Source: Luteimonas saliphila (GTDB taxonomy: Bacteria; Pseudomonadota; Gammaproteobacteria; Xanthomonadales; Xanthomonadaceae). From it: a DNA stretch of 64,000 nucleotides. Positions within the stretch are counted from its first letter, which is position 1. Each line of letters opens with the position of its first letter. The stretch spans positions 62,001-126,000 of the forward strand of contig NZ_JAETWA010000011.1 in NCBI RefSeq assembly GCF_016774335.1, written 5' to 3'. This document shows positions 1-64,000 of the stretch, piece by piece. The translations under genes were made by a program, and so were the position numbers. The notes under the pieces were generated by a model. The model did no database searches. It had not been told where the DNA came from and saw nothing but the letters and a program-made list of their open reading frames with translations.

Positions 1-153
1 GCCGAAACCGCGCTGGCGATCGAGATGGGTTGCGAGGTCGCCGACATCGGCCACACCATCCATCCGCATCCGACGCTCAGCGAGTCGGTGGGCATGGCGG
101 CCGAGGTCTACGACGGCACCATCACCGACCTGTACCTGCCGAAGAAGAAATAA
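1..153 (+). CDS. lpdA: Dihydrolipoyl dehydrogenase, C-terminal end (partial)
   Basis: The last 50 codons of a gene that begins before the window. The segment contains GHTIHPHPTLSESV, the conserved His-Pro-x5-Glu region of the dimerisation domain that supplies the catalytic His/Glu pair in lipoamide dehydrogenases. It ends in LYLPKKK. The family is the FAD-dependent E3 component of 2-oxoacid dehydrogenase complexes and reoxidises dihydrolipoamide with NAD. The N-terminal FAD and NAD domains cannot be seen, so the exact paralogue (pyruvate or 2-oxoglutarate complex) is not decidable here. Confidence 0.9.
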   Translation, partial: AETALAIEMGCEVADIGHTIHPHPTLSESVGMAAEVYDGTITDLYLPKKK

Positions 154-282
154 CGCCGCGCTGGGGCCGCCTCGGCCGCAGCGTGCTCCATCGCGCATGA
201 CGGCCCACTGGAGTTGTTGCGGGCCCGCCCGCCGGGCGGCGGATTCGTCAGGCGCACCCGGATGACCGCGCCGGGGAGACGA

Positions 283-311
283 ACGAAGCCCCGGCGATGC
301 CGGGGCTTCGT
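283..311. terminator. Hairpin between convergent lpdA and outer-membrane protein gene
   Basis: A perfect 13-bp stem (ACGAAGCCCCGGC / GCCGGGGCTTCGT) with a 3-nt loop lies between the two convergent genes. Reading leftward, the stem is followed by a T-containing tail (TCGTC). There is no T-run on the right side. The position suggests a bidirectional terminator; the poor U-tract makes the rightward activity uncertain. Confidence 0.6.
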
Positions 312-426
312 GGGCAGGCCTGCCTGAGGGTCGACGAGGATACGGGACAGGCCCACGAGGGGAGAGACCATCCCGGCGGGCGAAGGTTCCCTGCCTGCAT
401 TGCGGCGACAGGACGCCGAAGGCCGC

Positions 427-1353
427 TCAGAACCTGAACGTCACGCCGGCCATCGGGCCGTGTACCTTGAACTGCCCGGTGACCCGGCCGCTCACGTCCA
501 CCGTACCGACGCCGCTTTCGGGCGGTGGATCGAACGAGCCGCGGTAGTCGTCGCTGAGCTTCAGCCGGAACCAGTCGTAGCCGGCGTGGAGGGCCACGCG
601 TTCAGTGACGAGGTACTCCACCAGCAGGCCGCCGCGCTCGAAATGCCCGCGTTCGTCGATGAAGTCGCCCCAGCGGGTGTCGAGGTACTGGCCCTGGACT
701 TCCACGCGCCAGCGCGGCGCCGGCGTCCACGCCAGCCGCGTGTGCAGGTTGGGCGATGTGCCGTCGCGCTTCCAGCTCACCCGTTCCCATTCGGGGGCGA
801 GCGCGTCGGTGCCGGTGGAACGGCCGGTGGCGCGCGCCTCGAGCGACGCATGGGTGATGCCGAGGCCGAGGCCCCACTCGAAGCGGGGCGTGTCGACGAC
901 GGCGAAATCGTAGTTCACGCTCGCCAGCTCGAAGCTGAGCCGCCCATCGAGATCCACGCTGGGCACTTCCACAGGATCCCCCGGCAGCGCGACTTCATCG
1001 AAGATGCCGCCCGGATCGACCCATTCGCCGTCGAATCGCCAGGACTCCTCGCGCCGGTAGTCGTAGTAGTTCACGCGCAACGACTGCCGCGGCGTCATGT
1101 TGAATGCGAACTCGCCACGCGGGCGCCAGCGCCCATCGACCCCGATGTCGCCCGCGGCCTCCAGTTCCTCGGTGCGCTCGCCATCGGTGGCGATGCCATC
1201 GCCGCGGAAGGCGATATTGGCTTCCGGGTTGAATGCGGACAAACGCAGTTCGAAGCGGGCGGGTTCGGCGAAATCCTGCGCTTGTGCGGCGAAAGCGAAC
1301 GGCAGCATGAGTGCGGCGGCAACGGCGGTGGCGATCCTGGAACGATGGTTCAC
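427..1353 (-). CDS. Outer-membrane beta-barrel protein, function unknown
   Basis: A 308-residue protein. The GTG start at 1353 is preferred because AGGAG lies six bases upstream; the ATG at 1368 overlaps that ribosome binding site. The N-terminus is a classic signal peptide (basic NHRSR, a hydrophobic stretch, then AFAAQAQ). The mature part alternates polar and hydrophobic residues rich in Trp, Tyr and Arg and ends in GVTFRF. A terminal Phe is the usual Bam-complex signal of outer-membrane barrels. No enzymatic motif is visible. It resembles uncharacterised barrel proteins rather than a named porin, so no symbol is given. It stands alone, convergent with lpdA and divergent from the ATP synthase operon. 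Confidence 0.75.
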   Translation of the reverse strand: MNHRSRIATAVAAALMLPFAFAAQAQDFAEPARFELRLSAFNPEANIAFRGDGIATDGERTEELEAAGDIGVDGRWRPRGEFAFNMTPRQSLRVNYYDYRREESWRFDGEWVDPGGIFDEVALPGDPVEVPSVDLDGRLSFELASVNYDFAVVDTPRFEWGLGLGITHASLEARATGRSTGTDALAPEWERVSWKRDGTSPNLHTRLAWTPAPRWRVEVQGQYLDTRWGDFIDERGHFERGGLLVEYLVTERVALHAGYDWFRLKLSDDYRGSFDPPPESGVGTVDVSGRVTGQFKVHGPMAGVTFRF

Positions 1354-3420
<2,067 letters not shown>

Positions 3421-3505
3421 TCGGGCTGGCTGCCGCGCGCCGTTCGACGGCGTGCGGCACGGTCGGGCGCGTCCTGCGCCCGCGTGACAATCGCGGAGCA
3501 TCACG

Positions 3506-3991
3506 ATGCAATTCAATGCCACATTTCTCGGCCAGGGTCTCGCGTTCGCGATCCTGATCTGGTTCACCTGGAAGTTCGTCTGGCCGCCGCTGATGAACGC
3601 CATCGAGGAGCGCCAGCAGAAGATCGCCGAAGGCCTCGCGGCCGCGGACAACGCGCAGAAGAACCTGGCGCAGGCCGAGGAGCGGGTCGCCGAGGAACTG
3701 AAGGCGGCGCGCGCCAAGGCCAACGAGATCATCGAGCAGGCGCACCAGCGCGCGAACCAGATCGTCGATGCGGCCAAGGCCGAGGCGATCACCGAGGGCG
3801 AGCGGCAGAAGGCGCGGATCGAGGCCGAGATCGCCGCCTCCGCCAACCGTGCCCGCGAGGATCTGCGCAGGCAGGTGTCGACGCTGGCGGTGGCCGGCGC
3901 CGAGAAGCTGCTGCGCCGTGAGATCGACGCCAGCGCCCACAAGGCGCTGCTCGACGAGCTGGCGACGCAGCTGTCGGACCAGGCGGCCTGA
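3506..3991 (+). CDS. atpF: F0F1 ATP synthase subunit b
   Basis: A 161-residue peripheral-stalk protein: one N-terminal membrane helix (residues about 8-28, with [11 protein letters not shown]) followed by a long charged Ala/Glu/Lys/Arg-rich coiled coil. Length and layout match the 156-residue E. coli subunit. It dimerises and links subunit a to delta. It lies between atpE and atpH; the atpH start follows its stop after four bases. Confidence 0.96.
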
Positions 3992-3995
3992 TCCG

Positions 3996-4523
3996 ATGAG
4001 CCAGGCCCTCACGCTCGCCCGTCCCTACGCCCGCGCCGCGTTCATGATCGCGAAGGACGCCGGTGCGTTCGCGCCGTGGTCGGAGGCGCTCGGCTTCGCT
4101 GCGCGGGTCGCGGCCGATCCGCAGGCGGCGGCCGCGCTCGGTCATCCGGCGCTGGTCCGCGAACAGGCGGTGGAACTGCTCTCGCCCGACGACGCCCCGG
4201 CCGCATTCTGCGATTTCCTCGCACTGCTGGCCGACAACCGCCGGCTGGCCATGCTGCCGGAGATCGCGGCCCTGTACGAGGACCTGCGCGACGAGGCCGA
4301 GCAGGTCGTCAAGGCGACGGTCACCTCGGCCACGGCGTTGCCGACCAGCGAGCTGGACACGATCAAGGCCGCGCTGCGCAAGCGATTCGGCCGCGAGGTC
4401 GAGATCGAGACGGCGGTCGACGAGGCCCTGATCGGCGGCGCGGTGATCGCCGCCGGCGACGTGGTCATCGACGGCTCGCTGCGCGGCAAGCTCTCGCGAT
4501 TGCACAGTGCGTTAGCAAGCTAA
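3996..4523 (+). CDS. atpH: F0F1 ATP synthase subunit delta
   Basis: A 175-residue soluble stator subunit that joins the b dimer to the top of the F1 head. It begins MSQALTLARPYARAAF, the typical N-terminal helix of the delta/OSCP family, and ends with the conserved DEALIGGAVIAAGDVVIDGS and RGKLSRL segment. It starts four bases after the atpF stop, so it is translated from the same message. Downstream comes the first of the inverted-repeat spacers of this operon. Confidence 0.96.
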   Translation: MSQALTLARPYARAAFMIAKDAGAFAPWSEALGFAARVAADPQAAAALGHPALVREQAVELLSPDDAPAAFCDFLALLADNRRLAMLPEIAALYEDLRDEAEQVVKATVTSATALPTSELDTIKAALRKRFGREVEIETAVDEALIGGAVIAAGDVVIDGSLRGKLSRLHSALAS

Positions 4524-4536
4524 CGCGTGATTCGTA

Positions 4537-4610
4537 GATTGGTGATTCGTGATTCGGAAAAGCAGAAGGCACTGACGCTCTATCCAATTACCAATCACGA
4601 ATCACCAATC
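4537..4610. repeat. GTGATTGG-type inverted repeat between atpH and atpA
   Basis: An 18-bp perfect inverted repeat, GATTGGTGATTCGTGATT (4537-4554) against AATCACGAATCACCAATC (4593-4610), built from 7-8-bp units GTGATTC/GTGATTGG. A 38-base core lies between the arms. In RNA it would form a long hairpin between two genes of the operon. Related arrays occur between atpA-atpG and atpG-atpD. Confidence 0.85.
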
Positions 4611-4670
4611 ACGAACAGACAATAGAAATCCGAATGCCGCGGACCGCGGCATGCGACCAGGAAAAGACAA

Positions 4671-6236
<1,566 letters not shown>

Positions 6237-6242
6237 GCCGGT

Positions 6243-6342
6243 GTGATTGGTGATTGGTGATTCGTAACAACGACAGCAACAGCAACAGCGGGTGAGTGGG
6301 CGGCGCGGGATTCGATGTTTCGAATCACCAATGACCAATCAC
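6243..6342. repeat. GTGATTGG-type inverted repeat between atpA and atpG
   Basis: The left arm 6243-6264 (three GTGATTNG units) pairs with 6321-6342 over 22 bases with one mismatch. The core between the arms is 56 bases and contains a short CAACAGCAACAGC-like run. This is the same unit family as the spacer before atpA. Confidence 0.85.
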
Positions 6343-6367
6343 GAATCGCCGCGAGCGGAGCGAGCAG

Positions 6368-7228
6368 ATGGCCGGTGGCAGGGAAATCAAGACCAAGATC
6401 AAGAGCGTGCAGAACACCCGCAAGGTGACGCGCGCGCTGGAGATGGTCTCGGCCTCGAAGATCCGCAAGGCGCAGGAGCGGATGAAGGCCTCGCGCCCGT
6501 ACGCGCGCGCCATGCGGCAGCTGATCGGGCATCTCGCGCAGGCGAACTCCGAGTTCCAGCATCCGTATCTGGTCGAGCGCAAGGAGATCAAGCGCGTCGG
6601 TTACGTGATCGTCTCGTCGGATCGCGGCCTGGCCGGCGGCCTCAACAACAACCTGTTCCGCAAGCTGCTTGGCGAGATCCGCAAGTGGCAGGATCAGGGC
6701 GTCGAGGTCGACGTGGTCACCATCGGCCAGAAGGCGACGGTGTTCTTCCGCCGCCTGAAGCTGCAGATGCGCGCCAGCGTCAGCCACCTCGGCGACCAGC
6801 CGCAGGTCGAACAGCTGGTGGGCGTGGTCAAGGTGATGCTCGACGCCTACGACCAGGGCGAGGTCGACAAGGTGTTCCTGGTCTACAACGACTTCATCAA
6901 CACCATGACCCAGCGCGCGGCGTTCGACCAGCTGCTGCCGCTGCCGCCGTCGGAAGCCGTGGCCCAGCACGACTGGGACTACATCTACGAGCCCGACGCG
7001 GAATCGGTGCTCGGCTACGTGCTCACCCGCTATGTCGAATCGCTGGTCTACCAGGCGGTGATGGAGAACGTGGCGTCCGAGCACGCGGCGCGCATGGTCG
7101 CGATGAAGTCGGCGAGCGACAACGCCACCAAGCTGATCGATACGCTCAACCTGGTCTACAACAAGGCCCGGCAGGCGGCGATCACCCAGGAGATTTCCGA
7201 GATCGTGGGCGGAGCGGCGGCCGTCTGA
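6368..7228 (+). CDS. atpG: F0F1 ATP synthase subunit gamma
   Basis: A 286-residue central rotor shaft. It starts [20 protein letters not shown], the highly conserved N-terminal helix that enters the alpha3-beta3 cavity. It ends with [19 protein letters not shown] followed by [12 protein letters not shown], the matching C-terminal helix. The segment [17 protein letters not shown] is the conserved GLCGALN-type region with Ala in place of Cys. Length matches the family (287 in E. coli). Confidence 0.97.
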
Positions 7229-7236
7229 CGACGGCG

Positions 7237-8797
<1,561 letters not shown>

Positions 8798-8798
8798 C

Positions 8799-8916
8799 GG
8801 GAATAGGGAATAGGGAATCGGGAATCGACAAGGCGGGCTGGGTACGAACTGAGGCAGCGAGGATGGAACCGGCAGAACGTGCCCTTTCCATTCCCCAATC
8901 CCCATTCCCCATTCCC
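8799..8916. repeat. GGGAAT-type inverted array between atpD and atpC
   Basis: Tandem GGGAATN units (8799-8827) face complementary ATTCCCN units (8888-8916), with a core of about 60 bases lacking a gene. The same unit flanks the four-helix-bundle gene between accB and accC in inverted orientation. It differs from the GTGATTGG unit used in the other atp spacers. Confidence 0.8.
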
Positions 8917-8936
8917 GCCTCGCAAAGCGAGGCATC

Positions 8937-9359
8937 ATGACCACCATCCGTTGCGACATCGTCAGCGCCGAGGCCGAGATCTTCCAGGGAGAAGCGACCC
9001 TGGTCGTGGCCACCGGCGAGATGGGCGAGCTCGGCATCGCGCCGCGCCACGCGCCGCTGATCACTCGGCTCAAGCCGGGCAAGGTCGTGGTGACCCAGCC
9101 CGACGGCAGCGTGCTCGACTTCGCCATCGGCGGCGGCATCCTCGAGGTGCAGCCGCAGGTGGTGACGATCCTGGCCGACACCGCGATCCGCGCCGACGAC
9201 ATCGACGAGGCGGCGGTCCGGGCGGCGAAGGAAGAGGCCGAGCGCGTGCTGGCCGGTCGCGGCGAGGCGATGGACATCGCCGAGGCGCAGCAGAAGATGG
9301 CCGAGGTGATGGCCCAGCTGTCGGCGCTGGAGCGCCTGCGCAAGAACCTCAAGCACTGA
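8937..9359 (+). CDS. atpC: F0F1 ATP synthase subunit epsilon
   Basis: A 140-residue central-stalk subunit. The N-terminal beta sandwich has the family signatures [17 protein letters not shown] and [20 protein letters not shown]. The C-terminal helical hairpin is Ala/Glu/Arg-rich and ends in LRKNLKH; in relatives it inhibits ATP hydrolysis. It is the last gene of the operon, and the inverted GGGAAT array just before it may lower its expression relative to atpD. Confidence 0.96.
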
Positions 9360-9702
9360 CGGCCGCTGCTGTTCATGCGGGAATCGGGACACCGGCCATG
9401 CGCCGGCGTCCTGCTTTCCGGCGCCGGCAGTAGTCACTGCAAACCGCGGCGTGATGGCTGGGTCTCGCAGTCATTCCCGCAGCCGACACCGCCACTCCCG
9501 CGACCACGCCGTGATTCCTGCGAAGGCGGGAATCACGGGTATCACGCCTGCAGCGACAGTTGGCACTGGTTGCCGCCTTCGCGCGGACGACGGGATCCGG
9601 GCTGCGGTCTGTGACAGACGCGGCATGATCGCGACTGCCCGAAAGGTACCGGCTGCGAGGATTGCGACACAATGGGCGCCCTGTCGATCCCGGGAACGAG
9701 CG
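9360..9702. other. Intergenic region with REP-like hairpin
   Basis: About 340 bases between atpC and the peptidase gene, with no credible gene. At 9511-9536 GTGATTCC and GGAATCAC enclose a TGCGAAGGCG loop, a common intergenic hairpin type of these genomes (compare a related CCCCGCTTTCGCCGGAA at about 29575). It could stop atp transcripts, but no T-run follows. Confidence 0.5.
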
Positions 9703-10866
9703 ATGGCGAACTGGAGGAGTGCCTGGCTGCTGGTTGTCGTGGCGTGCGGCGCAGCGCAGGCAGTGGAACTCCCTGACACGAGCGTCGAACGGCCGCGCGC
9801 TCGCGAGGCCGGTGTGGTGATCGGCTTGCTGCCGACCGGCCCACGCAACGCGATCGTCGACGTGCCGGGCGTGGCCGTCGGGCACGCGACCGTGTTCGAG
9901 GGCGATGCCATCCGCACCGGCGTGACCGCGATCCTGCCGCACCCGGGCGACCTCTACCGCGAGCGTGTACCCGCGGCGATCGTGATCGGGAACGGCTACG
10001 GCAAGCTGCTCGGCGTCAGCCAGGTCGCCGAACTGGGCGAACTGGAAACCCCGATCCTGCTGACCGGCACGCTCGGCGTCTGGCGCGCGGCCGATGCGCT
10101 GGTCGGATGGCAGCTGGCGAAGCCGGGGATGGAGGAGGTGCGATCGCTCAATCCCGTGGTCGGCGAGACCAACGACGGCTATCTCAACGACATCCGCGCG
10201 CGCCCCCTGCGGGCGGAACACGTCGTGCATGCACTGGAGATCGCCTCGACGGACAACGTCCAGGAGGGCGCCATCGGTGCCGGCACCGGAACGGTGGCCT
10301 TCGGCTGGAAGGGTGGCATCGGCACCAGCTCGCGCCGACTCGACGAGGGGCAGGGCGGCCACACCGTGGGCGTGCTGGTGCAGAGCAACTACGGCGGTCG
10401 GCTCACGATCGGCGGCATGGCGCTCGACGACGTCCGCCCCGAACGCACTGCATCGCGTGGCGCGAACGACGTGCCGCCGGCCACCGGCGATGGCAGCATC
10501 ATGATCGTGGTCGCCACCGATGCGCCGCTGGACGACCGCCTGCTCCGCCGGCTGGCGGCACGCGCGCTACTCGGCGTCGGGCGTACCGGGTCCTCGATGA
10601 GCAATGGTTCGGGCGACTACGTGATCGCGTTTTCGACCGCGCGCGAGGTGCGCAGGTCCGGGGACACAGCGCGACACGCGCAGCAGCTGTTGTCCAACGA
10701 GTCGATGAGCCCGCTGTTCGACGCGGTCGTCGAGGCGACCGAGGAGGCGATCATCAACTCGCTGTTCCGGGCCACGACCACGCGCGGCCACCGCGGCAAC
10801 GTCCCGGCGCTGCCCCTGGAGCGCGTGCTGCCGCGGCTTCGGCGCGCGGTGGACGCGGCCCCCTGA
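9703..10866 (+). CDS. P1/S58 family peptidase (DmpA-like aminopeptidase), exported
   Basis: A 387-residue protein with an N-terminal signal peptide (MANWRSAWLLVVVACGAAQA). Family members are N-terminal nucleophile hydrolases that self-cleave into two chains and remove N-terminal amino acids, including D- or beta-residues in some cases. The segment MSNGSGDYVIAFSTA matches the region carrying the nucleophilic Ser of DmpA/BapA; the Ser in NGSGD is the likely one. GAGTGTVAFGWKGGIGTSSR is another family hallmark. A GAACGAG sequence lies before the chosen ATG. It has no operon partner; periplasmic peptide turnover is inferred. Confidence 0.88.
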   Translation: MANWRSAWLLVVVACGAAQAVELPDTSVERPRAREAGVVIGLLPTGPRNAIVDVPGVAVGHATVFEGDAIRTGVTAILPHPGDLYRERVPAAIVIGNGYGKLLGVSQVAELGELETPILLTGTLGVWRAADALVGWQLAKPGMEEVRSLNPVVGETNDGYLNDIRARPLRAEHVVHALEIASTDNVQEGAIGAGTGTVAFGWKGGIGTSSRRLDEGQGGHTVGVLVQSNYGGRLTIGGMALDDVRPERTASRGANDVPPATGDGSIMIVVATDAPLDDRLLRRLAARALLGVGRTGSSMSNGSGDYVIAFSTAREVRRSGDTARHAQQLLSNESMSPLFDAVVEATEEAIINSLFRATTTRGHRGNVPALPLERVLPRLRRAVDAAP

Positions 10867-11048
10867 CCGGCCGCCACGGTTGCGGAGGCGAGCGGCACAG
10901 CTGTTTCATCCGCAAGGCCGACGGGCCCGAAAGCCACTCCCGTCATGGGCGAACCTGCACCTTTCAGCCGTGACCCTCGAGTCGCTTGCCGCGCCGGCGC
11001 GCGTGGTGCAGTGGGCGGGCATCGGCTGCGGCGCAGCGGCCCGGTTCC

Positions 11049-11432
11049 TCAGCGCTTGTAGATCCAGTGCCGCGACAGCACGAACCCGATCACGCCCAGC
11101 ATGACCTCCACCAGTGGTTTCGCCAGCCATGCCGACTTCAATCCGAACACGTCGTCGATCGCCCCCACCGCCGCGGTGCTGGCAGCGGTGGTGCACAGCC
11201 ACATCAGGGCAAAACGCTGGAGCTGTACGCGACCCACCGCAGTGTCGTCGCCGGCGAAGGTGAACTTGCCGTTGAGCCAGTAGCCCAGGAGCGCCCCGTT
11301 GACGCGGCCGGTGATGTTGGCCGGCTCGAGCACCATGCCCATGTACGACAGCCAGACGGTGACGCCCCAGTCGACCAGGTACTGCAGCCCGCCGATCACG
11401 AGGTAGTGGCTGCCCTGGCGGCGCAGGTTCAT
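11049..11432 (-). CDS. GtrA family membrane protein
   Basis: A 127-residue protein with four predicted membrane helices. The family motif region NITGRVNGALLGYWLNGKFTF is clear and the C-terminus is SRHWIYKR. GtrA-like proteins are thought to flip polyprenyl-phosphate sugars or support cell-surface glycan modification. The start at MNLRRQGSHYLVIGG is chosen over an upstream codon because GGAG lies eight bases before it and the family begins here. It is convergent with the peptidase gene and divergent from glmU, with no glycosyltransferase next to it. Confidence 0.85.
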   Translation of the reverse strand: MNLRRQGSHYLVIGGLQYLVDWGVTVWLSYMGMVLEPANITGRVNGALLGYWLNGKFTFAGDDTAVGRVQLQRFALMWLCTTAASTAAVGAIDDVFGLKSAWLAKPLVEVMLGVIGFVLSRHWIYKR

Positions 11433-11560
11433 AGGCCGCGCTCCGGGAGCCGGTTTCGGGCGACGGGCAGGAAGGTCATCGGCGGCAAGCCTAACCGGCA
11501 TGGGGTGAATAAAACATTCTCGAATTGGTCGCGGCGGACGGGGCCTGGGGGAATCTGCTC

Positions 11561-11635
11561 CCCGGGTGCGCTGCGCTTACCCGGGCTACGATCCGGCCCC
11601 GCGTAGCCCGGGTAAGGCCGAAGGCCGCATCCGGG
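11561..11635. repeat. Inverted CCCGGG/GTAGCCCGGGTAAG repeat pair
   Basis: Two facing copies of a common Xanthomonadaceae/Pseudomonas intergenic repeat: 11561-11590 and 11602-11635, each with a GC-rich stem (TACCCGGGCTACG against CGTAGCCCGGGTA). It lies about 90 bases before glmU, in the divergent gtrA-like/glmU spacer. Confidence 0.75.
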
Positions 11636-11726
11636 ATTCCATGCAAAGCAAGCCTGCCGCACGCCCAAAGCCGGACATCGCGCCCCGGCCACCCTAGAAT
11701 CGCATTCTGGTCCCGATGGAAGTCCC

Positions 11727-13091
11727 ATGAGCACGCCACTGCACGTCGTCATCCTCGCCGCCGGCGAGGGCAAGCGCATGAAGTCGTCGCTGCCCAAGGT
11801 GCTGCAGAAGGTCGCCGGCCGGCCGATGCTGGCGCACGTGATCGCGACCGCCCGCGAACTGCAGCCGGCCGGCATCCACGTGGTCCACGGCCACGGTGGC
11901 GATCGGGTGCGGGAAGCATTCGCCGCGCAGGACGATCTGCAGTGGGCCGAGCAGGCTCGCCAGCTCGGCACCGGCCACGCCGTGCGCCAGGCGATGCCGG
12001 ACGTGCCCGACGATGCGCGCGTGCTGGTGATGTACGGGGACGCGCCGCTGTTCACCGCGGCCACGCTCCGTCGACTGCTGGGGGCCGATGGCCGGCTCGC
12101 GCTGCTGGTGGCCGAGCTCGACGACCCGACCGGATATGGCCGGGTGCTGCGCGATGCCGAAGGCCGCGTCGCCGCCGTGGTCGAGGAGAAGGACGCCAAC
12201 CACGAACAACGCGCGGTGCGTCTGGTCAACACCGGCGTGATCGTGGCCGATGCCACCGCGCTCAAGGAGTGGCTCTCGCGCCTGTCGAACGAGAATGCAC
12301 AGGGCGAGTACTACCTCACCGACGTCGCCGCCATGGCTGCGGCCGACTTCACCGCGGCCGAGATCGTGCGCGTGGACGATGCGCGCGAAACCGAGGGCGC
12401 CAACGATCCCTGGCAACTGGCGCAGCTCGAGCGCGCGTTCCAGCTGCGCGCGGTGCGGGCGCTGTGCCTGCAGGGGGCGCGGATCGCCGATCCCGCGCGC
12501 GTCGACATCCGCGGCGAGGTGGTGGTGGGGCGCGACGTCGAGATCGATGTCGACGTGGTGTTCGAAGGTCGGGTGGAGCTCGGCGATGGCGTGCGAATCG
12601 GGCCGTTCACGCGGCTCAAGGACGTGGTGCTCGGCGCCGGCACCGAGGTGCGCGCGCACTGCGATCTGGAGGGCGCGCGCGCCGAGGGGGCGGTGACGAT
12701 CGGTCCGTTCGCACGGCTGCGGCCGGGCACGGTGCTGGCGGACGGCGTGCACGTGGGCAATTTCGTCGAGACCAAGAACGCGACGCTCGGAGTCGGCAGC
12801 AAGGCCAACCACCTCACCTACCTCGGCGACGCGCAGATCGGCGCCAAGGTCAACGTCGGCGCCGGCACCATCACCTGCAACTACGATGGCGTGAACAAGT
12901 CGAAGACCGTCATCGGCGACGGCGCCTTCATCGGTTCGAACACGGTGCTGGTGGCGCCGGTGACGGTGGGGGCGGAGGCGACGATCGGTGCGGGCTCGGT
13001 GGTCAGCCACGACGCGCCGGAGGGCAAGCTCACCTTGGCGCGCGCGCGCCAGGTCGCGATCGAAGGGTGGACGCGGCCGAAGAAATCGTAG
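11727..13091 (+). CDS. glmU: Bifunctional UDP-GlcNAc pyrophosphorylase / GlcN-1-P acetyltransferase
   Basis: A 454-residue enzyme making UDP-N-acetylglucosamine from glucosamine-1-phosphate in two steps. The N-terminal uridyltransferase domain starts [20 protein letters not shown], with the nucleotide-binding motif and the catalytic Lys. [13 protein letters not shown] and [11 protein letters not shown] are further family segments. The C-terminal third is a left-handed beta helix of hexapeptide repeats with the acetyltransferase active-site region [10 protein letters not shown]. The product feeds peptidoglycan and LPS synthesis. glmS, in the same pathway, lies 9 kb downstream. Confidence 0.97.
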
Positions 13092-13103
13092 AAGCGCCTC
13101 CCG

Positions 13104-13187
13104 GAACCGGGGTCAGAGTCGACTTTCCTTCCGGGCGTTTCCGAAGCGGTGCCATCAAGAGCGGAAAGTCGACTCTGACCCCGGTTC
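13104..13187. repeat. Inverted repeat with GGGGTCAGAGTCGACTTT arms
   Basis: A 25-bp perfect inverted repeat (13104-13128 and 13163-13187) with a 34-base loop between the convergent glmU and histidine kinase genes. Arms of the type GGGGTCAGAGTnnACTTT are widespread in gammaproteobacteria and often found near REP-associated tyrosine transposases; none is present here. It could work as a bidirectional terminator. Confidence 0.8.
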
Positions 13188-13260
13188 TGCGCGCCATCCG
13201 CAAGCGGCGTCCGCACATCGTCCGCAGGCGCGGCGCGCGGCGGCGCGTTCTTCAGGATCG

Positions 13261-14586
13261 TCAACCAACGTCCGTCGGGCGCGGCAGCACCATCGACACG
13301 CATAGTCCGCCGCCGTCGCGGTTGAGTAGGGCGATGCGGCCGCCGTGCGCCTCGGCGATCTCGCGCGCGAGCGCAAGCCCCAGGCCGGTGCCGCTGCGCT
13401 TGGTCGAATAGAACGGCAGCAGCGCGTTCTCCAGCACCGATTCGTTCATTCCGCTGCCGCGGTCGAGCACGTCGATGCGCCAGCCGTCGGCGATGCGCCG
13501 CACCGCGAGCGAGACGGTCCCGGGCGCGGTGCCGGATTCGTGCGCGTTCTTGATCAGGTTCAGCAGCGCCTGCTCCAGCTGCGCCGGGTCGAAGCGCGCC
13601 ACCTCGTCGGGAACCGTGCCCTCGATCGCGAAGTCCATCTGCGTGCGCAGCTTCTCGACGAACTGCGGCAACCGCATCGGCTCGGTCCGCGGCGACGGCA
13701 ACTTGGCGAAGCGCGCGTAGTCGCGCAGGAACCCTTCCAGGTGCCGCGCGCGCTCCTCGATCGTCGCCAGCGCGATCGGCAGCTTCTCGTACTGTCCACG
13801 GCGCAGCAGCTCGGCACCCGAATGCGCCAGCGAGGCGATCGGCGCCAGCGAGTTGTTGAGCTCGTGGCTGATCACGCGGATCACCTTCTTCCAAGTCTGC
13901 ACTTCCTGGCGGCGCAGTTCGGCGGTCATCTGCCGCAGCAGCACCAATTCGTGCCGGCGGCCGTTGAGCCGGAACGTGCGCCGGGCGAGGTGGTAGATGT
14001 CCTCGTGGTCCTCGTCGCCGACGGTGAACATGCCGTCGCCGCCGCGCGCGAAGGCCTCGCCCACCGCGGCCGGCGCGGCGTCCAGCAGGGCATCGAGCGC
14101 GTGGCCCTCCAGGCGCCGACCATCGCCGAGCATGCGGCGCGCGGCGAGGTTGCCCAGCACCACGCGCCGGGACGGGTCGAGCAGCAGCATCGCCACCGGC
14201 GTGTTCTGCACCATGGTGTCGAGCAACAGTTCGCGTTGCACCAGCGACAGACGCTGGTCGCGCAGGGCCTGGCCGAGTTCGTTGTGGGCGTCGACCAGTT
14301 CGACCAGGTCGCCGTAGCGGTCCCAGGTGATGCCGAAGCTGAAATCGCCGTCGCGGTAGCCGGCGACGGTCCCTGCCAGCGCGCGGAACAGCGCGCGCAA
14401 GGGCACGAACGTGCGCCAGACCACGATGCCCATCGTGGCGCCGACCACGGCCGCGGCCGCCAGCGCCGCCTGCCACGGTATCAGCCACTGGGCGAGCAGC
14501 GCGGTGAGCCCGGCGGTCGCGGCGACGCCGAACAGCACCAGCGCGACCATGCGGATCGCCAGCGGCAGGACGCGGAGGATGCGCAT
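13261..14586 (-). CDS. NtrY-type sensor histidine kinase
   Basis: A 441-residue membrane sensor. Two N-terminal membrane helices (residues about 10-60) leave almost no periplasmic domain, so it probably senses a membrane or cytoplasmic cue, or an associated protein. A HAMP-like linker and a PAS-like segment (MVQNTPVAMLLLDPSRRVVL) follow. The H box is VIRVISHELNNSLAPI, with the phosphoacceptor His. The ATP-binding domain has NLIKNAHES (N box) and STKRSGTGLGLALA (G2 box). It is the last gene of the export operon, 12 bases after the cognate regulator gene. Confidence 0.92.
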   Translation of the reverse strand: MRILRVLPLAIRMVALVLFGVAATAGLTALLAQWLIPWQAALAAAAVVGATMGIVVWRTFVPLRALFRALAGTVAGYRDGDFSFGITWDRYGDLVELVDAHNELGQALRDQRLSLVQRELLLDTMVQNTPVAMLLLDPSRRVVLGNLAARRMLGDGRRLEGHALDALLDAAPAAVGEAFARGGDGMFTVGDEDHEDIYHLARRTFRLNGRRHELVLLRQMTAELRRQEVQTWKKVIRVISHELNNSLAPIASLAHSGAELLRRGQYEKLPIALATIEERARHLEGFLRDYARFAKLPSPRTEPMRLPQFVEKLRTQMDFAIEGTVPDEVARFDPAQLEQALLNLIKNAHESGTAPGTVSLAVRRIADGWRIDVLDRGSGMNESVLENALLPFYSTKRSGTGLGLALAREIAEAHGGRIALLNRDGGGLCVSMVLPRPTDVG

Positions 14587-14598
14587 CGATGCGTCGTG

Positions 14599-15942
14599 TC
14601 AGCCGCGCGGGATGCCGTAGCGGTCGAGCCGGCGATACAGCGCCTGCCGCGACAGGCCGAGGTCGGCCGCCGCCTGGGCGAGCACGCCGCCGCTGCGAGC
14701 CAGCGCGGCCTCGATCGCGGCGCGATCGGGTTCGTCGCCCCCGCCATGCGCGTGCGGGGGCGATGCCAGCGCCTGCAGGCCCAGCGCCTCGGCTTCGATG
14801 CGCTCGCCCGACAGCAGCGCCGCGCGCTGCACCGCATTCCGCAGTTCGCGCACGTTGCCGGGCCAGGCGTGGCGCAGCAGCGCGCGTTCGGCACCCTCGC
14901 CGAACTGTTTTCCGGCGGGGAGGAAATGTCGCGCCAGCGGCAGGATGTCGCGCGGCCGGCGCGACAGCGGCGGGACGCGCAGCTCGATGCCGTTGAGCCG
15001 GTAGTACAGGTCCTCGCGGAACTGGCCGTCGGCGATCATCGCCGGCAGGTCGGCATTGGTCGCGCTGACCACGCGCACCTTCACGGTGCGCTCCTGGTTG
15101 CCGCCCAGGCGCTGGAAGCGACCGGTTTCCAGCACCCGCAGCAGCTTCACCTGCCCCGCCGGCGGCAGCGTGCCGATTTCGTCGAGGAACAGGGTGCCGC
15201 CGTCGGCGGCCTCGAACTTGCCGGTGCGCGCCTTGTTGCCCGCGCCGGTGTAGGCGCCGGGTTCGGCCCCGAACAGCTCGGCCTCGATCAGTTCGCTGGG
15301 CAGCGCGCCGCAGTTCACCGCCACGAACGGGCCCGACTTCACCGCCGAATTGTGGTGGATGATCTCGGCGTACTTTTCCTTGCCGGCGCCATTGGGCCCG
15401 GTGACCAGCACCGGCAGCTCGGAGCGTGCGACCTGCAGCGCCAGCGCCAGCACGGTCTCGCTGGCGACGTCGTCGTACACCAGGCCGCGCAGGTCGTGCT
15501 GCCGCGCCAGCGCTTCGCGACGCCGGCGCTCCCCACCGCTGCGCGCGGCCAGCTCGCGCCGGGTTTCCGAAAGCTCGAGCAGGTTGTTCACCGAGGCCAG
15601 CAGCTTGTGGTCGTCCCAGGGCTTGCCCACGTAGTCGGCGGCACCGGCCTTGACCAGGTCGACCGCCGATTCCAGCCGCGTCCACGCGGTGAGCAGGATC
15701 ACCGGCATGTCCGGGTGCTGCGCGCGGATATCGCGGAACAGCGCCACGCCCTCGTCGCCGGAGGTGGTGTCGGCGCGGAAGTTCATGTCCTGGATGACCA
15801 GGTCGATGCCGCCGCGCTGCAGCAGCGCCAGGCCCGTTTCCGGCGTTTCCGCGCGCTGCACGTGGATCTCGTGCAGCGAGAACAGCAGGTCGAGCGCGGT
15901 GGCGACGGACGGGTTGTCGTCGATGACGAGGACGGTGGGCAT
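14599..15942 (-). CDS. NtrC-family sigma-54-dependent response regulator
   Basis: A 447-residue three-domain activator. The receiver domain (1-120) has VIDDNPS, the phosphoacceptor Asp in VIQDMNF and the conserved LLTAWT and VGKPWD positions. The AAA+ domain has an unusual Walker A, GPNGAGKEKYAE, Walker B LFLDEIG, and GAYTGA instead of the canonical GAFTGA loop that contacts sigma-54. The C-terminal Fis-type helix-turn-helix is LAQAAADLGLSRQALYRRL. A near-consensus sigma-54 promoter with two upstream palindromes precedes the operon, so it very probably activates its own operon. Confidence 0.93.
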   Translation of the reverse strand: MPTVLVIDDNPSVATALDLLFSLHEIHVQRAETPETGLALLQRGGIDLVIQDMNFRADTTSGDEGVALFRDIRAQHPDMPVILLTAWTRLESAVDLVKAGAADYVGKPWDDHKLLASVNNLLELSETRRELAARSGGERRRREALARQHDLRGLVYDDVASETVLALALQVARSELPVLVTGPNGAGKEKYAEIIHHNSAVKSGPFVAVNCGALPSELIEAELFGAEPGAYTGAGNKARTGKFEAADGGTLFLDEIGTLPPAGQVKLLRVLETGRFQRLGGNQERTVKVRVVSATNADLPAMIADGQFREDLYYRLNGIELRVPPLSRRPRDILPLARHFLPAGKQFGEGAERALLRHAWPGNVRELRNAVQRAALLSGERIEAEALGLQALASPPHAHGGGDEPDRAAIEAALARSGGVLAQAAADLGLSRQALYRRLDRYGIPRG

Positions 15943-15981
15943 CGTGCCTGCAGGAATGGGTGTGTGCGTATCGTAAGCCGA

Positions 15982-16515
15982 TCAGTCCGCGGCGGCACGA
16001 TGGCCGTAGCTGAGCACGCGGGTGATGCGCCACGCGCCGGCATCGTGCCGCCAAACCATGGTGAAGTCCGCGACGCCCTCGCACGTCCCCGAAGTCGCCT
16101 GGCAGAAGCGGTGCGTGCCCTGCGAGATCGCGCCGAATCCGTGGACCGGATGGACCCGCAGGCTGCCGGCGACGAGTTCGCGGGTGTACTTTCCGCAGGC
16201 GTGCCTGCGCGTGTTCGCCAGCATCTCGTCCCGCGTCCAGGTCACGCCGCCGGCATCGTGGTAGAACTCGACCCGCGGATCGAAATGGCCGGCGTGCGCT
16301 TCCAGCTGGGCCGGATCGGCACAGCGGTTGAAGGCCTCGAACACCGAGGCATCCTGCGCGGCAATCGCTTCGGCGAGGCCCTCCGGCGACGGCGCGTCCG
16401 TCGCCTGCGCGTGGCAGGCGACGAGGGCGGACAAGGCTCCAAGCAAGGGCCCGGCGAACATCCGCATGCGAGCGCCCCCGGCCGTCGCCGGTTGCGATGT
16501 CCGCGGCCACGCCAT
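15982..16515 (-). CDS. NTF2-like (DUF4440-type) exported protein
   Basis: Up to 177 residues. The ATG at 16515 overlaps the stop of the preceding permease gene (TGATG), suggesting coupling; an internal ATG at 16467 would give a cleaner N-terminus, MRMFAGPLLGALSALVAC, whose LVAC resembles a lipoprotein box. The rest matches the NTF2-like fold: FNRCADPAQLEAHAGHFDPR, then VWRHDAGAWRITRVLSYGH at the end. Such folds bind small ligands or act as accessory subunits. Its place inside an export operon suggests a periplasmic accessory role, but no function can be assigned. Confidence 0.7.
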   Translation of the reverse strand: MAWPRTSQPATAGGARMRMFAGPLLGALSALVACHAQATDAPSPEGLAEAIAAQDASVFEAFNRCADPAQLEAHAGHFDPRVEFYHDAGGVTWTRDEMLANTRRHACGKYTRELVAGSLRVHPVHGFGAISQGTHRFCQATSGTCEGVADFTMVWRHDAGAWRITRVLSYGHRAAAD

Positions 16516-17747
16516 CAGACGCTCCGGGTCGCGATCGCCGGTGGTACCTCGGCCGCGCGGCGCGCCGGTCCGAAGACCGCGATCTGCCCCAGCAGCCACA
16601 ACGCCAGGGCGCCGATCGGCAGGTAGTACAACGGCAGCCGCGGCAGCTCGTACTTGCCCATCAGCAACTGGTTGATGCCGTATGCGAGCAACATGCCGAT
16701 CACGATGCCGATCGTGGCGAGCAGGAAGTTCTCGGTCTGGAAATAGCGCAGGATCTGTCCCTTGGTCGCACCCAGCGCGCGGCGCACACCGATCTGCTTG
16801 GTGCGCTGCTGCACCCAGAAGCTGGCGAGGCCGACGATGCCGAGCGCGGTGACGAACAACAGCGCGATGCACACGATCGCCAGCAGCCATGCCATCGAGC
16901 GCGGCTGCTGGTAGAACTCGCGGCGCAGTTCCTCGAAGGTCTTGGTGTTCTCTTCGAGGATGATGCGACGGGGCCCGTTGCCGCGCAGCGCCTCGCTGGC
17001 GGCGGCCAGCACTTCGGCGCGGCGCTCGGGATCGGTCCGGAGCACGTAGTTGCCGCCGATGGTGTAGCTGGCACGCACCGGCATGATCAGTGCGTACTCC
17101 CGCGCTGTCGGTCCGCCCTGCATGCTCGGCCGGACCAGGTGTTCGACGATGCCGACGATCCGCACCGGCTCGTTGCCCCAGACGTAGATCGACTTGCCCA
17201 CGGCATCTTCGCCGGGGAACAGCCGTTCGGCGAGGGAACGGGTGGCGATGACGCTGGCGACGCGTGCCTCGCTTTCGGGGGCGTTGAGCACATCGAAGTC
17301 GACGTACTCGTCCACAGTGAAGTTGCGTCCGGAGACGAGGTTCAGGCCGAATGCATCGATGAACTGCTCCTCGGTCATGTAGTTGGAGGCGTTGAGGGTC
17401 GTGGTCTGCTGGTCCGGATCGAGCCGCACACCGCTGTTCCACGAGGAGTTCACGAACGGCACCTGGTTGGTCACCGTCGCGGCCTTGACGCCAGGCAGGC
17501 CGCGCAACATCGCAAGGTCCGAACGCGTCTGCGCGTTGGCGTCGGCGTCGTCGCCGACCGGCAGCAACTGCACGCGGACCATCTCGTTCTCGGCGAGTCC
17601 ACTGGTTTCGGTGACCTGCGAGATGCGCTCGCCGATCATGAACAGTGCGTTGCAGATGATCGCGCAGGTCAGCGCGATCTCCAGCACGATTAGCGCGGCG
17701 GCGGTCTTGTGGCGCAGCAGGGTGGAGAGGATGGGGCGGATTTCCAT
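16515..17747 (-). CDS. FtsX/MacB-type ABC transporter permease (second)
   Basis: A 410-residue permease with one N-terminal helix (residues about 20-42), a large periplasmic domain of the MacB type, and three C-terminal helices with the conserved FtsX segment KQIGVRRALGATKGQILRYF. The ATG at 17747 is chosen because GGAG lies seven bases before it. It pairs with the permease gene just upstream, so the complex is probably a heterodimer in the MacB/LolCE style. A REP pair lies in the 144-base gap between the two genes. Confidence 0.9.
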   Translation of the reverse strand: MEIRPILSTLLRHKTAAALIVLEIALTCAIICNALFMIGERISQVTETSGLAENEMVRVQLLPVGDDADANAQTRSDLAMLRGLPGVKAATVTNQVPFVNSSWNSGVRLDPDQQTTTLNASNYMTEEQFIDAFGLNLVSGRNFTVDEYVDFDVLNAPESEARVASVIATRSLAERLFPGEDAVGKSIYVWGNEPVRIVGIVEHLVRPSMQGGPTAREYALIMPVRASYTIGGNYVLRTDPERRAEVLAAASEALRGNGPRRIILEENTKTFEELRREFYQQPRSMAWLLAIVCIALLFVTALGIVGLASFWVQQRTKQIGVRRALGATKGQILRYFQTENFLLATIGIVIGMLLAYGINQLLMGKYELPRLPLYYLPIGALALWLLGQIAVFGPARRAAEVPPAIATRSV

Positions 17748-17770
17748 GGTGGTTCTCCGGAGCATCGTCC

Positions 17771-17884
17771 TGTAGGAGCGCCCTATGGGCGCGACAGGGA
17801 CGCGTTGTGGGTGGCCCGCATCACGTCCGGCGATGCGTCGTCGACTGGCTGCTGTTGCGGTCGCGGGCATGGCCCGCTCCTACA
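17771..17884. repeat. REP pair between the two permease genes
   Basis: TGTAGGAGCGCCC at 17771 faces GGCCCGCTCCTACA ending at 17884. Each half also forms its own small hairpin (GCGCCCTATGGGCGC and GCGGGCATGGCCCGC). It belongs to the same GTAGGAGCG family as the tandem array at 26401. Within an operon such elements often stabilise or terminate part of the message. Confidence 0.8.
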
Positions 17885-17891
17885 GCGATGG

Positions 17892-19193
17892 TCACTGGGA
17901 TTTGAGCTGGATGGCGGGCGTTACCTGCATCGCGCGCCAGGCGGGCAGCAGGCCGGCGAACAGGCTGGCGAAGATCGCGATCGCGAACGTCGTCAGCAGC
18001 ATGCCCAGATCCAGATGCGCGAGCTCGGCATAGTCGGCCGGTTGCTGGCGCACCGCCCACAGGCCGAGCAACGACAGGCCGAGCCCGAGGATGCCGCCGG
18101 CGAGCCCGATGGTGCCGGCTTCGACCAGGCATTGCTTGAAGATCTCCAGCCGCGACGCACCCAACGCCCGGCGCACGCCGATCTCGCTGCTGCGGCGCAG
18201 GAACTTGGCCAGCAGCAGGCCCACGGTGTTGAGCAGGCAGACCAGCAGGAAGCCGAAGCCCAGCCACAGCTGCATCACCACGTCGCCGGGCACCACCTTG
18301 TTGTGGTCCAGCCACTGCATGACGTTGCGCAGACGCACGTTGGCCTCGCGCTCGAAGCGCCCGGCCTGGCGCTGCTGTTCGGAGTAGCTGACCAGGTAGT
18401 CGCGATACGCGGAAGCCTTCTGCGGGCTGTCCAGCTCGACCCAGTACTGGATCCACGTGCAGGGCGCGTTGAGCGAGGTCGAATCGCCGCCGCTGTCGCC
18501 CCAGCAGTTCATGCTGCCACTGCGCGAGAGCGACAGCTCGCGCGAGGTGGAGAACGGCAGGAACACCTCTTCCAGCTCGCCATAGCGCTCGCTGTACATG
18601 TCGTAGAAGCGCGGCGTCGGGCGCCAGGTGTCGAGCACGCCGATCACCGAGAAGTCGTTGCCCGCCAGGTTGACCTGCTTGCCGACGCTGTTGCCGCCCC
18701 CGAACAGCTTGTCGTTGAGCTCCTTCGAGATCACCGCCACCCGTGCGCCGGCCGTGTCCTCCGTCTCGCTCCAGCCGTTGCCGTGCAGGAACGGCGCCGC
18801 GAACATCGCGAAGAAGTCGGCGCTGGTGTAGCGCGACGTCGCCATGAACGGCACCAGGTCGGCATTGTCCGGCGTGACCGACACGTTGCCGCCGGTCATC
18901 ATCGCTTGGCGGTCGGCACGTTTCTCGCGCAGCATCGTTTCCGAGTCCAAACGGGTCATCTGGTCCGAAGGCTCCTCCCCCGGCACGTAGCCGAACGCGC
19001 TCTCCGGATCGAGCTGCACGTAGAACAGCTGGCTGCTCTTGTGCGGGATCGGGTCCCCGGACAGCACCCGGAACACGGTCAGCGTGGTCATGCACGCGCC
19101 GATGCCCAGCGCGATCGCCAGGACCATCAGTGCGGTGAGCACCCTGTTGCGCTTGAAACTGCGCAGCGCGAGGTTGAGGTAGTAGCCGAACAT
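17892..19193 (-). CDS. FtsX/MacB-type ABC transporter permease (first)
   Basis: A 433-residue permease. Helix 1 (residues about 18-40, LMVLAIALGIGACMTTLTVF) is followed by a long periplasmic domain with a Cys pair (MNCWGD and APCTW). Three C-terminal helices follow, with the FtsX motif SSEIGVRRALGASRLEIFKQ. It is related to, but clearly different from, the second permease. It sits between the ATPase gene and the second permease gene. Proteins of this type do not move substrate through the membrane but transmit ATPase motion to a periplasmic adaptor. Confidence 0.9.
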   Translation of the reverse strand: MFGYYLNLALRSFKRNRVLTALMVLAIALGIGACMTTLTVFRVLSGDPIPHKSSQLFYVQLDPESAFGYVPGEEPSDQMTRLDSETMLREKRADRQAMMTGGNVSVTPDNADLVPFMATSRYTSADFFAMFAAPFLHGNGWSETEDTAGARVAVISKELNDKLFGGGNSVGKQVNLAGNDFSVIGVLDTWRPTPRFYDMYSERYGELEEVFLPFSTSRELSLSRSGSMNCWGDSGGDSTSLNAPCTWIQYWVELDSPQKASAYRDYLVSYSEQQRQAGRFEREANVRLRNVMQWLDHNKVVPGDVVMQLWLGFGFLLVCLLNTVGLLLAKFLRRSSEIGVRRALGASRLEIFKQCLVEAGTIGLAGGILGLGLSLLGLWAVRQQPADYAELAHLDLGMLLTTFAIAIFASLFAGLLPAWRAMQVTPAIQLKSQ

Positions 19194-19208
19194 GGATTGG
19201 CTCCGTAG

Positions 19209-19226
19209 GGCGGGCCCTGGCCCGCC
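19209..19226. repeat. Small hairpin between ATPase and first permease genes
   Basis: GGCGGGCC and GGCCCGCC form an 8-bp stem around a CT loop, preceded by GTAG as in the local REP family. It lies in the 93-base gap between two genes of the export operon. Confidence 0.6.
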
Positions 19227-19286
19227 GATGTGTCGGTTGGAATGCCGCCGGGAAACGACGGGCGCGATGGCGGGTCCGGCCCCTGC

Positions 19287-20012
<726 letters not shown>

Positions 20013-20139
20013 GGTGTATTCCTTCGGGCGCGGCGGTGAGAAGGGCCATCCCGGCCGTGGCGGCGATGCCGCGGGACGCTGTCCGGAGAGAGAGGCGGAC
20101 GCGTCCCGGCGAGACCGGGATGGAAAAAGCGGACGCGGC

Positions 20140-20358
20140 TCAGTGCACGCCGAAACGGCCCGGCAGCGCCGAGCGTCCGACGTATCCGGCGGCTGTGCGG
20201 GCGCGTGCGCGCTCGCCGTTGGCGGCGGCGCGGCTGGCATTGTCGCGCGCGGCGTCGAAGGCGAACACTTCGTGCAGGCGCAGCGGGACGGCATCGGCCA
20301 GTTGCTGCGCGGTCCAGTGCAGGCGGGTGGGGAAATGGGCGAAGGCGTTCATGGTCAT
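20140..20358 (-). CDS. Small coupled protein of unknown function in export operon
   Basis: A 72-residue protein starting MTMNAFAHFPTRLHWTAQQL. Its ATG overlaps the stop of the adaptor gene in an ATGA arrangement, the usual sign of translational coupling, and it ends 127 bases before the ATPase gene. It has no signal peptide and no membrane helix; it is mixed polar with an Ala/Arg-rich middle and ends in SALPGRFGVH. I do not recognise a family. Its position between adaptor and ATPase makes it a candidate substrate precursor, small regulator or assembly factor of the exporter, but nothing in the sequence decides between these. Confidence 0.55.
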   Translation of the reverse strand: MTMNAFAHFPTRLHWTAQQLADAVPLRLHEVFAFDAARDNASRAAANGERARARTAAGYVGRSALPGRFGVH

Positions 20359-21650
20359 TGTCCAGAGATGCGGACGCGGTCCGCGTTGGCGAACTGGTCG
20401 GTCCCGGAGACGACGATGCGCTCGCCCGCCTCCAGTCCCGATACGATTTCCACGGCGTTGAGGCTGGCGGCCCCTGCCTGGATCGGGCGTCGCACGGCGC
20501 TGCTGCCGTCGACCACCCAGGCGAAGCGCCCGCCGTCCTGTTCCAGGAACGGGCCGCGCTCGACCATCAGCACGTCCTCGCGCGTGTCGAGCACGATCCG
20601 CGCGGACAGACGCTGGTTCTGGCGCAGGTTGGGCGGCTGCTGGCCGTCGTCGAAGCGCAGCCGCGCGGTGACCTCGCCATTGACCACCTCGGGCGAGACC
20701 GCCGACACCAGCGCCGCGTAGCGGTTGCCACTGCTGGTGACCTGCGCCGGCACGCCGATCGCCAGGTCGCGAGCGAAGCTCTCCGGCACCCGGATCTCGA
20801 CCTCGAACATGCTCAGGTCGACCACGCTCAGGATCGGCGCGTTGACCGCGACGTTGGTGCCCTGCGCGATCTGCACCTGGCCGACCTGGCCGTCGAACGG
20901 CGCGCGCAGCGTCAGCGCCTCGACCTGGCGGCGCAGTTCTCCCACCACTGCCTGCTGGCGCTCGGCGAGCAGGCGCTTGTTGCGCGCGTCGATGCCCGCG
21001 CCCTCGCCCTGCAGCGAGAAATCCTTGCGCGCCGCGGCCAGGCCCAGGTCGGCCTTCTTCATTCCGTCGAGCGCGCGATCGTACTCGTTCTTCGACACCG
21101 CGCCGCCCTCGAAGGCGCGCTGGTAGCGCTCGACGTCGCGCTGCGCGGCGGTGTGGTCGATCTGCGCCTGGTCGAGCAGCTTCTGCGCGTCGGAGCGGGT
21201 GAGCTGGGCATCGAGCACGGCGCGGTTGGCTTCGCCCTGCAGGCTGGCCAGGGTCGATTCCTCCTGCACCAGCCTGCTGCGCAGCTCGGGGCTGTCGATC
21301 ACGGCCAGTTCCTGGCCCTGCTCGACCACGTCGCCGGCGACCACCTTCAGCGTCACCGTGCCGCCGGCGATCGCGTACAGCGTCGGGCTGTTGGCGGTGA
21401 TGACGCGGCCGTCGGCGGACAGGTCGCGCACCAGGTCGCCGCGGGTGACCTCGGCGATGCGGATGCGCGAGGCATCGAACGAACTGGAGCCAGAGGCCCA
21501 GCCGCCTATCACCCAGGCCGCGAGCAGGCCGAGCACCAGCGCCGCGGCGCCGCCCAGCAGCCAGGCCTTCGGCAGCCGGCGCAGTCCGGAGGGCCGGGCC
21601 AGCACCTGGTCCTGGCCGGAGGTGTCGCGGATGCGGGCGGGCTGGTCCAT
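20355..21650 (-). CDS. HlyD/MacA-type periplasmic adaptor (membrane fusion protein)
   Basis: A 431-residue protein anchored by one N-terminal helix (LLGGAAALVLGLLAAWVIGG, residues about 31-50). A biotinyl-lipoyl-like half (GGTVTLKVVAGDVVEQGQEL) precedes a long alpha-helical hairpin (about 115-230) and is completed by LRAPFDGQVGQVQIAQGTNV. Beta-barrel and membrane-proximal domains follow. The start at 21650 is supported by the sigma-54 promoter at 21692-21706, which makes a start at 21707 impossible from that promoter. It is the first gene of the operon and would bridge the inner-membrane ABC complex to an outer-membrane channel. Confidence 0.92.
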   Translation of the reverse strand: MDQPARIRDTSGQDQVLARPSGLRRLPKAWLLGGAAALVLGLLAAWVIGGWASGSSSFDASRIRIAEVTRGDLVRDLSADGRVITANSPTLYAIAGGTVTLKVVAGDVVEQGQELAVIDSPELRSRLVQEESTLASLQGEANRAVLDAQLTRSDAQKLLDQAQIDHTAAQRDVERYQRAFEGGAVSKNEYDRALDGMKKADLGLAAARKDFSLQGEGAGIDARNKRLLAERQQAVVGELRRQVEALTLRAPFDGQVGQVQIAQGTNVAVNAPILSVVDLSMFEVEIRVPESFARDLAIGVPAQVTSSGNRYAALVSAVSPEVVNGEVTARLRFDDGQQPPNLRQNQRLSARIVLDTREDVLMVERGPFLEQDGGRFAWVVDGSSAVRRPIQAGAASLNAVEIVSGLEAGERIVVSGTDQFANADRVRISGQ

Positions 21651-21691
21651 GGGCAGGTCAATGGATGTCGAAGGAGGCAGGAAGGTTGCAC

Positions 21692-21706
21692 GCAACCTCC
21701 GTGCCA
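21692..21706 (-). promoter_or_regulatory. Sigma-54 (-24/-12) promoter of the export operon
   Basis: Read on the minus strand the sequence is TGGCACG-GAGG-TTGC, the sigma-54 consensus (TGGCACG-N4-TTGC) without a mismatch; a T precedes it, also as expected. Transcription would start near 21680, about 30 bases before the adaptor gene. The operon it drives encodes an NtrC-type sigma-54 activator. Confidence 0.88.
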
Positions 21707-21749
21707 ACGTCGATGCCGTTGATCATTAAAGGAAAATGCGTCTGTCCGG

Positions 21750-21786
21750 GTGTCCGCGCGGACACTCAGGCTGTCCGGTCGGACAG
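21750..21786. promoter_or_regulatory. Two palindromic activator sites (likely UAS)
   Basis: Two palindromes TGTCCG-N2-CGGACA lie at 21751-21764 and 21772-21785. Their centres are 21 bases apart, two helical turns, and about 78 and 99 bases upstream of the predicted sigma-54 start. This is the usual arrangement of NtrC-type enhancer sites. Half-sites TGTCCG (21743) and CGGACA (21806) flank them. They also lie 50-80 bases before the glmS start, so an effect on glmS is possible. Confidence 0.75.
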
Positions 21787-21830
21787 GCCTTTCCCGTACA
21801 CTTGGCGGACACTCGGGGAGATGCGGATTC

Positions 21831-23660
21831 ATGTGCGGCATCGTCGGCGCGATCGCGGATCGCGATGTGGTTCCGGTCCTGATCGACGGACTGAAGCGTC
21901 TGGAATACCGCGGCTACGACTCGGCCGGGATCGCCCTGGTCGACGGCAGCGACGTGCGCCGTGTGCGCCGCACCGGCCGCGTCTCGGAAATGGAAGCCGC
22001 CGCGCAGGCCGAAGGCGTGCGAGCCTCGCTCGGCATCGGCCATACGCGCTGGGCCACCCACGGCGGCGTCACCGAGGCCAACGCGCATCCGCACATCAGC
22101 CACGGCGTGGCGCTGGTGCACAACGGCATCATCGAGAACCACGAGCAGCAGCGCGAGCGGCTGCAACAGCTCGGCTACGCGTTCGAGTCGCAGACCGACA
22201 CCGAGGTGATCGCGCACCTGATCCATCATTACCTCAAGGGCGGCCAGGACCTGCTCGGCGCCCTGCAGTGCACGGTCAAGGAGCTGCACGGCGCCTACGC
22301 GCTGGCGGTGATCAGCCGCAAGGAGCCGGGCCGCATGGTGGTGGCGCGCATGGGTTGCCCGCTGCTGATCGGCCTCGGCGAGGGCGAGAACTTCGTCGCG
22401 TCCGACGTCTCGGCGATCGTGCAGTACACGCGCCGGGTGATCTTCCTGGAGGAAGGCGACACCGCCGAGATCAGCCGCGAAGGCGTTCGCGTGTTCGGCG
22501 CGGACGATGCGCCGGTGCAGCGCGAAGAGCACCTGTCGGATGTCTCGCTGGCGTCGCTGGAGCTCGGCCCGTACCGCCACTTCATGCAGAAGGAGATCCA
22601 CGAGCAGCCGCGCGCGATCGCCGACACGCTCGAGGCGATCATCGACGCCAGCGCATTCGAGCCGGCGCTGTTCGGCAAGGACACCGACGAGGTGCTGGCC
22701 GGGGTCGAGGGCGTGCAGATCCTGGCCTGCGGCACCAGCTTCTACGCCGGTTCGGTGGCGCGCTACTGGATCGAGGCGATCAGCGGACTGCCGTGCAGCG
22801 TCGAGATCGCCAGCGAGTACCGCTACCGCAAGGCGGTGGCGAACCCGAAGCAGCTGATCGTCACCATCTCGCAGTCGGGCGAAACGCTGGACACGATGGA
22901 GGCGCTCAAGTACGCCAGGTCGCTCGGGCACGACAAGACGCTTTCGATCTGCAACGTGCCCGAGAGCGCGATCCCGCGCGCCAGCCGGTTGGTGTTCTAC
23001 ACCCGCGCCGGCGCCGAGATCGGCGTCGCCTCGACCAAGGCCTTCACCACCCAGCTGGTCGGCCTGTTCGCGCTCGCCGCCACGCTGGCCAAGCTGCACG
23101 GCCGGCTCGACGCGGACAAGGAGGGCGAGTACATCGAGGCGCTGCGCCACCTGCCCGGCAGCATCCAGCACGCGCTCAACCTCGAGCCGCAGATCGCCCT
23201 GTGGGCCGAGCGCTTCGCGCCGCGCGACCACGCCCTGTTCCTCGGCCGCGGCGTGCACTACCCGATCGCGCTCGAGGGCGCGCTCAAGCTCAAGGAAATC
23301 TCATACATCCACGCCGAGGCGTATCCGGCCGGCGAGCTCAAGCACGGCCCGCTGGCGCTGGTGGATGCGGCGATGCCGGTGGTGGTGATCGCACCCAACG
23401 ACAGCCTGCTGGAGAAGGTGAAGTCGAACATGCAGGAAGTGCGCGCGCGCGGCGGCGAGCTGTTCGTGTTCACCGATGCCGACAGCAACTTCAACGAGTC
23501 CGAGGGCGTGCACGTGATCCGCACCCCGCGCCACGTCGGCGTGCTCAGCCCGATCGTGCACACCATCCCGGTGCAGCTGCTGGCGTATCACACGGCGTTG
23601 TCGCGCGGTACCGACGTCGACAAGCCGCGCAACCTGGCCAAGGCGGTCACGGTCGAATAA
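21831..23660 (+). CDS. glmS: Glutamine-fructose-6-phosphate aminotransferase (isomerizing)
   Basis: A 609-residue enzyme that makes glucosamine-6-phosphate from fructose-6-phosphate and glutamine. The start is fixed by MCGIVGAI: Cys2 becomes the N-terminal nucleophile of the glutaminase domain after Met removal. The glutaminase half includes [11 protein letters not shown] and [13 protein letters not shown]. Two SIS sugar-isomerase domains follow, with [25 protein letters not shown] and the ending [12 protein letters not shown]. No glmS ribozyme fits in the short leader. The upstream region is shared with the divergent sigma-54 export operon. Confidence 0.97.
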
Positions 23661-23672
23661 CCGCATGTCCTT

Positions 23673-23689
23673 GCCCCGCTTTGCGGGGC
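23673..23689 (+). terminator. Hairpin after glmS
   Basis: GCCCCGC-TTT-GCGGGGC follows the glmS stop by 12 bases, with ATTGT after the stem. A short stem-loop in the right place for a terminator; the T-tract is weak. Confidence 0.6.
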
Positions 23690-23782
23690 ATTGTGCCCTT
23701 CGCGGGTGGAAGGTGCAGAAGGCGGATGGGCTGTCGTGTCGAGGCCCGGACCATCGGGCCGGCAGCGTCGCGGTCGCTGCGA

Positions 23783-24022
23783 TCAGCCCCCGCAACCACC
23801 GCAGCAGGTCGAGGCCTGGCGTTCGATCTGCACGGTCTCGCCGGTGTGTCCGGCCATGCGCAGGCTCGCGGCGATCTCGTCCTCGCCCAGGCTGGTGGAC
23901 ACGCGCAGGACGTTGCCGGCGGCGGTATCGGCCAGGGCGGCGGGATCCTGCGCCTGCAGGCGACGCTCGAACGTGGCGACGTTGTCCAGTCGCTGGTCGA
24001 GATGGATGTTGAACTGGGTCAT
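23783..24022 (-). CDS. Small protein with Cys-rich C-terminal tail (CCGGCGG)
   Basis: A 79-residue protein starting MTQFNIHLDQRLDNVATFER, with AGGA eight bases before the ATG. The first 70 residues look like a compact mixed fold without a signal peptide. The C-terminus ends STCCGGCGG, three Cys in a flexible Gly tail that could bind a soft metal. It is divergent from a TonB-dependent receptor of the copper (OprC/NosA) type, and the two share a promoter region with a long inverted repeat. I do not recognise the family; a role in copper binding is inference from the tail and the neighbour. Confidence 0.65.
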   Translation of the reverse strand: MTQFNIHLDQRLDNVATFERRLQAQDPAALADTAAGNVLRVSTSLGEDEIAASLRMAGHTGETVQIERQASTCCGGCGG

Positions 24023-24126
24023 GGCTTGCATCCTGGAAGATGGGTGTCCGCCCGGGCGTGGGCGCGTCATCCGCGCGCGAAGCAGTCCGCGGCAACCGCA
24101 GCATCCCGTGAACCCGCACTTTCGAC

Positions 24127-24181
24127 CTTGACCTGCGTCAGGCGCAAAGCCGATCGCGTGGCCGGCCTGACGCAGGTCAAG
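24127..24181. promoter_or_regulatory. Inverted repeat with two FNR/ANR-like boxes, divergent promoter
   Basis: A perfect 17-bp inverted repeat: 24127-24143 and 24165-24181. Each arm contains an FNR/ANR-like site: TTGAC-CTGC-GTCAG (24128-24141) and CTGAC-GCAG-GTCAA (24167-24180), against the consensus TTGAT-N4-ATCAA. Centres lie about 89 bases before the receptor start and about 112 before the small-protein start, so each box could sit near -41 for one gene. Oxygen-responsive control is inferred. Confidence 0.6.
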
Positions 24182-24262
24182 CGACTGCACGAACAGGACA
24201 TTTTGTCCCTTCCTCCATGTGCGCAACGGCGCTGCAATGGCGCCATGAACGGAGGAATCGAG

Positions 24263-26332
24263 ATGAAGGGCAAGATGTTGTGCGTGGCAGTGGCGGGTGC
24301 GTTGGCGTTGTGGCAGCTGGCGGCGGCCGACGCGCGGGCGGCGGAATCGGTCGTGCCCGGCGACGAGCGCATCGTCGACCTCGACAGCCTGGTGGTGGTC
24401 GGCGTGGCGCCGGTGGCATCGCTCACCTGGGTCACCGATCCGCGCCTGCCGCGGCAGCCGGTGCCGGCGAGCGACGGCGCCGACTACCTCAAGACCGTGC
24501 CGGGCTTCGCCACGCTGCGCAGCGGCGGCAGCAACGGCGATCCGGTGCTGCGCGGCCAGTTCGGTTCGCGCCTGAACCTGCTCGCCGGCGACGGCGCACT
24601 GATGGGCGCCTGCCCCTCGCGCATGGACAACGCGATGTCCTACGTGTCGCCGGAAACCTACGACCGGCTGACCATCGTCAAGGGGCCGCAGACGGTGCTG
24701 TGGGGCGGCGGCGCCTCGGCCGGGACGGTGCGCTTCGAACGCGAGATCCCGTACTTCGATGTGCCCGGCCTGCGCCTCGAAGGCAGCGCCATGTTCGCCA
24801 GCCACGGTCGCAACGACCAGGTGCTCGATGCCATCGCCGGCACTCCGCAGGTGTATGGGCGGCTGACGGCCAACCGCTCCGAATCGGACGACTACGAGGA
24901 CGGCGCCGGACGGCGCGTGCCCTCGGCCTGGGACAAGTGGAACGCCGACGCCGCTGTCGGCTGGACGCCGGATCCGGATACCGTGCTGGAAGCCAGCGTC
25001 GGCACCGGCGACGGCCAGGCGCGCTATGCCGGGCGCGCCATGGACGGTACCCGGTTCGACCGCACCACCTACGGACTGCGCTTCGAGAAGAAGGGCATGC
25101 AGGGCCGGCTGCGCGAGATCGCGGCGAACCTCTACTACAACGACGTCGACCACGTCATGGACAACTACACGCTGCGCGACCCGGACCCCAACGGCACGAT
25201 GGCGATGCCGATGGCGAGCAACGTCGCCCACCGCACCAGCGGCGGCCGTTCCGCGTTCGGCTTCGGCGGCGAACACTGGGAACTCACCGCAGGCGTCGAC
25301 GCACGCAGCAGCCGCCATTCGCGCCGCAGCGCCATGGGCCGCGGCCAGTACCTCGCGCAGCCGTGGACGGTGGATGCGCGCTTCCGCCAGGCCGGCGCCT
25401 TCGCCGAACTGCACTGGCACCTGGATGCGCGCAACCACGTGATCGCCGGCGCGCGCGTGGACCGCAGCGAAGCCGAGGACCGCCGCGCCACGACCAGTGG
25501 CATGATGCCGATGCCCAACCCGACCCTGGGGCAGACGCGCGCGGAAACGCTGCCCTCGGCCTTCGTCCGCTTCGAACAGGACCTCGACGGCCGGCCGCTG
25601 CGCTGGTACGCCGGCATCGGCCACACCCGGCGCATGCCCGACTACTGGGAACTGTTTTCCCCCAACCGTGGCCCGGACGGCGCGGTCAACGCCTTTGCCG
25701 GCGTGCAGCCCGAGCGCACCACCCAGCTCGACGTCGGCATGCGCCATGCAGGCAAGCGGATCGATGCCTGGGTCTCGGCGTATGCCGGGCGCATGAGCGA
25801 TTACATCGCCTTCGACTACATCGACGGCATGGGCGGGACGATCACGCGCGCGCGCAACGCCGATGCGAATATCCGCGGCGGCGAGGCCGGCGTGGAGTGG
25901 CGTGCGGCCGAACACTGGAAGCTGGGCGGCACGCTGGCCTACTCCTGGGGCGAACTGGCCGAGACCGGCCAGGCCCTTCCGCAGATGCCGCCGCTGGAGG
26001 CACGGCTCAACGCCGCATACGACAACGGCACATGGTCCGCTGGCGCGCTGTTGCGCGCGGCGTCCTCGCAGGACAGGGTCAGTCCGGCGCTGGGCAATGT
26101 GGTCGGCCGCGATCTGGGACCCAGCAGCGGGTTCGCGGTGTTCTCGCTCAACGGCGCGTTCCGTATCAACGACCAGTGGCGCCTGGCCGCCGGCATCGAC
26201 AACCTGTTCGACCGCGACTATGCCGAGCACCTCAACCTCGCCGGCAACAGCGCCTTCGGCTATCCGGCCGACCCGACGCGCATCCACGAACCCGGACGTA
26301 CGGCGTGGGTCAAGCTCAACGCTTCGTTCTGA
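24263..26332 (+). CDS. TonB-dependent copper receptor (OprC/NosA type)
   Basis: A 689-residue outer-membrane receptor. GGAGG precedes the ATG. The signal peptide ends about residue 27. The plug domain has LVVVGVAPV, LKTVPGFATLRSGGSNGDPV and the segment GACPSRMDNAMSYVSPETYD followed by RLTIVKGPQTVLWG. The CPSRM sequence fits the CxxxM half of the copper site described for Pseudomonas OprC. The barrel carries further Met/His clusters (GTMAMPMASNVAH, GMMPMPNP) and ends in VKLNASF with terminal Phe. It probably imports or binds copper at the cell surface. A TonB partner is not adjacent. Confidence 0.9.
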   Translation: MKGKMLCVAVAGALALWQLAAADARAAESVVPGDERIVDLDSLVVVGVAPVASLTWVTDPRLPRQPVPASDGADYLKTVPGFATLRSGGSNGDPVLRGQFGSRLNLLAGDGALMGACPSRMDNAMSYVSPETYDRLTIVKGPQTVLWGGGASAGTVRFEREIPYFDVPGLRLEGSAMFASHGRNDQVLDAIAGTPQVYGRLTANRSESDDYEDGAGRRVPSAWDKWNADAAVGWTPDPDTVLEASVGTGDGQARYAGRAMDGTRFDRTTYGLRFEKKGMQGRLREIAANLYYNDVDHVMDNYTLRDPDPNGTMAMPMASNVAHRTSGGRSAFGFGGEHWELTAGVDARSSRHSRRSAMGRGQYLAQPWTVDARFRQAGAFAELHWHLDARNHVIAGARVDRSEAEDRRATTSGMMPMPNPTLGQTRAETLPSAFVRFEQDLDGRPLRWYAGIGHTRRMPDYWELFSPNRGPDGAVNAFAGVQPERTTQLDVGMRHAGKRIDAWVSAYAGRMSDYIAFDYIDGMGGTITRARNADANIRGGEAGVEWRAAEHWKLGGTLAYSWGELAETGQALPQMPPLEARLNAAYDNGTWSAGALLRAASSQDRVSPALGNVVGRDLGPSSGFAVFSLNGAFRINDQWRLAAGIDNLFDRDYAEHLNLAGNSAFGYPADPTRIHEPGRTAWVKLNASF

Positions 26333-26400
26333 GACATCGCAGCGGCAACCGCCTTCCCGGCGCAGGACACCGCAGGAGCGGATATGGCGATGCGATACAT

Positions 26401-26885
26401 GTAGGAGCGGCTTCAGCCGCGATCTCGCCGGGGTGTCTGCCGTCGCCTCGTGTGGTCGTGCCTGAAGGCGCTCCTACCGGGCAGGGGCGTGCTGCGCGAT
26501 GGCGGTGCGATCCATGTATGAGCGGCTTCAGCCGCGATCTTGCCGTGGCGTCCGACGTCGCCTCGTGTGGTCGCGCCTGAAGGCGCTCCTACCGGGCAGG
26601 GGCGTGCTGCACGATGGTGGTGCGATACATGTAGGAGCGGCTTCAGCCGCGATCTCGCCGTGGCGTCCGACGTCGCCTCGTGTGGTCGCGCCTGAAGGCG
26701 CTCCTACCGGGCAGGGGCGTGCTGCGCGATGGCGGTGCGATACATGTAGGAGCGGCTTCAGCCGCGATATCGCCGTGGCGTCCGCCGTCGCCTCGTGTGG
26801 TCGCGCCTGAAGGCGCTCCTACCGGGCAGGGGCGTGCTGCGCGATGGCGGTGCGATACCCGTAGGCGCGGCTTCAGCCGCGATCT
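26401..26885. repeat. 115-bp tandem array of GTAGGAGCG REP units
   Basis: Four full copies and a partial fifth start at 26401, 26516, 26631, 26746 and 26861, an exact 115-bp period. Each unit opens with GTAGGAGCGGCTTCAGCCGC and closes with GGCGCTCCTACC, so it is itself an inverted REP pair with a small internal hairpin (GCGGCTTCAGCCGC). Copies differ by scattered substitutions. No gene fits convincingly in the region 26333-26949; open frames across it are repeats of one another. Confidence 0.92.
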
Positions 26886-26949
26886 GTGGTGCGGCACACC
26901 TCGGACTGCGGTGGGACTGGAACGCGCGTCCTCTGCAAGCAGGACGGCT

Positions 26950-27813
26950 TCAATCGAACGCACGCGCGATCGCCCGCGGCAGCGCCAGCTCCTGCCAGCC
27001 CTGCGCCTGCACGTGGCGCAGTACCGCGACCACGTCGTCGCAGGCGCGGCGTACGGCCTCGGACAGGGATGCGCCATCGACCATGCGTCCGCCGACGAGC
27101 GCGGCGAACATGTCGCCGACGCCCTTCACCGCGTGCCGCACCAGCGGATGCTCGAACGTTTCGCAGCCGTCGGCCGATACCGCAACCAGCTGCAGCGTCC
27201 CGGGCGGACACGTCTCCGGCGCGGCACTGGTCACCACCACCCAGTGCGTGGTGTCGCTGAGCAGGCCGGCGGCGACCTCCACGCAGTCATCGAGCGATCG
27301 CAGGCGGCGGCCGCCCAGTTGCTCCAGCTCGTAGTGGTTCGGCGTCAGCCCCTCCGCGCGTGGCAGCAGATGGTCGCGCCATACCGGCACCAGCGCAGGA
27401 TCGGTGTAGGAGCCGGTGTCGTGGTCGCCGATCACCGGATCGATGTGGACCGCGAGCTTCGGGTTGCGCTCGTGGACGCGGTCGAGCCAGCGCGCCAGCG
27501 CCAACCCCTGCTGCGGCGAACCGAGATAGCCGACCAGCAGCATCCGCGCGCGCGAGGCCACGTCGCGCGCCTCGAGGTCGTCGAGCAGCCCCTCGAACCA
27601 GTCCTGCGGCAGCGCGCCGCCGTGCATCGTCGGGTAGTGCGGGGTGTTGCCCAGCACCACGGTCGGCACCGGCGCCACCTGCAGGCCCAGCGCCTGCAGC
27701 ACCGGCACCGCGATGGCGTTGCCGACACCGCCGTAGGCGACCTGCGACTGGATCGAGATGACGTCGACCAGTCGCGTTCCCGCAGACGGCATGAACGTGC
27801 CCGGTGCGCTCAC
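26950..27813 (-). CDS. pdxY: Pyridoxal kinase PdxY
   Basis: A 287-residue kinase of the ribokinase superfamily that phosphorylates pyridoxal in the salvage pathway. The N-terminus ISIQSQVAYGGVGN matches the family segment (IQSHVVYGHAGN in E. coli). VHIDPVIGDHDTGSYTDP and LTPNHYELEQLGG are substrate and ATP regions, and VKGVGDMFAALVGG carries the catalytic Asp. The GTG at 27813 is chosen because it overlaps the yggS stop (GTGA) and gives the same length as E. coli PdxY; ATG 27792 is the alternative (280 residues). Confidence 0.9.
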   Translation of the reverse strand: MSAPGTFMPSAGTRLVDVISIQSQVAYGGVGNAIAVPVLQALGLQVAPVPTVVLGNTPHYPTMHGGALPQDWFEGLLDDLEARDVASRARMLLVGYLGSPQQGLALARWLDRVHERNPKLAVHIDPVIGDHDTGSYTDPALVPVWRDHLLPRAEGLTPNHYELEQLGGRRLRSLDDCVEVAAGLLSDTTHWVVVTSAAPETCPPGTLQLVAVSADGCETFEHPLVRHAVKGVGDMFAALVGGRMVDGASLSEAVRRACDDVVAVLRHVQAQGWQELALPRAIARAFD

Positions 27814-28574
27814 GCCGCGCCCGCGTCGCCAGCGCCCGCAAGGCCGGGCCAGTAAGCGCTGTCGGGCGTATCGCGGTTGCCGAAGAGGGCGGTGCCGACG
27901 CGCACCGTGGTCGCGCCTTCGGCAATCGCGAGTTCGAAATCGCCGGACATGCCCATCGACAGTTCGTCCATCGCGATACCGTCCGGTGCGTCCTGGCGCA
28001 AGCGGTCGCGCAGCGTGCGCAGGCGCACGAAACATGGGCGCACCCGGGTCGCCTCTTCGGAGAACAGCGCCAGCGTCATCAGCCCGCGCACGCGCAGCGA
28101 CGAGAAAGCGGGCAGTTCACGGATGAAGGCGGGCACGTCATCGGGCGCCAGGCCGAACTTGCTGGCTTCGCCCGAGGTATTCACCTGCACCAGCACGTCG
28201 AGCGCGCGGCCGTGCCTCTGCAGCTGCGTGTCGAGCGCCTGCGCCACGCGCAGGCTGTCGAGCGCCTGGAACTCGCTGGCGAAGCGCGCCGCATGTTTCG
28301 CCTTGTTGGTCTGCAGGTGGCCGATCAGCACCCAGCGCAGGTCGGGCAGGTCGGCCATCGCCTCGGACTTGGCCAGCGCCTCCTGCACCTTGTTCTCGCC
28401 GAACTCGCGCATGCCGATGGCATGGGCCGCTCGCAGCCGCGCTTCGTCCACGGTCTTGCTCACCGGCAGCAGGCGAACGTCGACGGGATCGCGGCCGGCG
28501 CCACGGCAGGCCACGTCGATGCGTGCACGGATCGCCTCGAGGTTGGCCTGCAGTTGCGTGGTGGCGTCGTGCAT
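27810..28574 (-). CDS. yggS: PLP homeostasis protein (YggS/PLPBP family)
   Basis: A 254-residue single-domain TIM-barrel protein that binds pyridoxal phosphate and buffers its cellular level; family members lack enzyme activity. The PLP-binding Lys is in RLLPVSKTVD. Other hallmarks are FGENKVQEAL, WVLIGHLQTNKAKHA, VNTSGEASKFGL, LSMGMSGDFELAI and VRVGTALFG. It starts five bases after the hemF stop and its own stop overlaps the pdxY start, which ties two PLP-related genes together. Confidence 0.95.
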   Translation of the reverse strand: MHDATTQLQANLEAIRARIDVACRGAGRDPVDVRLLPVSKTVDEARLRAAHAIGMREFGENKVQEALAKSEAMADLPDLRWVLIGHLQTNKAKHAARFASEFQALDSLRVAQALDTQLQRHGRALDVLVQVNTSGEASKFGLAPDDVPAFIRELPAFSSLRVRGLMTLALFSEEATRVRPCFVRLRTLRDRLRQDAPDGIAMDELSMGMSGDFELAIAEGATTVRVGTALFGNRDTPDSAYWPGLAGAGDAGAA

Positions 28575-28579
28575 CGCGC

Positions 28580-29509
28580 TCAGGTGCCTGCCAGCCAGTC
28601 GCGCGGCACCAGGTAGTCGTGCAGTCGCGCTTCGGCGCTGCCGGGCTCGGGTGCGTAGCCGTACTCCCAGCGCACCAGCGGCGGCAGGCTCATCAGGATC
28701 GATTCGGCGCGGCCGCCGCTCTGCAGGCCGAAGTGGGTGCCGCGGTCGTAGACCAGGTTGAACTCGACGTAGCGGCCGCGGCGGTAGAGCTGGAACGCGC
28801 GCTCGCGCTCGTCGTAGGGCGTGTCGCGGCGGCGTTCGACGATCGGCAGGTAGGCATCGAGGAATCCATCCCCGACCGCGCGCAGGTAGCCGAAGTCCTG
28901 TTCCAGGTCGCCGTGCAGGTCGTCGAAGAACAGGCCGCCGACGCCGCGCGTCTCGTTGCGATGCTTCAGGAAGAAATACTCGTCGCACCAGCGCTTGTGC
29001 GCGTCGTAGCGCTGTTCCCCGCCGAACGGCTCGCACAGGTCGCGCGCGGTCCGGTGCCAGTGCCGTACGTCCTCGTCGAAGGGATAGAAGGGGGTGAGGT
29101 CGAAGCCGCCGCCGAACCACCAGGCCACCGTCTGCCCATCGCGCTGCGCGCGGAAGTGGCGCACGTTGGCATGCGTGGTCGGTACGTGGGGATTATGCGG
29201 ATGGAACACCAGCGACACGCCGACCGCCTGCCACGAGGCGCCCACCAGTTCCGGGCGCGCCGCGGTGGCCGAAGGCGGCAGGGTGTCGCCGGAGACGTCG
29301 GAAAACCCGATCCCGGCCTGCTCGAACACCGCGCCGTCGCGCAGGATGCGCGTGCGCCCGCCGCCGCGCAGGTGGCTGCCGGCGCCATCGGGATGGCGCT
29401 GCCAGGCGTCCTCGACGAAACGGGCACCGCCGTCGGCGGTTTCGATCGCGGCACAGATCCGGTCCTGGAGGCCCGTGAGGTAGTCGCGGATGTCGTCGAA
29501 GCGGTCCAT
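28580..29509 (-). CDS. hemF: Oxygen-dependent coproporphyrinogen III oxidase
   Basis: A 309-residue cytosolic enzyme that decarboxylates two propionates of coproporphyrinogen III to give protoporphyrinogen IX, using O2. Recognisable family segments: [42 protein letters not shown]-type [33 protein letters not shown] and [20 protein letters not shown] followed by [11 protein letters not shown]. Length matches the E. coli enzyme (299). It heads the hemF-yggS-pdxY group; no anaerobic hemN lies in the window. Confidence 0.97.
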
Positions 29510-29649
29510 GCCGACATTCTAGTGCGCCGTACCGCCTGGTGCCCCGTGCCGCATGCTTCCAGCGCCGTCATCCCCGCTTTCGCCGGAACGACGGAAGGCT
29601 TCTTGCGAGACGGCGCGTCAGACGCGTATTCCGCCGCACCTGGCGCGGA

Positions 29650-30141
29650 TCAGGCGCGCCAGGCCGCGTCCGCCCGGTGCGCGGCGAGCCGCACGTCCAT
29701 GCGCGCAGCCAGATCGCGTGCGGACAGGCCATAGGTGTCCGGCAGCGCGGCCTGGAAACCGCTGAGGTTGCGGTTGACGCGGCGCAGCCGGTCGCTGCCG
29801 GCGTGGCCGTCGACGAAGTCGAAGCCGACCAGCCGGTGCAGCCCCACCCGCGTTTCGCCGAAACGCGCCACCTCGGTCCAGCGCACCCGCGAGCGCCGGA
29901 ACAGCGAGACGATCTCGAAGCCGTCTTCGTCGAGCACCAGACAGCTCGCCCCGGGCAGCAGGTTCAGCACCGCGAGCCCGCCGCACAGGCCGAAGAACAC
30001 GAGGCTGCTCCACCCGATCAGCGGGTGCGTGCCCATGATGCGCAGGCCGATCCAGACGAACACCGCCGAGATCGCGACCATCGCCAGCCATTTGGCCGGC
30101 GATGGTCGCAAGGTCTCGGCCGTGCCCGCCGCGGGCCTCAC
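29650..30141 (-). CDS. Small membrane protein with PH-like domain, unknown function
   Basis: A 163-residue protein. The GTG start at 30141 overlaps the stop of the S9 peptidase gene (GTGA), so it is probably translated with it. Two membrane helices (WLAMVAISAVFVWIGLRIM, then SSLVFFGLCGGLAVLNLLPG) are followed by a soluble part beginning CLVLDEDGFEIVSLFRRSRV, with RWTEVARFGETRVG. That layout resembles bacterial PH-domain membrane proteins of the STM3941 type. Function is unknown. Confidence 0.65.
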   Translation of the reverse strand: MRPAAGTAETLRPSPAKWLAMVAISAVFVWIGLRIMGTHPLIGWSSLVFFGLCGGLAVLNLLPGASCLVLDEDGFEIVSLFRRSRVRWTEVARFGETRVGLHRLVGFDFVDGHAGSDRLRRVNRNLSGFQAALPDTYGLSARDLAARMDVRLAAHRADAAWRA

Positions 30142-32504
30142 TTCAGCGTACGCTCGAACAACTCGAGGACGCGGCGGTACTGGTCGTACCAGGAATCCGA
30201 TTGCTGGTAGGCATGCCGCTCGAGCGGGTAGCTCGCCAGTTCCCACTTGTCCTTGCGCAGCTCGATCAGCCGCTGCGCCAGCACCACCGAATCGCGGTAG
30301 AACACGTTGTCGTCGATCATGCCGTGCGCGATCAGCAGGCTGCCCTGGAGGCCGTCGGCGTATTCGATCGGCGAGGAAACGCGGTAGGCCTCGGGATCGA
30401 TGTCGGGCGTGTTGAGGATGTTGCTGGTGTATTCGTGGTTGTACTGGGTCCAGTCGGCGACCGGGCGCAGCGCCGCGCCGGCCTTGAATTTGCCCGGCTC
30501 ACGGAACAGCGCCATGAAGGCCATGAAGCCGCCGTAGCTGCCGCCGTAGACGCCGACGCGTTCGCGGTCGCCCTGGCGCTGTTCGACCAGCCAGTCGATG
30601 CCGTCCAGGTAATCCTCCAGCTCCGGATGGCCCATCCGCCGGTAGATCGCGGTACGCCAGTCGCGGCCGTAGCCTTCGGAGGCGCGGTAGTCGAGATCGA
30701 GCACGATGTAGCCGCGCTGCACCAGCAGGTTGTGGAACATCTGCTCGCGGAAATAGTTCGGATAGCGGTCGCTGACGTTCTGCAGGTAGCCGGCGCCATG
30801 CACGAACAGCGCGACCGGATAGCGCCGCCCGGGCTCGAGCGTCTTCGGACCGTAGAACTTGCCCCAGATCGTGCCGGCGCCGTGCTTCGAGGGCACCTGC
30901 ACGACCTCCGGCTGCAGCCAGTCATGGGCGATGTATTCGGGCTTGCGCGTATCGGTGAGCGTGCGCAGGTTGCCGCCATCGGCATCGAGTACGGCCAGCT
31001 GCGGCGGCACATAGCTCGAGGAGTGGCGCAGCAGCAGGCGGGTGCCGTCGGGCGAGGCGACGAAGCCCTCGACCCCGCCCAGGTCGGTCAGCTCGCGTAC
31101 CTCGCCGCCGGCGGACGGCACGGTGCACAGCTCGTAGTCGCCGGGACGTGCGCGGTTGCAGGCGAAATGGAAGCGCGAGCCGTCCGGCGACAGCGCCGGT
31201 TGCGAGACCTCCCAGCGGCCCGAGGTCAGCGCGCGCGCACGGCCGCCGCGGCCGGCATCGACCGTGTACAGGTGCGACCAGCCGCTTTCCTCCGACAGCA
31301 GCCACAGCGTGCGCTGGTCGTGGAGCCAGCCGAACTGGTTGTATTCCCAGTTGATCCAGGCCTCGTCGCTCAGGCGATGGCGCGACTGCAGGGTCGCGAC
31401 GGCGGGTTCGGCGGTGGCCAGCCAGCGGTCCTTGTTGTCGACCGAATGCAGCATCAGCGCGACGAAGCGCGAGTCTGCGCTCCAGGCGATGCCGTCGCCG
31501 TCGTCCTCGATGCGCACCGGGCGCGGGCCCTTCAGCGGCTCCTTGCCGGCGGCCTTGCGCAACCGCGCCAGCGGGTCGTCGCCGATGCCGGGCAGTCCAT
31601 CGGTCTTCAGCTCGCGGCGCGCACCGTCGCGCATGTCGACCAGCCAGAACGACTGCGCGCGCGGCGGATTGCGCCCGACCCGGGTGCGCACGTCCTCGAA
31701 CTCCTCGTAGCCCGACTCGGTGACGTACATCGGCATCCTGCCGCCCTGGCCGCGTTCGTCCTGCTTGCGTTCGGTGGCGACCAGCAGCCAGCGGCCGTCG
31801 GGCGAGAGCGCGGTCGCGGCGATCTCGACATCCTTGCCTAGGTAGACGGGCGCGGGTGCGCGGGTGGGATCGGCGCGGCGCCAGTCGGTTTCCTGTTCGC
31901 GTGCGGCTTCGCGACGCGCGCGCTCGCGGCGCAGGGTCTCGACCAGGCGCAGCTGGTCCTCGCGCAGCAGGTCGGGCTTCGGCGGCTTTGCCGGATCGTC
32001 CTCGGCCTTGGGTGCCGCGGCATGGGCGACGGCGCCGTCGGCCGCGTTCCAGCGGTACCAGTCGTGTCCGCTGCGCCAGACCAGGGCGCCATCGCTGCTC
32101 CAGCGCGGCGCGGCCTCGGTGGCCTCGCTGCGGGTGAGCTGGGTGAGCGCGCCATTGCGCAGGTCGCGCACGAACACGTCGCCGTTGCGCACGAACGCCA
32201 TGCGGGTGCGCTGCGGGTCGAGCACCGGGTCGCGCGCATCGATGCCCGCGCGTGCGGCGCCGTCCACCCCTTGCGCCGCGCCGCCGGCGATGTCCTGCGC
32301 GTACAGGTCGCGGATGCGGTTGCCGTCGCGCTTGAGCGGGTAGTAGACGCGCTTGCCGTCCCACGACCACCAGGCCTGCTCCACCGGCGGCCCGATCCAG
32401 TCCGGATCGGCCATGACCCGCTCCAGGGTCAGCGGTTGCGCGGGTTGGGCCTGCAACAGCCCGGGGGCGGCCAGCAGGAGCAGGACAGACAGGCGTCGGA
32501 TCAT
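30138..32504 (-). CDS. S9 family prolyl oligopeptidase (DPP IV-like), exported
   Basis: A 788-residue exopeptidase with an N-terminal signal peptide (MIRRLSVLLLLAAPGLLQAQ). A beta-propeller domain (about 30-530) contains WD-like repeats such as ALSPDGRWLLVATE. The C-terminal alpha/beta hydrolase has the nucleophile Ser in VGVYGGSYGGFMAF, Asp in AHGMIDDNV and His in YPLERHAYQQ. Family members release Xaa-Pro dipeptides or related peptides in the periplasm. Such peptidases are abundant in Xanthomonadaceae. The next gene overlaps its stop by four bases. Confidence 0.93.
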   Translation of the reverse strand: MIRRLSVLLLLAAPGLLQAQPAQPLTLERVMADPDWIGPPVEQAWWSWDGKRVYYPLKRDGNRIRDLYAQDIAGGAAQGVDGAARAGIDARDPVLDPQRTRMAFVRNGDVFVRDLRNGALTQLTRSEATEAAPRWSSDGALVWRSGHDWYRWNAADGAVAHAAAPKAEDDPAKPPKPDLLREDQLRLVETLRRERARREAAREQETDWRRADPTRAPAPVYLGKDVEIAATALSPDGRWLLVATERKQDERGQGGRMPMYVTESGYEEFEDVRTRVGRNPPRAQSFWLVDMRDGARRELKTDGLPGIGDDPLARLRKAAGKEPLKGPRPVRIEDDGDGIAWSADSRFVALMLHSVDNKDRWLATAEPAVATLQSRHRLSDEAWINWEYNQFGWLHDQRTLWLLSEESGWSHLYTVDAGRGGRARALTSGRWEVSQPALSPDGSRFHFACNRARPGDYELCTVPSAGGEVRELTDLGGVEGFVASPDGTRLLLRHSSSYVPPQLAVLDADGGNLRTLTDTRKPEYIAHDWLQPEVVQVPSKHGAGTIWGKFYGPKTLEPGRRYPVALFVHGAGYLQNVSDRYPNYFREQMFHNLLVQRGYIVLDLDYRASEGYGRDWRTAIYRRMGHPELEDYLDGIDWLVEQRQGDRERVGVYGGSYGGFMAFMALFREPGKFKAGAALRPVADWTQYNHEYTSNILNTPDIDPEAYRVSSPIEYADGLQGSLLIAHGMIDDNVFYRDSVVLAQRLIELRKDKWELASYPLERHAYQQSDSWYDQYRRVLELFERTLK

Positions 32505-32704
32505 GGCGATGGCGGGTGACGGACCGCCGGGCAGGGTATCAGCCCACCCGGCGACGCGGCCGGGCCACAGGTCATGCCCGGCGCCGCGATCGCGTTGCGG
32601 CGGGGCCGCGGAACGGGGACGGGAGCGGAGTTCCGCTCCGGTCGCCCGCCGGCGACGCGACGTCCCGCCTTCGTGCGGGACCGCGTGCGCGCGCCCGGCG
32701 CGCG

Positions 32705-34486
32705 CTACCAGCTGAAGCCGGCGCCGCCCATCACGCTCTTCTCGCCGCCGCTGAAGGCGCCGCCGAGCGACACGCTGGCGCGATCGCCGACGGCGCGCTG
32801 GTAGCCCACTGCCAGGGCCTGCTCGCCGCCCTGGGCCCCGACGCCTACGCCGACGCGGTTGCGGCCGGACAGGCCCGCCGTGTTCATCGCCATGCCCGCG
32901 AACGCGCCGGACATCGCGCCCTGCCGGTCGATGCGGCGATCCTGCTGGTGGAAGCGGTCGTCGATGCCGCGCTGGATCGAGTCGAGCTGCGCGTCCCAGG
33001 CCGCGAAGCGGCTGTCGGTGTACTCGTTGGCCGACTGCAGGGTCTGCACCGCGACGGTGTCGGTGTAGGTGTTGGCCGAGGCCAGGGTGGCGGCATCTCC
33101 GGCATCGGCATGGACCTGCGCGGCTTGCAGGGCCGCCGCGTCGCCCGCATCGGCATGCGCCCGGGCGGACTGGAGCGTCATCGCATCGCCGGCGCGCATC
33201 TGCCGGACGTTGACTGCGTCCATGTCGGCGATGCCGTCGGCGACGTTGGAGACGAGTGTGCCGTCCTCCCCGTTCAGCGTGATGGTGTCGCCCTCATCCT
33301 GGTCGTACATCACCGAGCGCGGTCCACCACCGGCCGGACCTTCGGGTCCCTGCGGTCCGGCGGGACCCTGCGGCCCGGGTACGCCACCCGCCTCGGCGAT
33401 CAGGGCCTCGACATCGCCCAGCCAGGCGTCGATGGCGAAGAACGCATCGCCGGCGTTGTCGTACGAGGTTCCGCGGATGTCGTAGCCGGGTGCGATGAAC
33501 ACGCCGCCCGCGTAGCTGGCGCCGCCGCCGAGCGCGGTGGCGACGGGGAAGAGCTGAGACAGGTTGACGGCGTCGGTGTCCGCGGTCGCCGCGGCGAGAT
33601 TCGCGATCTGGTACATCCGGTCCGGGGAGCCGATCGACACGGTGAATTCGCGGTCCGCCACCGAACCGCTGCCGATGGCGACGCTGTTGTCGACGGTGGC
33701 GTTGGCGTTGGCGCCGATCGCCACGCTGGACGCTCCGGTTGCCTCGCTGGTGTAGCCCATCGCCAGCGAGTACTGCCCCATTGCCTGGTTGAAACCGCCG
33801 AAGGCGGCGGCGTACGAGCCGCTCCGGTTCGACAGGCCGAGCGCGCTGCCGCCGAAGGCCACGGTGTTGTCGTACCCGACGGCGGTGCCATATGTGGCCG
33901 CCGCATTGAGCGAGCCCAACCCCACGCCGCTGGACGCGGCGGTGTTTCGGAAGCCGATGGCCACCGCATTGATGCCGTCGGCGCGTGTGGCGGCCCCGAT
34001 CGCCACCGCTCCTTCGTTGGTCGCGATCGTGCGCTCGTTCTCATCCAGCGAGCCGTCGCGGTCGACGTCGTACCACAGGCCGATGGCCACGGCACCGCGC
34101 GCTGCGTTGGTGTAGGCGCCGACGGCCGTGGAGCCGGTCCGGTTGGACAGCTCGCCGGGGCCGTTGAATCCCGCGATCGCGCCGTTGCCGATGGCGGTGC
34201 TGTTCCGGGTGAAGGCGTCGGCGTTGTAACCGAACAAGGCCGCACCGTCGTAGACGCTGGTCGTATGGGCGCCGTAGCCGACCGAGAACGCGCCGGTGAC
34301 GAACGACTGGCGTCCACAGGCGAGCGTACTCTGCCAATCGCCCGCATACGCGGCATCGGCCCCAGCCTGCACCGGAGTCGTGACGCAGGTGTCTCCGGCG
34401 GCCGCGTGGCCGCCGGCCAACGACAGCAAGGCCAGCGCAACCGAACGCCGGAGGCGGTTGGAGACAGGGTTGCAGCAACGAGTCAT
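32705..34486 (-). CDS. YadA-like trimeric autotransporter adhesin (first copy)
   Basis: A 593-residue protein. ATG 34486 is preferred over GTG 34489 because AGGAG lies six bases upstream. After a signal peptide (ending GGHAAAG) the passenger has many YadA-head repeats (GAVAIGAATRADGINAVAIG, SSVAIGANANATVDNSVAIG). These are followed by DAVNLSQL neck motifs, a collagen-like stretch (GPQGPAGPQGPEGP), a second neck (DMDAVNVRQM), a coiled-coil stalk, and a C-terminal four-strand YadA anchor ending GGAGFSW. The anchor trimerises in the outer membrane. An ECF-like promoter lies about 40-68 bases before the start. Confidence 0.92.
   Translation of the reverse strand: MTRCCNPVSNRLRRSVALALLSLAGGHAAAGDTCVTTPVQAGADAAYAGDWQSTLACGRQSFVTGAFSVGYGAHTTSVYDGAALFGYNADAFTRNSTAIGNGAIAGFNGPGELSNRTGSTAVGAYTNAARGAVAIGLWYDVDRDGSLDENERTIATNEGAVAIGAATRADGINAVAIGFRNTAASSGVGLGSLNAAATYGTAVGYDNTVAFGGSALGLSNRSGSYAAAFGGFNQAMGQYSLAMGYTSEATGASSVAIGANANATVDNSVAIGSGSVADREFTVSIGSPDRMYQIANLAAATADTDAVNLSQLFPVATALGGGASYAGGVFIAPGYDIRGTSYDNAGDAFFAIDAWLGDVEALIAEAGGVPGPQGPAGPQGPEGPAGGGPRSVMYDQDEGDTITLNGEDGTLVSNVADGIADMDAVNVRQMRAGDAMTLQSARAHADAGDAAALQAAQVHADAGDAATLASANTYTDTVAVQTLQSANEYTDSRFAAWDAQLDSIQRGIDDRFHQQDRRIDRQGAMSGAFAGMAMNTAGLSGRNRVGVGVGAQGGEQALAVGYQRAVGDRASVSLGGAFSGGEKSVMGGAGFSW
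32951..33094. repeat. 144-bp near-identical segment, copy 1
   Basis: This segment matches 35003-35146 in the second adhesin at 142 of 144 positions; the two differences are synonymous. It encodes the coiled-coil stalk just before the membrane anchor. Flanking sequence is much more diverged, which points to recent gene conversion or strong local constraint. Confidence 0.9.
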
Positions 34487-34525
34487 CACGTTCTCCTGAA
34501 AGGGCTGGACCGCCCGTCAGGAGGT

Positions 34526-34554
34526 GGATCGGGAAATCATGCCGCGGACTGACA
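34526..34554 (-). promoter_or_regulatory. ECF-like promoter of first adhesin gene
   Basis: On the minus strand: TGTCAGTC (34547-34554), 15 bases, CGATCC (34526-34531). The same two blocks at the same spacing precede the second adhesin gene. The format resembles ECF sigma promoters (TGTC-type -35, CG-rich -10). Transcription would begin about 30 bases before the ATG. Confidence 0.65.
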
Positions 34555-34753
34555 TGCGGGCATGGCGGGGATCGGACGGCGAGCGCCGCTGCGGCATTGC
34601 CACGTCAGGCCGTCGAGCCAGGCCCGCGAACGCCGGGTGGGCGCGGCGGCCGGCCGATGTCGAGCATCCGGGCCGCGACAGGGATGCCCGCGCCGGCGGG
34701 CTTGCGACAGGAGCCGCAGGACAACCGCGCCCGGCGCGTGCCGGACGGCCGGG

Positions 34754-36340
34754 TCACAGGTCCAGCCCGAAGCCGATGCCTGCCGACTTCTCGCCGCCGC
34801 TGAACGCGCCGCCCAGCGAGAACGATGCGCGTTCTCCGACCTTGCGGCCATAGCCGACCGACAACGCCTGCTCGCCACCCTGGAAGCCGGCACCCACCGC
34901 GATGCGTCCGCGTGGGCTCTGCGAACCCGCGGCGTTGATCGCCATGTTCAGCATCGCGCTGCCCATCGCCCCCTGCCGGTCGATGCGGCGATCCTGCCGC
35001 TGGAAGCGGTCGTCGATGCCGCGCTGGATCGAATCGAGCTGCGCATCCCAGGCCGCGAAGCGGCTGTCGGTGTACTCGTTGGCCGACTGCAGGGTCTGCA
35101 CCGCGACGGTGTCGGTGTAGGTGTTGGCCGAGGCCAGGGTGGCGGCGTCGCCGGCCTGGATCTGGCGGACGTTGGCCGCATCGGTCGCGGCCACGCCGTC
35201 GGCGAGGTTGGCGATCGTGGTGCCGTCGGCGCCGGCCAGGGTGAGCACGTCGCGGCCGTCGTCGTCGTAGACCACGCTGCGCGGCCCGCCACCGGCGGGA
35301 CCCTCGGGACCCTGCGGGCCGCCGGGCCCGGCCGGCCCCTGCAGCGAGCCCAGCCAGTCGGCTTCGGTACCGGCGAAGCCGTTCTGCACCGCGACCTCGT
35401 AGGCGCTGTAGCCACGCTCGCCCTGGATGCCGCCGACATCGACGATGCGCTGGTTGATATTGTCCAGTGCGGCATCGACGGCGCCGAAGGCCGCGCCGAC
35501 GTTGCCGTAGTTGTTCGACTGGATCACGTACACCGGCGCAGTGAACGCGCCACCGGCATATGCCGCGCCCCCGCCGAGCCAGGCGGCGATGCCGCCGCCG
35601 AGGTCGTCGTCGGCCGCGCGCATCTGGCGCAGGTTCACCGCATCCGTGTCCTCGGTGCCCTCATCGACCTGGGTGAGTCGTCGCTGGTAGCCGTCGAAGC
35701 CGAACGAAACGGTATTGGCCTGATCGGCCACGGACCGCGCCCCGATCGCGACGCTGTTGGCCGCCGTCGCGCTGGCGAAGCGGCCCATCGCCATCGCGTC
35801 CGCACCGGATGCCGAGGTGTTGGCCCCCAGCGCGGTCCCCCCGTCGGCCGAAACCAGCGATGCCGCGCCGATCGCGGTGCCATCGTGAACTGCGGTGAAG
35901 CCTGTCCGGATACCGACGAGCGCGTATCCGCCGAGAGCGACATTGTTGTCGCCCTGCGTGCGCGCGAGGGCACCGATCGCCGTGCCTCCGATCTGGGTGG
36001 GAATCGGGCCTATGGTGATCGCTCCGCCACCTCCCTCGTTGACACGCGCTCCCGTCCCGATCGCGATGCCGAACGCCTGGGCCACGACGGCCTCGGCACC
36101 GATGGCGGTGCCTCCGGGACGGCCGACAGCGGCCTGGAAGCCGAAGGCACTGGCCCGGTTGGCCGAAGCGGTCGAATTGGTTCCGCACTCGGTACTGCCG
36201 TACTCGGGGCCGTTGTTGCATTCGGGTGTGGCGTCGGCGGCCGCCGGCCGCGGCAATGCGCCCGCGACGGCAAGCGCCAGGCACAGCGACGATGATGCGC
36301 GGCGTAGGGGAAGACTGGAGGGTACGGTGCGGTGCGACAT
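34754..36340 (-). CDS. YadA-like trimeric autotransporter adhesin (second copy)
   Basis: A 528-residue paralogue of the neighbouring adhesin. Signal peptide to about residue 35 (ALPRPAAADA). The head has YadA-type repeats (GGTAIGAEAVVAQAFGIAIG, TAIGALARTQGDNNVALGGY), a neck (DAVNLRQMRAADDD), a short collagen-like run (GPAGPGGPQGPEGP), a second neck (ATDAANVRQIQAGD), the coiled-coil stalk shared with the first copy, and a YadA anchor ending GIGFGLDL. The order of parts is the same as in the first copy, but head repeats differ. Both lie downstream of a Ser/Thr kinase and ECF sigma gene on the same strand. Confidence 0.92.
   Translation of the reverse strand: MSHRTVPSSLPLRRASSSLCLALAVAGALPRPAAADATPECNNGPEYGSTECGTNSTASANRASAFGFQAAVGRPGGTAIGAEAVVAQAFGIAIGTGARVNEGGGGAITIGPIPTQIGGTAIGALARTQGDNNVALGGYALVGIRTGFTAVHDGTAIGAASLVSADGGTALGANTSASGADAMAMGRFASATAANSVAIGARSVADQANTVSFGFDGYQRRLTQVDEGTEDTDAVNLRQMRAADDDLGGGIAAWLGGGAAYAGGAFTAPVYVIQSNNYGNVGAAFGAVDAALDNINQRIVDVGGIQGERGYSAYEVAVQNGFAGTEADWLGSLQGPAGPGGPQGPEGPAGGGPRSVVYDDDGRDVLTLAGADGTTIANLADGVAATDAANVRQIQAGDAATLASANTYTDTVAVQTLQSANEYTDSRFAAWDAQLDSIQRGIDDRFQRQDRRIDRQGAMGSAMLNMAINAAGSQSPRGRIAVGAGFQGGEQALSVGYGRKVGERASFSLGGAFSGGEKSAGIGFGLDL
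35003..35146. repeat. 144-bp near-identical segment, copy 2
   Basis: The partner of 32951-33094 (142 of 144 bases identical). It encodes the stalk between the last neck motif and the anchor of the second adhesin. Confidence 0.9.
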
Positions 36341-36382
36341 GGCGATCTCTCTGACTGGCCGGAAAGTGGCCGACAGTCAGGA

Positions 36383-36411
36383 GGATCGGAAAGGACGGTC
36401 GCGGACTGACA
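36383..36411 (-). promoter_or_regulatory. ECF-like promoter of second adhesin gene
   Basis: On the minus strand: TGTCAGTC (36404-36411), 15 bases, CGATCC (36383-36388), the same elements and spacing as before the first adhesin gene; CAT precedes and CGCG follows the -35 block in both. The predicted start of transcription is about 35 bases before the ATG. Confidence 0.65.
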
Positions 36412-36674
36412 TGGGGCGGACACGGCCGGGGAGCGCGACCAGGCCGCGCCTCGTGCGCTTGTCCGCATCGAGGTCTGGACGGCGCGTCGTCGGCGCTTCA
36501 TGAACCGTGCCCGCCGGGAGTCGTCGGTCGACAGCTCGCGGTGGAGCACGGTCGTGGCGACGTCGCGCTGCGTCGGCCGCGTGCGGAACAAGGTCGCAGG
36601 CGACCGTCCTCGATCGAGAGCGTCGAACACGGCCGCCGCGGCGTTGCCGGGAGGCCTTAGCGGTGCCAGGTGGG
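36412..36674. other. Spacer between kinase gene end and adhesin promoter
   Basis: With the promoter it makes up a gap of about 330 bases. I see no gene and no clear terminator for the kinase transcript. Confidence 0.4.
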
Positions 36675-39547
<2,873 letters not shown>

Positions 39548-39551
<4 letters not shown>

Positions 39552-40111
39552 GCGGCCTCGCCCAGGTGCGAGAGCAGGAACGCGCGCGCCTTGCGCCAGT
39601 CGCGGTGGACGGTGCGAGAGGTCACGCCCAGGTGCCGTGCGATCTCCTCGAACTCCATGCCGGCGTAGAAGCGGAATTCGATCACCGTCGCCAGCCGCGG
39701 GTCCACGGCTTCCAGCGCGCGCAGGCCGCGTTCGATGTCGAGCACGTCCAGACCCGATTGCGCACCTTCCAGCGGCAGGTCGGTGGAGAGCGTGACCCGG
39801 GCGGCATCGCCCCCGCGCTTGTGGGCGCCGCGGGCGCGCACGTGGTCGATCAGCACGCAGCGAATCACCTTGGCGGCAAGGGCGAGGAACGGGCCGCGCC
39901 GGCTGACATCGAGCGCGGCGCCATCGAGCTTCAGGTAGGCCTCGTGCACCAGGACCGTGGTGTCGAGGGTGCCGCGCGCGAAGCCGCGCAGCTCACGCCG
40001 GGCGATCGTGCGCAGCTGGGCGTACAGCTCCTCGAAACGGGCCCGGTAGGCGTCGTCGTTCCAGTCGGAGGCGGGGACGATCTCGGTGGCGACGGAGTCC
40101 TGGAGGTCCAT
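39548..40111 (-). CDS. ECF sigma factor, kinase-linked (ECF43-like)
   Basis: A 187-residue sigma factor of the ECF group (TIGR02999-type). Region 2: LYAQLRTIARRELRGF, then LDTTVLVHEAYLKLDG and FLALAAKVIRCVLIDHVRAR. Region 4: LEAVDPRLATVIEFRFYAGM, then EFEEIARHLGVTSRTVHRDW. No anti-sigma gene is adjacent; instead a Ser/Thr kinase gene overlaps its stop. In the characterised relatives (EcfP, EcfK) a Thr in region 2.2 is phosphorylated; Thr residues in LDTTVLVHE lie in the corresponding part. The two adhesin genes downstream share an ECF-like promoter and are candidate targets. Confidence 0.9.
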
Positions 40112-40267
40112 GCACGCATCTGTCGGGACGACGGAGCCAGCTTACCCCAGCAGCGCGACGCCCCGGGGTGGGCGCACCACTGCCCGCATGAACCGCGGCC
40201 GTGCTGCATCGGTACCGCAACCCGCGGTTTTCCCGCACAATTCCGTGATCGAAGCCCGCGGACGGAC

Positions 40268-40540
40268 ATGCAAGCCTACGTCTACAAGAGCCAGCGCAAG
40301 GCGGACACCTATGTGTTCCTCGCCGAGCGCAATGGTTTCGAGCGCCTGCCGGAACCCTTGCGCACCCAGCTGGGCCCGCTGCGGTTCGTGTTCGACCTGA
40401 CACTGACCCCGACGCGTACGCTGGCCCGCGAGAACCCGGCCGAGGTGCGCGCGAACCTTGCCGCGCGCGGCTTCCACCTGCAGTTTCCGCCGGCGATGGA
40501 CGTCGATCCGATGCACGAGGACTGGGGCACCGATGCCTGA
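40268..40540 (+). CDS. YcgL domain-containing protein
   Basis: A 90-residue cytosolic protein starting MQAYVYKSQRKADTYVFLAE, with the family features GFERLPEPLRTQLGPLRFVF and LARENPAEVRANLAARGFHL plus a typical QFPP ending. YcgL proteins are small conserved gammaproteobacterial proteins of unclear function, often next to RNase D. Its last eight bases overlap the start of the ankyrin gene, so the two are likely co-translated. Confidence 0.88.
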   Translation: MQAYVYKSQRKADTYVFLAERNGFERLPEPLRTQLGPLRFVFDLTLTPTRTLARENPAEVRANLAARGFHLQFPPAMDVDPMHEDWGTDA

Positions 40541-43500
40541 AGCCCCGGCGAGTCGACGACAGGCCCTGGTCGCGGCGGCGGCCGGCGGCGCCCTGGCCCT
40601 GGTCGCTGGCGTCGGCGGCGTGGTCGCGGCGCTGGCGGGTGTGCTGGCGCAGCCGGCGCTGGCGCTGGCGGTGCGTGGCTGGCGCGAACGGCGGACCATG
40701 GAACGCGCCGCGTTGCTGGGCGACGCCCGCGCGCTGCTGGCGTTGTGGTCGATCGGCCTGGCTGTTGCCGCGCTGCTGGTGGGGTGGCCGCTGCTCGCGG
40801 TCCTGCAGAGCGGCGGACTCGGTGCGGCGCTGGCGCTGAGCGCGGTGACGGGCCTGTGCGTGCTCGGGCTGTGGCGCACCTGGCCTTTGTGGCACGCGAC
40901 CGAAGGCGCGGGCGGACCGTTGGCGCGGCACTGGCAGGCCCTCGGCGACCGCGACGCGTCCGGCTGGCACGGGGTCGTGGCCGCGGCCTGCGTGGGCACG
41001 ATCCTCGCCTGCATCGTGCTGCTGGCATGGCCACGACTGCTGTTGCCGCAGGCGCGCTGGGCGCTGGCGGGCGCCTGCGCCGTCGCCTGGCCGCTGCTGC
41101 ACCACCTGCTGCAACGCCTGCCCGGCCCCGGCGTGCTGGCGATCCCGGTGGTGGAAATGGAGGGCGATGTCGCCCGCCTGCCGCCGCCCGCGTTCGATGG
41201 CGACCTCGACCCCGTCCTGTATGCCGCCGCCCGCAGCGGACGGGTGGACCAGGCGTTGGCGCTGATCGAAGCGGGGGCCGACATGCATGCGCTGCCCTCC
41301 CCGGACGAGCGCGACCAGCGCAGCCTTCCGGTCCTCGCCGCGGTACTGCCCGATCTTCGCCTGCTGCGCGCCCTGATCGCCGGCGGCGTCGATCTGAACG
41401 CCGTGCACGCCGGCCTGACCCCGTTGCTGGCGGCCACGCGCGACAGCTGGCACGGCCGTCCCGAAGCGGTGATGACCCTGCTCGCCAACGGCGCCGATCC
41501 GCGCGCCGCGGACCACGACGGCAGTACGCCGCTGCACCACGCCGCGCGCAGCTCGGATCCGGGCGTGGCCGCGCTGCTGCAGGATGCCTCGGCCGAACTC
41601 GACCTGCAGAACCTCGAAGGACTGACCCCGCTCGGCGTCGCCTGCGCCGCGGGCAACTGGCGCCTCGCGCGCTTCCTGCTCGAGCGCGGCGCGAAGCCGG
41701 CGATCGAGGGGGGGACACCGGCACTGGTCGCCGCGGCCGGCGGCGACGAGGACGATCCTGCCGGCGTGCAACTGCTGCTGCGGCACAAGGCGAAGGTCGA
41801 TGCACGCGATCGCGAAGGGCGTACCGCGCTGCACGTGGCCGCGTTCCAGGGCCATGCCGAGGTCGTCGCGGCGCTGCTCGACGCCGGTGCCGATGTCCAC
41901 GCGCGCGATGCCCGTGAGTCCACGGCGCTGCTCGAGGCCGCGCGCGGGGCGGGTGCGGCGGTGCTCGAAGCGCTGCTCGCGGCCAAGGCCGATCCGCACG
42001 CCCTCGATGCCGAAGGCCGCAATGCAGTGCTGCTGGCCTGCGTCGCCGAGGCACCGTCCTCGGCGCTGGTCGCGCGGTTGCTGGAACTGGGACTGGATCC
42101 GCATGCGAGCGGGCACGACGGCAAGCGCGCCGCGGAGCTGGCGGCCGAAGCCGGGCGCTGGCGGCTGGTGGCGCTGCTCGATCCGGAGTACGCATTGCCG
42201 GCCAGCGTGCAGTCCGAGGCCGGCGATGCGCTGGAGGACCGCACGCCGCAGACCCTGTTGCGCGAGGGACTGGACGCCGGTCGTCTCGACGACCTCGAGC
42301 GCGTCGCCGCGCTGGTGTCTCCGGCCGAGCTCGGCGCCCTGCTGCTCGACGACGACGCGACGCCTTCGCTCGCGCGCATCGACTGGCTGGTCGCGCAGGG
42401 CGCCGACCTCGAGGCGCGGGACGCCGAGGGTGACACCGCGGTGTTCCGGCTGCTCGCGCGCGGACCCGATGCCGTGCCCGCGCTGCAGGCCCTGCTGCGG
42501 CACGGCGCTTCGCCGGCCGGCAGCGGTGGCCTGGCGCGGTTCCTGGCCGCCTGCGTGGAAGGCGACCAGGCCGGCCGTGCACTGGAGCAGTGCGCGCTGG
42601 ATCTGGTCGAACGCGGCGCCGATCCGTTCGCCCCCTCGCCCGGCGGCGATCCGCCGCTGTCGCTGGCCGTGCACCTGGGCTGGGACCGCCTGATCGAACG
42701 CCTGCTCGCGATCGGGGTCGATGCCGATGCGCGCGACGCGCGCGGCATGACCGCGCTGCACCTGGCGGCCGCGCTGGCGCGCGAGGGCGTGCTCAAGACC
42801 CTGGTGCGGCATGGCGCCGCGATCGACATGCGCGCGCAGGACGGCCAGACCCCGCTCGGGGTCGCGCTCGCCAGCGGCCGGCGCGACCTCGCCGACTGGC
42901 TCGACTGGCGCGGCTGGCCGCTGCCGCGGCGCGCGCTGCAACCGGCCGACCTGCCCGCCGCGGCGATGGCGGGCGACGCCGATGCGGTACGCCGGCTGAT
43001 CGACCTCGGCCTGGCGGTGGATGCCGTCGACGCCCAGGGCTGCACCGCGCTGCTGCGCGCCAGTGGTGGCGGCCACCGCGCCGTGGTCGACCTGCTGCTG
43101 GCGCGCGGCGCGCAGCCGCAGCACGTCGCGCACACCGGCGCCACCCCGCTGTCGGCGGCGGTGAGCATGCGCCATGGCGAGATCGTCGAGCGGCTGCTCG
43201 CCGCCGGCGCCAAGCTCGAACAGCGGCTGCCCGGCGAGGTCACCGTGCTGATGCTGGCCGCGGCGCTGGGGCTGCCGGAACTGTGCGCGCGGCTGATGAC
43301 CGCGGGCGCCAACGTCCACGCCACCGATGCGCAGGGGCTCACACCGCTGCATTGCGCGGCGCTGTACGGCTTCACCGCACGCGACCGCACCCGGCTGGTG
43401 GCCCTGTTCGACACTCTGCTGCTGGCCGGTGCCGAGGTCGACGCGGTCGCGGCGGGCGGCGTCACCCCGCTGTTGCTGCTGGTGGGCGCGCGCGCCGAGC

Positions 43501-43802
43501 CCGGGACCGCTTGCGACGAGGACGTGCTGCTGGCGGTGATCGAACACCTGCTCGACGAGGGCGCCGCGCTCGACGCGCGCGACCCGCGCGGCTTCGGCCC
43601 CCTGCACCTGGCCGCACTGCACGGCCTGCTGCGCGTCACCCAGCGCCTGCTGCGCGCCGGCGCCGACCCGGAGGCGCGCGACGCGCTCAACCGCACCCCG
43701 CGCGAGATCGCGGTGATGCGCGGCTTCGTCGATGTCGCCCACGAATACGTACCTGTGCAGGCCGGGGTGTCGATGGCGCGGTTCCTGCGCGACCGCGGCT
43801 GA
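40533..43802 (+). CDS. Large membrane-anchored ankyrin-repeat protein
   Basis: A 1089-residue protein. The N-terminal about 200 residues contain four or more hydrophobic helices (ALVAGVGGVVAALAGVLAQP, LALWSIGLAVAALLVGWPLL). The remaining roughly 880 residues are ankyrin repeats with the consensus G-TALHxAAxxGHxxVVxxLL (for example GRTALHVAAFQGHAEVVAAL and GMTALHLAAALAREGVLKTL), at least twenty in number. Such an array is a protein-binding scaffold; here it would project from the inner membrane, probably into the cytoplasm. The ATG overlaps the end of the ycgL-like gene. Partners are unknown. Confidence 0.85.
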   Translation: MPEAPASRRQALVAAAAGGALALVAGVGGVVAALAGVLAQPALALAVRGWRERRTMERAALLGDARALLALWSIGLAVAALLVGWPLLAVLQSGGLGAALALSAVTGLCVLGLWRTWPLWHATEGAGGPLARHWQALGDRDASGWHGVVAAACVGTILACIVLLAWPRLLLPQARWALAGACAVAWPLLHHLLQRLPGPGVLAIPVVEMEGDVARLPPPAFDGDLDPVLYAAARSGRVDQALALIEAGADMHALPSPDERDQRSLPVLAAVLPDLRLLRALIAGGVDLNAVHAGLTPLLAATRDSWHGRPEAVMTLLANGADPRAADHDGSTPLHHAARSSDPGVAALLQDASAELDLQNLEGLTPLGVACAAGNWRLARFLLERGAKPAIEGGTPALVAAAGGDEDDPAGVQLLLRHKAKVDARDREGRTALHVAAFQGHAEVVAALLDAGADVHARDARESTALLEAARGAGAAVLEALLAAKADPHALDAEGRNAVLLACVAEAPSSALVARLLELGLDPHASGHDGKRAAELAAEAGRWRLVALLDPEYALPASVQSEAGDALEDRTPQTLLREGLDAGRLDDLERVAALVSPAELGALLLDDDATPSLARIDWLVAQGADLEARDAEGDTAVFRLLARGPDAVPALQALLRHGASPAGSGGLARFLAACVEGDQAGRALEQCALDLVERGADPFAPSPGGDPPLSLAVHLGWDRLIERLLAIGVDADARDARGMTALHLAAALAREGVLKTLVRHGAAIDMRAQDGQTPLGVALASGRRDLADWLDWRGWPLPRRALQPADLPAAAMAGDADAVRRLIDLGLAVDAVDAQGCTALLRASGGGHRAVVDLLLARGAQPQHVAHTGATPLSAAVSMRHGEIVERLLAAGAKLEQRLPGEVTVLMLAAALGLPELCARLMTAGANVHATDAQGLTPLHCAALYGFTARDRTRLVALFDTLLLAGAEVDAVAAGGVTPLLLLVGARAEPGTACDEDVLLAVIEHLLDEGAALDARDPRGFGPLHLAALHGLLRVTQRLLRAGADPEARDALNRTPREIAVMRGFVDVAHEYVPVQAGVSMARFLRDRG

Positions 43803-43972
43803 GGGAGGCCTCTCGCCCGCGTGGCAGGGCCGCTTGCGGACGCGCATGGCCGGGTCTACATTCCGCTGGCAGCGCCCGGTTGTCGTCCGCCCGGTGGCTG
43901 CGCCAGGGAGTCGTGCCGCGCATGCCCGCATGCCCAGCTCGATGGGGGCCGTGATCGCCAGGGAGCATGGTA

Positions 43973-44893
43973 ATGAGGGTGCGCATCCGTTCGTCGTGGT
44001 GTTTGCTGTTCGTGCTCTCGCTCGCCGCAGGCGCGGTCCAGGCCGCGGGCGTGGCCGCAGCCCGCAAGCAGATCGAGGCGAGCATGCTGGTGACCGGCCG
44101 GGTCACGATCACGCTGGACGGCGCCGTCGCGGGGTGGACCATCGACGAACGCGAGAAGCTGCCGGAGGTGGTGGCGAACCTGGTCGACGCAGCCGTCCCC
44201 GGCTGGCGTTTCGAGCCGATCGTGGTCGATGGCAAGCCGGCGCACGGCAGCGCACGGATGAGCCTGCTGCTGGTGGCCAACCGTTTCGAGGACGGCCGCT
44301 TCCGGGTTTCGATCCGCGACGGCTACTTCGGCCGGGAGGCGGTGAACATCGCCGCGCAGCTCGCGCGCGAGGGTGCGGGCGCTGCCGACGATGCGGCCGG
44401 GGCCAGCGACCAGTTGTCCGCGCTCGACCTCCAGCCTCCGGCTTACCCGATGCGGGCGCTCGCCGGGGGTGCGCATGGCACGGTCTACGTCGTCGTCAAG
44501 GTGAATCGCGACGGTCGGGTGGAGGACGCGGCGGTCGAGCAGGTGAATCTGCGGGTCGTCGGCAGCGGGGTGGAGCTGGCCCGCATGCGCGAGATCCTGG
44601 CGAAGCCGGCCTTGGCGGCCGCGCGCAAGTGGACCTTCCGTCCTCCCAGCACGGGCGAGTGGGCGGACGACGAGTCGTGGACGGCGCGAGTGCCGGTGGA
44701 CTACCGCTTCTACGATTCGAGGCCGGCAGGCTATGGACAGTGGGAAGCCTATGTGCCCGGTCCGCGCAGTCCGGTGCCCTGGCAGATGGAAAGCCTCGAT
44801 GGGTTCGAAATCGCACCGGACGCATTGATCGCCGGCCAGGTGCACCAGGCCGGCACGGGATTGAAGTTGCTGACGCCGATCGGAGGCGGTTGA
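43973..44893 (+). CDS. Exported protein with TonB C-terminal-like domain
   Basis: A 306-residue protein. ATG 43973 is chosen because GGGAG lies seven bases upstream; another ATG six bases earlier is too close. The N-terminus is a signal peptide (SSWCLLFVLSLAAGAVQA). In the C-terminal half, PPAYPMRALAGGAHGTVYVV followed by VKVNRDGRVEDAAVEQ matches the TonB C-terminal fold, and RKWTFRPPS is its usual end. It lacks the Pro-rich spacer and the uncleaved anchor of true TonB, so it is probably not an energy transducer. Similar stand-alone domains are common in this family; function is unknown. Confidence 0.7.
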   Translation: MRVRIRSSWCLLFVLSLAAGAVQAAGVAAARKQIEASMLVTGRVTITLDGAVAGWTIDEREKLPEVVANLVDAAVPGWRFEPIVVDGKPAHGSARMSLLLVANRFEDGRFRVSIRDGYFGREAVNIAAQLAREGAGAADDAAGASDQLSALDLQPPAYPMRALAGGAHGTVYVVVKVNRDGRVEDAAVEQVNLRVVGSGVELARMREILAKPALAAARKWTFRPPSTGEWADDESWTARVPVDYRFYDSRPAGYGQWEAYVPGPRSPVPWQMESLDGFEIAPDALIAGQVHQAGTGLKLLTPIGGG

Positions 44894-44905
44894 ACCCGCC
44901 GGGTT

Positions 44906-45418
44906 TCAGCGCGACGCGAGCGCCTGCAATCGACCGGCACCACGCTCGGCGATCGCGCACAGCGCGTGTTCGTGGTCGAGCGTGTAGTAGTCGCTTTCGG
45001 GATGCTCGCTGTCGAGCACGCCGAACAGCGTGTCGCCGAGCAGGATCGGCACCGCGAGCTCGGACAGGTTGGACTGGTCGTCGGGCACGTAGCGCGGATC
45101 GAAGCGTGCGTCGCCCGTGCGCTGCGGCAGGCGCAGTCGCGCGCATTGGCCCACGATGCCCCGCCCTAGCGCCAGGGTGATCCGAGATTCGAGCACGCGG
45201 CTCGCGGCGCGCTTGGGTCCCCAGGCCGCCTGCTGGGTCAGCGTGCGGCCGCCGGGATCGCACAGGTAGACGATCGCGTCGACCAGTTCGAGTTCCTTGC
45301 CGGCGAAGCCGCACAGCGTCCAGGCGACGTCGGCAGGCAGCATCGCGCTCTCGAGGCTGGCATCGAGCTGGGCCAGGCGGCCGCGGGCATTGGCGAGGAA
45401 GGCGGCGGCACGGGACAT
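44906..45418 (-). CDS. GAF domain-containing protein
   Basis: A 170-residue cytosolic protein consisting of one GAF domain. Family segments are LTQQAAWGPKR, ITLALGRGIVGQCARLRLPQ, FDPRYVPDDQSNLSELAVPI and LFGVLDSEHPESDYYTLDHE. The pattern resembles the free-methionine sulfoxide reductase/GAF group, but the three catalytic Cys of fRMsr are not all present, so a ligand-binding role is as likely. The start at MSRAAAFLANARG is chosen with AGGG upstream; MENLPG at 45445 is the alternative. Confidence 0.75.
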   Translation of the reverse strand: MSRAAAFLANARGRLAQLDASLESAMLPADVAWTLCGFAGKELELVDAIVYLCDPGGRTLTQQAAWGPKRAASRVLESRITLALGRGIVGQCARLRLPQRTGDARFDPRYVPDDQSNLSELAVPILLGDTLFGVLDSEHPESDYYTLDHEHALCAIAERGAGRLQALASR

Positions 45419-45840
45419 GGCGAGGGACCCTGGAAGGTTTTCCATGCCGGATGCCGGTCGGCGAACCGGCGTCCGCGACCTGCATGGTGCGACCGGAATG
45501 CGGGCATGTCCAATCGGCACGGGCGCCCCGGGGCGCCCGTGCCGCGCGGCGCCAACGCGTCTGGGCCGTCGGAGCGCGCGGCCAACGCATTCCTGCCTCG
45601 GATGGGACGAGCGCGCGACGGATTCGGGATTGCCGCGGATGCCGGCGCGGAAGCGGCCATCGCGAGGGAAAGCGCCGCGTCTGTCCGGCTTGCGGGGGCG
45701 CCGCCTCCTTGATTTCGCACCCAAGGGTCTGCCGGTCGCGGCTGGGTCCATAAGCTCGCCAGGGAAGGCGGCGACGCGATGCAGTAGAAAAAGCGGCCCC
45801 ATCCCCAGTACCGACGTCCTGGAACCCGGGCGGAGAAAAG
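45419..45840. other. Long spacer between rho and the GAF gene, with perfect palindrome
   Basis: About 420 bases without a credible gene. A 28-bp perfect palindrome, GGCACGGGCGCCCC and its complement with no loop, lies at 45516-45543, some 100 bases upstream of the GAF gene on its strand. It could be a regulator site or a cruciform/terminator structure. Confidence 0.5.
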
Positions 45841-45870
45841 AGGAAGGCGCCGGTTGCCCGGCGCCTTCCT
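45841..45870 (-). terminator. Rho-independent terminator of rho
   Basis: AGGAAGGCGCCGG (45841-45853) and CCGGCGCCTTCCT (45858-45870) form a 13-bp stem with a 4-base loop. On the minus strand it is followed by CTTTTCTCC, a usable T-tract, and it lies 20 bases after the rho stop. Confidence 0.85.
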
Positions 45871-45890
45871 GTTGCCGCGATGTCCGGTAC

Positions 45891-47642
45891 TCAGCGCTTC
45901 ATCGAAGCGAAGAACTCGTCGTTGGACTTCGTCGACTTCATCTTGTCGAGCAGGAATTCCATCGCCGCGATCTCGTCCATCGGGTGCAGCAGCTTGCGCA
46001 GGATCCAGATCTTCTGGAGCATTTCCGGCTCGATCAGGTAGTCCTCGCGGCGGGTGCCGGAGAGGTTGACCGCGATCGCCGGGTACACGCGCTTCTCGGC
46101 GATGCGGCGGTCCAGGTGCACTTCCGAGTTGCCGGTGCCCTTGAACTCCTCGTAGATCACCTTGTCCATCGCGCTGCCGGTGTCGACCAGGGCGGTGGCG
46201 ATGATGGTCAGGCTGCCGCCTTCCTCGACGTTGCGCGCGGCGCCGAAGAAGCGCTTCGGGCGGTGCAGCGCGTTGGCGTCGACGCCGCCGGTGAGCACCT
46301 TGCCGGAACTGGGCACCACGTTGTTGTAGGCGCGGGCGAGGCGGGTGATCGAATCGAGCAGGATCACCACGTCCTTCTTGTGTTCGACCAGGCGCTTGGC
46401 CCGCTCGATCACCATCTCGGCGACCTGCACGTGGCGCGCGGCCGGTTCGTCGAAGGTGGAGCTCACCACTTCGCCGCGCACGGTGCGCTGCATCTCGGTG
46501 ACTTCCTCGGGGCGCTCGTCCACCAGCAGCACGATCATGTGCACGTCCGGGTGGTTGCTGGTGATCGCGGTGGCGATCTGCTGCATCAGCATGGTCTTGC
46601 CGGCCTTGGGCGGCGAGACGATCAACGCGCGCTGGCCCTTGCCCTGCGGCGCCATCAGGTCGAGGATGCGGCCGGCGATGTCCTCGGTGGACCCGTCGCC
46701 GCGCTCGAGCTTGAAGCGCCTGCGCGGGAACAGCGGGGTCAGGTTCTCGAACAGCACCTTGCCCTTGCTCGCCTCCGGCGGCTCGCCGTTGATCGTGTCG
46801 ACCACGTTCAGCGCGAAGTAGCGCTCGCCGTCCTTCGGCCAGCGGATGCGGCCGGAGAGGTGGTCGCCGGTGCGCAGGTTGAAGCGGCGGATCTGCGAGG
46901 GCGAGATGTAGGTGTCGTCGGGGCCGGCCAGGTAGCTGGCCTCGGCGCCGCGCAGGAAGCCGAAGCCGTCGGGCAGGATCTCGAGCACGCCGTCGGCCTG
47001 CACGCCCTCGCCGGTGCGGGTGAGCACCTTGAGCAGGGCGAAGATCACGTCCTGCTTGCGGGCGCGGGCGACGCCTTCGTGGATGTTGAGCTGCTCGGCG
47101 ATGTCGAGCAGCTTGTGCGCCGGCATGCGCTTGAGGTCGCCCAGCGAATACTGCGGGAAGCCTTCGGGGATGTTGGGGGGCGGCAGTCGCGATGCCTGTT
47201 CGTTGCCGCTGCTGCCATCGTCCTGCGGCAGGCCGCCATCGCGCGGGCGATCGCCGCCGCGCTGTCGGTCGCGCCGGTTGCGGAAACGGTCGCGGCGGTT
47301 GCCGCCGGGGCCGTTCGGATTGTTCGGATTGTTCTGGTTGTTGCGGTTGCCGTCGTAAGGCTGGCGCTGCTGGCCGCCTTCGCCCTGGGGCGTCTCACCA
47401 GCGCCCGAGGACGCTGCCTGGGGCGGCGCGGAATCGGCAGCCGGCGGTGGCGCAGGAGGCGCCTGCGGCGGGGGCGGTGGCGCCGGTGCGGCGGCCTTCG
47501 GCTCGGCGGGCGTCGGCGCCGACTCGAACAGCCTGGGCGCCTCCGCATCCGCGGCCTTGGCGACCTTCTTGGGGGCGCGGGCGGCAGTCTTGCGCACGGG
47601 CTTGGCGGCGGTGTCGCCGTCGTCGGGGGTGTTGTCGGACAA
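45891..47642 (-). CDS. rho: Transcription termination factor Rho with long disordered N-terminal insert
   Basis: A 583-residue hexameric RNA helicase that ends transcription. It starts at a TTG with GAGGAA eight bases before; no better codon exists. Residues about 1-150 are a low-complexity extension: Lys/Ala/Pro-rich, then an Asn/Gly/Arg-rich stretch with [20 protein letters not shown]. The regular protein follows: [23 protein letters not shown]-binding domain GFGFLRG, Walker [10 protein letters not shown]-loop [20 protein letters not shown] and R-loop [13 protein letters not shown]. coli Rho has 419 residues, so about 160 are extra. A strong terminator follows. Confidence 0.96.
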
Positions 47643-47857
47643 GTGCGGATTCCTCGCTTGCTGCGAGCGCCCGGAACCGGGCGGGAAGTGTTGACGGGAG
47701 TCGTTCAGACGGGGTGCGGCGCCGTGATACACGCCGGATCGGGTCAAGCTAACACCGCGCGGGGGGGCGCGGCAAGCGGGGCTGCGGGCGCTGCGTTCAT
47801 GTGCCGGCGCGGCGTGCGGCTCGCCGTGCCGACGGGCGCAGGCGGCCCGCGGGCGGC

Positions 47858-48184
47858 TCAGACCGCCTTGTCGATCATCTGCGCCAGCTGCGCCTTGCCG
47901 ACCGCGCCGATCTGGGTGGCCTGGACCTGGCCATCCTTGAACAGCAGCAGCATCGGGATCGAGCGGACGTGGTACTTGAGCGCGGTGGCGCGGTTCTCGT
48001 CGACGTTGACCTTGGCGATCCGGACCTTGCCGGCGTAGTCGTCGGCCAGTTCGTCCAGCGCCGGGGCGATCATCTTGCACGGCCCGCACCAGGGCGCCCA
48101 GAAGTCGACCAGCACCGGCTCGGCGGACTGCAGCACGGTGGACTCGAAATCGGCGTCGGTGGCGTGGAACACGTGCTCGCTCAC
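47858..48184 (-). CDS. trxA: Thioredoxin 1
   Basis: A 108-residue thioredoxin, the standard length. The GTG start is preceded by AGGAG. The active site is [13 protein letters not shown], with the redox Cys pair. The buried Asp in VLVDFW and the cis-Pro in [10 protein letters not shown] are also present. It lies directly upstream of rho on the same strand and divergent from rhlB, the same rhlB/trxA-rho order as in E. coli. It reduces cytosolic disulfides and serves ribonucleotide reductase and other enzymes. Confidence 0.97.
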
Positions 48185-48552
48185 GAAAGGCTCCTGGGCT
48201 GGGGCGGCTGCCGCGGCGGCGGCGATACCGGGATGGATGGTAAACTTTGGGGATTCGCGGCCCGTTTCAAGGGCCCCCTCAACGGGAAACCCCCGGGGCG
48301 ACCCCATGCGCCCATGGTCCGCGAGCTTCCGGGGAGCCGCGCCTTCGGCGCCATCCCCGGTTCCCAGGCAGTCTGCGATGCGGGCGCCACCCACGCAAGC
48401 ACCAGAGCGTGTCATGCAGCTTCAAGCACTTCCCTGCCCGTTTGGGTCGCCGCGATGCGGCGATGGGCCCCCCGCCTTGCGGCGACCCAAGCGGACCGGG
48501 AGGCACTTGCAGGCACACGGCAGGCCGCGGAGCGGCATACAAGATCCAATCC
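48185..48552. other. Divergent trxA/rhlB promoter region with leader hairpin
   Basis: A 368-base region without a gene. TTGGGTCGCCGC (48442-48453) and GCGGCGACCCAA (48479-48490) form a 12-bp stem that encloses GATGCGGCGATGGGCCCCCC, 62 bases before the rhlB start. It may be part of an rhlB leader that controls expression (DEAD-box helicase mRNAs are often autoregulated through structured leaders) or an early terminator. The promoters themselves are not clear by eye. Confidence 0.5.
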
Positions 48553-50334
<1,782 letters not shown>

Positions 50335-50551
50335 TCCGGGTCGATGCAGGGCGCGCTGGGCACACGCTTGGCGCGCCCGCGCGCGCATGCCGGCAGGACG
50401 CACGCCGGAGGCTGCAAAGGTTGCTTCCGTTCCGGGCGCCAGGCTGCGTGGACGCGGGCATCCCGAGCGGGACGGAACCGCGGTGTCGACGCGTGAAAAG
50501 CCGCGACACGGGTCCGTTCGGCGTTTCCGACTTCTGCGATACTCCGCTGCC

Positions 50552-51241
50552 ATGAACGTCCTGCGTTTCGACAGCGTCAGCAAACAGTACGAAGGCGGCC
50601 GCGTCGCGCTGTCGGAGGTCAGTTTCGACGTGTCCGCGGGCGAGATGCTGTTCATCACCGGGCATTCCGGCGCCGGCAAGAGCACCCTGCTGAAGCTGAT
50701 CCACCTCGCCGAGCGGCCGAGCCGGGGCGCGGTGGTGTTCAACGAGCGCAACCTGCTCAAGGTGCGCGGGCGCCGGGTCGCCCTGCACCGGCGCGAAGTG
50801 GGCGTGGTGTTCCAGGACCACCGGTTGCTGACCGACCGCAGCGTGTTCGACAACGTCGCGCTGCCGCTGATCCTGCGCGGCCTGCGCCGTGGCGAGATCG
50901 GCAAGCGCGTGCGCAGCGTGATCGAGCGGTTGGGCCTGGGCGATCGCGAACGCGCGCTGCCGACCCAGCTCTCGGCGGGCGAACAGCAACGCGTCGGCAT
51001 CGCCCGCGCGGTGGTCGGCGAACCGCGGCTGCTGGTCGCCGACGAGCCCACCGGCAACCTCGATCCGACGCTGTCGGCGGAGATCATGGCGCTGTTCGCA
51101 TCGCTCCCCGAGCGCGGCACCAGCGTGCTCGTCGCCAGCCACGACCTCGGACTGGTCAAGCGCATGCGCAAGCGCGTGCTGGTGCTCGATCACGGCCGAC
51201 TCGCCGACGACATCGCGCCCGAGGACCTGGCCGATGAATGA
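50552..51241 (+). CDS. ftsE: Cell division ATP-binding protein FtsE
   Basis: A 229-residue ABC ATPase. Walker A is GHSGAGKS, Q-loop VVFQDHRLLTD, signature LSAGEQQRVGIARA, Walker B LLVADEPTGNLD and the switch His in VASHDLG. With FtsX it forms a complex that activates periplasmic peptidoglycan hydrolases through EnvC-type partners at the septum. No Shine-Dalgarno is visible and TGCGATACT, an extended -10-like box, ends 11 bases before the ATG, so the message may have a very short leader. Its stop overlaps the ftsX start by eight bases. Confidence 0.96.
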   Translation: MNVLRFDSVSKQYEGGRVALSEVSFDVSAGEMLFITGHSGAGKSTLLKLIHLAERPSRGAVVFNERNLLKVRGRRVALHRREVGVVFQDHRLLTDRSVFDNVALPLILRGLRRGEIGKRVRSVIERLGLGDRERALPTQLSAGEQQRVGIARAVVGEPRLLVADEPTGNLDPTLSAEIMALFASLPERGTSVLVASHDLGLVKRMRKRVLVLDHGRLADDIAPEDLADE

Positions 51242-52181
51242 GGCGCGCGCGGCCACGGCGGGCCTGACCTCGCCGCTTGGTACCTGGTTCGACCACCACC
51301 TCTACAGCCTGGTCGCCAGCCTCGGCCGGGTGTTCCGCAAGCCCTGGGCGGCGCTGCTCACGATCGCGGTGATGGCGCTGGCGCTGGCGCTGCCGCTGGG
51401 ACTGTGGCTGGTGCTGGGCAACGTCGAACGGCTGGCTGGCAACATCGAGCGCTCGCGCGAGATCAGCGTGTTCCTGCGCCAGGACGTCGACGCCGAACGC
51501 GCCGCGCGCCTGGCCGACGAACTGCGCGCGCGCGGCAACATCGGCAGCGTCGAGCACGTCACCCCGGAACAGGCGATGGAATCGCTGCGCGCGGACGACA
51601 CGCTGGCGGGGATCGTCGACGCGGTCGGCGACGACAATCCGCTGCCGCATGCGCTGGTGATCACGCCCGCGGGCGACGAGCTGATGGTCGCCTCGTCGCT
51701 GCAGCAGCTGCCCGAGGCCGAGCTGGTGCAGCACGACGCGCAATGGCGGCAGCGCCTGGACACCTGGCTGCGTTTCGGCGGACGCGTGACCTGGGTGCTG
51801 GCGGCCCTGTTCGGCCTCGGCGCGCTGCTGGTGGTCGGCAATACCGTGCGCCTGGACATCCAGTCGCGGCGCGAGGAGATCGGCGTGCTGCAGCTGCTCG
51901 GCGCCACCGACGGCTTCATCCGTCGCCCGTTCCTGTACCTGGGCGCGTGGTACGGCCTCGCGGCGGGCGCGCTGGCGGTCGGACTGCTGGCGGCTGCCGG
52001 ATTCGCGCTGCGCGATCCGCTGGCCGAACTCACCGCGAGCTACGGCAGCCGCTTCGCACTCGCCGGTATCGATATGCGGTGGACGGTCGCGGTGCTGGCC
52101 GTTGCGACCGCCCTCGGCTGGCTCGGGGCCAACCTGGTCACCGGCCATTTCCTGCGGCAGACGCGCCCCACCGAGACCTGA
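51234..52181 (+). CDS. ftsX: Cell division permease-like protein FtsX
   Basis: A 315-residue inner-membrane protein with four helices. The first ([20 protein letters not shown]) is followed by a periplasmic domain (about 65-180) with [12 protein letters not shown]. Three C-terminal helices follow, with [20 protein letters not shown], the FtsX family motif. It relays ATP hydrolysis by FtsE across the membrane to activate cell-wall hydrolases. rpoH often follows in related genomes, but here a double-receiver gene starts three bases later. Confidence 0.96.
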
Positions 52182-52184
52182 CGC

Positions 52185-53030
52185 ATGATCTCGCACGACC
52201 TCCGCCACCTCGACAACGACAATCCCTGCGTCCTCGTGGTCGACGGCTCCAAGCTGGTGCGCAAGCTGATCCACGCCGTGCTGCAGAAGGAACTGCCGGG
52301 CGTGCGCGTGGTCGAGGGCGGCAGCCTGGCCGAGGCGCGCGCGGCGCTGGGCGGCGAGCCGGTCGACCTCGTCACCACCGCGCTGGTGCTGCCCGACGGC
52401 GACGGCCTGCAGGTCGCGCGCGCAGTGCGCGAGGCCGGCGGCCAGCGCTACGTGCCGGTGATCGTGATCTCCGGCGACGTGCAGTCGCACCTGGAGGACC
52501 GGCGTTTCACCGAGGACGTCACCGACTACTTCGACAAGGGCCTGGGCCACAACGCGCTGGCCGCGTTCATCCGCGGCTACGTCCAGCCGCAGCCGATTCC
52601 CGACGCCCACGTCCTGTACATCGAGGACAGCCGCACCGTCGCGGTCGCGATCCGGCGGATGCTCGAGGCCCACCAGATGCGCGTCACCCATGTCACCAAC
52701 GCCGAGGACGCGATCGCCTACCTCGAGGCCTACGCCGGTACCGAGGCCGCGCCCGGCGCCGACCTCGTGCTCACCGATCTGTATCTGAAGGGCGAACTGG
52801 ACGGACGCGACGTGCTCGACAAGGTGCGCAACGGCCTGGGCTACGGCAAGCGCCGGCTGCCGGTGCTGGTGATGACCGGCGACGACAACCGCGACAACCA
52901 GGCGGCGCTACTGCGCCAGGGCGCCAACGATCTCGTGCTCAAGCCGATCGAGGAGCGGCTGCTGGCGACCAAGGCCCTGTTCCAGCTGCGCCTCGCGCGC
53001 CTGCCGATCCTGCATTCGCAGCAGGCATGA
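52185..53030 (+). CDS. Double-receiver response regulator, first receiver degenerate
   Basis: A 281-residue protein made of two CheY-like receiver domains and no output domain. REC1 (about 14-130) has [12 protein letters not shown], but at the phosphoacceptor position [12 protein letters not shown] carries Ala instead of Asp, so it is a pseudo-receiver; its Lys is kept in YFDKGL. REC2 (about 142-270) has YIEDSRTV, the intact acceptor in [14 protein letters not shown], and LVLKPIEE. It starts three bases after ftsX and its stop overlaps the ung start (ATGA). No kinase is adjacent; its partner is unknown. Confidence 0.88.
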
Positions 53031-53731
53031 GCGGGGAAGGGGTCCGGCTCGAGCCTTCCTGGAAGTCGCGCGTCGGCGACTGGTTCGCGCGCGAGGACAT
53101 GCAGGCGCTCTCGGCCTTCCTGCGCCAGCGCAAGGCGTCCGGCGCCCGCGTCTATCCGCCGGGGCCGCAGATCTTCGCGGCGTTCGAGGCGACCCCGTTC
53201 GACGCGGTGAAGGTGGTGGTGCTCGGGCAGGATCCGTACCACGGTCCCGGCCAGGCGCACGGCCTGTGTTTTTCCGTGCGCCCGGGCGTGCCGGTGCCGC
53301 CGTCGCTGGACAACATGTTCAAGGAGATCCAGCGCGACCTCGGCATCGCGCGGCCGGATCACGGTTACCTGATGCCGTGGGCGCGGCAGGGCGTACTGCT
53401 GCTCAACGCGGTGCTGACCGTGGAGGAGGGCCGCGCTGGCGCGCATCAGGGCAAGGGCTGGGAGGGTTTCACCGACCACGTGGTCGAGGTGCTCAACCGC
53501 GAGCGCGAGGGACTGGTGTTCCTGCTCTGGGGCAGTTATGCGCAGAAGAAGGGTGCGATCGTCGATCCGCGCCGGCACCGGGTGCTGCGCACCACCCATC
53601 CCTCGCCGCTGTCGGCGCATCGCGGTTTCCTGGGTTGCGGGCATTTTTCCGCGGCCAACGAGTACCTCGCGCGACACGGCCAGGCGCCGATCGACTGGTC
53701 GCTGCCACCCAGGGCGACGCTGGAGATCTGA
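53027..53731 (+). CDS. ung: Uracil-DNA glycosylase, family 1
   Basis: A 234-residue base-excision repair enzyme that removes uracil from DNA. The water-activating loop [20 protein letters not shown] holds the catalytic Asp, and [18 protein letters not shown] holds the catalytic His and the Leu that flips the base. [12 protein letters not shown] and [11 protein letters not shown] are other family segments. Length matches E. coli Ung (229). The start overlaps the stop of the double-receiver gene by four bases. Confidence 0.97.
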
Positions 53732-53842
53732 GTGTCCGGGGGCTCCCGGGCCCATGGAACTGGCGAAGCAAGCGATGGCCGGTCCGCGCCCCCGGCGTGC
53801 CCTCCGGGGTAGAAGGTGCCCGACGGCGGATGAGGGCAGGCC

Positions 53843-54871
53843 TCAAAACCAGAACCGCACGCCCGCTACCAGCCGCGTGTCGCGCGACGCCTCGCCCTCG
53901 GCGGCATGGAAGTCCGCGGTGCGCCCGAAGGTGCGCTCGTGCGAGACGCCGATGTAGGGGGCGAACCGGCGCGCGGCTTCGTAGCGCAAGCGCAGCCCGG
54001 CTTCGGCCTTCGACAGGCCGCTGCCGACGCCGCGCGCGGCGTCGTCCTCCGAGTGCAGTTCGATCTCCAGCAGCGGCTGCAGCACCAGCCGGTTGGTGAA
54101 GCGCAGGTCGTATTCCGCTTCCAGCTTCGCCGCGACCCCGCCGCCATCGCCGACGTAGGCGATGGCGGACACCTCCCACATGTACGGCGCGATGCCCTGC
54201 ACGCCGAACGCGGCTCGGGTGCGCGATGCCGGGCGGACGTCCTGGCGCACGCCGGCGACCACGTCCCACCAGCGCGCCACCGCGCGCGAGTGACGCAGTT
54301 CGACGTTCGACGACGTGGTGCGCCCCGTTTCACGCTGTCCGCTGCTGCGCAGCCAGAGCCGGTGGATGTCGCCGCCGATCGAAGCGCTGCCTTCCCACGC
54401 CTGGCCACGGGCGTGCCTGCCGTCCCAGGCCTCGAAGCGGTTGAACTTCACCCGGCTGTAGACCGTGGGACCGTGTTCCATCCCCGCGTGCGACAGCATC
54501 GGGAACGCCGCGGCGCGGTCGGCATCGGTCAGCGGTGGGATCGGCTCGCGCGGCTGCTCCGGGCCACCGCCGGGCGTGCAGTGGCCCATCGCGGCATGTT
54601 CCGGCGGGCAGTCGGGCGGCGGGGCCGGTTCCGGGGTGCAATGCCCCATCGCGGCGTGCCCGGCCGTGCACGCAGGGGCGTGGTCTCCATGCGGTGCGGG
54701 CGGCTCCTGCGCTGGATCGCGCGCGGTGCAGTGGCCCATCGCGGTATGCTCCGGCGTGCAGCGCGACGCAGAGTCCGCGGGCGGATCATGGTCGTGCTGC
54801 GCGAGCGCGTTGCCGGTCGTACCGACTCCGAGCAGCAGGGCGAGCAGCGTGGGGGACGCGAGCCGGCTCAC
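53843..54871 (-). CDS. copB: Copper resistance protein B (outer-membrane)
   Basis: A 342-residue protein. The GTG start overlaps the copA stop (GTGA). After a signal peptide (TTGNALAQ) comes a metal-binding region with three near repeats: CTPEHTAMGHCT, CTAGHAAMGHCT and CPPEHAAMGHCT, separated by Pro-rich linkers. The rest is the CopB barrel domain: FNRFEAWDGRHARGQAWEGS, then DVVAGVRQDVRPASRTRAAF, FTNRLVLQPLLEIELHSEDD and the ending LVAGVRFWF with terminal Phe. CopB sequesters copper at the outer membrane together with CopA. Confidence 0.95.
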   Translation of the reverse strand: MSRLASPTLLALLLGVGTTGNALAQHDHDPPADSASRCTPEHTAMGHCTARDPAQEPPAPHGDHAPACTAGHAAMGHCTPEPAPPPDCPPEHAAMGHCTPGGGPEQPREPIPPLTDADRAAAFPMLSHAGMEHGPTVYSRVKFNRFEAWDGRHARGQAWEGSASIGGDIHRLWLRSSGQRETGRTTSSNVELRHSRAVARWWDVVAGVRQDVRPASRTRAAFGVQGIAPYMWEVSAIAYVGDGGGVAAKLEAEYDLRFTNRLVLQPLLEIELHSEDDAARGVGSGLSKAEAGLRLRYEAARRFAPYIGVSHERTFGRTADFHAAEGEASRDTRLVAGVRFWF

Positions 54872-56676
54872 GAGCGTTCCTCCACGCGCACTTCGCGCAT
54901 CATGCCCGCGTCCATGTGGTAGAGCAGGTGGCAGTGATAGGCCCAGCGGCCGAGCGCATCGGCGCGCACGCGGTAGCTGCGCTTCGTGCCCGGCGGCATG
55001 TCGACGGTGTGCTTGCGCACCATGAAGCTGCCGTCGGCATCCTCGAGGTCGCTCCAAAGCCCGTGCAGGTGGATCGGGTGCTGCATCATCGTGTCGTTGA
55101 CCAGCACGATGCGCATGCGCTCGCCGTAGTTCAGCCGCAACGGTTCGGCGCCGGCGAAGGGAATGCCGTCGAACGACCAGGAGAACTTCTCCATGTGGCC
55201 GGTGAGGTGCAGCTCGACGGTGCGGCCCGGGTCGCGGCCATCGGGATCTTCGAACACGCTCTTCAGGTCGGCGTACGCCAGCACGCGCCGGCCGTTGTTG
55301 CGCAGGCCGATGCCGGGGTCGTCGAGCTTCGACGCCGGGCTCATCGTCTGCATGTCCACCAGCGGATTGCCGGTTTCGCTGGCCGGATGCGACTGCATGC
55401 CGCCACCGCCGTGGCTGGCGTGCGCGCCTTGCATGTTCGCGCCGCAGCCGCCCTCCGCGGCCATCGCCGCGCCGCAGCCGCCTTCCGTGCCCTTGCCGTG
55501 CGTGTCGTGCCCGCCGTGGCCCATGTCGGCCATCGTCAGCCGCGGCCGCGGATCGACCGCCGGAACCGGCGCTTCGAGTCCGCCGCGCACCGCCAGCGTC
55601 CCGCGCGCATGGCCGGTGCGGCCCATGTCCTGGGCGAAGATGGTATAGGCGTCCTGCCCGGAGGGCTCGACGATCACGTCGTAGGTTTCGGCCGCGCCCA
55701 TGCGCAACTCGTCGACGCTCACCGGATGCACGTACTGCCCGTCGGCCGCGACCACGGTCATCTTCAGCCCGGGAATGCGCACGTCGAAGTGGGTCATCGC
55801 CGAGGCGTTGATGAAGCGCAGCAGCACCTTCTCGCCGGGGCGGAATTCGCCGGTCCAGTTGTTGGCCGGGGTGACGCCGTTCATCAGGTAGGTGTAGGTG
55901 TGCCCGTTGACGTCCGACAGGTCGGTGGGCGTCATCCGCATCTCGCCCCAGGCGCGGCGGTCGGCGAGCGTCGCCGCCGGTCCGTCGCGGCGCAGGTCGC
56001 GGAAGAAGTCGCCGACGGTGGGCTTGTACCAGTTGTCGAAGTGCGGCGCCTTCTTCAGGCGAGCGAACAGGTCCGAGGGGGCGAGGTCGGTCCAGTCCGA
56101 GAGCAGCACCACGTGCTCGCGGTCCCAGTGGTAGGGCGCAGGCCGCAGCGGGTCGACGATGATCGCGCCGTACAGTCCGGCCTGTTCCTGGTGCAGCGAG
56201 TGGCTGTGGTACCAGTAGCTGCCGGACTGCTTCAGCGTGAACCGGTACAGGTACGACTCGCCGGGCATGATCCCGTCGAAGCTCATGCCCGGCACGCCGT
56301 CCATGTTCGCCGGCAGCAGGATGCCGTGCCAGTGGATCGAAGTCTGGATCCCGGGCGGCAGGTGGTTGGCCACGCGCAGTATGACGGTGTCGCCTTCGCG
56401 CCAGCGCAGGATCGGTGCGGGCAGCGCGTTGTTGACGGTGATCGCCGGACGCGTGCGGCCGGTGAAGTTGACGATCGCCGGGCCGATGTCGAGCCGGAAA
56501 TCGGTGCCGGCGAGTTCGGTGCCGGGACGCGCGACGACGGCATCGCGTGCGTGCGCGGGCACCCGCAGCGTGCCGGCTGCGAGCGCGGCGCCGCCGAGGA
56601 ACAGTCCCTGGACGAAGGTGCGGCGCGTAGGCGAGGCCAGCGCCTGCGCGGGGAGTCGTGGGCTCCTGCGGATCAT
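54868..56676 (-). CDS. copA: Multicopper oxidase CopA (copper resistance protein A)
   Basis: A 602-residue periplasmic Cu(I) oxidase. The ATG at 56676 (MIRRSPRLPAQ) is chosen because GGAG lies six bases before; ATG 56688 is the alternative. A Tat signal SPTRRTFVQGLFLGGAAL leads to export of the folded enzyme. Copper ligands: SIHWHGI, WYHSHSL, HPIHLHGLW and the type 1 site HCHLLYHMDAGMM. A Met/His/Cys-rich stretch (MGHGGHDTHGKGTEGGCG, GGCGANMQGAHASHGGGGMQ) lies in the middle, as in other CopA proteins. It oxidises Cu(I) to the less toxic Cu(II). Confidence 0.96.
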   Translation of the reverse strand: MIRRSPRLPAQALASPTRRTFVQGLFLGGAALAAGTLRVPAHARDAVVARPGTELAGTDFRLDIGPAIVNFTGRTRPAITVNNALPAPILRWREGDTVILRVANHLPPGIQTSIHWHGILLPANMDGVPGMSFDGIMPGESYLYRFTLKQSGSYWYHSHSLHQEQAGLYGAIIVDPLRPAPYHWDREHVVLLSDWTDLAPSDLFARLKKAPHFDNWYKPTVGDFFRDLRRDGPAATLADRRAWGEMRMTPTDLSDVNGHTYTYLMNGVTPANNWTGEFRPGEKVLLRFINASAMTHFDVRIPGLKMTVVAADGQYVHPVSVDELRMGAAETYDVIVEPSGQDAYTIFAQDMGRTGHARGTLAVRGGLEAPVPAVDPRPRLTMADMGHGGHDTHGKGTEGGCGAAMAAEGGCGANMQGAHASHGGGGMQSHPASETGNPLVDMQTMSPASKLDDPGIGLRNNGRRVLAYADLKSVFEDPDGRDPGRTVELHLTGHMEKFSWSFDGIPFAGAEPLRLNYGERMRIVLVNDTMMQHPIHLHGLWSDLEDADGSFMVRKHTVDMPPGTKRSYRVRADALGRWAYHCHLLYHMDAGMMREVRVEERS

Positions 56677-56786
56677 CTCGTGCTCCATGGCGGGTGCGCG
56701 CGTGCGCGTCCGCCCTTCTCGGGTAAAGGCGTCGCGCCCGGGTCGGAACGCGACAACGCATCCGGGCCGCGAGCGCGCGGCGAAGC

Positions 56787-57182
56787 TCAGGCGATCGGAG
56801 GTCGCAGCAGCGGGAAGGCGTGCACGGCGTGGACCTGCGTGCGCGCGGTACGCGAAGGCCCAGGCACGTGCCCGGCGGCCGGCACCGGGGGCATCGGGGA
56901 CAGGGCCGCGAACCCGTGCTGCAGGCACAGGTCGAGGCAGCGTTGCAGGCAGTCGTCATCGCCTTGCGCGGAGGGCGCTGTGGGCGGCGGCGTCGCGTCG
57001 CGCCGGGTATGGCAGTCGGCGGCGGCGTGGCCTGCGCGATCCGGGGCCTGGTCGACCGCCATCGGCATGGCGGCGCCGGCATCGAGTGCGGACATCGCCA
57101 CGTGCGTGGCCGCGACCGCCGGTGCGACGGTGTCGAGCAGCAGGCCCAGGCACAGCAGCAGTCGGAGCAGGACCGGAAACAC
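56787..57182 (-). CDS. copL: CopL-like small exported protein upstream of copAB
   Basis: A 131-residue protein from a GTG start at 57182; the start is uncertain because the nearest GAGG is 12 bases away. A signal peptide (LLRLLLCLGLLLDTVAPAVA) is followed by ATHVAMSALDAGAAMPMAV and a Cys cluster CLQRCLDLCLQHG, and the protein ends FPLLRPPIA. Length, position before copA, the ATH-M start of the mature part and the Cys/His content fit CopL, which in Xanthomonas is needed for copper-inducible expression of copAB. The similarity is moderate, so the name is given with reserve. Confidence 0.65.
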   Translation of the reverse strand: MFPVLLRLLLCLGLLLDTVAPAVAATHVAMSALDAGAAMPMAVDQAPDRAGHAAADCHTRRDATPPPTAPSAQGDDDCLQRCLDLCLQHGFAALSPMPPVPAAGHVPGPSRTARTQVHAVHAFPLLRPPIA

Positions 57183-57342
57183 GGGGAACGAAAGCCTCGA
57201 TGGCGCGGCAGCGCGAGACCGCGACAGGATACCGCAGCGGGAAAGCCTGTCCTGGCGGTCGGTGGCATCGGCTGCGGGGGCGCGTGCGCTACGATGCGGC
57301 CATCGCCGACTCCCGCGCGCCGCAGGGTGCGAAGAGGCCTGC

Positions 57343-58461
57343 ATGACCGCACCGGTCGCCGAGCTGATCGGCCAGTACGACCCATCGCTGCCGCTGGCCG
57401 AAGCCAGCACGCCGCCCTCGGCGTGGTACCTCGATCCGCGGATCGGGGAGCTGGAGCGGCGCGCGGTGTTCGCACGTCACTGGCAGTGCGCCGGCCGCCT
57501 CGACCAGTTGCGCGAGCCCGGCGACTACGTGACCTGCGGGATCGCGGGCGAGCCGGTCCTGGTGGTGCGCGGCGACGACGGCGTGTTGCGCGGCTTCTTC
57601 AATGTCTGCCGCCACCACGCGGCTGCGGTGATGACGCAGCCGCAGGGCTGCGCGAAACACCTGCGCTGCCCCTACCACGGCTGGACCTACGCGCTCGACG
57701 GCACGCTCAAGGGCACGCCGGGCTTCGGCGACGAATGCCCGCTGGACCGCGCCGCGAACGGCCTGGTGCCGGTCGACATCGCGCAGTGGGAACGCTGGGT
57801 GTTCGTGCGCATCGAGCGCACCGGGCCGACGCTGGAGGAGTTCCTCGGCGACAGCGCCATCGCCGGGGTGCGCGCGCTGGGGCTCGACCGCCTGCACTGG
57901 TTCGCCCGCCGTCGCTACCTGCTGGACTGCAACTGGAAGGTATTCGTCGACAATTTCCTCGATGGCGGCTACCACGTCCCGCACCTGCACAAGGGTCTCA
58001 ACAGCGTGCTCGACTTCGCGCGCTACACGGTCGAGACCGGCCGCCACCACTGCCTGCAGTCGGCGCCGATGGCCAAGGGCGACGACGTGCGGTTCACGTC
58101 CGTGCGCGGCGGCGAGCGCGCGGCGTACTACTGGTTCCATCCGAATTTCATGGTGAACTGGTACGAGGGCATGATGGACACCCACCTCGTGTTGCCGCTG
58201 GGGCCGGCACGCACCGAGGTCGTGTTCGACTTCTGGTTCGAGGACGTGTCGGAGGCGGCGCGCGAGCGCAACGAAGCCAGCATCGCCGTCGGCGACATCG
58301 TCCAGGACGAGGACGCGGCGATCTGCGGGTCGGTGCAGCGCGGCCTGGGTTCGCGCGCCTACGACACCGGTCGCCTCTCGGCGCGTCGGGAGGCCGGGGA
58401 GCACCTGTTCCACCGGCTGCTGCATGCGGATCTGTCGCGCGGGCCATTCCCGAGGCGTTGA
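57343..58461 (+). CDS. Rieske non-heme iron oxygenase, alpha subunit
   Basis: A 372-residue oxygenase; AGAGG lies before the ATG. The N-terminal Rieske domain binds a [2Fe-2S] cluster with C-x-H in NVCRHHAA and C-x2-H in LRCPYHGWTYALDG. The catalytic domain has the iron site DNFLDGGYHVPHLHKG, with two His, and a later Asp/Glu. The segment LDCNWKVFVDNFLDGGYHVP resembles choline monooxygenase and related single-component alpha subunits. The substrate is unknown. It is divergent from copL with a shared promoter region of 160 bases, and no reductase gene is nearby. Confidence 0.88.
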   Translation: MTAPVAELIGQYDPSLPLAEASTPPSAWYLDPRIGELERRAVFARHWQCAGRLDQLREPGDYVTCGIAGEPVLVVRGDDGVLRGFFNVCRHHAAAVMTQPQGCAKHLRCPYHGWTYALDGTLKGTPGFGDECPLDRAANGLVPVDIAQWERWVFVRIERTGPTLEEFLGDSAIAGVRALGLDRLHWFARRRYLLDCNWKVFVDNFLDGGYHVPHLHKGLNSVLDFARYTVETGRHHCLQSAPMAKGDDVRFTSVRGGERAAYYWFHPNFMVNWYEGMMDTHLVLPLGPARTEVVFDFWFEDVSEAARERNEASIAVGDIVQDEDAAICGSVQRGLGSRAYDTGRLSARREAGEHLFHRLLHADLSRGPFPRR

Positions 58462-58581
58462 CGGGCGTCGGACGACCGGCGCCGCCAGGTTCCGGATGCG
58501 GACGCGATAGAATCGTCGCGCAAGCTGGTGCGGTCCGGCGCAAGACGCGCCGGCGGCCGTGGGCCAACCCTGGAGCTGTCG

Positions 58582-59592
58582 ATGCAGGTCGGCGAAGACA
58601 ATGCGTGGCGGGACGTGGGCGGGCGGCGCTGGCGGCCGCGCACGGTCCTGCTCGCCGCGACGGGCATGCTGCTCGCGGCAGGGCTGCTGGCGCATCGCCT
58701 GGATCGCGGCGTGGACGGCGTCGGAACGTCGACGGCCCCGCCGAAGCCCGCACCGACGACCGTGGCCGGCGATGGTGCGCGGCGCGAAGCGGCCACGCCC
58801 CGCGCGGTGGAGGACCGCCTGCGCGGCAACGCCCCGGTGCGCGAGGCGAACCCGGCCGATGCCGTTCCGTCGCGCAGGCGTGATTTCGAAACGACGGGCG
58901 ACCTGTTCGAGTATTCGCAGCGGCTGCTTCCGGCGCTGCGCGAGGGCGATCCCGAAGCCGCCTGGCTGATGAGCCGGGTGGTCGACTACTGCGCGGTGTA
59001 TGCCGCGGATCCGGCCGCGTTCGCGCGCGACAGCGCGGCACTCGCGGGCACGGGCCTTCCCGCATCGGAGGCGATGAACGCCGCGCGCGCCCGGGTCGAC
59101 GCGCGCTGTCGCCGTTTCACTCCGGCCGACGGCCTGTCGCAGGTGCGTGTCCGCCAGCTGCGGCTGGAAGCGGCGCGCGGTGGCAGCCTGGCGGCGGAAG
59201 CGGAACTGCTGGCGCGCCGAGAGCCGCTGTCCACCGCCAGCGACTACGGCAACGCATTGCTGGAACGGATCGGCAGCGCCGGGGATGCGGAGGCCTTCGG
59301 TGCGATGGCCACGGCGGTCGACGTGCCCGGCTGGCTGTCGATGCTGGATCAGGACGTTGCGCCGCAGTACCACGCGATCGTCTGGCAGCTGGCTGCCTGC
59401 CGCATGGGAGTCGATTGCGGGCCGCAGAGCACCCTGATGACGTCCTATTGCGTCAACGGCGGGATCTGCTCGCGCAGGGCCGGGCAGGGTTTCGAGGAGT
59501 TCGTCTACGACGCCGCGGTGCCGCGGCAGAGCACCGACCTCGTGCGCGACGCGGTGGTGGCGCTGGTGGATCGTTTTGGAGGAGCACCATGA
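58582..59592 (+). CDS. Membrane-anchored protein of unknown function
   Basis: A 336-residue protein; GGAG six bases upstream supports the start MQVGEDNAWRDVGG. One N-terminal helix (TVLLAATGMLLAAGLLAHRL, residues about 21-40) anchors a probably periplasmic, largely helical domain with five conserved-looking Cys (VDYCAVYA, DARCRRF, LAACRMGVDCGPQ, SYCVNGGICSRRAGQG). These may form disulfides. A very short linker rich in Pro and Ala follows the helix. I do not recognise the family. Its stop overlaps the start of the next gene in an ATGA arrangement. Confidence 0.7.
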   Translation: MQVGEDNAWRDVGGRRWRPRTVLLAATGMLLAAGLLAHRLDRGVDGVGTSTAPPKPAPTTVAGDGARREAATPRAVEDRLRGNAPVREANPADAVPSRRRDFETTGDLFEYSQRLLPALREGDPEAAWLMSRVVDYCAVYAADPAAFARDSAALAGTGLPASEAMNAARARVDARCRRFTPADGLSQVRVRQLRLEAARGGSLAAEAELLARREPLSTASDYGNALLERIGSAGDAEAFGAMATAVDVPGWLSMLDQDVAPQYHAIVWQLAACRMGVDCGPQSTLMTSYCVNGGICSRRAGQGFEEFVYDAAVPRQSTDLVRDAVVALVDRFGGAP

Positions 59593-60023
59593 AGTACGAC
59601 ATGAGGAAGCGCAGGCTCGCGGCGCTGTTCTGGATCCTGCTGTTCGCGGTGTATTCCGTGGCTGCGATCGGGGTGACCGTGCTCGACGCGGGCGAGGACC
59701 AGTACGCGGACCTGTCCCAGGTCTCGCCGGTCACCGTCCACGCAAGCGAGGACATGCGCAACCTGGGCGCGGCGCAGATGGCGGCGTTGTATCGTGCGCA
59801 GAGCGGCGCGCCATTCGCTTCGCTGGCACCGGGGAGCACGCTGCGGATCGTGTGGCCCGATGGATCCAGCGAGTACGTGGTGGTGACGAATCCCGCCGCC
59901 AGCGACGGCATCGTGCCGATCCCCGGCACCCAGCGCGACGCCGCGGATCGGCCGGTGGAGAATGGGCGCGTCGAGCCTCCCGCGGCCATCGGGGGCGGGA
60001 GGCCGCTGCTGCAGCACGACTAA
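59589..60023 (+). CDS. Small membrane-anchored protein of unknown function
   Basis: A 144-residue protein coupled to the preceding gene by a 4-base overlap. A single N-terminal helix ([20 protein letters not shown]) is followed by a soluble domain with [40 protein letters not shown] and a disordered tail. I do not recognise it. Its stop overlaps the stop of the convergent accC gene by three bases, so no room for a terminator is left between them. Confidence 0.65.
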
Positions 60024-61387
60024 CCGATCGACAGCGCCTTGTCCTTGCGCTCGGCCAGGCGCTTCTCGAGGTAGTGGATGTTCTGGCCGCCCGACTGGAA
60101 GCCGGCGTCGGCCATGATCCGCTGCTGCAGCGGGATGTTGGTGCGGATGCCGTCGACCACCATCTCCGACAGCGCCACGCGCATGCGCGCAATCGCCTGG
60201 GCGCGGTCTGCGCCGTGCACGATCAGCTTGCCGATCATCGAATCGTAGTTCGGCGGCACGCTGTAGCCCTCGTAGATGTGCGAATCGACGCGCACGCCGG
60301 GGCCGCCGGGCGCGTGGAAGTGCTGGATCAGGCCGGGCGAGGGCAGGAAGGTCTCCGGATCCTCGGCGTTGATCCGGCATTCGATCGCGTGGCCGCGCAG
60401 CACCACGTCTTCCTGGCGGATCGACAGCCTCTGGCCCGAGGCGATCTTCAGCTGCTCGCGCACCAGGTCGATGCCGGTAACCATCTCGGTGACCGGGTGC
60501 TCGACCTGGATCCGGGTGTTCATCTCGATGAAATAGAAACGTCCGTCCTCGAACAGGAACTCGAAGGTACCGGCGCCGCGGTAGCCGATGCGGATGCAGG
60601 CTTCCACGCAGACCTTGCCGATCTGCGCGCGCTGTTCGTCGCTGATCCCCGGAGCCGGCGCTTCCTCGACCACCTTCTGGTGCCGCCGCTGCATCGAGCA
60701 ATCGCGCTCGCCCAGGTGGATGGCATTGCCCTGGCCGTCGGCGAGCACCTGGATCTCCACGTGGCGCGGGTTCTCCAGGAACTTCTCCATGTAGACCATG
60801 TCGTTGCCGAACGCGGCCTTGGCTTCCTGCTTGGTGGTGCCGATGGCGTTGGCCAGGGCCGCCTCGGTATGGACCACGCGCATGCCGCGTCCGCCGCCGC
60901 CCCCGGCGGCCTTGACGATCACCGGGTAGCCGATGTCGCGGGCGATCTTCAGGTTGGCGTCGACGTCGTCGCCGAGCGGACCGCCGCTGCCGGGGACGCA
61001 GGGCACGCCCGCTTCCTTCATCGCGCGGATCGCCTCGACCTTGTCGCCCATCAGGCGGATGGTGTCCGCCTTCGGCCCGATGAAGACGAAGCCCGACTGC
61101 TCGACGCGCTCGGCGAAGTCGGCGTTCTCGCTGAGGAAGCCGTAGCCCGGATGGATCGCCTGCGCGTCGGTGACCTCGGCGGCGGCGATGATCGCCGGCA
61201 TGTCGAGGTAGCTGCGGTTCGACGGCGCCGGGCCGATGCACACCGACTCGTCGGCCATCGCCACGTGCTTGAGATTGCGGTCGACGGTGGAATGCACCGC
61301 GACCGTGCGGATGCCCAGCGCGTGGCAGGCGCGCAGGATGCGCAGCGCGATCTCGCCGCGGTTGGCGATGACGACTTTATCAAGCAT
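60020..61387 (-). CDS. accC: Acetyl-CoA carboxylase, biotin carboxylase subunit
   Basis: A 455-residue ATP-grasp enzyme that carboxylates the biotin of AccB, the first step of fatty acid synthesis. Family segments: [36 protein letters not shown], the ATP-binding Gly loop [54 protein letters not shown] and the biotin-site region. Length is close to the E. coli enzyme (449). The usual direct accB-accC junction is interrupted here by a four-helix-bundle gene and GGGAAT repeats. Confidence 0.97.
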
Positions 61388-61799
61388 GGGGAGCTCGGGA
61401 ATCGGGAATGGGGAATGGGGAATCGGGTGGCGGCACCGGCGGCGGGGACGTGTTCGCGAGCGCTTTCATCTGCGCGGTCAATCGGGCGAACACACGATCG
61501 ATCAGTGCATCGAGGGCTTCCGCTCTCGTGGCGAAACCAAGGCGCAGTGCGATCTGCATCTGCGTGTCGACTTCCGACAGAGATCCCCGCGCCATGGCGA
61601 GGAATCGCACGTAGTCGGCGCGCGAGCGTCGCGCAGCGCCCTCGGCGATACTCGATGGAACGCTGACCGCGGCCCGTCGCAGCTGGCCGGTAAGGCCGAA
61701 GCGTTCGGAATCGGGAAAGCCCGCGGAGAACCGGTACGCGGCTTCGACAGGGTCCATGGCATCACGCCAGACCTCCAACCCCTCGTGGGGTCGCTTCAC
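61380..61799 (-). CDS. Four-helix-bundle protein (IVP/bAvd-like), inserted between accB and accC
   Basis: A 139-residue protein from GTG 61799 (ATG 61817 lies inside the flanking repeat). The family signature is clear: [60 protein letters not shown] and [15 protein letters not shown]. Members occur as 23S rRNA intervening-sequence proteins and as the Avd accessory proteins of diversity-generating retroelements; their function outside these is unclear. The C-terminal [20 protein letters not shown] is translated from the GGGAAT repeat array. The gene breaks up the accB-accC pair and its end overlaps the accC start region. Confidence 0.85.
61396..61427. repeat. GGGAAT array, accC side of inserted gene
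   Basis: Four GGGAATN/GGGGAATN units in tandem. Together with the inverted array at 61804-61831 it brackets the four-helix-bundle gene. The units equal those between atpD and atpC. Confidence 0.85.
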
Positions 61800-61803
61800 C
61801 GAT

Positions 61804-61831
61804 GCCCGATTCCCCATTCCCGATTCCCGGC
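61804..61831. repeat. ATTCCC array, accB side of inserted gene
   Basis: Three complementary ATTCCCN/GATTCCCC units, inverted relative to 61396-61427. They lie between the accB stop and the four-helix-bundle start. Confidence 0.85.
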
Positions 61832-61834
61832 GCT

Positions 61835-62311
61835 TCAGCCGATCACGAACAGCGGCTGGTCGAACTCCACCGGCTGGCCGCTCTCGCCGACGATCGCGAG
61901 CACGGTGCCGGAGGCGTCGGCCTCGATCGGGTTGAACATCTTCATCGCCTCGATGATGCCCAGGGTGTCGCCGGCCTTCACCGCCTGGCCCACGGCGACG
62001 AACGGCGGCTTGTCGGGCGCGGGCGACAGGTAGAACGTTCCGACCATCGGCGACTTCACGACATGGCCGTCGGGCAGGCCGGAGCCGGCCTCGGCCGGCG
62101 CGCGTCCGCCGGTGGCGCCGTCGACCGGGGACAGCATCGGCATCACCGGCTCGGCGCTGCGTGGGGCGGCGGGCGCCGGCGCGTAGACCACAGGGGCGCC
62201 GCCGCTGCCGCGCGAGAGGCGCACCGATTCCTCGCCCTCCTTGATCTCGATCTCGGCGAGGTTGGATTCCTCGAGCAGTTCGATGAGTTTCTTGAGCTTG
62301 CGCAGGTCCAT
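61835..62311 (-). CDS. accB: Acetyl-CoA carboxylase, biotin carboxyl carrier protein
   Basis: A 158-residue carrier. The N-terminal helix [20 protein letters not shown] and the Ala/Pro-rich linker lead to the biotinyl domain (about 80-158), with [20 protein letters not shown] and the biotinylated Lys in [14 protein letters not shown]. The N-terminal thumb loop of the bacterial protein is present. It lies 43 bases after aroQ and would normally be followed directly by accC. Confidence 0.97.
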
Positions 62312-62354
62312 GGGTGGCCTCTTGGTATCCGGGGCTGCAGAACGGGAAGTCGGG

Positions 62355-62801
62355 TCAGGCGTCCGGCGCCAGGTGACGCAGGGCCGCATCCAGCGCGTAG
62401 CGGTAGCTGTCGGCACCGAAGCCGCAGACCACGCCGACCGCCTTGTCGCTGAAATAGCTGTGCTGGCGGAAGGGTTCGCGGGCGTGCGGGTTGGACAGGT
62501 GGATCTCGATGAACGGAATCGCCACCGCGGCGAGCGCGTCGCGGATCGCCACGCTGGTGTGGGTGAAGGCGGCCGGATTGATCAGGATGAAGGCGGTGCC
62601 GTCGGCACGGGCGGCCTGGATGCGCTCGACCAGCACGTGCTCGGCATTGGACTGCAGGCTCTCCAGGGCATGGCCGGCGGCATCGGCACTGGCCTTGAGT
62701 CCGGCGTCGATGTCGGCCAGCGTGGCGTGACCGTAGACCTCCGGCTCGCGGGTGCCGAGCAGGTTGAGGTTGGGGCCGTGCAGGAGCAGCAGCTTGGCCA
62801 T
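62355..62801 (-). CDS. aroQ: 3-dehydroquinate dehydratase, type II
   Basis: A 148-residue dodecameric enzyme of the shikimate pathway that converts 3-dehydroquinate to 3-dehydroshikimate. Starts [20 protein letters not shown], with the flexible lid and its catalytic Arg and Tyr (EPEVYGH). [19 protein letters not shown] and [20 protein letters not shown] carry the substrate-binding Asn and the catalytic His. The aroQ-accB-accC order is typical of gammaproteobacteria. Confidence 0.97.
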
Positions 62802-63049
62802 CGGCAGATCGGCGGTGGGACAGGCGCGCAGTCTGGGCCAAGGCGTGGATGGTGTCCAGTTCGCCGAAGTTTGAAGGAGTTAAGCCTTTGTTGGAGTTGT
62901 GGCTCTAATCACGTTCCACTTGAAACCGGAATCGCCGCGGTGCGCGGCCGTGGATACGATGCCGCGGCACCGGGACCGGGGCTGGCCACGATGTCGATTT
63001 CCGGCGCACAGTTTCGACGATGCACGCGCACAGATTCCGAGGACCCCGA

Positions 63050-63673
63050 ATGGCCCCTCCCCCTGCCGACACCCTCTATTACTCCCACAATCTCAATCCG
63101 CGCGTGGCGGTGGCCGTGGCCCGGCACCTACGCGCGCCGCTGCGGTTCGTCCGCGCCGACCCGATGGGCCGCGAGCGCGAGGCGTTCCGGCCGATCAACC
63201 CGAACACGCGGGTGCCGATCCTCGTGGAGCCGGCGCTGACGCTGTGGGAGACCGACGCGATCGCGATGCGCCTGGCAGAGCGTTTCGACGAGAGCTTCTG
63301 GCCGCCGGCGCAGCGTGCCGAGGTGATGCTCTGGGTCAGCTGGGCCGCCCATCACTTCACCGGCGCCGCCGGGGTGTTCTACTTCGAGCACATCGTCGTA
63401 CCGCGCTACTTCGACCGGGCGTCCGACCTGGCGGCGTTGCAAACGGCGGATCGGGATTTCCGCGAGTTCGCCGCCATCCTCGACGACACGCTCGCCGGCC
63501 GCCGCTGGCTGGTCGGCGATGCCCCGACCTATGCCGACTTCCGCGTGGCCGCGGCGCTGCCGTTCGCGGAAGAGGCGCGGATCCCGCTCGAGCCGTTCCC
63601 GCGGATCCGCGCCTGGCATGCGCGGCTGCAGGAGTTCGACGCCTGGCGCGAACCCTTCGCCGGACTGGACTGA
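63050..63673 (+). CDS. Glutathione S-transferase family protein
   Basis: A 207-residue cytosolic GST. ATG 63050 is chosen because GAGGA lies six bases before; ATG 63020 would add ten residues. The thioredoxin-like N-terminal domain has LYYSHNLNPRVAVAVARHL, with Ser/Asn at the catalytic place, and the cis-Pro and glutathione contacts in NTRVPILVE and WETDAIAMRLAE. The C-terminal helical domain contains RRWLVGDAPTYADFRVAAAL, the usual N-capping box. Substrate unknown. It is convergent with the TlpA-like gene, with four bases between stops. Confidence 0.9.
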   Translation: MAPPPADTLYYSHNLNPRVAVAVARHLRAPLRFVRADPMGREREAFRPINPNTRVPILVEPALTLWETDAIAMRLAERFDESFWPPAQRAEVMLWVSWAAHHFTGAAGVFYFEHIVVPRYFDRASDLAALQTADRDFREFAAILDDTLAGRRWLVGDAPTYADFRVAAALPFAEEARIPLEPFPRIRAWHARLQEFDAWREPFAGLD

Positions 63674-63677
63674 CCGC

Positions 63678-64000
63678 TCAGTGCGCCGCCCAGCGGTCGA
63701 TCTCGCCGTCCTCGAACGGCCCGATCTTCTGCTTGAGCAGGCGCCCGTCGGCCGAGACCAGGATCGAGTAGGGCAGCACGCCCCTGGGGTTGCCTAGGCG
63801 CACGCCGGCATCGGCCGGACCCGGCACGTCGATCGCCTGCGGGTAACCCACCGGGATGCGGCCCAGGAACTCGTGCACCGCCTGCGGATCGTCCAACGCC
63901 AGGCCGAGTACCTGCATGCCGCCCTCGCCCTGCGCGCGGGCGAAACGGTCCAGTTCCGGCATCTCCTTGATGCACGGGCCGCACCAGCTGGCCCAGACGT
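63678..64000 (-). CDS. TlpA-like thiol-disulfide oxidoreductase (partial, N-terminus outside)
   Basis: The last about 107 residues of a gene that starts beyond the window. VWASWCGPCIKEMPELDRFA is the thioredoxin-type active site of the TlpA/ResA group. LPYSILVSADGRLLKQKIGP contains the cis-Pro loop and the usual following strand. Family members are periplasmic, membrane-anchored and reduce disulfides, for example in cytochrome c maturation. The signal or anchor segment is not in view, so the location is inferred. Confidence 0.9.
   Translation of the reverse strand, partial: VWASWCGPCIKEMPELDRFARAQGEGGMQVLGLALDDPQAVHEFLGRIPVGYPQAIDVPGPADAGVRLGNPRGVLPYSILVSADGRLLKQKIGPFEDGEIDRWAAH

Follow-up and report, generated by a model that had tools for sequence, protein, structure and literature searches.

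The operon and its control region

The window, by which we mean the whole 64-kb stretch of Luteimonas DNA analysed, includes a cluster of eight genes that all share one direction, with glmS as its divergent neighbour. The genes and the features of the control region are as follows.

13261..14586, minus strand: histidine kinase; two membrane helices at the N-terminus, separated by a very short loop
14599..15942, minus strand: NtrC-type activator with receiver, AAA+ domain with GAYTGA loop, and Fis-type HTH
15982..16467, minus strand: DUF4440 (NTF2-like) protein, accessory (9.4e-9; start at 16467 or 16515)
16515..17747, minus strand: permease 2 (MacB_PCD and FtsX)
17892..19193, minus strand: permease 1 (MacB_PCD and FtsX)
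19287..20012, minus strand: ABC ATPase (MacB/LolD/DarD-like)
20140..20352, minus strand: small ORF of 70 aa, beginning 2 bp past the adaptor stop
20355..21650, minus strand: periplasmic adaptor of HlyD/RND_mfp type (TIGR01730, 122.4 bits, cut-off 94.9)
21692..21706, minus strand: putative sigma-54 promoter, -24/-12 element TGGCACGGAGGTTGC, predicted start near 21681
21712..21724, minus strand: IHF-like site GATCAACGGCATC, weak in the window (3 mismatches to WATCAANNNNTTR)
21743..21748, minus strand: extra half-site CGGACA, 8 bp past the CGGACA of the proximal dyad
21751..21764, minus strand: proximal dyad TGTCCG-CG-CGGACA, exact; the conserved proximal half-site of the outer pair is its CGGACA, at -50 relative to the -24 element
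21772..21785, minus strand: distal dyad TGTCCG-AC-CGGACA, exact; the conserved distal half-site of the outer pair is its TGTCCG, at -79
21806..21811, minus strand: extra half-site TGTCCG
21831-23660: glmS, divergent neighbour

The gene types are those given in a sequence-only reading of this DNA, namely an HlyD/RND-type adaptor, an ABC ATPase, two MacB_PCD and FtsX permeases, a DUF4440 protein, an activator and a kinase. The adaptor starts most plausibly at ATG 21650. The small ORF matched no Pfam family and has a tblastn match in 30 of 80 relatives, while the DUF4440 gene was matched in 10 of the 80, with 10 kb per locus covered. The ATPase and permeases are separate genes and fall short of MacB as one ATPase-permease chain (PRK10535, cut-off 966: permeases 50.4 and 52.2 bits, ATPase 208). 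The darobactin exporter DarBCD is alike in having an ATPase, an adaptor and a permease, but here all three fall below the NCBIfam cut-offs (DarB 38 of 700, DarC 62.8 of 450, DarD 263.3 of 375).

Conservation of the promoter and half-sites

For comparison 80 operons were chosen by rank and genus spread from a longer list of orthologous operons; one locus (L145, of genome G034) was left out of the counts of 80. The -24/-12 element proposed in the sequence-only reading is as described, with 0 mismatches to TGGCACG-N4-TTGC. The number of such matches is not by itself above chance: with at most 1 mismatch there is 1 in the window against 2.42 expected, and exact TGGCAC-N5-TTGC occurs 13 times in the whole genome against 6 for the reversed control. 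However only one of these 13, the promoter of the operon, has at least 3 half-sites upstream, although the combined pattern of half-site and -24/-12 element taken alone matches once in this genome and 4 times in the control. The genome does have rpoN (two PF04552 and two PF04963 matches). It is the comparison that supports a sigma-54 type promoter upstream of hlyD. The reading had made its case depend on close relatives that keep the operon also keeping the sites, and they do: among 81 orthologous operons (the window and 80 relatives) 80 have the element ahead of hlyD, each time with at least 2 TGTCCG or CGGACA half-sites, while TGGCAY-N6-TGC is found in 0.47% of 4000 shuffles.

The two TGTCCG-N2-CGGACA palindromes are likewise exact, with centres 21 bp apart at about -98 and -77 from the predicted start. 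A genome search, which had been proposed for this dyad, finds no third exact copy in the 4.65-Mb genome, and none at all for the reversed control. With looser matching nothing stands out, there being 11 places with at most 1 mismatch in the genome against 20 for the reversed control, and 7 matches with at most 2 mismatches in the window against 5.18 expected, which is no more than chance. The dyads in the window are distinguished by exactness and position, not by count.

Half-sites are dense in the 80 upstream regions, with a mean of 5.53 per 130 bp; shuffles give 0.64, and pieces taken at random from the same loci 0.30. At least 4 are found in 76 of the 80. Relative to the -24 element, 67 of 80 have an outer pair near -78 and -50; the same 67 compare with a mean of 9.0 and a maximum of 17 after jittering the -24 position, and the -24 element and outer pair together occur in 0 of 4000 shuffles. 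The windows for the outer pair were chosen after inspecting the data, so these counts are not an independent test. In the other 13 upstreams the outer half-sites are incomplete, one being missing in 10 and both in 3. A second set of named loci overlaps the species of the first (3 of 80 with less than 300 bp upstream were left out) and is therefore not an independent test either.

The conserved unit is the pair of outer half-sites, whose distance to the -24 element is fixed, with an inner pair that takes several layouts. On a quick tree the inner pair has switched between two of these layouts at least 6 times, and it varies although the recognition helix of the regulator is nearly constant. TGTCCG-N2-CGGACA as a fixed binding unit is rejected, as relatives have other spacings and the twin dyads are just one inner layout. 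The position of sigma-54 enhancers is usually thought to be flexible, and fixed outer half-sites with changing inner ones offer a test of how much position matters.

The IHF-like site was absent from the earlier reading. Allowing 1 mismatch, 64 of the 80 upstreams have it, compared with 2.3% of shuffles, and the best match is at -17 or -18 in 70 of 80.

The regulator and the proposed circuit

The activator loop GAYTGA is GAFTGA with one conservative change. It is found in 72 of 74 regulator orthologues, with GAYTGS in one and GAFAGV in the remaining one (G034), and the recognition helix SRQALYRR is found in 70 of the 74. That this is not an ordinary nitrogen regulator holds good, since it falls below the cut-offs for both NtrC (TIGR01818, 314.9 of 558.6 bits) and NtrX (NF051870, 266.5 of 600). 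It also does not reach the cut-off for PrsR of PEP-CTERM systems (TIGR02915, 319.4 of 502.6 bits). To our knowledge the regulator family has no name. XibR was considered and rejected, because it is described as an orphan, with no sensor linked to it (PMC5130282).

In nine loci the adaptor is only 45-48% identical, yet the regulator, found in 8 of them, is 61-76% identical and the half-sites are kept. Four regulator orthologues outside the family, from a search that scored just the top few candidates in each genome, lie in the same operon with half-sites, which are sparse in two. Comparison gives good support to control by the NtrC-type regulator of the operon through TGTCCG half-sites. The proposal that it acts through the dyads stands as regards the half-sites, but not as regards the twin dyads as the conserved unit.

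Our overall reading, held with considerable confidence on the comparative evidence, is of a dedicated export module that has its own two-component system to control it. In this scheme the kinase in the membrane would phosphorylate the NtrC-type activator. Bound to TGTCCG half-sites some 50-79 bp ahead of the -24 element, the activator would contact sigma-54 polymerase, probably assisted in most relatives by an IHF bend. Activation would switch on adaptor, ATPase and permeases together with regulator and kinase, giving a positive loop. The promoter, half-sites, fixed spacing, intact loop and, in the relatives, the IHF-like site are conserved jointly with the regulator, as sequence and comparison show; activator binding and the signal are what we infer. 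With a regulator family linked to the half-site TGTCCG and to a target, binding, signal and substrate become directly testable in harmless strains of Luteimonas or Lysobacter.

The kinase and its signal

HATPase in the kinase is above its Pfam cut-off, with the PAS-like stretch (21.3 bits, cut-off 21.8) and the HisKA stretch just below theirs. By eye, 61 kinases have two hydrophobic stretches within the first 64 or so residues (11 of 72 kinases, shorter than 423 aa, were left out). By simple hydropathy, 58 of 59 kinases have 4-18 residues between the two best windows and one has 24, with 2 of the 61 left out for want of an anchor. As the kinase has almost no extracytoplasmic part, our best guess is that it senses the envelope, or the activity of the exporter, within the membrane, in the way that BceS uses BceAB.

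BceS has the same minimal-loop membrane architecture, and Bce modules combine such a two-helix kinase with an OmpR-type regulator. BceAB-BceRS of Bacillus is like the Luteimonas operon in having an ABC transporter of the MacB/FtsX superfamily next to a kinase whose extracytoplasmic part is minimal. Of the Bce features, the two membrane helices and minimal loop are found here by eye and simple hydropathy and the OmpR-type regulator is not, its place being taken by an NtrC type with sigma-54; the Luteimonas operon also has two separate permeases and a periplasmic adaptor. BceS is described as sensing through BceAB (PMC5985334).

A rival reading, to which we give about an even chance, accepts the control as proposed but has the kinase as an ordinary envelope or cytoplasmic sensor, using for example its PAS-like part, and not sensing via the exporter. 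The PAS-like stretch itself favours this, as does the kinase being still 66-75% identical in the 7 of the nine loci with divergent adaptors where it was found, which is unexpected under tight coupling to the exporter; against it is the two-helix, short-loop architecture, which in BceS goes with sensing through BceAB. The fuller alternative is more tentative: a Gram-negative sigma-54 Bce-like module might exist, in which a loop-less membrane kinase monitors how a MacB-like exporter is working and acts on an activator of NtrC type, with outer half-sites fixed, the inner pair repeatedly rearranged, and a relative without rpoN converted to sigma-70 control with the operator kept. If the kinase does sense via the exporter, a sensing mode familiar in Bacillus is also found coupled to a very different transcription apparatus.

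Other readings of the control region

Within the cluster there are gaps of 93-144 bp, a 26-nt inverted repeat, and a terminator-like match at 20151-20132 on the coding strand after the small ORF, so that read-through to the regulator is not assured. Regulator and kinase may then have their own promoter without positive feedback, the sigma-54 promoter driving the exporter alone. This would suit the unlinked regulator in G101 and the extra permease genes ahead of the regulator in several genomes. However the direction common to all eight genes tells against it, and the number of terminator-like matches is close to chance (both strands of 13000-22000 give 5, against 3.3 expected), and we consider it possible at perhaps one chance in four. 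No sigma-70-type promoter was found, but with an expectation of only 0.3 this says nothing either way. We infer transcription through all eight genes and the direction of control, and positive autoregulation is plausible.

In the case of glmS, which adjoins hlyD divergently in 72 of 80 loci, the dyads might also repress it, so that one element would switch both ways, between export and the supply of cell-wall precursors; in the window an overlap of the distal dyad with a glmS -35 region would follow by reasoning. However the glmS -10-like box is fixed to glmS, lying 25-39 bp from the ATG in 67 of 69 (11 of 80 upstreams had no glmS start or box that could be used). From the outer half-site, by contrast, the box lies anywhere between 16 and 237 bp away (63 measured, 6 of 69 without an outer half-site being left out), so that the overlap is not conserved. 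Co-regulation of glmS as a conserved feature is rejected, and we think the switch improbable.

It is very improbable that the half-sites belong to some other DNA-binding protein, since they follow the operon's regulator while the exporter diverges, are in fixed register to the sigma-54 promoter and are kept where regulator and exporter are unlinked, although binding by the operon's regulator is a prediction and the genome holds other NtrC-type regulators.

Relation to known systems

The general kind of control is already known; it is the pair of regulator and site that is new. The literature searched, which lacked most subscription journals, yielded no description that we recognised of the operon's regulator or the TGTCCG motif. 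ZraS differs from the operon's kinase in topology, and the half-site TGTCCG is not that of ZraSR. ZraSR and other self-activating NtrC-type systems are alike in having a kinase and an enhancer-binding regulator at a sigma-54 promoter with a proposed autoregulatory loop, but the Luteimonas operon would control a MacB-like exporter through the half-site TGTCCG. Autoregulation of ZraSR is stated in PMC12316311. The same paper, of 2025, reports sigma-54 promoters to be enriched at FtsX-like permeases (COG0577) in gammaproteobacteria and other classes, and calls this the first evidence. The portions of PMC12316311 available give no regulator, enhancer or IHF site for these permeases, whereas here a cognate regulator, half-site and spacing are proposed.

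Relatives with other arrangements

In G101 the regulator and kinase adjoin glmS, and the exporter is about 271 kb off with promoter and dyads; no site of the -24/-12 and half-site type was found in the stretch around the unlinked regulator. Further candidate sites occur in some relatives, often upstream of trmL and of an Ax21/OmpO-type porin. These were picked by eye among the matches listed and serve as illustrations without giving a tally. Since the reversed control yields 0-4 matches of its own for each strand of a genome, a single match has no significance when taken alone. In S. maltophilia rpoN is reported to have barely affected ompO expression, which counts against the porin link (PMC10433810). 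That result is from growth without a known inducer, and perhaps concerns another ompO copy. The description of the operon as a self-contained regulon fits its own genome, but not the relatives with second candidate targets or the unlinked regulator of G101. The paralogous operon L164 in the same genome was considered as a second target of TGTCCG and rejected, having no clear match and a different near-perfect palindrome instead.

The comparison on rpoN comes from one genome, G034, as G014 and G080 also have no rpoN match but are 82% and 86% complete. G034 has no rpoN and a broken GAFTGA loop (GAFAGV), and direct reading of its locus shows the -24/-12 element to be absent and half-sites to be kept. 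It offers a natural experiment on an enhancer-binding protein surviving the loss of its sigma factor. In R. capsulatus and Caulobacter, NtrC-type regulators without GAFTGA are reported to act at sigma-70 promoters (PMC10274813). G034 is parallel in having lost the loop and kept its DNA half-sites; according to that source the loop is deleted in those regulators, whereas in G034 it is altered, and the promoter of G034 is putative.

Promoter and sites in the window

The sequence-only reading had proposed an export operon transcribed from a sigma-54 promoter and controlled by its own regulator through twin dyads (TGTCCG-N2-CGGACA). The window sequence and domain searches place the -24/-12 element, the two dyads and all eight genes at the positions claimed. 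The predicted transcription start is at about 21681, which puts the dyad centres at about -77 and -98, spaced 21 bp. The genome search that had been proposed finds exact dyads in the strain's own genome at this locus only, and dyads with one mismatch occur there at 11 places, fewer than the 20 of the control pattern. Exact TGGCAC-N5-TTGC has 13 matches in this genome against 6 for its control, and in the 130 bp upstream of these 13 there are 6 half-sites (TGTCCG or CGGACA) at hlyD, 2 at one other match and 0-1 elsewhere.

The operon in the family

With the adaptor as query against 198 family genomes the best match is weak in some, so the operon is not universal in the family. We fetched 80 operons of about 10 kb each, picked by rank and genus spread. 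All 80 have the adaptor, the ATPase and both permeases. Within the ~10 kb fetched, 73 show the regulator and 71 the kinase; glmS is present in 72 loci and divergent in every one of these. In six of the seven loci where the regulator lies beyond this reach it is further downstream, behind extra permease genes, and in the seventh (genome G101) regulator and kinase adjoin glmS, with the exporter about 271 kb distant. Several extra FtsX-type permease genes lie between ATPase and regulator at loci L116, L118, L122 and L124 and in the downstream loci L148-L150 and L152. At L157 and L158 the regulator match is in two pieces on one strand, possibly owing to a frameshift, an assembly error or an alignment gap.

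How far the control region is conserved

When the top-scoring -24/-12 candidate upstream of each hlyD is used, TGGCAY-N6-TGC is present in 80 of 81 upstreams (window included) as against 0.47% of 4000 dinucleotide shuffles. Half-sites were scored as GTCCG or CGGAC; their mean number per 130 bp is 5.53 in 80 upstreams, compared with 0.64 in shuffles and 0.30 in random pieces; there are at least four in 76/80 and at least two in all 80. GTCCG falls at -80 to -75 from the -24 element in 72 upstreams and CGGAC at -53 to -48 in 72, with both (the outer pair) in 67, where jittering of the -24 position gave a mean of 9.0 and a maximum of 17 (1000 trials). As the aligned start of hlyD can lie anywhere between 22 and 189 bp from -24, it is to the promoter that the half-sites keep a fixed distance. 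Allowing up to one mismatch, 64/80 upstreams have an IHF-like site (2.3% of shuffles), and the best match is at -17 or -18 in 70; the site in the window has 3 mismatches. In a set of 80 named loci, of which 77 were usable and which overlaps the first set, there are 73 with a -24/-12 element of at most one mismatch, 68 with the outer pair, 73 with at least four half-sites and 62 with the IHF-like site.

Homologous operons keep the -24/-12 element and at least two half-sites, and most keep the outer pair; twin tandem dyads are one of several layouts. By our own definitions of layout the inner pair forms tandem dyads in 24/80, is nested in 28, has the distal dyad only in 21 and is otherwise arranged in 7. 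A quick tree built from 74 regulators, with 31 of its 71 inner branches starred, requires at least six changes between the tandem and nested layouts. These regulators have a near-constant recognition helix (SRQALYRR in 70, SRQSLYRR or TRQSLYRR in 4), and so the layout has changed without change of the helix.

A 2025 paper (PMC12316311) reports that sigma-54 promoters are enriched at FtsX-like permeases, and this kind of control is therefore already known; what sets the present case apart is the regulator-site pair, its spacing rule and the kinase topology. Within the literature reachable, our searches turned up no description of this regulator or of the half-site TGTCCG.

Kinase and exporter

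Inspection by eye shows two hydrophobic stretches at the start of 61 full-length kinases. In 59 kinases measured, the best two 15-residue hydrophobic windows are 4-18 residues apart in 58 and 24 in the other, and a further strongly hydrophobic stretch is seen in one of 59. In Bacillus, the kinase BceS senses through the transporter BceAB (PMC5985334). Both permeases here have MacB_PCD and FtsX domains, as in the MacB/FtsX superfamily to which BceAB belongs. Nine loci have an adaptor of 45-48% identity; 8 of them have a regulator of 61-76% identity and 7 a kinase of 66-75%. That the kinase stays so similar where the adaptor has diverged argues against tight kinase-exporter coupling. Half-sites and -24/-12 persist in these nine loci.

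Loss of rpoN and other families

In genome G034, which is 99% complete in 20 contigs, neither PF04552 nor PF04963 is matched; the family search missed rpoN in 3/198 genomes, the other two being 82% and 86% complete. The G034 regulator has GAFAGV in the loop that reads GAYTGA in 72 of 74 regulators and GAYTGS in one. Upstream of its hlyD there is no -24/-12 element (best candidate 5 mismatches), but TGTCC is kept at -131 and -109 and CGGACA at -123 and -103, counted from the aligned start of the adaptor. There is a TTGACA at -39, for which the matching -10 is uncertain, and candidate sigma-70 control of this hlyD, read from sequence, is thus offered as a suggestion only.

A search of 369 genomes of the class, scoring the best few candidates per genome, gave the regulator at E <= 1e-105 in 8, of which 4 are outside the family. 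Two of these (G561, G376) keep the operon, the -24/-12 element and 4-5 half-sites; the AT-richer G439 and G534 each have a weaker promoter, with a single CGGAC and a single GTCCG.

Other candidate targets

CGGAC-N41..49-TGGCAC-N6-TGC is matched in 170/198 family genomes, and a reversed control matches too; among the matches listed, many are at hlyD. From these we chose 16 further regions by eye: two are adaptor operons, two precede other genes, and of the remaining 12, 11 have TrmL downstream and 9 an Ax21-like frame. A porin of this kind scores 259.9 bits against TIGR04273, above the cut-off of 250, and the TrmL frame is below the TIGR00185 cut-off (177 vs 190.6 bits). At L126 and L127 it is the adaptor operon that has trmL on one side and an Ax21-like porin gene on the other, with no glmS match within the fetched stretch. 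At L179 and L180 (G022, G067) half-sites and -24/-12 lie upstream of a different gene, starting MFESLIQVLHQL. Ax21-like proteins have been linked to antibiotic production in a study on Lysobacter (PMC5469723), and another study found the effect of rpoN on ompO in S. maltophilia to be small (PMC10433810).

Paralogous operon and inverted repeats

A second, paralogous operon is present in the same genome (contig C12, L164:3256-10563), with 27% identity in the adaptor, 55% in the ATPase, 42% in the regulator and 30% in the kinase. This operon, too, has a TGGCATGGGGATTGC of its own, and 92 bp upstream of that begins the palindrome TTCCGGAC-N5-GTCCGGAA; the operon may be a sister module that uses a different site.

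Two inverted repeats were seen in the window:
17770-17885, between the two permease genes: inverted repeat of 26 nt, 81% complementary
13104-13187, after the kinase gene: perfect inverted repeat of 25 nt (GAACCGGGGTCAGAGTCGACTTTCC), arms separated by 34 nt

At the first, the gap between the permease genes exceeds that of the close relative L067 by about 130 bp. The core of the second is found in the window only at that position.
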